Shown in pieces: positions 1-35,967 of a stretch of 35,967 nucleotides of DNA; position 1 is the stretch's first letter, and each line of letters opens with the position of its first letter. The stretch is from Bacteroidales bacterium (GTDB lineage: Bacteria > Bacteroidota > Bacteroidia > Bacteroidales > UBA7960). The stretch spans positions 1-35,967 of the forward strand of contig PWJZ01000117.1 of assembly GCA_003559855.1 (NCBI GenBank). Direction: 5' to 3'. Under the pieces are notes generated by a model. It was not told where the DNA came from. It did no database searches and worked only from the letters and a program-made list of their open reading frames with translations. The position numbers and the translations under genes were made by a program.

Positions 1-98
1 ATGCAATGTTTCCTAAAAAAATACATGCTGTCACTAATTATGGCTTTGTTATTAAAATTATAACTTTCTTATTATCATATACTTTAAACAAATCATTA

Positions 99-950
99 TT
101 AATAGCAACTTGAGTTAATTAGAGAAATTGCAATAAACCCTGCCAAACCAGTTAAACCTACTGTTAACTCATTTCCCCCTTCAAGAATCATTATTGAAAT
201 ACCTGCTGTGCCATTTACAGTTCCGTGCATAATTGCAGTAGCAATAACTGATTTCGCTTTGATAGTTATATAAAGAAAGAGAGGACTTAATAATATACAC
301 CAAGCTGTCATCATAAACACACCCAAAACGGGATATGTTGGATAATTATGCCCCATAAGAATCAATGGCGCGTGCCAGATTCCTCAAACAAAACCAATAA
401 TCAGGGCAGCTTTAAAAAAAAATTGTTTTTCAAATTGGCGCACAAGAAACCCTCTCCAGCCAAGCTCTTCACCAAAGCCGGCAATAGCGTTAATGGTGAT
501 TCCTGCAAATAAGCCTTGTATCAATGCCACACACATAGGATGAAAAGGCATGTTTTCGATAGATTCTCGCATTTCTTTCATTTGCCCGGGAGTTAACATG
601 TCTTCGAATCTGTCAAACATCCCTTCCATAGCAGGAGAAAAACTAACATCATGAAAGAGTAATGCCACTCCTATTGAGGCAAAAGCAATTACCGGGGCAA
701 TCAGCCATGCAATAATAAACCACTTGTTTAGCTTAAAAGAAATAAGCAATTTCTTTTTTATAACCTGTTTGTAAATAAGTTTTTCAACAATTAAAACAGC
801 AATTGCCGGAATAAACATGTAAAAAAGCGCTAATATCAATCCGGCTGTAGAATCATACTTAGCTCCCGATAAATAGAATAAACCTGCCGCGGTTAAGCTT
901 ATTGCTGCGGTTATGATGTAAAATAAATTTGTTTTGCTAATTGATTTCAT
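99..950 (-). pseudogene. CPBP-family intramembrane protease, interrupted by in-frame TGA
   Basis: A 283-codon reading frame for a multi-pass membrane protein of the CPBP (CAAX protease and bacteriocin-processing) family, broken by one TGA at 384-386. The N-terminal part has several hydrophobic segments and the first catalytic motif, GEELGWRGFLVRQF, with the paired glutamates and the arginine. Directly after the stop, in the same frame, comes GIWHAPLILMGHNYP, the second conserved motif, with its histidine. Family members usually have Trp where the stop lies (WGxWHxP), so a single TGG to TGA change explains it. Known members cleave near prenylated or bacteriocin substrates or act in immunity; the substrate here is unknown. 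Either the gene is inactivated, or the stop is read through, or it is a sequencing error. TGA ends other genes here, for example gyrA, so general recoding is unlikely. Confidence 0.8.
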
Positions 951-1110
951 TACTGTAAACGAATTAAAAATTCTGAAACTATTCTATTAAATTCCCCAGG
1001 ATTATCCTGATTTGATATAAGGTAAGTCATCAGTATTATTAAGATTGTAATAAATTTCGCTGTATTTACTTTTGAATATCATTATACTATATTTTTAAGA
1101 TGATTAACAC

Positions 1111-2199
1111 CTACCTATTTCTGCAAATTTCATATCTTACTCCTACATTTACAGCGAAATGTAATTTGTGTTTATTGTTAATTTCGTTTTCAAATATTGC
1201 AAATATCGGCTCCATAAATGAATTTTCTTTATCATATTGCCATGAAATTGTTGGACCTACTATTAGACTGAATCCGTGATTTAAATTGTATCCATAGTTC
1301 AGATTAAATTTTGATAATTGGTTATAATCCCACTCATCTTTGTTGTATTGCAATGCGCTATAAGTTGTAAGCTCAGGATTTATAAATGATTTTTCGTTAA
1401 TATCAATAATTGTTCCCATCCCAAAACCTGTTGAAAATCTGTTTTTCATATTTTCATTGTAGCCCAGATTAAAAGAAGTATAAAACCTTCTTACTCCAAT
1501 TTTAAAAGCGAAGTTTGCGGGATACATTTCGTTTGCAGACAGTTCAAAAGCCCTGTAACCACCTTTTCTTACGACCGACAAAAAGCCTATAGGAATTCCG
1601 CTTTCTACTGTATCGGTATAATTTATAAAACCAAGCTTAAGACCGTTTAGTTTTTTTGAAGAGTTAATAAATCCTATTTCAGCACCTTCGAAATATCCGG
1701 CAGTTGTGTTTATAAAGCCTGCTTGTATTCCCTGAAAATTACCCCCAACAGTATTTACAAATCCTGTTTGGATACCTTGCCCAACATCGGCAACTGTATT
1801 AACAAATCCAAATTGTGCGCCTTGCATTTCACCACCGCTTACATTAACAAATCCAAATTGTGGCCCGGTAACAGAACCCCTAACGGTATTGATAAACCCG
1901 GCCTGAAGCCCCATAAAATCTGCCCCAACAGTATTTACATAACCTAGTTGCATTCCTGTTAAAGCTTTTTCATTTATGTTTACAAATCCTACCTGGGGAT
2001 TTTGCTGATTTCCTTTGGCAATATTGATAAATCCTACTAAGGGATAATTAAAGGAATCAGGTACAATATTAATGAAAAAGGAGTAAACTACAGTTTGTCT
2101 TTCTTTACCCTCAGGGTCTTGTGCAAAAATTATAGTTTGAAAACCAAATATCAGCACCGCTATGAAGATCATTCTTGTTTTCATAATTGTATATTTCAA
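1111..2199 (-). CDS. LA_2272-type surface repeat protein with 15-residue GFVN repeats
   Basis: A 362-residue exported protein. The signal peptide is best seen from the second Met (residue 6, start at 2184), giving MKTRMIFIAVLIFGF followed by a typical cleavage region. Residues about 41-203 are a regular 15-residue repeat with the core xGF(V/I)N(T/I), about eleven copies, and glutamine or proline just before each core. The last 150 residues are not repetitive, contain alternating hydrophobic/aromatic strands (such as FYTSFNLGYNENM), and could form an outer-membrane or surface beta domain. Proteins with this repeat are annotated as LA_2272 family surface repeat-containing proteins; their function is not established. 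It is followed by the interrupted CPBP gene on the same strand, with a 160-base gap. Confidence 0.75.
   Translation of the reverse strand: MKYTIMKTRMIFIAVLIFGFQTIIFAQDPEGKERQTVVYSFFINIVPDSFNYPLVGFINIAKGNQQNPQVGFVNINEKALTGMQLGYVNTVGADFMGLQAGFINTVRGSVTGPQFGFVNVSGGEMQGAQFGFVNTVADVGQGIQTGFVNTVGGNFQGIQAGFINTTAGYFEGAEIGFINSSKKLNGLKLGFINYTDTVESGIPIGFLSVVRKGGYRAFELSANEMYPANFAFKIGVRRFYTSFNLGYNENMKNRFSTGFGMGTIIDINEKSFINPELTTYSALQYNKDEWDYNQLSKFNLNYGYNLNHGFSLIVGPTISWQYDKENSFMEPIFAIFENEINNKHKLHFAVNVGVRYEICRNR
1591..2079 (-). repeat. 45-bp (15-residue) coding tandem repeats
   Basis: About eleven consecutive 45-base units inside the LA_2272-type gene, each encoding 15 residues with the core GFVN or GFIN; one unit is a residue shorter. 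The units are clearly related in protein but quite divergent in DNA, so this is an old expansion. It implies a solenoid fold (inference). Confidence 0.75.
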
Positions 2200-2324
2200 T
2201 TTGTTTATAATAATAATTTTTCATCAATTTTAAAGCAAACATAATTTGGATTTGTCCTTTGAAAAAATTTTAATTATTGAATGACGGAAAAAGTGAAAGC
2301 ACTCTTTTGCTTTTCAAACAAGAC

Positions 2325-3480
2325 TTACTTGCCTTTCCTGTTCCACTGAGATTTCATATAGAATTCATTGTTCCTTGTACAGATTGTTGCTGTCCACTCA
2401 TAGGTTGAGGGCCATTTTTTAAAGACTTTTGCGACCGTATATAAAAACCTTAGAGAAAACTTTGTATGTTTTGGTCTCCAACCCTTTGAAGGTATTATTA
2501 AAACGCTTATTTCATCATTGATTTTTTCAATTATGTAAACTCCTTTTATCTTTCCTGTTGAAGGGTGATATTCGATAGTAAAAACACCGTTAAAAATTGA
2601 ATTATTTTCTATGTCTTCAATATTTGGGAATGCATCATTAAAATGCAGTATCAAAGGATATATGTGATTTTTTCTTTTAATAGATTTAATAAACACTTTA
2701 TCCTCTTTCCATTCTAAACTAATCTGATAATCATCTGAATGAACTATTTCCTGATTTTGTTCTATAGTTATATTTGACATTACCCCTGAAAACTCAGGAT
2801 TAAATGTTGCAATAAGTGGTTTTGTACTATACCTGATAAAAGTCATTTTAGTACGGTCAATAGAAATAGGAAGATTATCAACTCGGTGTTGCCTTCCATC
2901 TATTGACGATTCTACTTCACTATGTCTTCGTCTTACAAAATAAAAATCTTGTAATAAAACCAAAGGCATAGCAGAGGGGTTTTCTATAGCATCACCCATT
3001 GGGGCTAATAATCCAAAAGGTTTACGTTTTTTGGGATGGCTTTCACTAATTCTAAAACTTATCAAACGTCCGTGTAAATCCAAAAACTCATATTGAGCCT
3101 GCACACCGCTTTCGTTAACTAACAAAGAAAAAGGCATCAGGCATCTCTCTTTCGAGCATATTGGCCAGCCCTTTCCCTGCAATATTATATTTTTCGGGAG
3201 AAAGTTTTAACCCCGGCTGATGATAAACATCAACCTTGCCATCCACACGCCATGCAATTACCAGTTGCCCTGATCCATTGATCTGGTCATCAAAAACTTG
3301 AGGCTCGAAGCCAATATAAAGGGAGTCAGGATCATTTTCAATATTAATAAGAAGCAAGCGCTCCATAGGGTCTATATCAATACGAAAGGGGTTTAAGAGT
3401 TTTGTCGTGTTCATTTGCGCATTATTACTTGATAAAAATATTGTACTGAAGATTAATGTGAACAGAATCCTTGCTTTCAT
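2325..3480 (-). pseudogene. Secreted protein of unknown function, frameshifted
   Basis: Two overlapping frames on the minus strand read as one gene. The upstream part (3115-3480) begins with a signal peptide, MKARILFTLIFSTIFLSSNN, and ends a few codons after EREMPDAFF. The downstream part (2325 to about 3130) continues in another frame as LLVNESGVQAQYEFLDLHG with no start or signal of its own. The switch falls in a run of five A on the plus strand (3128-3132). The whole span is 1156 bases, one more than a multiple of three, as a single-base insertion predicts; the repaired protein would be about 384 residues. I do not recognise the family. The C-terminal half is lysine-rich with many beta-type segments and no visible catalytic motif. 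It may be a real mutation or a homopolymer sequencing error. Confidence 0.7.
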
Positions 3481-3517
3481 AAAGAGTGCTTTTGAAATTT
3501 ATGGTTTTTTTAACCTT

Positions 3518-4624
3518 TCAAGACCTTTCTGCAATTTCTTTAACAATAGAATTAAACTTTTCGGGTTCTTCCATAACCGGGCTGTGGGCTGAGCTTTCAA
3601 AGGTGAAAAACTCTTTTTGTGGTGCTTTTAGCTGATGGTAAAAATCCTTGGCTACCGGATATGGAGTTGTGTAATCATGTATTCCATGAAAAATGTAAAC
3701 AGGCACTCTCATGCTGTCAATATCAGTAAACAGGTTGATATTAACCACATCAAGCCAAAGATGTTCCAAAGAGAACATGCTACCATTCATAAAGTTAATC
3801 TTCTCGCTAAATGTATAAATACCCGAATTTAAAACTATCTTTATAATTGGCCACATTCCGGTTATTTCTTTTACTGTACCACCTCCATAACGGTTGACAT
3901 ATACTCTTTCAATCATTAAATAATCTATCCACTCATCAACGCTTGCTTCAGAATCCGGAAAATTCAATTTAGAAAGTTCTCTGATAGTTCTATCATCATT
4001 TCTTTCAAGGGCTTGTTCCATAACCCATTGAAATGAAACCTGTTCGCCTTTGAATTGGTCGCATACCTGGCCGATTCCAAAGAAAGCATGGTAAAGTTCA
4101 GGATATTCGTATGCGGTTAGAATTCCTAATAATGAACCCCACGAATGCCCCATAAGGTGAATTTTTTCCTGTTCAAAACGTTCGGCAAGATATTCGCTTA
4201 GTTCACGTGTATCTGAAATGAATTGCCTCATATTCATACTTTCTACAGGAATATCTTTTGAATATGACTTCCCTGCCCCCCGTTGTTCCCAATATACCAT
4301 TATAAAGTCTTTTTCAATATCAGTATTAAAATGCTTCATAAATGCAGCTTCGGGGCTTCCGGGCCCGCCATGCAAAAATAGCATGACAGGCTTGGAAGTA
4401 TCTTCACCACGAATAATAAGGTGTTGCTCTATTCCGCCGAGTTTTATTTTTTCAATAGCAGATATGCTGCCTTCAATTAATTTCCCGTCAGAATCTTTGA
4501 CAGGTTCAGCTTTTCCGGGACTTTTTATCCATAAAAGAGTGGTTAGTCCAAAAATAATTACTAAGATCCCTCCTAAAATATAGAGGAATACTTTTACTAT
4601 TTTCTTTAATAATTTCTTTTTCAT
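3518..4624 (-). CDS. Membrane-anchored alpha/beta hydrolase, proline iminopeptidase-like
   Basis: A 368-residue protein. Residues about 8-33 form one N-terminal membrane segment, so the catalytic domain probably sits in the periplasm. The fold motifs are clear: HGGPGSPEAAF (oxyanion region typical of prolyl aminopeptidases), YWEQRGAGKS, the nucleophile elbow GHSWGS (Ser161), an acid in FHGIHDYTTP (Asp317) and the histidine in ESSAHSPVMEEP (His347). HGGPG plus WEQRGAGKS suggests the S33/proline iminopeptidase branch, but the substrate cannot be read from sequence. I chose the ATG at 4622-4624 because the membrane segment follows immediately and an AGGAAG lies just upstream; an earlier in-frame ATG at 4651 would add nine residues. 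It is the last of a run of minus-strand genes, after the duplicated membrane protein. Confidence 0.85.
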   Translation of the reverse strand: MKKKLLKKIVKVFLYILGGILVIIFGLTTLLWIKSPGKAEPVKDSDGKLIEGSISAIEKIKLGGIEQHLIIRGEDTSKPVMLFLHGGPGSPEAAFMKHFNTDIEKDFIMVYWEQRGAGKSYSKDIPVESMNMRQFISDTRELSEYLAERFEQEKIHLMGHSWGSLLGILTAYEYPELYHAFFGIGQVCDQFKGEQVSFQWVMEQALERNDDRTIRELSKLNFPDSEASVDEWIDYLMIERVYVNRYGGGTVKEITGMWPIIKIVLNSGIYTFSEKINFMNGSMFSLEHLWLDVVNINLFTDIDSMRVPVYIFHGIHDYTTPYPVAKDFYHQLKAPQKEFFTFESSAHSPVMEEPEKFNSIVKEIAERS

Positions 4625-4704
4625 TTTTCTTCCTGTTTTTATATTTAACACAAAAAGCCTGAGGTTGAAAAATCATTAAGCATGTTTTCAACCTCCTCCA
4701 ATAC

Positions 4705-5667
4705 TTAGCTTTCATATATCATTTGTTTCCTTTCCACTCTTTTTTGCCAAAAGAAAAATATCAGTGAAAAGATAAGCATTTGGCTGAATATTTCTGGTAA
4801 TCCAATAATAAGGCTTTCAAAAGACTCACTTGCTGTGCCTTCAAATGCAATGAATTCCCTAAGGAAAATCGGAGAACCAAGTATTGTTAATCCGGCAAGC
4901 AATAGATAAAGTAAAGCCCAGCCGTTCTTTTTAACTATATAACAGTGATAAAATGGATATAACAGCAAGGCCAGCAAAATGCCCCGAAATATTTGCCCGC
5001 CAAAGACTAAGAAAACAGCAGGCAGGTTCTCCAAAGGCCTCCATAATTCAAAAACCTCCATACTATCCAAAGCATCTTTATACCCGGCTATTTCATAAAA
5101 GATGCTTCCTATAACCCAATAAGTAATGAGATGTACAATAGTAAAACGAATAGTATATCCTTTAATCTTTTTTCTATTTGGTAAAAGCTCAAAGGCAGCT
5201 TTAAGGCTTTTTGAATCAGAAGTATGTAATTCCCATTTAAAGAATATCCATACAAAAACAAGCATTTGAATACCAACACCAATCAAAACAAAAGCATGTT
5301 CTGCAAACGATGTTGTAGTATATATTATTCCTTCTATAGATCCGGGTTGTGGCTCAACAGAACCAAATAGTGCCAGCCCCCACATGGATGCAAAGAGAAG
5401 AACCCTGCCATTGTTGTTTCTGAAAATCAGATTATAAAACGGGTAAAAAATAAGTGCAAATGCAATGCCTCTGAGTATCTGGCCGGCAAATGCTTGGAGG
5501 TCAAACAATCCGAATGGCTGATAAAAATCCAGCGCTATTCGTTTTGTTTCAGGCAAAGCGTTTTGTAACTGTAAAAAAACTACTGCAATTACCGCATACG
5601 AAATCAAATGGATAATTGTAAATCTTCCTAAATAAGCAATTAATCGGAGTTTGTCAGAATTTTTCAT
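4705..5667 (-). CDS. Multi-pass membrane protein with internal duplication, unknown function
   Basis: A 320-residue, very hydrophobic protein made of two homologous halves. Residues about 12-150 and 170-318 share RFTI(I/V)HLI(S/T)Y near their starts, then (A/G)GQI(L/F)RGI, then YPFY about twelve residues later, then a glycine-rich segment with L(A/T)(L/I)(F/L)GS. Each half has roughly four membrane segments, with a soluble charged linker (KWELHTSDSKSLKAAFELLP) between them. I do not recognise the family. The GQIxRGIxxAL motif in each half could line a pocket or pore, but that is speculation. The gene lies upstream of the alpha/beta hydrolase, 80 bases away on the same strand, and may be co-transcribed with it. 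Confidence 0.75.
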   Translation of the reverse strand: MKNSDKLRLIAYLGRFTIIHLISYAVIAVVFLQLQNALPETKRIALDFYQPFGLFDLQAFAGQILRGIAFALIFYPFYNLIFRNNNGRVLLFASMWGLALFGSVEPQPGSIEGIIYTTTSFAEHAFVLIGVGIQMLVFVWIFFKWELHTSDSKSLKAAFELLPNRKKIKGYTIRFTIVHLITYWVIGSIFYEIAGYKDALDSMEVFELWRPLENLPAVFLVFGGQIFRGILLALLLYPFYHCYIVKKNGWALLYLLLAGLTILGSPIFLREFIAFEGTASESFESLIIGLPEIFSQMLIFSLIFFFWQKRVERKQMIYES

Positions 5668-5814
5668 TGTATTATTAATTTTGGTTAATTAAATTTAAAG
5701 CTATAAAACGTTTATGAAAAAATACGAAAATCAGTATATATAAAACAATACATGCTAAACTCATAAGTTATTTGATAATTACATCCAATTATTGTTCTTT
5801 TCGCCAATTGTTTC

Positions 5815-6096
5815 TTAAAAAACAGCTTTTATGTCAATTTCCAAATCATCAACTTCAGGTTCATCAAAGATTATTGTCTTTATATCAAATTCCGGTTCAA
5901 CATTTTCGGCCTCGCTTTTTGATATCTCTTCAGTCTTATTTTTACCGGGGCTTTCTTCAATCATTACGGAGTTTTCAAAAGAATTCACGATAACAGAAGA
6001 TAATTCCTCTGAAAATGATGTCGCTTGTAATCCCACGGATAAAAAGAATGTAATAATAAATAGTGTTGTGGTTAGTTTGCTTACTTGTGTTTTCAT
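5815..6096 (-). CDS. Small acidic secreted protein, unknown function
   Basis: A 93-residue protein with an N-terminal signal peptide (residues about 1-26, MKTQVSKLTTTLFIITFFLS) and a mature part rich in Glu and Asp, including EPEFDIKTIIFDEPEVDDLE. No domain is recognised. The opposite strand is also open here, but the signal peptide, start codon and placement within the minus-strand gene run favour this strand. It lies 36 bases downstream of the second alpha/beta hydrolase gene, so the two may share a transcript. Confidence 0.55.
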   Translation of the reverse strand: MKTQVSKLTTTLFIITFFLSVGLQATSFSEELSSVIVNSFENSVMIEESPGKNKTEEISKSEAENVEPEFDIKTIIFDEPEVDDLEIDIKAVF

Positions 6097-6132
6097 TGCT
6101 TTAAATTATTAATGATTTAAATGTGATTAAAC

Positions 6133-6906
6133 TTATTTTTTGATAAATGCTTCCATTAACTTATTGAAAATTGCAGGGTTATCCTGGTGGGCAATATGAC
6201 CTGCATCTTTAATAATTTCATAGGGTAAATTAAGCTCTTCACTCCATTTTTTGGCTCCCTTTCGTAAAGGCTTTAAATCATTTTCACCCATAACAATAAA
6301 AAGTGGCTGTTTAACAGGTTGTTTAAGACCCTCCTTAAGAGCATTCATGAAAGCAAAAGTTATTTTCAAAGTTCTGATTTTTGTTGTGTGGGTTGCTGTT
6401 TCGTAAAGATAATCCTGAGTTGTTTTTTTTATTGCTTTATCTTTTGCAAACATTTTGTTAAAAAGGTTTTCAGGGATTAAATAAGAAAAATATAGTGCAA
6501 TTTTGATAAACCATGAATTTATCTTTTTAAATGGTTTATGAAGTGGTGAAGAACCAATATCAATCAACTTTTCAACCCTTTCAGGATAATGAAAAGCATA
6601 ATATTGCCCTATATGGCCTCCTAAAGAAACCCCGGTATGAACTATTTTTTCTATTCCTAAATAATCAAGCAACTCATTTAGCACTTTTGAAACCATTTTA
6701 TAATTAAATTCCTTATCACAAGAAAATGATTTTCCATGACCCGGCATATCCCAGACCAGTACCTGATAATTTTTAGAAAAATGCTCTGCTTGTGCGGAAA
6801 AAGATCTATGATCCATTGCAACCCCGTGCGTGAATACAATAGTCTTAGCTTCCTTTTTGCCACTTAACTCATAATATATATTACCATGCGAACTTTTAAA
6901 AATCAT
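6133..6906 (-). CDS. Soluble alpha/beta hydrolase
   Basis: A 257-residue single-domain hydrolase with no signal peptide, so probably cytoplasmic. The motifs are in order: FTHGVAMDHRSF (oxyanion hole), VWDMPGHGKS, the nucleophile elbow TGVSLGGHIG (Ser94), MGENDLKPL (Asp210) and KDAGHIAHQDNP (His237). Length and layout fit the general AB hydrolase-1 family (esterase, lipase or C-C hydrolase types); the substrate is not predictable. It starts at an ATG preceded by a full AGGAGG sequence, unusual in this phylum, which fixes the start. It is the first gene of the minus-strand run that continues to the window start. Confidence 0.85.
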   Translation of the reverse strand: MIFKSSHGNIYYELSGKKEAKTIVFTHGVAMDHRSFSAQAEHFSKNYQVLVWDMPGHGKSFSCDKEFNYKMVSKVLNELLDYLGIEKIVHTGVSLGGHIGQYYAFHYPERVEKLIDIGSSPLHKPFKKINSWFIKIALYFSYLIPENLFNKMFAKDKAIKKTTQDYLYETATHTTKIRTLKITFAFMNALKEGLKQPVKQPLFIVMGENDLKPLRKGAKKWSEELNLPYEIIKDAGHIAHQDNPAIFNKLMEAFIKK

Positions 6907-7254
6907 ATAACCTCCTGTTTTAAACTATTTGTTTGGTACTTTTTTCCATAAACAAGGATAACCCGAATTGATCGATTTTCAGCTCATACCTGTTTATTTG
7001 CATGCACCAAAAGTATAAAATGAGCACTGCTTATTGCAATAAATATTTGTTGAATGACTTGTTTTTAATGTTGAATGGCGAATATGTTATTTTTAGTGAT
7101 ATTGATTGTTTGATCCTTGTTCAATAAAATAAACATATTTCCTGGTATTATTTTTGTTAAACAAAATTTAATTAATACAATTATTAAACATTGTTAGTTT
7201 TTTAAATAATTTCACAAAAATTTTTTAATTATTATTGCACTAAAAGAGAAAATC
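6907..7254. promoter_or_regulatory. Divergent AT-rich intergenic region with a possible minus-strand promoter
   Basis: The 348-base gap between the minus-strand hydrolase and the plus-strand MuiA-family gene. On the minus strand, TACTTTTG (7008-7015) fits the Bacteroidota -7 box, with ATTG 21 bases upstream (7037-7040) as a weak -33 element. Towards the plus-strand gene only an imperfect TATTATTG (7230-7237) was seen. No gene was found. Confidence 0.35.
6911..6916 (-). promoter_or_regulatory. Perfect AGGAGG ribosome binding site
   Basis: AGGAGG on the minus strand, four bases before the ATG of the hydrolase gene. Strong Shine-Dalgarno sites are rare in Bacteroidota, and the other genes checked here lack one. 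Confidence 0.6.
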
Positions 7255-8853
7255 ATGAAAATTAAATGTCTGTTATCTGTTTTGGTTGCGTTCATATCTT
7301 TCATCTAGGTACTTTCAATAGAAAAGCATGCTGTACGTTCCGAGGTTAAGGAAGCAACTGTTTTTCTGCAGGGGGCACAGGTTAGTCGCAGTGCTGATAT
7401 TTCTTTACCTGCGGGGGTTTCCAATGTTGTTGTGGAGGCTTTGCCGGTTAATATTGATTTTTCCAGTATCAGAGTATCCGGAGAAGGAGATTTCATAATT
7501 TTATCGGTAAACCACGCTATCAACCTTAAGATGTTGCCCGAACACCTTGACGAAATAGAGGTTTTAAAAGACAGCCTTCTATTCTTCAAAAACCGCATTG
7601 ATGCCGAACAGGCTATACTCGAAGTTTACCAGGCTGAGAAATCAATGATTTTTGAACATTTTAAACCGCTTGCAGATCAGAATATTCCCCTTAAAGTAGA
7701 TGAGATCAGTGCAATGGCCGATTTCATGCGTTCGCGGCTGAAGGATATAAAGCTGGAACAGCTGGAGATTCAAAAAAATATTGCTAAAGATCAGGAGGAA
7801 TATAACAGGGTCAACCGCATGCTGTCTAAAAAACAGGACCTTTACGGCAAACCAAGGGGAGAAGTTCATATTCAGGTGAACGCACCGGCGCCGGCTAAAG
7901 GCCGGCTGAAAATTCTCTATAATACCCGCCAGGCAGGATGGGAGCCGGTTTATGATATAAGAGCCGGAGATCCGGATAAGCCAATTGATCTGCAGATGAA
8001 AGCCAACGCATATCAGAATACAGGCGAAGACTGGGAAAATGTCAACCTGACCTTTTCGACCGGATTGCCTTATGTTTCCGGACAAAGACCATCGCTGGCA
8101 ACATGGTTTTTAAGGTTTCAACCCAAACATCCTCCGGCTACACGAAGGCCCGCAATGGAAAGAAGTGCTCCTGCCGGGAATGATTATTTTTTAATTGATG
8201 CCGAAGAAGAAATGCTATCAGATGCTGTTGAGGTTAGCGAAACCATGACAACGGTAGAGTATGTTGTCAGCAGGCCATGGAACATAACATCGGGAAGGGA
8301 TAAACAACTTGTTGATTTGAAAAGTTGTCGGATTCCCGCTTCGTTCGGTTATCATAGTATACCCAAACTAAACAATAAAGCTTTCCTGATTGCTAAAATT
8401 GATAAATGGCAGGATTACAAGCTTTTACCGGGGAAAGCAAACTTGTTTTTTGAAGATACGTATGTTGGAGAATCATACATTGATCCGGTTGTAGTTTCTG
8501 ACACACTAGAATTATCTTTTGGACATGATGCCGGCATCATTATTGAACGTGAAAGACTTACCGAATATACCGGCAGAAGCCTTTTGGGCGGTAAAAAAAC
8601 CAAAACCATTGCATGGGAAATAAGTTTACGAAATAACAAAAAGCAGGATATTAACCTGGTAATATTTGACCAGATGCCTGTTTCAACACACAGGGATATA
8701 GAAATCGATATTTTGAATTATTCCGGCGCTGACCTTGACAAAAGAACCGGTTTGCTTAAATGGCACTTTAAGCTTAAACCGGCACAAACGGAAAAGTTTG
8801 ATTTCAGGTATTCCGTAACGTATCCACGCGATAAGCAGCTGATTCTTGAATGA
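7255..8853 (+). pseudogene. MuiA-family (DUF4139) exported protein with amber codon in signal peptide
   Basis: The frame starting at ATG 7255 encodes a signal-peptide-like stretch (MKIKCLLSVLVAFISFI), then TAG at 7306-7308, then without a break the family N-terminus (EVKEATVFLQGAQVSRSADI). The rest is complete: an N-terminal beta domain, a coiled-coil middle (about 7570-7840), and the DUF4139 beta-rich C-terminus with KANLFFEDTYVGESYIDP and a terminal YSVTYPRDKQ. A full product would be about 532 residues, normal for the mucoidy inhibitor MuiA family, whose molecular function is unclear. A single CAG to TAG change would explain the stop. A GTG at 7432 could start a 473-residue product, but it would lack the signal and first strands, so export would fail. 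I treat the gene as probably inactivated. Confidence 0.75.
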
Positions 8854-8986
8854 CGAAACATCAGACGCTTGCCGGCATTAAATCATAGATCGCTAATCGT
8901 TGTTCGATATTCAAAAAGAGTTCAGAATCTTTTTGATATTTTGCTAAAAAAGCATGATTTTTAAAATTAATAATATAACATACAGG

Positions 8987-9023
8987 AAAAAAAAGGAAGG
9001 CCGAAAAAGCCTTCCTTTTTTTT
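8987..9023. terminator. Bidirectional intrinsic terminator
   Basis: Stem GGAAGGC/GCCTTCC (8995-9001 with 9009-9015), a seven-base loop, flanked by eight A on the left and eight T on the right, so it works on both strands. It sits between the convergent MuiA-family gene (+) and the 686-residue T9SS gene (-). Confidence 0.85.
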
Positions 9024-9084
9024 GTAAATTATGAAAACAAAATCAAAACCCTGTGTTTTCAACAACCTCAGGATTTTGTATTAT

Positions 9085-11145
9085 TTAGTTTGCAATCTGA
9101 ACACGTTCTGTTATAACGCCTTCAGGGGTATGGATTTCCATAAAGTAAACTCCTGTGCGCAGGTTGCTCACGTTGAGCTTATGGTTTAATGTACCAACAT
9201 CAACATTCATGATCACTTGTCCGCTGATGCTAATCATCCTGATCTTGCTGATCAATTCGCTTGACTGGATGTTAAGCTCTGTGCGTGCAGGGTTGGGATA
9301 AACGTTTATCTCAACCGCATGTATTTCTTTTACAGATATATGTAAGAAATTGGCAGTAAGGGTGATATCTGCAGCCGGCATAGTTACGGTTGCAGTTGCC
9401 GCTTCCTCGTCGTCAACATGCTGTGTATCTCCTGACCAGTCTACAAATATAAATTCTTCTTCCGGTGTAGCAGTAATAGTTACCTCTGTGCCTTCTTCGT
9501 ATTCACCTGCGCCGTCAACATCACCACCATCAGCCGGGTCAGCATTAAGGGTAAGGGTATACAGCGGAGGATCAAATTCGAAATTGGCAGTGAGAGTAAC
9601 ATCTGCGGCCGGCATAGTATAGTGAAATTCTGCCTCATCGCTTACCTCTTCACCGGCTTCGTCTGTCCAGTTAATGAACAACCAGTGTTCTGCAGGAGTA
9701 GCTATTACATGTGCTTCTTCACCTTCGGCGTAATCACCTTCACCTTCAACTTCACCACCTTCTTCCGGATTAGCCACAAGAGTAAGTGTGTAAGTGGGTG
9801 CAAAGTGAGCCGTAAGATCAACATCGGCAGCCGGCATGGTTACGATAGTTTCTGCTGAGGCCGGATCAATAATATGTTCTATATCGCCTGTCCATTCGGT
9901 GAAGAACCATCCCTCATTTGCTTCAGCCCAAATTTCTACCTCCTGATCTACTACATACTCACCGGCACCAGTAACAACACCACCATCTTCGGGTTCTGCA
10001 TGGAGAGTGAGATCGTAGAATATTGGCATCAGGGTTATGTCTATGTCAATGTGGTCTTCCTCCACTTCAACCTCACCATCGTAAGGTTCATATCCATCCT
10101 TGGTAATTTCGTACTCATATATGCCCGGAAGTAATCCATCAACTACTGCAACACCATTAACATTGGTAGTGTAATCTTCGCCGTCGAAATTAACGTTGGC
10201 ACCTGCAACAGGATTACCGGTATGATCACAAACAACCGTAAAAGTAACATTTACACCCGGTAAAGGATCCATCTCAACTTCCACGGTAATTTCAGTATCT
10301 ATAACCTCAAAGTCACCATCCGCGTCACTGTATCCCGATTTTTCCACCAGATATTCATAGGTTCCTGCGGGAAAATCAAATACATATACGCCCGGATCAT
10401 AAGTTTCACCATCTATAGTGATAGTAGCCTCTTCGATTGGATCACCGGTTTCTGCATCTGTAATCTCAAAAGTAACCTCCCAGGTTTCTTCGGAAGGTTC
10501 AACAAATATAGCCATATTCCAGTCATACATAAGACCAAGTTCACCGAGGTATTGCCAGTTAACGCCGGGATCTGTAACCTGACCTATCAAAACCAAATCA
10601 CTGTAACCGCCCATTGTCAAAGATCCAGCGGCACCCGCCGGGAAAAATCCATCGCCTATATCGTTCCATTCGATGCCAAATACAAGCTCCTCGCTGGCAT
10701 CGATTAGATGATAAGGCTCTTCCAAATCAATCTCCTGCCATGTGTTGAGCTGATCTGAAGCTGCATAGCTGACATACTCCGTCAGGCCGCCCGGAGGAGC
10801 ATGATCAGGTGCCTGCCAGATCTTGATAGTCGGATCACCGGTCATAGTAGGATCCTGCTGATAAAACTCAACTTTCTTAACTGCCCAGCCGTCATAATCA
10901 GCAAGATGAGTTTGGTCGAAGCGGATGGCAGATGTCCACCAGCCCGGAGCATTCAAACCAATTGCAGTGAAGTTTATCCCGTCATCCCACCTGAGCCATT
11001 CGCCTTCTCTTTCATCCTGATGAAATACAGGAGAAAGACCTCCGTTTGACTCAGTTTTTTCAAAGTGGTACTGAGAAAAACCAGCTGCAGTGAACATAAA
11101 GCTTAAAAACAAGCCATAAGTAATCGTTCGTAGTACTTTCTTCAT
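9085..11145 (-). CDS. T9SS-exported multidomain repeat protein (InlB-like and PEGA-like repeats)
   Basis: A 686-residue extracellular protein. Order: signal peptide (1-24); an N-terminal beta-sandwich-like region (about 25-220) rich in Trp and Asp; two carboxypeptidase-regulatory or PEGA-like domains (about 221-297 and 298-375), each with a GxYEYxxxKxGY signature; three InlB B-like repeats (about 376-449, 450-525, 528-601), each ending in TMPAADxxLTAxF; and a C-terminal T9SS type A sorting domain (about 612-686) beginning INVYPNPARTELNI and ending in LRTGVYFMEI and ERVQIAN. The C-terminal domain directs passage through the outer membrane by type IX secretion. No enzyme domain is seen; an adhesin or structural surface role is inference. 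The 1063-residue protein at 28566-31757 shares the repeat, regulatory-like and sorting domains. Confidence 0.85.
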   Translation of the reverse strand: MKKVLRTITYGLFLSFMFTAAGFSQYHFEKTESNGGLSPVFHQDEREGEWLRWDDGINFTAIGLNAPGWWTSAIRFDQTHLADYDGWAVKKVEFYQQDPTMTGDPTIKIWQAPDHAPPGGLTEYVSYAASDQLNTWQEIDLEEPYHLIDASEELVFGIEWNDIGDGFFPAGAAGSLTMGGYSDLVLIGQVTDPGVNWQYLGELGLMYDWNMAIFVEPSEETWEVTFEITDAETGDPIEEATITIDGETYDPGVYVFDFPAGTYEYLVEKSGYSDADGDFEVIDTEITVEVEMDPLPGVNVTFTVVCDHTGNPVAGANVNFDGEDYTTNVNGVAVVDGLLPGIYEYEITKDGYEPYDGEVEVEEDHIDIDITLMPIFYDLTLHAEPEDGGVVTGAGEYVVDQEVEIWAEANEGWFFTEWTGDIEHIIDPASAETIVTMPAADVDLTAHFAPTYTLTLVANPEEGGEVEGEGDYAEGEEAHVIATPAEHWLFINWTDEAGEEVSDEAEFHYTMPAADVTLTANFEFDPPLYTLTLNADPADGGDVDGAGEYEEGTEVTITATPEEEFIFVDWSGDTQHVDDEEAATATVTMPAADITLTANFLHISVKEIHAVEINVYPNPARTELNIQSSELISKIRMISISGQVIMNVDVGTLNHKLNVSNLRTGVYFMEIHTPEGVITERVQIAN

Positions 11146-11211
11146 GATAAGTAAATTTTTAGTGAAACAATAAATTAATTAAAAGTTGTTAACTCTGTTT
11201 TCTTTAAAAAG

Positions 11212-11295
11212 CAAAATTAATAATAAATTTCCATTAAAAACAATAAATTTAATAATTTTTCGCAAGCAAATATAAATAAAATTATATAAAACAAG
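11212..11295 (-). promoter_or_regulatory. Candidate promoters for the 686-residue T9SS gene
   Basis: Two -7-type boxes on the minus strand: TAATTTTG (11212-11219) with ATTG 21 bases upstream, and TATATTTG (11267-11274) with CTTG 17 bases upstream. Either matches the Bacteroidota pattern imperfectly; the sequence does not decide between them. Confidence 0.4.
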
Positions 11296-11413
11296 GAAAA
11301 ATATCCGATTTTTTTTTAATTTTCATTGTCGTGGCGATAGCAAACACGCTTTTCATGTTGCTTATTCCACCTTAAATCTTCACCTTCAGTTTGCCTGGCC
11401 TTTTATTCAAGCC

Positions 11414-12877
11414 TTATTTTTCAGTAATGTTTTCAAGGGTTGCCACGAGGTATTCCCAGAATCTTTTCACACTTGGTATATTTACTGCTTCATCGGGAGA
11501 ATGAGGGTTTTTTATTGTAGGTCCGAAAGATATCATGTCGAGGTCAGGATATACATTTCCGAGCAATCCGCATTCAAGCCCGGCATGTATAACTTTAACC
11601 TCGGGGGTTTTTCCGAATTTTTGCTTGTAAACCTGTTTCATTGTTTTGAGGATCGGGCTTTCAATGTTTGGATTCCAGCCGGGATATTCGCCGGCATGTT
11701 CAACTTTTGCACCAGCCAGTTCAAAAACCGACCTTACCATATTGCAAAGGTCTTCCTTGGCTGAGTTTACCGAGCTTCTTTGAAGTGTAGCAACCTCTAC
11801 AACTCCGTTTTCTGATCTCAAAACAGCAAGGTTTGTTGATGTTTCCACCACATCTTCCATTCCCGGCACCATTCTTATAACTCCATTCGGGCATTCGTAA
11901 ACTGATCTCACCAGGTTTTGTGTTGTTTGCTGGTCAGCTACTGTTGAGCTTTCTCCTTCATAGCCCGACATATTAATCGTAGCACCGTCATCAATTGTTT
12001 GCAGCTCATTTTTGGTATTTCTGCTGATCTCTTGAACCTTTTGTAAAAATTTTTCTTCACTGGTGCCAGGTATAGCAATAATTGCTTCAGCTTCCCTGGG
12101 TATTGCATTGCGCAGGCTGCCGCCATCTACCGAGCATATCCTGAGCCCGTAATCCCTGACGCCATACCATAGAATCCGGTTAAGGATTTTTATTGCATTG
12201 CCCCGGCCCAGATTGATGTCAAGCCCGGAATGCCCGCCTTTCAAACCTTTTACCGAAAGCTTGAAAACCTTATAGCCCGTCTCCAATGATTCTTCCTGGT
12301 ATTTGAAGAAAGCATTTGTATCAATACCGCCTGCGCATCCTATGTAAAGCTCACCTTCATCTTCAGAGTCGAGGTTCAATAATATGTTGCCCTTTATAAA
12401 ACCGGGTTTGAGAGCAAAAGCCCCGGTCATACCGGTTTCTTCATCAACGGTAAAAAGGCATTCGACAGGCCCGTGCTTAAGATCATTATCTGCAAGAACA
12501 GCCATAGCCGCTGCCACCCCTATACCGTTATCCGCCCCAAGAGTAGTGCCTCGTGCCTTGACCCAGTCACCATCAACGTAAGCATTGATAGGATCTTTGT
12601 CGAAATCATGACCGGTTTCATTGTTCTTTTGAGGTACCATATCAAGATGACCCTGCAAAACCACCGTTTTCCTGTTTTCCATACCCACGGTTGCAGGTTT
12701 GCGTATCAATATGTTTCCAACGCTATCTTTCTTTGCCTCCAGATTATGCTCTTCGGCAAACCGCATAACAAAATCAATTATCTTCGATTCTTTTTTCGAC
12801 GGATGCGGAATGTTGCATATCTGTTGGAAAATATTCCAAAGTTTTTCGGGCTTCAAATTGCTCAATTCTTTACTCAT
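11414..12877 (-). CDS. pepD: Aminoacyl-histidine dipeptidase (Xaa-His dipeptidase, M20C)
   Basis: A 487-residue cytosolic zinc metallopeptidase of family M20C that hydrolyses Xaa-His and other dipeptides. The metal and catalytic motifs are intact: LQGHLDMVPQK (His77, Asp79), GTTLGADNGIG (Asp116 bridging), VDEETGMTGAF (Glu146 base, Glu147), LNLDSEDEGE (Asp170) and KNPHSPDEAVN (His459). HAGLECG, also typical of PepD, is present. Length matches the usual 480-490 residues. It stands alone between the T9SS gene and the lipoprotein gene; the 65-base gap behind the upstream lipoprotein gene on the same strand allows co-transcription. Confidence 0.95.
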   Translation of the reverse strand: MSKELSNLKPEKLWNIFQQICNIPHPSKKESKIIDFVMRFAEEHNLEAKKDSVGNILIRKPATVGMENRKTVVLQGHLDMVPQKNNETGHDFDKDPINAYVDGDWVKARGTTLGADNGIGVAAAMAVLADNDLKHGPVECLFTVDEETGMTGAFALKPGFIKGNILLNLDSEDEGELYIGCAGGIDTNAFFKYQEESLETGYKVFKLSVKGLKGGHSGLDINLGRGNAIKILNRILWYGVRDYGLRICSVDGGSLRNAIPREAEAIIAIPGTSEEKFLQKVQEISRNTKNELQTIDDGATINMSGYEGESSTVADQQTTQNLVRSVYECPNGVIRMVPGMEDVVETSTNLAVLRSENGVVEVATLQRSSVNSAKEDLCNMVRSVFELAGAKVEHAGEYPGWNPNIESPILKTMKQVYKQKFGKTPEVKVIHAGLECGLLGNVYPDLDMISFGPTIKNPHSPDEAVNIPSVKRFWEYLVATLENITEK

Positions 12878-12942
12878 GATATACGAAAAATTTTTATGTT
12901 TATAAATTTGATCTGATATAATTAAGATTAATCATTTGCCAC

Positions 12943-14418
12943 TCACTCGTCATTCTCTTCTTCAAACTCATAATACTGATAGGCACCAATATCTGACCGT
13001 TCAAACCTGTCATGGCCCAAAATATCATACGGTATATCCTGTGAGATATGTGGGTCGCCTTCCCCTATGGCAGGTGAACCTTCCAGGATGCGGTAATCGT
13101 TTTCCGACACATCATTGAACAGCGGATCCTGGTTTTTGAGAACATTGACATAATTGCTGCCGGAAACATCTTTAAGCGTTTTTAAAATAGTATGATGAAA
13201 GGTATAATTTGCCTGTCCGCCGCCTTCATAAAAGTCATACCAGATTTCTTCTTCCAGGTTTCCATATATAATGGAGTTTCCAAAGAAAGCCTTTTCAAGG
13301 TCGCTTACATGGTAATTACCGTCTTCATCCCGGTAGTAGTTATTCAGCAAAAGAGTAGGGGTTTGACGTATTGAGATATTGTAATAATTTGCGAATGTAC
13401 TGTGCCTGAAGTCATATTTTCCTCCCAGCGAGAGAACAGCGGCAAATTCACCACAGTTTGATATGACAACATTTTCACCTACCACGTGGCTACTCTGTGC
13501 CAGAAGTCCGGCAATGCTCATATTGCGTATAAAGGTATTTTTCAGTTTTAAGGTGGGCTCTGTATAGCTGCCGACATAATCAACATGCAGCCCCACCGTA
13601 CCGTTTTTAATAACAGCATTGTTTATTTCGTGGTCGCGGCTTGTTTTCATCATCCAGATTCGCCCCCACTGACCGGGGCGTTCACTGTAATGCTGCTCCA
13701 AACGCGCCCCCTCAATGGTTACCGGTTGCTCCATTGTGCCCATGACCTTAAAGGTCGACTCCTCCCAAAAAATCATGCTGGCATTGCTAAACATGTGAAT
13801 ACGCGAACCCTGCTCAACAGTAAGGGTGCTGCCCGGTGCAACAATAACCAAACCGTACACAACATAAGGCAATTCACCGGTCCAGGTAGTATTTTCATCT
13901 ATTAAATAACATTTGACTGTGTCGCCGTTTATTATCAAATGATCCTCCGGACGAATGAAAACAGCATCCTGACCCCAGGCAACAAGCTTGACAGATTGTA
14001 CATTCTCATTAATATGAAAATTTAAGTTGGCTGTTATAATCATCGGCAAATTATATTTTACGGGATCCAAAGTCACTTCCGCAAAAATAAATATAGAGTC
14101 TTTGGGTTCTATATATACATCATGGATCTCACGCCCCGGTTCTCCGTCAACATTTATCCTGAATTGTAAATCTTCATCCCCGCTAATCTCAATTTTTGAA
14201 ATGTGAATTCGCTTGTTGTAATCGTTATAAACTTTCATGCTCCTGGTTGCGCTTCCCAAAGTAGTGAAAACCGTGTCAAACATAATAGTGTCGGTCGAAA
14301 AAGATAATTTTACCTCCGGCGAGATCAGAATATCATCATCACGGCAGCCCTGGAAAGTAAAAGCATATACTGCTAAAATAAAGAGAAAAGGTATGTAAAG
14401 AATATGTCTGATCTTCAT
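12943..14418 (-). CDS. Lipoprotein with beta-helix (choice-of-anchor type) features, unknown function
   Basis: A 491-residue lipoprotein: signal peptide with lipobox FQGC (Cys25) followed by RDDD; acidic residues after the cysteine often go with surface-exposed lipoproteins in Bacteroidota. Residues about 30-150 look like an Ig-like domain (FDTVFTTLGSATRSMKVYN). From about 180 on there are short, regularly spaced strands with N and G turns (VKNGTVGLHVDY-like), as in right-handed parallel beta-helices. The end, FNDVSENDYRILEGSPAIGEG followed by DIGAYQYYE, is typical of polysaccharide-lyase-like beta-helix or choice-of-anchor Q proteins. Enzyme activity cannot be claimed. It is divergent from the TPR-ribH genes. 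Confidence 0.75.
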   Translation of the reverse strand: MKIRHILYIPFLFILAVYAFTFQGCRDDDILISPEVKLSFSTDTIMFDTVFTTLGSATRSMKVYNDYNKRIHISKIEISGDEDLQFRINVDGEPGREIHDVYIEPKDSIFIFAEVTLDPVKYNLPMIITANLNFHINENVQSVKLVAWGQDAVFIRPEDHLIINGDTVKCYLIDENTTWTGELPYVVYGLVIVAPGSTLTVEQGSRIHMFSNASMIFWEESTFKVMGTMEQPVTIEGARLEQHYSERPGQWGRIWMMKTSRDHEINNAVIKNGTVGLHVDYVGSYTEPTLKLKNTFIRNMSIAGLLAQSSHVVGENVVISNCGEFAAVLSLGGKYDFRHSTFANYYNISIRQTPTLLLNNYYRDEDGNYHVSDLEKAFFGNSIIYGNLEEEIWYDFYEGGGQANYTFHHTILKTLKDVSGSNYVNVLKNQDPLFNDVSENDYRILEGSPAIGEGDPHISQDIPYDILGHDRFERSDIGAYQYYEFEEENDE

Positions 14419-14759
14419 AAAAAGTTAATCTTTGATTGTTTATATCGTCGTTTGTTTTTTACCACCCGTTTGACGGCTTGCAGTAAATATTGCTGACCGC
14501 CGGCTATTACCGCAAATTGCCAACCGCCCGACCCATTCCTTTCTCTTACTTTATGACCCGTTAATACCGTTTAATAAACTATTTTGAATTTATTGTCGTT
14601 ATCAACATCAAACCGGCAATACAACCCTGCGCTCTGTAATATAATATCACTTTGTTATTTCACAGGGTAAACAAGTTATCAATTATAACACTTTAAAATA
14701 ACGGCCCGCATATTTAAAAATTATTTAATAATAGCCTTACAAAAAAGAAACCAAAAATC
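14419..14759. other. Intergenic region between divergent genes, no gene seen
   Basis: Start region of the lipoprotein gene (-) and upstream region of the TPR gene (+). No RNA gene, strong hairpin or clear minus-strand promoter was recognised. The promoter for the plus-strand gene follows at 14760-14789. Confidence 0.5.
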
Positions 14760-14789
14760 TTTGCACGATGCAAAATTAAATTAATTTTG
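14760..14789 (+). promoter_or_regulatory. Bacteroidota-type promoter for the TPR-ribH genes
   Basis: TTTG at 14760-14763, an 18-base spacer and TAATTTTG at 14782-14789 match the sigma-ABfr consensus TTTG-N19-TAnnTTTG. The expected transcript start lies about 15 bases before the ATG at 14810, giving a very short leader. Confidence 0.7.
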
Positions 14790-14809
14790 CAGCTTAAATA
14801 AAATATATT

Positions 14810-15508
14810 ATGGCAAAAAGCAAAAAACACACCAAGGGGGAGAAGAGAGTTGAAGCCGTTGAAGGCGCCCTTAGCAAGACGGAGCAGTTTATTGAAAAAA
14901 ATCAGAATCTGATTTTCTGGGTAGTTGGGGTAATAGTTGTTATTGCAGCAGGCTATATAGCTTATACAAGGTTTGTAATGGAGCCTCGTGAGCAAAGAGC
15001 CATGGAAGAGATCTATATGGCTGAAAGATATTTTGAAAATGATTCTCTGGAAAAGGCTCTTTACGGCGACGGTATTCATTTGGGCTTTCTTGATATCATT
15101 GAAGAGTTTCGTTTTACCAAGACGGCTAATTTAGCCAGGTATTATGCCGGGATAAGCTATTTCAGGCTTGATGAATATGAAAAAGCCATTGATCACCTGA
15201 AAAGCCACCGTCCGCGTGACCAGATCGTGGGTGCATTGTCATATGGTGCAATTGGCGATGCATATCTTGAACTGAGTGATAAAAGTCAGGCTATCCGTTA
15301 TTACACCAGGGCTTATCGTCACGAGCCCAATATATTTACTACCCCGGTATTTCTGTTTAAGGCAGCTCAGCTATACGAATACAAGGGTAAATACAATGAT
15401 GCCCTCCGTTTGTATAAACGAATAAAATATGAATACCAGGATTCGCGGGAGGCAAGGGATATCGAAAGATATATTGCAAGAACGGAAGGTCTGACAGAAA
15501 CAAATTAG
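14810..15508 (+). CDS. Membrane-anchored TPR protein upstream of ribH
   Basis: A 232-residue protein: a lysine-rich cytoplasmic N-terminus (about 1-30), one membrane segment (NLIFWVVGVIVVIAAGYIAY, about 34-53), then a soluble part with at least three tetratricopeptide repeats (about 95-225; LARYYAGISYFRLDEYEKAI, SYGAIGDAYLELSDKSQAI, FLFKAAQLYEYKGKYNDALR). The layout resembles YfgM/periplasmic TPR proteins, which bind partner proteins. It lies upstream of ribH on the same strand in many Bacteroidota (recalled, not checked). The specific partner is unknown. Confidence 0.85.
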   Translation: MAKSKKHTKGEKRVEAVEGALSKTEQFIEKNQNLIFWVVGVIVVIAAGYIAYTRFVMEPREQRAMEEIYMAERYFENDSLEKALYGDGIHLGFLDIIEEFRFTKTANLARYYAGISYFRLDEYEKAIDHLKSHRPRDQIVGALSYGAIGDAYLELSDKSQAIRYYTRAYRHEPNIFTTPVFLFKAAQLYEYKGKYNDALRLYKRIKYEYQDSREARDIERYIARTEGLTETN

Positions 15509-15519
15509 CACACTGACAG

Positions 15520-15540
15520 GGCAAAACGAGCCGTTTTGCC
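15520..15540 (+). promoter_or_regulatory. Hairpin in the TPR-ribH intergenic space
   Basis: GGCAAAAC and GTTTTGCC form an eight-base-pair stem with a five-base loop, 42 bases before the ribH start. No T-run follows, so it is not a standard terminator; it could be a processing or stability element. It does not resemble the FMN riboswitch. Confidence 0.4.
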
Positions 15541-15581
15541 GTATTACGCAACAAAACTGATCCTGAAACAAGCAGCATAAT

Positions 15582-16082
15582 ATGAGCGGAAAGAAAAAAA
15601 ACCTGTCCGGTTTGAACAGCGGTTTTATTACAGATGCTTCCGATATGCGCATCGGAGTAGTAGTATCGGAATGGAATGGTGAAATTACTTCCGCTTTGCT
15701 TAAAGGTGCCGTTGATACCATGAAAAGCATGGGTGTTGAAGAAGAAAAAATTCATGTATATCATGTGCCCGGCAGCTTTGAATTACCTATGGGAGCCAAA
15801 CTATTGGCTGCAAACCTGAAAGTTGATGCTGTTATATGTTTAGGCTGTATAATACAGGGAGAAACAAGACATTTTGAATTTATTTCCAATGCAGTTGCTA
15901 ACGGCATTACAAAAGTTGCTCTTGATACCGGTATTCCCGTTATTTTCGGAATACTTACTCCCGGCAATTATCAGCAAGCCAAAGACCGTGCCGGCGGAAA
16001 ACACGGAAATAAAGGCGATGAAGCAGGTGCCACAGTCATTAAAATGATAAAACTTAAAAGAGAGCTTTCAACCAATAAATAG
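15582..16082 (+). CDS. ribH: 6,7-dimethyl-8-ribityllumazine synthase
   Basis: A 166-residue enzyme of the penultimate step of riboflavin synthesis: it joins 5-amino-6-ribitylaminouracil with 3,4-dihydroxy-2-butanone 4-phosphate. Motifs: VVSEWNGEIT (ribityl-binding region), VPGSFELPMGAK, CLGCIIQGETRHFEFI with the catalytic His, and GILTPGNYQQAKDRAGG followed by HGNKGDEAG, which contacts phosphate. Length is normal. The other rib genes are not in the window. It follows the TPR gene by 73 bases and is probably on the same transcript. Confidence 0.97.
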   Translation: MSGKKKNLSGLNSGFITDASDMRIGVVVSEWNGEITSALLKGAVDTMKSMGVEEEKIHVYHVPGSFELPMGAKLLAANLKVDAVICLGCIIQGETRHFEFISNAVANGITKVALDTGIPVIFGILTPGNYQQAKDRAGGKHGNKGDEAGATVIKMIKLKRELSTNK

Positions 16083-16178
16083 TTGTTAAAAGTAATTATC
16101 CGGGTTTTTTACCTGAAAAAACATACTTGCAGCGTTTTTTTGTGTATATACAATCAACAGCCATGCAGTTGTTAACAA

Positions 16179-17153
16179 ATGAAATCACACAATAACATGC
16201 CTCCCCAAAAGCCAGACATAGTGTTTATGGGAACGCCCGGACTGGCGGCTTATATCTTGAACACGCTGCTTGAACATGGCTGCCGGATAGCTGCCGTGGT
16301 TACTTCGCCTGACAAACCGTCAGGAAGAGGAAGAAAAATGCGTATAAGTGAAGTGAAAAAGACAGCCCTGGAATATGATCTTAAAATATTGCAACCTGAA
16401 AATCTGAGCAACCCCGATTTCATAAACGATTTGAAAACCATATCACCGGATGTTCAAATTGTGGTTGCCTTTCGAAAACTGCCCCGGGAAGTCTGGAAAA
16501 TACCGCCTCTGGGCACATTCAACCTGCACGCCTCCTTGCTGCCCAATTACAGAGGTGCTGCCCCCATAAACCGGGTGATCATAAATGGTGAAAAATATAC
16601 GGGAGTTACTACATTTTTTATTGATGAAAATATTGATACAGGAAAAATCCTCATGCGAGAAAAAATAAATATAGAACCCAATGAAACAGCAGGCTCTTTG
16701 CATGAAAAAATCAAAACCAAAGGCTCACAACTGGTTATTAAAACATTGGAAGGATTGGTAAATAACAGCCTTGTACCTGTTGAACAAAAAGATATGGAAA
16801 AGGAATTCGGCAGCCTGAAAAAAGCGCACAAAATATTCAGGGAAGATTGCCGGATCGATTGGAATAAATCATGCAGCGAGATAGTAAACCTTGTCAGAGG
16901 ACTGAGCCCCAACCCGGGAGCATTTACAGAACTGAGGATCAACGAAAATCCATCACTCTATGTTAAAATATTTGAAGCAATACCTGAAAAGTTTGAACAT
17001 AATTATCCCGTTAAATCAATAATTACCGATAACAAGACATATTTAAAGATTGCGACACCCGACGGAGCAGTAAACATAAAAAAGCTGCAGTTGCCGGGCA
17101 AACGACGCATTACTGCGGAAGAATTTTTGAGGGGATATGATATTTCCAAATAA
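16179..17153 (+). CDS. fmt: Methionyl-tRNA formyltransferase
   Basis: A 324-residue enzyme that transfers a formyl group from 10-formyltetrahydrofolate to Met-tRNA(fMet). Domains: a Rossmann-type N-terminal catalytic part (about 10-210) with FMGTPGLAAYIL, TSPDKPSGRGRK, the core FNLHASLLPNYRGAAPINR (catalytic Asn and His) and FFIDENIDTG (catalytic Asp); and a C-terminal tRNA-binding barrel (about 225-324) with VRGLSPNPGAF and KKLQLPGKR. Length is normal. Both the first ATG and Met7 are plausible starts. It is followed by an A/T-rich stretch of 227 bases before the HU gene. Confidence 0.95.
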   Translation: MKSHNNMPPQKPDIVFMGTPGLAAYILNTLLEHGCRIAAVVTSPDKPSGRGRKMRISEVKKTALEYDLKILQPENLSNPDFINDLKTISPDVQIVVAFRKLPREVWKIPPLGTFNLHASLLPNYRGAAPINRVIINGEKYTGVTTFFIDENIDTGKILMREKINIEPNETAGSLHEKIKTKGSQLVIKTLEGLVNNSLVPVEQKDMEKEFGSLKKAHKIFREDCRIDWNKSCSEIVNLVRGLSPNPGAFTELRINENPSLYVKIFEAIPEKFEHNYPVKSIITDNKTYLKIATPDGAVNIKKLQLPGKRRITAEEFLRGYDISK

Positions 17154-17303
17154 CCGGTTTTTAAAAAAAAATAATTTTTTAACACAAAATTTTAAAAATT
17201 TTCCAATCATTCTGAAAACACTATAAAAACAGTGGTTGCAGGGCTAAAGTTATTAACAAAATCGCTAATTTATCAACAAAAGCAAGGTAATTCGCAGATT
17301 TGT

Positions 17304-17334
17304 CTTGTTTTATTCAATAAATAACCTATATTTG
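17304..17334 (+). promoter_or_regulatory. Promoter of the HU gene
   Basis: CTTG (17304-17307), a 19-base spacer and a perfect -7 box TATATTTG (17327-17334). Predicted start near 17340, about 40 bases before the HU start codon. Confidence 0.65.
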
Positions 17335-17380
17335 CAGTGTTTAAAGACAATAAATATATTTTTAACCAAAACAAAAAAAG

Positions 17381-17653
17381 ATGAACAAAGCAGAATTAAT
17401 TGATGCAATTGCAGCGGGCTCAGGCTTAACTAAAGCTGATTCAAAGAGAGCTCTTGATGCATTTATTGATGCCACAACAAACGCCTTGAAAAAGAGCAAC
17501 AGGGTAGCACTTGTCGGTTTTGGTTCTTTCTCGGTAGCTAAAAGAGAAGCTCGCAAAGGCCGTAACCCACAAACTGGTAAAGAGATTACTATTCCTGCCA
17601 AAAAAGTGGTAAAATTCAAGCCGGGTGCTGAACTAGCAAAAGTTGTGAAGTAA
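17381..17653 (+). CDS. HU/IHF-family DNA-binding protein
   Basis: A 90-residue histone-like protein that bends and compacts DNA. N-terminal dimerisation helices ([20 protein letters not shown]), then the beta arm with the family signature [21 protein letters not shown] and the tip proline region [13 protein letters not shown]. Length and sequence are standard for HU. It has its own promoter and terminator, so it is a single-gene unit, as expected for a highly expressed nucleoid protein. Confidence 0.95.
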
Positions 17654-17673
17654 GCATTAAAAAAAACTTCTAC

Positions 17674-17709
17674 AAGCCGTCCCGAAAACTTTTTCCGGAC
17701 GGCTTTTTT
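17674..17709 (+). terminator. Intrinsic terminator of the HU gene
   Basis: Stem AAGCCGTCC (17674-17682) with GGACGGCTT (17697-17705), an A/T-rich loop, and a T-run to 17709. It lies 20 bases after the HU stop codon. Confidence 0.85.
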
Positions 17710-17719
17710 AATTTACCGG

Positions 17720-17750
17720 TTTGCCGTGATCAATATAGTAACTATCTTTG
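17720..17750 (+). promoter_or_regulatory. Promoter of the ureohydrolase-trmH operon
   Basis: TTTG (17720-17723), a 19-base spacer and TATCTTTG (17743-17750): an exact match to the Bacteroidota consensus. The transcript would start near 17755, so the ATG at 17726 cannot be used and the ATG at 17771 is favoured. Confidence 0.75.
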
Positions 17751-17770
17751 CCGTCGGCAAAAAAACCATT

Positions 17771-18832
17771 ATGCAAAGCAAAAAGGAAAAGATAGCAACT
17801 TTTGATCCGAGCGGAGTAGGGGATATCAGCGCAAATATTTTCGGACTTCCTTTTAATACCGATGAGGCAGATCTTATCATATTACCTGTTCCATGGGATG
17901 TGACAGCATCCTGTAAGCCCGGTGCATCCAAAGCCCCTGAAAGCATAATAAAAAGTTCTCCGCAAACCAACCTTTATAACACGTTATGCCCCGAGGCATG
18001 GAAAGCAGGTATTGCAACGGAAAAAATACCGGAACAAATACTGTATCTCAATAAAAAATTAACACCCGCAGCAATTAGATACAGGAATTTTATTCAGCAA
18101 GGCGGAGATGTCAGTAGAAACCCGAAAATGCTTCAAATCCGCAATAACATTAATCAAGCCTCAGCCTACGTCGCCGATCATATAGAATCTCTCAGCAAAA
18201 AATACCTGGCTGAAGGGAAGTATGTCGGATTGCTCGGCGGCGATCATTCAACACCGATAGGTCTTATAAAAGCCCTGTCAGAAAAGCATAACGAATTTGG
18301 CATTCTTCAAATAGACGCCCATGGAGATCTGTGTAAAAGTTTTGAAGGATTAGAACAATCACATGCTTCAATAACATTCAACATTTTACCGCTCAACGCA
18401 ATAAAAAAGATCGTCCAGGTAGGTGTACGTGAATTCAGCCACCAGGAAAGCCAAAGAATGAAGGATAATGCAGAACGAATCAAGGTTTTTTTTGATCATG
18501 AAATAAAAAAATCACTTTTTGAAGGAGAAACCTGGAAATCAATATGCAAGAGGATTACAACCGATCTACCCGAAAAAGTCTATATAACTTTTGATATTGA
18601 CGGACTGGAACCTGCAAATTGCCCTTCAACAGGTACACCGGTTCCCGGCGGGCTTTCATTCGATCAGGCAATCTATTTGCTTGATCAGCTGGTGAAAAAT
18701 AAACATACTGTAATCGGATTTGATCTTGTAGAAGTCACGCCGGGATCCAATAATGACCTTGACACAATAATAGCTGCAAGAATACTCTTCAGGCTTTCCG
18801 TAATGCTTATCAAAACCAACAATCTCGTATGA
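17771..18832 (+). CDS. Arginase/agmatinase-family ureohydrolase
   Basis: A 353-residue manganese-dependent hydrolase of the ureohydrolase superfamily (arginase, agmatinase, formimidoylglutamase). The metal ligands are all present in order: GLLGGDHSTPIG (His), QIDAHGDLCKS (Asp, His, Asp), SHASITFNI, and TFDIDGLEPANCPSTGTPVP (two Asp). The family usually has DIDxxDP; here it is DIDGLEP, which leaves the two ligands intact. An N-terminal extension of about 110 residues before the core is common in the Bacteroidota branch. The exact substrate is undetermined. The start at 17771 is set by the promoter at 17720-17750. Its last codon overlaps the trmH start (ATGA), so the two are translationally coupled. 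Confidence 0.85.
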   Translation: MQSKKEKIATFDPSGVGDISANIFGLPFNTDEADLIILPVPWDVTASCKPGASKAPESIIKSSPQTNLYNTLCPEAWKAGIATEKIPEQILYLNKKLTPAAIRYRNFIQQGGDVSRNPKMLQIRNNINQASAYVADHIESLSKKYLAEGKYVGLLGGDHSTPIGLIKALSEKHNEFGILQIDAHGDLCKSFEGLEQSHASITFNILPLNAIKKIVQVGVREFSHQESQRMKDNAERIKVFFDHEIKKSLFEGETWKSICKRITTDLPEKVYITFDIDGLEPANCPSTGTPVPGGLSFDQAIYLLDQLVKNKHTVIGFDLVEVTPGSNNDLDTIIAARILFRLSVMLIKTNNLV

Positions 18833-19536
18833 TATCAGATGCAAAAAAATCATCATATAAACACTACGATATAGTAAAGCTTGTAACATACCTCGAAAAA
18901 TTTGTTACACCTGAGCGGCTCAAAAAAATAGAACAGGTTCTTGAATTTCGTACACGATATATCACTGTAGTATTGGAAGACCTATACCAACCACATAACG
19001 CCAGTGCCGTATTGAGATCATGTGATATCTTCGGCCTGCAGGATGTGCATATTATCGAAAACAAAAATGAATATACTCTAAACCCCGACGTGTCTTTAGG
19101 CGCTTCAAACTGGTTGAATCTGATCCGGTACAACAAACTTGAAAACAATACGGAAGAATGCTTAAAAGCATTGAAGAAAAAAAACTACCGGATCATTGCC
19201 GCTTCACCACAAGAAAATAATTATTTGCTTGAAGATTTGCCGCTAGATAAAAAAACTGCACTGGTTTTCGGCACTGAAATGAAAGGCATATCCGGTATTG
19301 TGACTAAAATGGCCGACGGATTCGTAAAAATACCTATGTATGGATTTACCAAAAGCTTAAATATTTCAGTGTCTGCCGCTATTTGCCTCTACTATTTGAC
19401 CGGAAAAATGCGCAATAGCCAAATAAATTGGAAACTTAACAATGAAGAAAAAACCGAAATCAAGCTCAGCTGGCTGAGAAACAGCATCAAAAATTCTCAA
19501 TTGCTGATAAACCGTTATTTAAAAAACAATTTTTAG
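18829..19536 (+). CDS. trmH: tRNA (guanosine-2'-O)-methyltransferase, TrmH type (SPOUT)
   Basis: A 235-residue SpoU/TrmH-family methyltransferase, expected to add a 2'-O-methyl group to G18 of tRNA using S-adenosylmethionine. The three SPOUT motifs are present: NASAVLRSCDIFGLQDVHII (motif 1), LVFGTEMKGIS (motif 2) and VKIPMYGFTKSLNISVSAA (motif 3, trefoil knot). The basic N-terminal and C-terminal helices (KLNNEEKTEIKLSWLRNSIK) fit TrmH rather than TrmL. The ATG overlaps the TGA of the ureohydrolase by four bases. Family certain; the exact target nucleotide is inference from TrmH-type features. Confidence 0.88.
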   Translation: MISDAKKSSYKHYDIVKLVTYLEKFVTPERLKKIEQVLEFRTRYITVVLEDLYQPHNASAVLRSCDIFGLQDVHIIENKNEYTLNPDVSLGASNWLNLIRYNKLENNTEECLKALKKKNYRIIAASPQENNYLLEDLPLDKKTALVFGTEMKGISGIVTKMADGFVKIPMYGFTKSLNISVSAAICLYYLTGKMRNSQINWKLNNEEKTEIKLSWLRNSIKNSQLLINRYLKNNF

Positions 19537-19539
19537 TTG

Positions 19540-19547
19540 TATATTTG
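19540..19547 (+). promoter_or_regulatory. Candidate -7 box for the bTHX gene
   Basis: TATATTTG, a perfect Bacteroidota -7 element, begins four bases after the trmH stop. No good -33 TTTG lies at the usual distance. It would give the bTHX mRNA a leader of about 130 bases. Confidence 0.45.
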
Positions 19548-19680
19548 CCAACTACCAGGTCGGCATTCGACAATCCGTTACACGTTATCCGTTACTCATA
19601 TTGAAATTATAAATAACTTTGAAGAGATGAATAATTACAAATAACAAATAAAAAAAACAGAGAATAAAATAAATAAAATT

Positions 19681-19821
19681 ATGGGCAGAGGTGATCAAAG
19701 AACACGCAGAGGGAAGGTGGTAAGAGGCACTTATGGTGTTACCCGTCCTAGGAAAAAGAAAAAAAGAGCAGAAACAAAACCTTCTGAAGCCACAGAAAAA
19801 AAGAAAGAAAAGCAGGAATAA
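19681..19821 (+). CDS. 30S ribosomal protein bTHX
   Basis: A 46-residue, strongly basic protein starting [20 protein letters not shown], followed by TRPRKKKK and a tail of Lys, Glu and Thr. The MGxGDxxTRRGK start and the YGVxRPR motif identify the small ribosomal protein bTHX, which fills a pocket in the head of the 30S subunit and is found in Thermus and Bacteroidota. The tail is longer than in the shortest homologues. It is easily missed because of its size. It is followed at once by a terminator. Confidence 0.92.
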
Positions 19822-19862
19822 AAAAAGGACAGTTGATTAGAAACTAACCGACTGTCCTTTGT
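19822..19862. terminator. Intrinsic terminator between bTHX and clpC
   Basis: Inverted repeat AAAGGACAGT (19824-19833) with ACTGTCCTTT (19851-19860), A-rich on the left and T-rich on the right. It sits between convergent genes and may serve both strands. Confidence 0.8.
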
Positions 19863-19882
19863 AAATTTTCAGTTATCCCGGT

Positions 19883-22483
19883 TTAAGGTTTACTGTTTTG
19901 TTTTTCTTTTTCTTTTTCTTTTTCTTCTTTCCTGATCTTTTTGTTATCGGGTGTCGTGGTTTTTTTACTGCCTTTTATGACCAGGTTATCTTTATTTTTG
20001 TTAAGCTCAACAATAACGGTTTCCCCTTCTTCAAACTTTCCTTTAATGATCTCTTCTGCCAAGGGATCTTCAAGGTATTTTTGTATTGCCCGTTTCAATG
20101 GTCTTGCACCGTAAGCTGCATCCCATCCTTTGTCAGCGATGAATTCCTTTGCTTTGTCAGAAAGCTTGATACTATTGCCCATTTGTTCAATCCGTTTGTA
20201 GAGAAACTCCAGTTCAATATCAATGATCTTCAAAATATGTTCTTTTTGAAGTGCATCAAAGATAACCACATCGTCTATTCTGTTAAGGAATTCAGGAGCA
20301 AATGTTTTTTTCAATGCATTTTCGATCACACTTTGAGTAAATTCCTTTGACTGGCTTTTTTTCGAAGACGTGCTAAACCCTATTCCTGCGCCAAAATCTT
20401 TAAGTTGTCTTGACCCTATGTTTGAAGTCATAATGATAATTGTATTCTTAAAGTCGATGCGGCGTCCGAGACTGTCGGTCAGTTGACCGTCGTCGAGCAT
20501 TTGCAGCAACAGGTGAAACACGTCGGGATGTGCTTTTTCGATCTCGTCGAGCAACAACACTGAATAAGGCTTTCTTCTCACTTTCTCGGTAAGTTGACCA
20601 CCTTCTTCATACCCGATATACCCCGGCGGAGCTCCTATAAGCCTGCTGACGGCAAATTTTTCCATGTACTCGCTCATGTCGATACGTATCAGAGCTTCAT
20701 CGGTATCGAATAAACGCCTTGACAATATTTTTGCAAGGTGCGTTTTTCCCACACCCGTAGGACCAAGAAAAATAAATGAACCTATCGGCTTGTTTGGATC
20801 TTTCAGCCCTGCACGGTTTCTTCGTATAGCCTTGACAACCTTTTTTATAGGATCACTTTGTCCTATAACACTTTTTTCCAGCTCAGATTCCATATTTATA
20901 AGACGTGCGCTTTCATTCAGAGCAATTCTTTGTACCGGTATTCCGGTCATCATCGATACAACTTCCGAAACATTGCTTTCAGTTACTGTTTCCCTCTGTA
21001 GTTGTGATTCTTCTTCCCATTTGCGCTTTTCCAGTTCAAGTAAATTCAGTAATTCTCTTTCCTGGTCACGGAATTTTGCAGCTTGTTCATATTTTTGGCT
21101 TTTGATAGCCTTTGTTTTTTCTTCTTTCACCTGGTCAATATTTTCCTCGATTTTCACTATTCTCTCGGGCACACGTATATTGGTTATATGCACTCTTGAT
21201 CCGGCTTCATCCATTGCATCAATAGCTTTGTCGGGAAGACAACGGTCACTTACATACCGGTCGGTCAAATGCACACATGCATTAACTGCTTTTTCAGAAT
21301 ATATTACCAGATGATGGTCTTCATACTTTTCCTTTATATTATTAAGTATTTCTATTGTTTCTGTTGTTGTAGTGGGGTCAATAAGTATTTTTTGAAAGCG
21401 TCTTTCCAATGCACCATCTTTTTCGATGTGCTGACGGTATTCGTCGAGGGTAGTAGCCCCGATACACTGTATATCACCCCTGGCGAGAGCCGGCTTAAAC
21501 ATATTTGAAGCATCGAGCGAGCCGGAAGCACCGCCTGCACCAACAATAGTATGAAGCTCATCAATAAAGAGTATAACATCAGGTGCTTTTTCCAGTTCAT
21601 TTAACAATGCTTTCATACGCTCTTCAAACTGCCCGCGATATTTTGTGCCTGCTACCAGCGATGCAATGTCAAGAGTGACTAAACGCTTGTTAAACAATGC
21701 CCTGGAAACTTTCCTTTCAACAATACGCAAAGCCAGACCTTCCGCTATGGCAGATTTACCGACTCCGGGCTCACCAATTAACACAGGATTGTTCTTTTTG
21801 CGCCTCGACAATATCTGTGCAATACGCTCAAGCTCCCTTTCACGACCAACCACAGGATCAAGACGGTTCTCCTCGGCAGCCCTGGTAATATCCCTGCCAA
21901 AATTGTCAAGAACGGGAGTTTTCGACTTATCCGAGTATTTTTTCATTGAACCACCCAAACCTCCTCCCTCAACCGACTCATCATCCTCGGCACCCTGCGA
22001 CAACTCGTCCTTGAAATCATGACGGAAAGTATCTTCAAGATTGGAATTATAACTGATGATCTCTTCTTTTATCGATTCGTAATCAATCCCGTATTGAGCC
22101 AAAATTTTTGTGGCAAGATTATCAGTATCTTTCAATATCGATAATAACAAATGTTCCGTGCCTATCAAATCACTGTTAAAAAGCTTGGCTTCCAGATAAG
22201 TGACTTTTAAAACCCTCTCAGCCTGCCTAACCAAAGGAATGTTTTCGGCAGTCCTGTTTTTGTCTTTATGAGTATCGACACGTATCGTGCTCTCAATGGT
22301 ATTTTTTATTTTATTGAGGTCCAGGCCCATGTTTGAAAGAATCTGTACGGCCAGACCTTCTCCTTCTCTAATGATTCCAAGCAACAGATGTTCAACCCCT
22401 ATATGATCGTTGCCGTTGCGTAGGGCTTCCTCACGACTATAGGTGATAACATCCTTTACTCTTGGTGAAAATTTTGCTTCCAT
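19883..22483 (-). CDS. clpC: ATP-dependent Clp protease ATP-binding subunit ClpC
   Basis: An 866-residue AAA+ unfoldase that feeds proteins to ClpP. Two N-terminal Clp repeats (1-145: [16 protein letters not shown] and [19 protein letters not shown]); linker (146-200); first ATPase domain with Walker [10 protein letters not shown] (237-245) and Walker B ILFIDEL (304-310); the ClpC-type middle region with a UVR-like helix (about 445-480, [20 protein letters not shown]); second ATPase domain with Walker [10 protein letters not shown] (574-582); and a C-terminal D2-small domain with [12 protein letters not shown]. The last 30 residues are low-complexity Lys/Glu ([11 protein letters not shown]), encoded by a TTTTTC repeat. 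The start is secure: [13 protein letters not shown] is the conserved beginning. A good promoter ends five bases before it. Confidence 0.96.
19901..19924 (-). repeat. TTTTTC hexanucleotide microsatellite in the clpC 3' end
   Basis: Four perfect copies of TTTTTC (plus strand), read on the minus strand as alternating Glu and Lys codons. Changes by whole units keep the frame and only change tail length. Confidence 0.8.
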
Positions 22484-22487
22484 GGTA

Positions 22488-22517
22488 CAAATATATGTGT
22501 TTTATTCAGTTTTCAAA
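22488..22517 (-). promoter_or_regulatory. clpC promoter abutting the start codon
   Basis: On the minus strand, TTTG (22514-22517), an 18-base spacer and a perfect TATATTTG (22488-22495). Only four bases separate the box from the clpC ATG (22481-22483), so transcription should begin at or next to the start codon. Confidence 0.6.
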
Positions 22518-22721
22518 ATTAATAAAATTCATCATCAAAATTAAATGTAATATTCAATTTAAAGGATTAAACTTTTTTATCAGTATTAACGAATATTAAC
22601 AACAAATGTTAATAAATAGTTGTATAATAACGCAATAATTATTAAGTTAAATAAGTAAAAAAGCTTAATTTCGTGGCTTGTGTATGTATTAAAAATATTA
22701 TCATTTAATTCAAAATAAATC

Positions 22722-25211
22722 ATGTCAGAGGCAAAGATCACAAAAGTTGATATTGAAGAACAGATGAAAACGGCATACATTGACTATGCCATGTCGGTTA
22801 TAGTTTCACGTGCATTACCTGATGTACGTGATGGATTGAAACCGGTTCATCGTCGTGTTCTTTTCGGGATGCACGAACTAGGCATCTTTTCTAATCGTCC
22901 GCACAAAAAGTCTGCCAGAATAGTAGGGGAGGTGCTGGGAAAATATCATCCACATGGTGACAGTTCGGTATATGATGCGATGGTTCGTATGGCACAGATT
23001 TGGTCTTTAAGATATCCGCTTATAGACGGGCAAGGAAATTTTGGCAGTATAGATGGTGACAGTCCGGCAGCAATGCGTTATACTGAAGCAAGGCTTCGTA
23101 AAATTGCAGAAGAGCTGCTGACCGACATTGACAAGGAAACCGTTGATATGCAGCTTAATTTTGATGACACTATTAAAGAACCATGTGTATTGCCTGCCAA
23201 GATACCAAACCTTTTGGTTAATGGTTCTTCAGGTATCGCTGTAGGAATGGCTACAAATATGCCTCCGCATAACATTGCGGAAGTTATCGACGGAATAATT
23301 GCCTACATAGATGACAATGATATCAGCATAGAAGGTTTGATGAAGTATATAAAAGGTCCTGACTTTCCAACAGGTGGGCTTATCTATGGCCATGATGGCG
23401 TTAAAGAAGCATATAATACCGGCAGAGGCCGAATTGTAGTCAGGGGTAAAGCCGACTTTGAAACACTCGATAACGGCAAAGAGGCAATAGTTGCAAAATC
23501 AATACCATACCAGGTCAATAAGGCAGAAATGATTAAAAGAACCGCCGACCTTGTCAATGATAAAAAAATTGAAGGAATAACAGATATACGCGACGAATCG
23601 GACAGAACAGGAATGCGAATAGTATATGAGATAAGGAAAGATGCCGTTCCCAATGTTGTACTTAATTTGCTTTATCAGCATACCTCACTGCAAACATCCT
23701 TCAACGTAAATAACATAGCCCTTGTTAAAGGAAAACCTATGATGCTGAACCTTAAAGACCTGATCAAATACTATGTTGACCACAGACACGATGTTGTAAC
23801 GCGCCGAACCCAATATCTGCTGCGTGAAGCTGAAAAACGTGCGCATATACTTGAAGGTTTACTTATTGCTCTTGATAATATTGATGAGGTAATAGAGCTG
23901 ATAAAAAAATCACAAACACCCGAAGAAGCTAAAACAGGTCTTATGAATAATTTCGGACTCACCGAAATACAGGCTAAAGCAATACTTGAAATGCGTCTGC
24001 AAAGACTCACCGGTCTTGAAAGAGAAAAAGTTAAAGACGAATATAAAGAAATCCGTAAAAAAATAGAATATTACAGGTCAGTTCTGGACAATATAGAAAT
24101 GAGAATGGATATAATAAAAGAAGAACTTATCGAAATGAAGGAAAAATACGGAGGTAAGCCCAGATCTGATATAGAATACCGTGCAGGCGACTTTAAAGTA
24201 GAGGATGTTATAGCTGATGATCATATGGCGATCACCATATCACATATGGGATATATTAAACGTACACCGCTGTCTGAATATAAAACCCAGGGCAGGGGAG
24301 GCAAGGGTTCGAAAGGTTCTGTTACACGCCAGGATGATTTCGTTGAACATCTGTTTCTTGCCACCAACCATAATTATCTTCTCTTTTTTACCGAAAAAGG
24401 AAAATGCTTTTGGATAAGAGTGTTTGAACTGCCCGAAGGTACAAAATCCTCAAAAGGACGTGCAATTCAAAACCTTATAAACATACCCGCTGACGACAGG
24501 ATAAAGGCGTTTGTCAATGTTAAAGACCTTACTGACCATGATTATATCAATAACACTTATATTACACTTTGTACAAAAAAAGGCTCTATTAAAAAAACTT
24601 CCTTACTGGCATACTCACGACCACGGGCTAATGGCATTAATGCCATAACTATAAAAGAAACCGATGAGCTTATAGAAGCATGCCTGACCAACGGTGAAAG
24701 CGAAATTCTGCTTGCATTGAGAAGTGGCAAAGCCATACGCTTTAAGGAAAACAAAGTACGTGCCATGGGACGTAACGCAGCAGGCGTAAGAGGTATAACT
24801 CTTGGCGGTGCCGACGACGAGGTTGTCGGCATGGTTTGCTTAAAAGAATCAAACGGAAGCATTCTCGTAGTATCAGAAAAAGGATATGGTAAAAGATCCT
24901 CAATAGATAGCTACCGGTTAACAAACAGGGGAGGAAAAGGAGTAAAAACCATCAATATAACGAAAAAAACCGGCGCCTTAATAGCAATACTTCACGTTAA
25001 AAAAACCGAAGATCTTATGATCATTAATAAAAACGGCATAACCATAAGACTTTCAATATCAGGATTGCGTGAAGTAGGAAGAGCAACACAGGGTGTAAAA
25101 CTGATAAACCTTGGCGAACATGGCAAAATAGCATCGGTTGCAAAAATCAAAGAACATGCCATTAATGGAAATGTTGAAAAAGAACCGGGGGAAGCAATTG
25201 AAAAACCCTGA
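22722..25211 (+). CDS. gyrA: DNA gyrase subunit A
   Basis: An 829-residue subunit that cuts and rejoins DNA in the A2B2 gyrase and introduces negative supercoils. The breakage-reunion domain (about 10-460) holds [19 protein letters not shown], the quinolone region [17 protein letters not shown] and the catalytic Tyr120 in [10 protein letters not shown]. The C-terminal beta-pinwheel (about 490-815) contains the gyrase-specific GyrA box QGRGGKG (523-529), which separates it from topoisomerase IV ParC. The residues matching E. coli Ser83 and Asp87 are Ser81 and Asp85, the sensitive state. It is divergent from clpC with 238 bases between them; an imperfect -7 box TAATTTCG lies at 22666-22673. Confidence 0.97.
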
Positions 25212-25292
25212 TAATCAATTATTTAATTGATATGGTGTGATGAAAAAATGATCTTTTAAACTATTATTGAGCATTTTTAAATAACTTTTTTT

Positions 25293-25300
25293 TAATTTTG
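25293..25300 (+). promoter_or_regulatory. Candidate -7 box for the TPR lipoprotein gene
   Basis: TAATTTTG matches the Bacteroidota -7 consensus, 38 bases before the ATG at 25339; no good -33 element lies at the usual distance. Confidence 0.4.
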
Positions 25301-25338
25301 TAATTAAAAAACAATAAAAAATAAAAAAACATTAACTG

Positions 25339-26793
25339 ATGAAAAATTATTTGATATTATTAATTTTAGGACTGTTCGTATTTTCATGCGCATCCCCGAA
25401 AAGGGAAATCAGCAGAAATATTGAACATGGCAACATGCAGGAAGCATTAGAACAATTGAATCTTTCATTTGAAGAGGAGGGTGCAAGGGAAGATCCCGAA
25501 TTATGGCTGTTAAAAGCTGATCTCTATATGCATATATTTGAATCTGGCGTGCCCGAACACCAGGAATTAGCGGATGATCCGCTTTCGAAGGCATACGATG
25601 CTGTTTACAAAGCCGAAGAATTGGATGAACCAAATGTGCATATGCTTGAAATCCACGAAAAGAAACTTATCTTATCGGAACTGATCTTTCATAGTGGATT
25701 GAATTATTATGAAATACAAGATTTCCCTGAAGCAAGTAAAAAGTTTTATAAATCATTTAAAATAGGCAAAGAACTGGATGCCATTGACACAATGACCCTG
25801 TTTAATGCTGCATTGACCGCAGAACAAGGTAACCTTAACGAAGATGCACAAAACTATTATAAGCAGCTGATAGACATGGAACTTGATGAGCCTTATATTT
25901 ATATGGGTGCCTCAAATACATATCTGAATCAACGGGAAAAAATAGCACTTGAAATTGAAAAATATGAAGCTTTTTTAAAAGCATATGACAAAAGAGAACG
26001 CATCAATTCAATATTTGCACAGGTAGAAGATGAAAGGGAAATAAAATCAATTCTCGCATATGAACTTGAAACTCATTCGGATATAGTAGAATATGTAATT
26101 GAAGAAGAACCATTTAAGTTTGACGAGGAAAAGATTGATCAAATAAGTTTAGAATACGAAAATTTGCTTGCCAAAAAATCGGAAGTTGAAGAAAATGCCA
26201 TAAAATATGTAAAAAAAGGACGGGAAAAGTATCCCGATGATATTGATCTTCTCTTTGGTGAAGCCAATTATTATCTGCTTACCGGCAAAACCGGAGAAGC
26301 CAGGGATGTACTTAACCTGGCAATAGAAAGAGATCCCGATAATCCTTCATTGCATTTTGCTTTCGGCGCAAATTATGAAAAAATGGCTGAAGATGAACTG
26401 CTCTCTGATGAAGAAAGAGAAATGGCTTTCGAGGAAGCTGTAAAAGCTTATGAAAGAGCAATTGAAATTGATGAAGAATATGTAGATGCATACTATAACC
26501 TCGGAGCTTTATACTTTAATAAAGGTATCAGAATATTTGAAGAAGCCGAAGAGGAACTGAGAGAAACCCGTGATTTCAGACAATACCAAAAAGCTGAAGA
26601 AAAAATTACCGAAATGTGGTTAAAAGCACAACCATATATGGAACATGCCAAGGAATTAATAGAAGAAGATCACCCAATGTACAGAGCAATTATTACTTCT
26701 CTTTTTCAATTATATGCAAGAACCGATCAAGACGAAAAACAGGAAGAAATACAACAGATCTACCAGGATTTATACGAACATCCCGATCAATAA
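25339..26793 (+). CDS. TPR-repeat lipoprotein
   Basis: A 484-residue lipoprotein: signal peptide MKNYLILLILGLFVFSC with lipobox cysteine at 17. The mature part is almost all helical and very acidic, with several tetratricopeptide repeats: clear copies near 130-190 (GLNYYEIQDFPEASKKFYKS), 300-345 (ANYYLLTGKTGEARDVLNLA) and 370-400 (AYYNLGALYFNKGIRIFEEA). It probably acts as an assembly or scaffold protein at a membrane facing the periplasm; the partner is unknown. It follows gyrA by 127 bases and has its own terminator, so it is probably a single unit. Confidence 0.85.
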   Translation: MKNYLILLILGLFVFSCASPKREISRNIEHGNMQEALEQLNLSFEEEGAREDPELWLLKADLYMHIFESGVPEHQELADDPLSKAYDAVYKAEELDEPNVHMLEIHEKKLILSELIFHSGLNYYEIQDFPEASKKFYKSFKIGKELDAIDTMTLFNAALTAEQGNLNEDAQNYYKQLIDMELDEPYIYMGASNTYLNQREKIALEIEKYEAFLKAYDKRERINSIFAQVEDEREIKSILAYELETHSDIVEYVIEEEPFKFDEEKIDQISLEYENLLAKKSEVEENAIKYVKKGREKYPDDIDLLFGEANYYLLTGKTGEARDVLNLAIERDPDNPSLHFAFGANYEKMAEDELLSDEEREMAFEEAVKAYERAIEIDEEYVDAYYNLGALYFNKGIRIFEEAEEELRETRDFRQYQKAEEKITEMWLKAQPYMEHAKELIEEDHPMYRAIITSLFQLYARTDQDEKQEEIQQIYQDLYEHPDQ

Positions 26794-26820
26794 ATAATGA
26801 CCCGTTTCATCTTAATCAAG

Positions 26821-26850
26821 AAAAGCCGGACCGTATTGTCCGGCTTTTTT
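26821..26850 (+). terminator. Intrinsic terminator after the TPR lipoprotein gene
   Basis: Perfect stem AAAAGCCGGAC (26821-26831) with GTCCGGCTTTT (26838-26848), a six-base loop, ending in T. It lies 27 bases after the stop codon. Confidence 0.88.
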
Positions 26851-27056
26851 ATTGTAAAAATAGCATTATTGTAATATGCAAAGTAGGGGAAACGTCTGTT
26901 TTTGATCTGCCAGCATTAAAAAAAGATGATTACTTTAAAACCTGTGAAGCAGAAACCAATTTAACATAATATTAATTATAGGACATTTATTTTTATTTCT
27001 ATTTTATCATAATTTTACACTGGCAGAATATTAATATACTTACGTATTAAAAAGTG

Positions 27057-28113
27057 ATGAAAAATAAATCTTTTCAAATTTCCGGAAACATTATCGATGT
27101 GATTGATCGTAAAATTTACCCCGGCACAATTATTGTAACCGGCGAAAAAATATCACATATTGTTGAAAATCCTGATAACAGATATTCCACCTATTATTTT
27201 ACCCGGCCTAATTGATTCGCATATACATATTGAAAGTTCCATGCTTATACCCTCGGAGTTTGCCCGTGTGGCCGTAAACCACGGCACAGTTGCCACGGTG
27301 AGCGATCCTCATGAAATTGCAAATGTTTTGGGAATTGACGGTGTCAGATTTATGATTGAAAATACTTATTCGCGAAGGAAGCGCTGCACGAAACTTCGAC
27401 AAATTAATACCAGTTTTGAAACTATACCCCACAGATGTGGTGTTTTGCTCGGACGATAAGCATCCTGACGAATTAATACATAGTCATATTAACAAGCTGA
27501 TATCCAGGGCCGTAAAATACGGTTATGATCTTATTAATGTTGTAAGAACTGCCACACTTAATGTATCCAGGCATTACAATTTACCCGCAGGCATACTGCA
27601 GAAGGGCGATTAAGCCGATTTTATAGAGGTAGACTCCCCTGCCAATATGAATGTTTTGAAAACATATATAAATGGCATAAAAGTGTCTGAAAATAAAAAG
27701 ACCCTGATTTCACCAGTTGAAACAAAGCCGGTCAACAAATTTAACGCCGCAAAATACAAACAATGAACATTTCCGTTAAAGCAGAAGGTCATTGCTTAAA
27801 TGTTATCGAAATATCTGATGGTGAGCTTGTTACCAAAAGAAAGGTAGTTAAGGGATTGCTCAAAGATGGAAAGGTGGTTAGTGATAAGAATAATGATGTT
27901 CTTAAGGTAGTCGTACTGGATCGTTATACCAACTCTGCCCCTGCGGTTGGTTTTGTGCATAATTTCGGTCTGAAAAAAGGTGCTGTTGCTTCAACTTTTG
28001 CCCATGACAGTCATAATATAATTGCAGCAGGCGTAAACGATGAATTTATTTGTCTGGTTACAAACAAGTTGATTGCTGTCAATGGAGGTATTACTTTAAC
28101 TGATGAACAAGAT
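27057..28113 (+). pseudogene. ade: Adenine deaminase, multiply disrupted
   Basis: Remnant of an amidohydrolase-superfamily adenine deaminase (adenine to hypoxanthine). Recognisable blocks: N-terminus from ATG 27057 (GNIIDVIDRKIYPGTIIV); the metal-site block [15 protein letters not shown] and [38 protein letters not shown] and [20 protein letters not shown]; and the C-terminal block PAVGFVHNFGLKKGAVAS with AHDSHNIIAAG. Lesions in order: a one-base insertion near 27192-27196; an internal deletion near 27358 that joins RFMIEN to KILIREG, losing roughly 110 residues by comparison with the family as I remember it; TAA at 27611-27613 in KGD*ADFIEVDS; a frameshift near 27757-27763; and loss of the C-terminus after GGITLTDEQ, where batE sequence begins. 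It cannot make a working enzyme. Confidence 0.88.
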
Positions 28114-28486
28114 CTTTTCACACTACCTTGCCTTTATTTTAGCATTAACCTGACTATTACTGACTTTGGGACTGTTCTTCTATAGCTCGTCAGGAAGATT
28201 GAAAAAAATATTCTTTATCATTTCAATTGTTTTTCTTACCACAACAATATTTTCGCTGATCTTTGCCCAGAAACAATACAACCAGCTTACACAACAAGAT
28301 GAAGCCATAGTTTTCGTGCCACGGGTAACCGCTAAAAGTGCACCGGATACATCCAGCTCTGACCTGTTCGTTATACATCAGGGAACAAAAGTTGAAATCC
28401 GGCAAAAACTGGGCGAATGGTATGAGATCAGATTGCCGAACGGGAATATGGGATGGATAAGAAAAGAGAGTGTGGAGAAAATATAA
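28112..28486 (+). pseudogene. batE: batE 3' remnant (membrane segments plus SH3-like domain)
   Basis: Only the C-terminal part of a BatE-like protein of the Bacteroidota aerotolerance (bat) operon: HYLAFILALT, an in-frame TGA at 28151-28153, then LLLTLGLFFYSSSGRLKK, a second membrane helix, and a C-terminal SH3-like domain (about 28310-28483) with VTAKSAPDTSSSDLFVIHQG, TKVEIRQKLGEWYEI and GNMGWIRKESV. The TPR part expected upstream is missing, and the rest of the operon (batA-D, moxR) is absent here. The sequence abuts the truncated adenine deaminase in a different frame, so one deletion probably fused the two ends. A TTG at 28166 could start a short product, but inside the first helix. Confidence 0.75.
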
Positions 28487-28565
28487 TATTCAGAAATCGT
28501 ATCAAAAATATTATTCCCTTGTCCATTTTGAATACCAGATCAATAATAACATTTGTTTTTACCTG

Positions 28566-31500
28566 TTATTGCACCATAATTTTTTTAAACTGATAATTTC
28601 CTTTGTATTCAAACTTTAACAAATAAAGACCGGGTGACAATCCGTCAATATTAAATTCTATTTTCTGGAATCCCTGTTCTGTGGTTATCTGCGTTTTAAT
28701 ATTCTGTCTGTGAACATTGACAAGGGATATTTTTACCGGTTCTCCGCTTTCATTAATAAACTCAACATATAGATAATTATAAGCAGGGTTTGGATATGCT
28801 TTCAGCTCAAGCAATTCCGACTCAGTTATGCCGGTACCATCCTTTATCATAACTACCGATACCGTTTTATCTGAATCAACCACTTTTATATCCCCTTCGG
28901 CATCAAAATAATTTTCAGCTTTAACAGTGTAGGTATATTCGCCGGGTTCAACATCTTCAAAAACATAATCACCGGGATCATTTTCAATTACATCCAAAGT
29001 AACAACGGCATCTTCCACAGGATCACCAAATTCATCATCTACGATGAAAATGACAGTAAAGGTGGTTATTTCAAAGTTTGCTATCAGGTTGCGGTCCGAT
29101 TCCGCGGTAAATACATATTCCTTGTCGGTAGCCACTATAATACCTTCTTCCGTCCAATTTACAAAGTGACAACCAGCTTGAGGAATTGCCGTAAGTATGA
29201 CTTCTTCAAAATGTTCATAATCACCGTCACCTTCCACGGTGCCAAGGCCGGCATCATTTGGAACGGCCGTGATCGTATATACATTCACTTCAAAATGAGC
29301 CACAAGGTCACGCTCTTCTTCGGCAATGAAAGTATAGGTTGCACCGGCAGGTTCTCCGCCAACCGTAACAACTTCGCCGTCCTCAGTCCATTCGACGAAA
29401 TGATAACCGGTATCAGGAGTGGCGACAAGGGTTACCTCTTCGCCGTGGGGGTAATCACCACCGCCTTCCACTGTGCCATAGTCAGCATCGTTTGGCTCAG
29501 CAGTAATGGTATAAACGTTAATGTTAAAATGAGCTAGCAGGTCACGGTCTTTTTCGGCAATGAAAGTATAGGTTGCACCGGCAGGCTCGCCCCCGACCAT
29601 AACAACCTCGCCGTCTTCAGTCCATTCGACGAAATGATAACCGGTATCAGGAGTGGCGACAAGAGATACCTCTTCGCCGTGGGGGTAATCACCACCGCCT
29701 TCCACTGTGCCATAATCGGGATTATCGGGGATGGCAGTGATCGTATATACATTCAAGTCAAAATGAGCTATAAGGTCACGATCTTCTTCGGCAATGAAAG
29801 TATAGGTTGCACCGGCAGGCTCGCCCCCGACCATAACAACCTCGCCGTCTTCAGTCCATTCAACGAAATGATAACCGGTATTTGGAGTGGCGACAAGGGT
29901 TACTTCATCGCCGTGGGGGTAATCACCACCGCCTTCCACTGTGCCATAATCGGGATTATCGGGGATGGCATTGATCGTATAGACATTCACGTCAAAATGA
30001 GCTACAAGGTTACGGTCTTCTTCGGCAATGAAAGTATAGGTTGCACCGGCAGGCTCGCCCCCGACCATAACAACCTCACCGTCTTCTGTCCATTCAATAA
30101 AATAATGACCGGTGTTTGGGATGGCAACAAGGGTTACCTCTTCGCCGTGATAATAATTACCGGCACCTTCCACTATACCATAATCAGGATTATTGGGTAT
30201 CGCATATATTGTATATACATCCATTTCACCAAGAATGCCAAATGGAGAATTCATTATCACCGTAGAGCTTTCATTTTCCGTAACTACTGTAAGTTTAAGG
30301 TAGCAGCTTTGCGATTCGTGATCAGGTATTGTCCACTGGTATCTGCCATTGTTGGGCAAGTTGTCGGCTACAAGCGACCAAGGTCCTTCCGGTCCGCTCT
30401 CCGAAAACTCAATTTTCACATGAGAGGGAATATTGCCGGGCACAGCGGAAGCCCAATGTATGAAACGTACCGAACCCGAATAAAAATTCTCGTAATTTTT
30501 AGGATAAAGGTTCTTGATCCACAACTCTTCGGGTTCAGTATCTTCGGCAAACACATAAAGCTCGTTCTGTCGTTCCCACCAGGGAGATCCTTCGTAAGAA
30601 AGGAGCACTATGTCACCGCGGCCATTCTGATTAAGATCGCCACCTGCTCTGAAAGCATTGGCATAACCCGGCGTATCATCAGTTTGGAAAGTTGCATCGG
30701 GTGTCCAGTTTCCATGACCGTCTCCCAACCAAAGCTGTACAGTTCCATAGCCAAAAGCTATCAGATCAGTATAACCGTTGGCATTCATATCATACAGTTG
30801 AGTTAGCTCAAATGAGCCGGTTGCAGGCAGGTTTCCTGAATAGCATACCCATGTATTGCTAACTTTATCAAACTCATATACTTCCACACCACCATCCGTA
30901 TTAACGAAAGCCATCCCATAGCTGCCATCATTATTAATGTCGCCCACAGATATTCCATATCTGGGAGTATAATACCCATAATAAGGCAATCCGTCATCGT
31001 TATTTTCGAAATTTCCCATTCCATCACCAAAATAAGCAGTTCCCAAAGCATGACCTGCAATAAAGTCGAGAAATCCGTTATTGTTCAGATCAGCAAACTG
31101 TATCAACATGTCTGAATTATTTCCCAGCAAACCGAAGCTGTTTTCCCAGGTACCATCGCTCTGGTTCAGATAAACATGAAAACCGTCACAGCAACCGAAT
31201 GCATTGCTCACGATATCCAGAAACCCGTTATTGTTAAGATCGCCAAGATCAGTGCCAAACATGCCCCATTCCTGACCGCTGGTAGCCAAACCCTCATCCC
31301 AGGGTGTCCAGTTCATACCAGTTCCATCGCCAAGGGCTGCCTCAATGTATTGATCTCCAAACCCTGTGCTTGAATAGGGATGATGCATTCCGTAAGCAAC
31401 ATCCTTTAATCCGTCATTATTAACATCTCCTACAGCAATGCCGCCATAACCGAAGCTCCCTTCCATGTGCAGGCTGAAATTGCCTTCTCCGTCATTGAAC

Positions 31501-31757
31501 CATACCATTATACCATGCTGGTCGGTGTTGACCCATGGAGATCCATGATCGCCAATCGACAAGATATCCACATGACCGTTGTCATTGATATCGACCATGG
31601 CAAAATCAGTCCGCCCACCCTCAAAGATTGGCTCATGAAGACCACTGGTCAGCCTGGTATATGACAAAGCGGATCTGACAGTATCCTGTGCTTCTAAAAC
31701 CAGGCCGGCAGCCATTGAAAGCAGGAAAAAAAAGAAATAAGTTTTTGTATGTTTCAT
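28566..31757 (-). CDS. T9SS-exported FG-GAP and InlB-like repeat protein
   Basis: A 1063-residue extracellular protein: signal peptide (1-23); a propeller-type region (about 45-410) with at least seven FG-GAP/VCBS calcium-binding motifs such as DINDNGHVDILSIG, DVNNDGLKDVAYG and DLNNNGFLDIVSN; an Ig-like domain (about 415-510, VRFIHWASAVPGNIPSHVKI); five InlB B-like repeats (513-897), four of exactly 78 residues and nearly identical; a carboxypeptidase-regulatory-like domain (about 900-975, GEYTYTVKAENYFDAEG); and a T9SS type A sorting domain (about 985-1063) from LKAYPNPAYNYLYVEF to LSPGLYLLKFEY. No enzyme domain is seen. A surface adhesin or binding role is inference. Its neighbours give no functional link. 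Confidence 0.88.
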   Translation of the reverse strand: MKHTKTYFFFFLLSMAAGLVLEAQDTVRSALSYTRLTSGLHEPIFEGGRTDFAMVDINDNGHVDILSIGDHGSPWVNTDQHGIMVWFNDGEGNFSLHMEGSFGYGGIAVGDVNNDGLKDVAYGMHHPYSSTGFGDQYIEAALGDGTGMNWTPWDEGLATSGQEWGMFGTDLGDLNNNGFLDIVSNAFGCCDGFHVYLNQSDGTWENSFGLLGNNSDMLIQFADLNNNGFLDFIAGHALGTAYFGDGMGNFENNDDGLPYYGYYTPRYGISVGDINNDGSYGMAFVNTDGGVEVYEFDKVSNTWVCYSGNLPATGSFELTQLYDMNANGYTDLIAFGYGTVQLWLGDGHGNWTPDATFQTDDTPGYANAFRAGGDLNQNGRGDIVLLSYEGSPWWERQNELYVFAEDTEPEELWIKNLYPKNYENFYSGSVRFIHWASAVPGNIPSHVKIEFSESGPEGPWSLVADNLPNNGRYQWTIPDHESQSCYLKLTVVTENESSTVIMNSPFGILGEMDVYTIYAIPNNPDYGIVEGAGNYYHGEEVTLVAIPNTGHYFIEWTEDGEVVMVGGEPAGATYTFIAEEDRNLVAHFDVNVYTINAIPDNPDYGTVEGGGDYPHGDEVTLVATPNTGYHFVEWTEDGEVVMVGGEPAGATYTFIAEEDRDLIAHFDLNVYTITAIPDNPDYGTVEGGGDYPHGEEVSLVATPDTGYHFVEWTEDGEVVMVGGEPAGATYTFIAEKDRDLLAHFNINVYTITAEPNDADYGTVEGGGDYPHGEEVTLVATPDTGYHFVEWTEDGEVVTVGGEPAGATYTFIAEEERDLVAHFEVNVYTITAVPNDAGLGTVEGDGDYEHFEEVILTAIPQAGCHFVNWTEEGIIVATDKEYVFTAESDRNLIANFEITTFTVIFIVDDEFGDPVEDAVVTLDVIENDPGDYVFEDVEPGEYTYTVKAENYFDAEGDIKVVDSDKTVSVVMIKDGTGITESELLELKAYPNPAYNYLYVEFINESGEPVKISLVNVHRQNIKTQITTEQGFQKIEFNIDGLSPGLYLLKFEYKGNYQFKKIMVQ
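29067..30221 (-). repeat. Near-identical 234-bp coding tandem repeats
   Basis: Four units of exactly 234 bases (29286-29519, 29520-29753, 29754-29987, 29988-30221) and one diverged unit of 219 bases (29067-29285). Neighbouring units agree at most positions, including third codon positions, which points to recent duplication or gene conversion. The two end units are the most diverged. Confidence 0.92.
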
Positions 31758-32180
31758 GATCCTTTATGGTTTTTATTAAAATTTCAGGGTAGAATAGTTT
31801 ACAAATATTACCGGTTTTAATATCAAAGTAAAAATCATTATGTGTAAAACCACATATCAGGCAATTTTGTTTCAAACGAATATGACAACAAATATAAACA
31901 GTTTTCTGATACTGATTTTATTGCCAGCCCGAACAATTTAAAATATTTATAATAAAATGTGACCCGCCTCAATCAATATATTTACCATAAAATAGATAAC
32001 CCGGTTTTATACACCATAAGTTTCGGTGAAAAATAAATAAACCATTTTGAAATAGTAAAACCACAACCCTCCCTAAACCTAAAAGGGTTTACTGTAGCCA
32101 ACCACAATTACAGCCTGTGGTGAAAAATATTTGCCCAATAGCCACAACCAAACCTTTCAACCACAAAAACATCAAATTAC
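31758..32180. other. AT-rich intergenic region, no gene seen
   Basis: The upstream region of the 1063-residue T9SS gene and the downstream region of the DUF21 gene. A perfect -7 box on the minus strand (TATATTTG at 31889-31896) lacks a -33 partner. Towards the DUF21 gene, CCACAA occurs about five times between 32056 and 32168. No terminator with a T-run was recognised. Confidence 0.4.
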
Positions 32181-33227
32181 TCAACTTTTCCTTGCTATTC
32201 CACGCAGAAGTCTTCCAAGAATATCCGTACCTGTTACAACCCGTGGATTGTCACTCCAGAGCAGAATGACGTCATCTTCAACAATATCGTCTTTTTCATC
32301 TCCCGGGCGTACCCTGAATTTCAGAATCAGTTCCCCGAGTTTTTTTCCGGGATCTTTCACAATAATTGGCCTGTGGCAGTGCCTTAATGGATTAAACCGA
32401 CCGGGTTTAAAAAGGGCTTCTCTTATAAAATCATCTGAACTTAGCACCAATCGAGGTTCTTCATTCTGGTCGGTAATTACCACCCAGCTTTTACCCGATT
32501 TATTGATCTTACCCAGAAAGCTGTCATCAGCTTTGGGTTTAATCTCGGGAAACATTGGGCGATTGCCGTCAAACTTTAATTGCAGTATGCTGTCGGGGTC
32601 GACGGGTTCTCCTTCATCGTCGAGCGGTATATCGTCAAGTTCAAGGAAGTTAAGGGCTCCCTGACCTTCCACGTATGCTATATCGCTGGTACTTGCCTGC
32701 ATATGCAATTGTATTACTTTACGCATGTCCTGCTCCCTGAAATAATGTATTTGTTCGCCTCCCAGCCAGGTATCAAGAATCCAGGCGGTAAGACGTGACA
32801 CAGGGTAAAGCAATATTTGATAGAACCGCAACACCGGTGCCAGCATTGACGCCATACGAAGCGCATGACGGGTAAAATAGGACTGAGGAATAATCTCCGC
32901 AAAAATTGTTATAACCACTGTAGAAAAAAGAAAAGCAACAACTCCGCTCAGTACCGAGTTTGATAATAAAGCCAGCAGCACATTTACCGCAACATTTGCC
33001 CAAAGTATAGTTACAAGTGCAAAGTTTGAGTTTTTACGCAGTTGAAGTATCCGTTTTGCGCGTTTGTCGCCACTTTTAACTGCAACTTCGAGCTCCAGCT
33101 TACCAAGAGAGAAAAGCCCCAGGTTCATACCGGAAAGGATCGCCGATTGTGACAAACAAATCAGAATACCTGCCCAGGTAAGAAAAGTTAAATTATAATT
33201 TGTAATATTTAAAAAAATCTCCATCAT
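32181..33227 (-). CDS. DUF21/CNNM-type membrane protein
   Basis: A 348-residue protein with an N-terminal DUF21 (CNNM) membrane domain (about 10-165): helices such as LTWAGILICLSQSAILSGMN, the motif GLFSLGKLELEV, and VVITIFAEIIPQSYFTRHAL, which contains the AEIIPQ signature. DUF21 proteins are linked to magnesium or other cation export. The C-terminal cytoplasmic part (about 180-348) is where a CBS pair is usual; SWVVITDQNEEPRLVLSSDD and VVTGTDILGRLLRG look like CBS strands, but the pair is interrupted by an acidic insert (LDDIPLDDEGEPVDPDSIL). It is divergent from the SSS symporter with 140 bases between them. The transported ion is not established. Confidence 0.82.
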   Translation of the reverse strand: MMEIFLNITNYNLTFLTWAGILICLSQSAILSGMNLGLFSLGKLELEVAVKSGDKRAKRILQLRKNSNFALVTILWANVAVNVLLALLSNSVLSGVVAFLFSTVVITIFAEIIPQSYFTRHALRMASMLAPVLRFYQILLYPVSRLTAWILDTWLGGEQIHYFREQDMRKVIQLHMQASTSDIAYVEGQGALNFLELDDIPLDDEGEPVDPDSILQLKFDGNRPMFPEIKPKADDSFLGKINKSGKSWVVITDQNEEPRLVLSSDDFIREALFKPGRFNPLRHCHRPIIVKDPGKKLGELILKFRVRPGDEKDDIVEDDVILLWSDNPRVVTGTDILGRLLRGIARKS

Positions 33228-33367
33228 TATAAAAATTTGTGTAGTATTATCTGTTTAAATAAGAAAATCAAAAATAATTGAAAAAATAACCCGCCCGTTT
33301 ATCCTGAAATATTTTTATTTTCGTTCACTGTTTTTAAAATACTAATATTAAATCAAAAGACAATAGC

Positions 33368-34855
33368 ATGGATGAAGGAATAGCTATTCAGATAGACCCT
33401 ACACCGGGAACAATCATTTCTTTTATAGCTTATCTAGTAATAATTATTGCGATTGGTGTATTATCCTCCCGTTTTTCATCCAAAGGTATTACCCATTATT
33501 TTATAGGCGGGCGGCAGATGAACCGTTTGGTAGTGGCTATGTCGTCGGTAGTATCGGCCCGCAGTGCCTGGCTGCTGTTGGGTTTCACAGGCATGTCATA
33601 TACTATGGGCATGTCGGCTATATGGGCTGCCGTGGGCTATATCTTTGTCGAATTCCTGCTTTTCTTTTATTATGCAGGCAGGATAAGAAGGTTTACAGAG
33701 AAGTTTGACTGTATTACGCTACCCGACTTTTACACTGCACGTTTTCAGGATAAAAAGGGCCACTTAAGGGTAATTATTGTTTTTATCATAGCATTGTTTA
33801 TGATAGCTTATGTTTCTGCACAACTTGTAGCCGGCTCAAAAGCATTCTCGGCATGTTATAATATTACTGAAACCTCATCACTTCTTTTAACCGCGGCAGT
33901 AGTACTTATCTATGTGATACTGGGCGGATTTTTGGCGGTCAGTCTTATAGATACCATACAGGCGTTTGTGATCATGGCAGCACTTATCATTGTTCCGGTA
34001 GTTGGTATCATTGATATCGGCGGCTTCAGTCAGTTTATAAGCCATTTAATGGAATTTGAGACGGGTGAATTCATAAATCCTATGGCATTAAGTATAGGTG
34101 CTATGATTGGATTTATCGGCATTGGGCTGGGCCCGCCCGGGAATCCTCATGTCATTTCAAGATACATGTCGATAAAGAACCCGCGGGCTTTTAAGTCGGT
34201 TGCCTTAATGGGTACATTGGCAAACATAATAATGGCAGGTGGTGCTTTGTTTGTAGGATTGGTCGGCAGGCTTTACTATCCGGAATTGATAATGCTTCCC
34301 GGCGAAGACTCTGAAAACCTTTACCCTATGCTGGCATGGGAACACCTCACCCCTATTCTCTTCGGATTGGTCATAGCTTCTATATTTGCTGCGATAGTAT
34401 CTACGGCTGATTCCCAGTTGCTGGTGGGAGCATCTGCCGTGGTACGAGATGTTTACGAAAAAATGATAATGAAGGGCAAGGAAGTATCTCAATCAAAACT
34501 TGTATTTATGAGCCGTACAGTTGTCTTTTTACTTGTGGTGCTAGCGATAATAATGGGATGGCTTGCAGGCGAACTTGTATTCTGGCTGGTGTTATTTGCA
34601 TGGGCAGGCCTGGGAGCATCATTCGGTCCTACAACCATCCTTGCACTCTATTGGAAACGAACAACGCATGCAGGAGTAATTGCAGGAATTATCACAGGGG
34701 CGGTTACGGTAATAATATGGAATCTGTTTCTCAGTGATCTGATATATGAGCTGGTACCTGCATTCGCATTGTCATTTCTGGTAACTATAATTGTAAGCCT
34801 TCGTACATCACCGCCTGATAAAAGAGATGAAATGTTTAATGCAATGGAGAAATAG
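33368..34855 (+). CDS. Sodium:solute symporter (SSS family, PutP-like)
   Basis: A 495-residue inner-membrane transporter with about 13 helices of the LeuT-type SSS family, which imports small organic solutes with sodium. Length and layout are close to the proline carrier PutP. The conserved SSS region YFIGGRQMNRLVVAMS follows the first helix, and VSTADSQLLVGASAVVRDVY holds Ser345 and Thr346, which match sodium-binding Ser340/Thr341 of E. coli PutP. However, the position of the important PutP Asp55 (motif SDMSGW) is Ala here (SARSAW), so the solute may not be proline and coupling may differ. Immediately after the stop codon come short tandem repeats and a terminator. Confidence 0.88.
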   Translation: MDEGIAIQIDPTPGTIISFIAYLVIIIAIGVLSSRFSSKGITHYFIGGRQMNRLVVAMSSVVSARSAWLLLGFTGMSYTMGMSAIWAAVGYIFVEFLLFFYYAGRIRRFTEKFDCITLPDFYTARFQDKKGHLRVIIVFIIALFMIAYVSAQLVAGSKAFSACYNITETSSLLLTAAVVLIYVILGGFLAVSLIDTIQAFVIMAALIIVPVVGIIDIGGFSQFISHLMEFETGEFINPMALSIGAMIGFIGIGLGPPGNPHVISRYMSIKNPRAFKSVALMGTLANIIMAGGALFVGLVGRLYYPELIMLPGEDSENLYPMLAWEHLTPILFGLVIASIFAAIVSTADSQLLVGASAVVRDVYEKMIMKGKEVSQSKLVFMSRTVVFLLVVLAIIMGWLAGELVFWLVLFAWAGLGASFGPTTILALYWKRTTHAGVIAGIITGAVTVIIWNLFLSDLIYELVPAFALSFLVTIIVSLRTSPPDKRDEMFNAMEK

Positions 34856-34890
34856 CAAAGGTTATCTTTTAGACAGCTTCCGGTTTCTCC

Positions 34891-34935
34891 GGTATAAACC
34901 CTTAGGGTATAAACCCTTCCGGTATAGATCCTTAG
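34891..34935 (+). repeat. Three 15-bp tandem repeats after the symporter gene
   Basis: Units starting at 34891, 34906 and 34921, consensus GGTATAAACCCTTAG, each with one to three changes. CCCTTAGGG in the array is itself nearly palindromic and can pair with the terminator stem that follows. Confidence 0.75.
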
Positions 34936-34961
34936 GGTTTCCAAAAACCCTAAGGGTTTTT
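34930..34961 (+). terminator. Intrinsic terminator of the symporter gene
   Basis: Stem CCTTAGGGTTT (34930-34940) with AAACCCTAAGG (34945-34955), a four-base loop, and a short T-run. It lies 74 bases after the symporter stop codon. Confidence 0.75.
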
Positions 34962-35016
34962 AGTAAAAAATTGCCAGCTTCCGTTTTTTACTTTTTGCAA
35001 CGTTTACAATAAGTCT

Positions 35017-35171
35017 ACGAGATTTCTCCCTCTGCTATCGCTCCGGCCGAAATGACATAAGTGCTTGATAATAAAGGGGATGAGAGGAGAGGGCGGCTTC
35101 GCCGTCCTCTCCTCTCATCCCTCCCGATCACCAACGGCGGGGTCATTTCGACCGGCAGGGAGAAATCTCGT
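35017..35171. repeat. 155-bp palindromic MITE/REP-like element
   Basis: Nested inverted repeats around one centre. The outer arms ACGAGATTTCTCCCT (35017-35031) and its exact complement (35157-35171) match over 15 bases. Inside, CGAAATGAC (35048-35056) pairs with GTCATTTCG (35142-35150), and CCGG with CCGG beside them. The core is a 21-bp stem (35077-35097 with 35101-35121, one G-T pair) with a three-base TTC loop. It has no coding potential of its own. It resembles non-autonomous palindromic repeats scattered between genes in Bacteroidota. There is no second copy in this window. Confidence 0.75.
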
Positions 35172-35291
35172 GATGGAACAGGTGAAGGCTTTAAACGCTC
35201 CTGTTGAAAACCAGGACATATGCTATTTCCACTATCACCTCGCAGAGGCGAAATAACGGTAGAATATATGACCATCCATAGATACCAATCC

Positions 35292-35329
35292 GTCCCGATC
35301 TTTGCACCATATGGCACAAAGATCGGGAC
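35292..35329. repeat. Second perfect inverted repeat near the FMN reductase stop
   Basis: GTCCCGATCTTTG (35292-35304) with CAAAGATCGGGAC (35317-35329): 13 bp, no mismatch. The 12-base loop contains the palindrome CCATATGG. It ends one base before the reductase stop codon. Without a T-run on either side it is not a standard terminator; it may be a repeat element or a transcript-end structure. Confidence 0.65.
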
Positions 35330-35330
35330 T

Positions 35331-35909
35331 TTAAAACGGCACCCCTTTCTCCCGTTGATTCTTCAAAGCTTCAACATACCATACAAATTCATCCAGAAAC
35401 CTTGCTGTTGATTTTTCTACAATGCTATTCTTTGGAGTCAAATCATCATTGAATAATTCACCTATAGTTATAAAAGGTAGCATTGATGATATCGATGGCA
35501 TTCCCAATTCACCAAGGATCGCCCGCAGATGCACGGCTGCTCTGACACCTCCGAAAATACCTGCCGAATAACAAGCAATTGCGGAAGGCTTGAATAAATA
35601 TTCACTTTGAAAATGATCCAAAATATTTTTAAGTGCCGGCGGAATGCTATGATTATATTCGCCTGATACGATCAAAAAACCGTCGGTTTGATTAAAAATA
35701 GTTGCAAGTTGCTCCATTTGAGCAGGCGCTTCTCCCTTGTCATATTCCTTGTACATCTTGTCGAGAAATGGTAAACTATATTCCAAAGGATCAATAAGAT
35801 AAGTCTTAACTCCTCTTTCCTTAACCTTCTTTTCAAGATATTTGGCCGCCAGAATTCCCTGACGCCCAGTACGCACAGAACCGTAAATAATGCTTATTGT
35901 ATGTTTCAT
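35331..35909 (-). CDS. NADPH-dependent FMN reductase (flavodoxin-like)
   Basis: A 192-residue flavoprotein of the NADPH-dependent FMN reductase family (PF03358 type), which reduces free FMN, quinones or azo compounds with NAD(P)H. Motifs: the FMN phosphate loop YGSVRTGRQG near the N-terminus; LEYSLPFLDKMY; and the family signature SGEYNHSIPPALKNILDHF (about 82-100), followed by CYSAGIFGGVRAAVHLR, which contacts the flavin. Length is normal. There is no signal peptide, so it is cytoplasmic. The substrate is unclear. Its start is 58 bases from the window edge, and its stop lies beside the inverted repeat at 35292-35329. Confidence 0.9.
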   Translation of the reverse strand: MKHTISIIYGSVRTGRQGILAAKYLEKKVKERGVKTYLIDPLEYSLPFLDKMYKEYDKGEAPAQMEQLATIFNQTDGFLIVSGEYNHSIPPALKNILDHFQSEYLFKPSAIACYSAGIFGGVRAAVHLRAILGELGMPSISSMLPFITIGELFNDDLTPKNSIVEKSTARFLDEFVWYVEALKNQREKGVPF

Positions 35910-35967
35910 TTGTGTAAAATTTTGTTAATTAATAAGTATAATTTTTTACTACTGTCCTTAAAATAAA

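Follow-up and report, generated by a model that had tools for sequence, protein, structure and literature searches.

The CGTC superfamily of REPs is characterized by a CGTC, TGTC or CCTC tag, a stem of 8-9 bp that starts from AT, a loop of 4-5 nt and an unpaired tail that is mostly CCA. In the consulted parts of the 2013 survey of these repeats, no dedicated transposase was known for them, and the repeats were not adjacent to transposase genes (PMC3733652). The IS4Sa subgroup of insertion sequences is described, in the sections of its source that we drew on, by ends of the form CA......T, direct repeats of 8-10 bp and lengths of 1150-1750 bp (PMC2266710). Here, we compare with these systems a nested palindromic element found in the window, i.e. 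in the whole 35,967-nt stretch of Bacteroidales DNA that was analyzed. The element is probably a decayed member of a family of Bacteroidales MITEs of ~200 bp, for which an IS4-family DDE transposase would act as the mobilizer in trans.

Three inverted repeats share a single centre at positions 35017-35171, as read from the sequence, and the nested concentric palindromes claimed in the initial annotation were confirmed as 15-bp outer arms, 9-bp inner arms and a core stem. The left outer arm, ACGAGATTTCTCCCT (35017-35031, forward strand), is a perfect inverted match to the right outer arm, AGGGAGAAATCTCGT (35157-35171). The inner pair consists of CGAAATGAC at 35048-35056 and GTCATTTCG at 35142-35150. 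The core hairpin occupies 35076-35122; its stem is formed by 35076-35097 and 35101-35122 around the loop TTC (35098-35100), and its 5' strand is rich in purines. This stem had been described as 21 bp long. It is indeed long, but our count is 22 pairs, made up of 20 Watson-Crick and 2 G-T. Gaps of 19 nt separate the core from the inner arms on the left (35057-35075) and on the right (35123-35141), the corresponding distances from stem to tag in 74 related elements being 19.4 ± 3.3 and 19.1 ± 3.5 nt. Alignment to relatives delimited two CGTC-like palindromic arms. The left one (35017-35056) carries on the reverse strand the tag TGTC followed by ATTTCGG..., and the right one, GTCATTTCGACCGGCAGGGAGAAATCTCGT (35142-35171), lies on the forward strand and carries the tag GGTC. 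Within the right arm, ATTTCGACC and GGGAGAAAT form 7 of 9 pairs with the loop GGCA; the interior of the left arm is longer. Outside the right arm, the segment ..GATGGAACAG.. (35172-35188, forward strand) resembles by eye the right ends of copies in a sister genome (..GATATAGAACAGACAATC), and no IS4-type end was recognizable in this segment of the window copy.

The element is flanked by two convergent genes, one for a sodium:solute symporter (33368-34855, forward strand) and one for an NADPH-dependent FMN reductase (35331-35909, reverse strand). A separate, near-perfect hairpin, CCCGATCTTTG..CAAAGATCGGG, is located at 35293-35328 just past the stop codon of the FMN reductase gene. On the other side, 3' of the symporter gene, a repeated CCCTTAGGG / AACCCTAAGGGTTTTT stretch (34895-34962) is terminator-like by eye, and the consensus scan listed no terminator there. 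Further away, positions 28566-31757 of the reverse strand encode a predicted protein of 1063 amino acids in which a repeat of the type NPDYGTVEGGGDYPHGEEVTLVATPNTGYHFVEWTEDGEVV recurs about five times in tandem.

The copy search that had been suggested at the outset bore out that the element is a non-coding repeat and is dispersed: further copies were found in the window's own genome (G000) and in a sister genome of the same genus (G001). A search of G000 with the element gave partial matches on other contigs. A loosened pattern for the dimer of arms found five places in this genome, on contigs C7, C20 (the window copy), C36, C48 and C101, and a further copy with diverged arms was found on C97. 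On C120, a pair of arms is split by a RAYT-like module. Two copies in G001 were 75% and 77% identical to the window element over nearly its full length, and a third was 71% identical over part of it. Two G001 copies (L045 and L047, on contigs C92 and C75) have in common an additional palindromic insert within the left arm, from which it seems that a derived subfamily was copied. When named genomes were searched with the right-arm pattern, 8 stretches in three MAGs matched; the right-arm sequence was also present in a MAG labelled Nitrospiraceae (OTbin.67; L131 and L135), which points to mis-binning or transfer. The search for plasmid relatives of the window element gave no match.

Sites that lack the element were also found in relatives, as the initial annotation had proposed to look for, although the orthologous sites are too diverged for the junction to be placed base by base. 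One G001 insertion (L044) has no counterpart in G000, G002 and G003, whose orthologous intergenic regions are free of the element. The element is likewise absent from the window locus in G002, which was read from two contigs overlapping end to end. A pirin gene (L137, 3-1019) that is absent at this place from the window genome lies there between the same symporter and FMN reductase genes; therefore, the comparison does not provide a clean empty site. The site of another G001 copy, on contig C5 (L043), was dropped as a candidate empty site because its left flank was present in G002 and G003 with the right flank not adjoining.

The distribution of the architecture was determined with a pattern of two inward-facing tags 72-102 nt apart. 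This dimer was present in 45 of 393 sampled Bacteroidales genomes, belonging to 36 of 207 genera, and the reversed control pattern had no match in the same 393 genomes. The pattern does not include the core, and the matches in G098 and G109 and part of those in G134 and G317 have no long core. A phylum-wide sample of 395 genomes yielded seven matches, namely the window's own genome and six genomes outside Bacteroidales, of which only G632 and G733 show a core hairpin by eye in the printed part. The nested dimer looks like a largely Bacteroidales feature. These counts refer to sampled genomes, and copies from one genome cannot be treated as independent. Most loci were retrieved via the dimer pattern, among the matches listed, so that orientation counts are biased and were not used. 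No description of the nested element was found in the open-access literature searched.

The core was characterized in a series of 90 distinct dimers from the fetched loci, dimers containing N (e.g. L154) being skipped. Of these, 83 had a gap of 72-102 nt and were kept. A core stem with a score of at least 12 was present in 74 of the 83, compared with 1 of 249 shuffled sequences, and nine dimers had no such stem. In the 74 dimers, from which the geometry was derived, the core loop measured 3 nt in 49 cases and the 5' core strand was more than half purine in every case. The inner core pairs comprised 1226 Watson-Crick pairs, 10 G-U, 13 A-C and 17 others. The letters themselves vary between and within genomes. 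When cores of the same genome were compared pair by pair (2035 comparisons, which are not independent), 1188 pairs were the same, 769 had changed on both sides from one Watson-Crick pair to another and 78 had one partner unpaired. The paired fraction of the core was 0.975, as opposed to a mean arm-to-arm similarity of 0.47 and a gap identity of 0.36.

It was considered whether the element is a structured RNA or a transcription attenuator between convergent genes, a function for which its very stable fold speaks. The 181-nt region of the window folds at -98.5 kcal/mol, whereas shuffled sequences reach -57.3 ± 4.6 kcal/mol (z -8.98), and none of 200 shuffles was as stable. The position of the window copy between convergent genes agrees with such a function, as does the finding that no ORF encloses any of the 58 relatives placed, as judged with a crude ORF caller and with element-overlapping ORFs of less than 450 nt set aside. 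The purine-rich 5' strand, which holds on both strands, likewise counts in its favour. G-U pairs are not commoner than A-C pairs (10 versus 13), so the pairing is not as expected if an RNA needed it; arms and gaps are less well matched than the core. Gene context was near background: 13 relatives lie between convergent, 36 between tandem and 9 between divergent genes, versus 9, 41 and 15 for other gaps at the same loci. This count placed 58 of 74 relatives, 16 having short flanks, and a bias to convergent genes was set aside as weak only. Among the relatives, 5 of 148 strands show a T tract following the core, and no terminator-like site was found in 34800-35400. A Rho-independent terminator was rejected for lack of a T tract after the stem and of any site in that scan. 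Rfam gave no match at the gathering score; its 35 sub-threshold matches are generic hairpins. An RNA or attenuator function is, on balance, improbable.

The core would be a structure-only module, in which letters change and both strands of the stem change together. Template switching during replication, in which one arm serves as the template for its partner, is an established process and has been argued for RNA genes in the consulted portion of its source (PMC8794818). From the pattern of changes, the simplest account would be that such switching acts on the DNA itself, rewriting one core arm from its partner and in this way maintaining the core. The core series, in which the strands of a hairpin change together without a build-up of G-U, bears on the question of whether palindromes can be maintained by DNA-level template switching.

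Lining up the copies of one genome revealed a further inverted repeat outside the arms. Its ends have the IS4-type consensus CATTASTGTCCGGTTAAA, a form also written CATTASTGTCCGG. Ends were evaluated on the 138 flanks of 69 elements, each flank being 130-140 bases long or more. The word TGTCCGR occurred on 22 of 138 flanks and the reversed word on 1 of 138. With a cut-off of 13 matches out of 18, the end consensus, which was derived from some of the same copies, was present on 26 of 138 flanks compared with 2 of 138 shuffled ones. IS4-like terminal inverted repeats are carried by a minority of the family.

Directly outside these ends, direct repeats of 9 bp were detected. Nine elements could be scored, having both ends at 13/18 or better and readable 9-mers; six of them matched in at least 7 of 9 bases, as against 3 of 72 cross pairs. 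The individual values were 8, 9, 8, 9, 3, 3, 7, 3 and 8 of 9, and their total was equalled in 23 of 100000 permutations. The remaining three elements had no matching 9-mer in register, and L207 matches only when shifted by one base. Two elements stood outside the scored set, L182 because one 9-mer is cut off and L220 because its ends score 17 and 11; the duplications of both match in 9 of 9 bases. The end-bearing copies accordingly show a target duplication in the range of 8-10 bp. The position of the ends is also regular, 16 of 18 ends of the nine elements lying 37-60 nt outside the tags and the others at 61 and 71 nt. L182 is unusual in that its ends and tags are as much as 72 and 106 nt apart. 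With L182 counted, elements with both ends come from six genera. A free scan for any end combined with a duplication reached a score of at least 19 in 7 of 75 elements, five of them with an IS4-type end, compared with 0 of 294 mismatched pairs. The scan gave neither an end nor a duplication for the window copy, and within the window genus only G1C207 hints at ends and a duplication, with a score inside the control range. The proposal that the 15-bp arms are themselves the ends of the mobile unit found no support; in the end-bearing relatives, as distinct from the window copy, the ends lie further out, are IS4-like and are bordered by 9-bp duplications. It is on architecture and homology shared with the family, and not on ends of its own, that the window copy is classed as a putative decayed relative; it may once have borne such ends.

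The same type of end was found on complete insertion sequences. L509, a 1317-bp insertion sequence in a viral contig, is bordered by the perfect 9-bp duplication AATTGAAGA, and its ends match the consensus in 15 and 17 of 18 positions. Its protein was identified as an IS4-family transposase by Pfam (DDE_Tnp_1, 1.1e-28; DUF4372, 2.4e-28) and NCBIfam (IS4, 255 bits), the Pfam check covering L509 alone among these insertion sequences. Sixteen insertion-sequence loci represent 13 distinct places, as L515 repeats L509, and L521 and L523 repeat L520. Such ends together with a 9-bp duplication were present at nine of the 13 places. The duplication is perfect in eight (L509, L516, L517, L518, L520, L522, L524 and L525) and matches in 8 of 9 bases in L526; L519, L527, L528 and L030 have no such ends. 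These related insertion sequences come from viral contigs and from plasmids of Bacteroidota and Sinorhizobium, and some of their ends are less alike in the GG part. In a side-by-side tally of 20 MITE ends and 14 ends from seven insertion sequences, 18 of the 20 MITE ends begin with CA and have T at position 9. Insertion sequences of the L509 type fit the IS4Sa subgroup. With ends and 9-bp duplications like those of IS4 insertion sequences, nested elements of the end-bearing kind have the appearance of IS4-type MITEs. The fetched genome loci yielded no case of an IS4 transposase with such ends sharing a genome with the nested element; the one match, L030, has 31% identity and different ends. 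Among the 25 candidate end pairs listed, only L509 encodes a transposase by eye; the remaining end-word stretches of viral contigs are likely due to chance.

The strongest rival to the IS4-type MITE is that arm, core and arm form an independent REP- or REPIN-like element with a mobilizer of its own, which is only sometimes found inside IS4-type MITEs. The TGTCCGR word was absent within 120 nt on either side in 52 of the 69 elements with readable flanks, and flanks vary from genome to genome in eight lined-up groups, both as expected for such a unit. The CGTC tag was near the end word in none of 199 viral-contig stretches carrying that word. The arms, moreover, resemble the CGTC-tagged REPs, for which the portion of the 2013 survey consulted knew no transposase (PMC3733652). 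What argues against an independent unit is the regular spacing of ends and tags across six genera (L182 included), because 16 of 18 ends would not come to lie at 37-60 nt if the unit had repeatedly and independently inserted at the centre. We regard the independent unit as unlikely.

In the initial annotation, mobilization by a REP-type transposase had been proposed together with a search for TnpA-REP; on this reading, the element would be a REPIN-like doublet with a RAYT (Y1 HUH) transposase as its mobilizer. The anatomy is REPIN-like, and the spacers of REPINs, too, keep their length and pairing with compensatory changes, as stated in the part of that study consulted (PMC3116915). Y1_Tnp matches were present in 40 of 59 relatives, and one RAYT-like gene of the window's own genome is located between two arms. 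The search covered 74 Y1/RAYT loci (210 kb), which are part of all matches and stem mainly from arm-bearing genomes, with at most ~1.5 kb on each side and many ending at contig ends. In this set, the exact tag word GTCATTYCGA occurred at a single locus. With one mismatch allowed, the word was found at 9 of 30 loci (at two places in L099), which was judged to be near chance, the expectation being estimated. At the one tag-bearing locus and in its relatives L126, L099 and L100, the RAYT is accompanied by GTAG-type palindromes of its own with a different sequence. No PF01797 match was obtained in six arm-bearing genomes (G019, G021, G022, G030, G031 and G049), of which G031 has RAYT-like matches and all of which are to be read as incomplete MAGs. 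A cognate RAYT flanked by the same repeat was not found at the loci searched. The rarity of the tag at Y1/RAYT loci agrees with the published finding on the CGTC repeats (PMC3733652).

The RAYT-like gene between two arms had looked promising for RAYT mobilization, which was dropped because this was a single case in 74 loci and because of the GTAG-type palindromes. To our knowledge, 9-bp duplications are not expected of the Y1/RAYT enzyme class. Mobilization by a RAYT is highly improbable. In the single case itself (L042, G000:C120, 2929-4129), a frameshifted RAYT-like gene (~3042-3781, reverse strand) with GTAG-type palindromes is enclosed by a pair of CGTC-like arms that face inward, as though a nested element had been the target of an inserting RAYT module. 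A second RAYT-like gene of the same genome (398-808, reverse strand; L126, G000:C5, 296-1111) has the GTAG-type palindromes GTAGAGACGTGCC / GTACAGACGCGCC on both sides.

The nested architecture, its distribution and the concerted changes in the core were observed directly, as were the IS4-like ends and 9-bp duplications in a subset of the relatives. For the preferred reading as an IS4-type MITE, a well-kept member of the family would be built, from the outside in, of IS4-type terminal inverted repeats, two inverted CGTC-like arms (GTCATTYCGA...GAGRRATC) at a short distance inside them, and a core hairpin, ~20 bp long and set off by gaps of ~19 nt, whose loop is usually of 3 nt. An IS4-family DDE transposase would act in trans on the outer repeats, leaving the 9-bp target duplications, and such an enzyme would move the family as a whole. 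More tentatively, the core may be a sequence-free structural module of a family spanning many genera, in which only the geometry would be fixed: a tag, a spacing of ~19 nt, a stem of 20 bp that is nearly perfect and purine-rich on its 5' strand, a short loop and the mirror image. Its pairing would then be restored as DNA and not selected as RNA, the hairpin could serve as a single-strand or cruciform signal for its own copying, and the CGTC-type REPs of the order might be parts of IS4 MITEs, which would supply their missing transposase.

Described systems share single traits with the nested element. The MITEs of Porphyromonas gingivalis are Bacteroidales MITEs with IS-like ends as well; theirs, however, are IS5-family ends with internal tandem repeats, and words beginning with palindrom- and the word hairpin are absent from the main text of that report (PMC4596501). 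REPINs, as presented in the consulted part of their description, likewise have a pair of inverted palindromes around a variable spacer, the length and pairing of which are preserved via compensatory change, whereas the nested element has a separate core stem, 9-bp duplications in the end-bearing copies and no RAYT linkage in the loci searched (PMC3116915). Relative to what the consulted text of the 2013 survey reports on CGTC-tagged REPs, the nested element resembles them in the (T/G)GTC tag in front of a stem starting with AT, the 4-nt loop of the right arm, the arrangement as dimers, the intergenic location and the occurrence of the class in Bacteroidetes (PMC3733652). It differs from them in its inward-facing tags (the TT arrangement, rare there), the long core hairpin between the tags, the tail, which in the window copy is CTC and not CCA, and the IS4-type ends of some copies. 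These ends and the 9-bp duplications provide a concrete, testable transposase candidate for at least some CGTC repeats of Bacteroidales. Compared with the IS4Sa MITEs, the nested element stands apart by its length of ~200 bp, its three nested palindromes and the absence of a transposase gene, and the window copy by having no recognizable ends; as far as the consulted sections of the IS4Sa source describe these MITEs, the end-bearing relatives have in common with them the CA ends with T at position 9, the 9-bp direct repeats and a close end consensus (PMC2266710).
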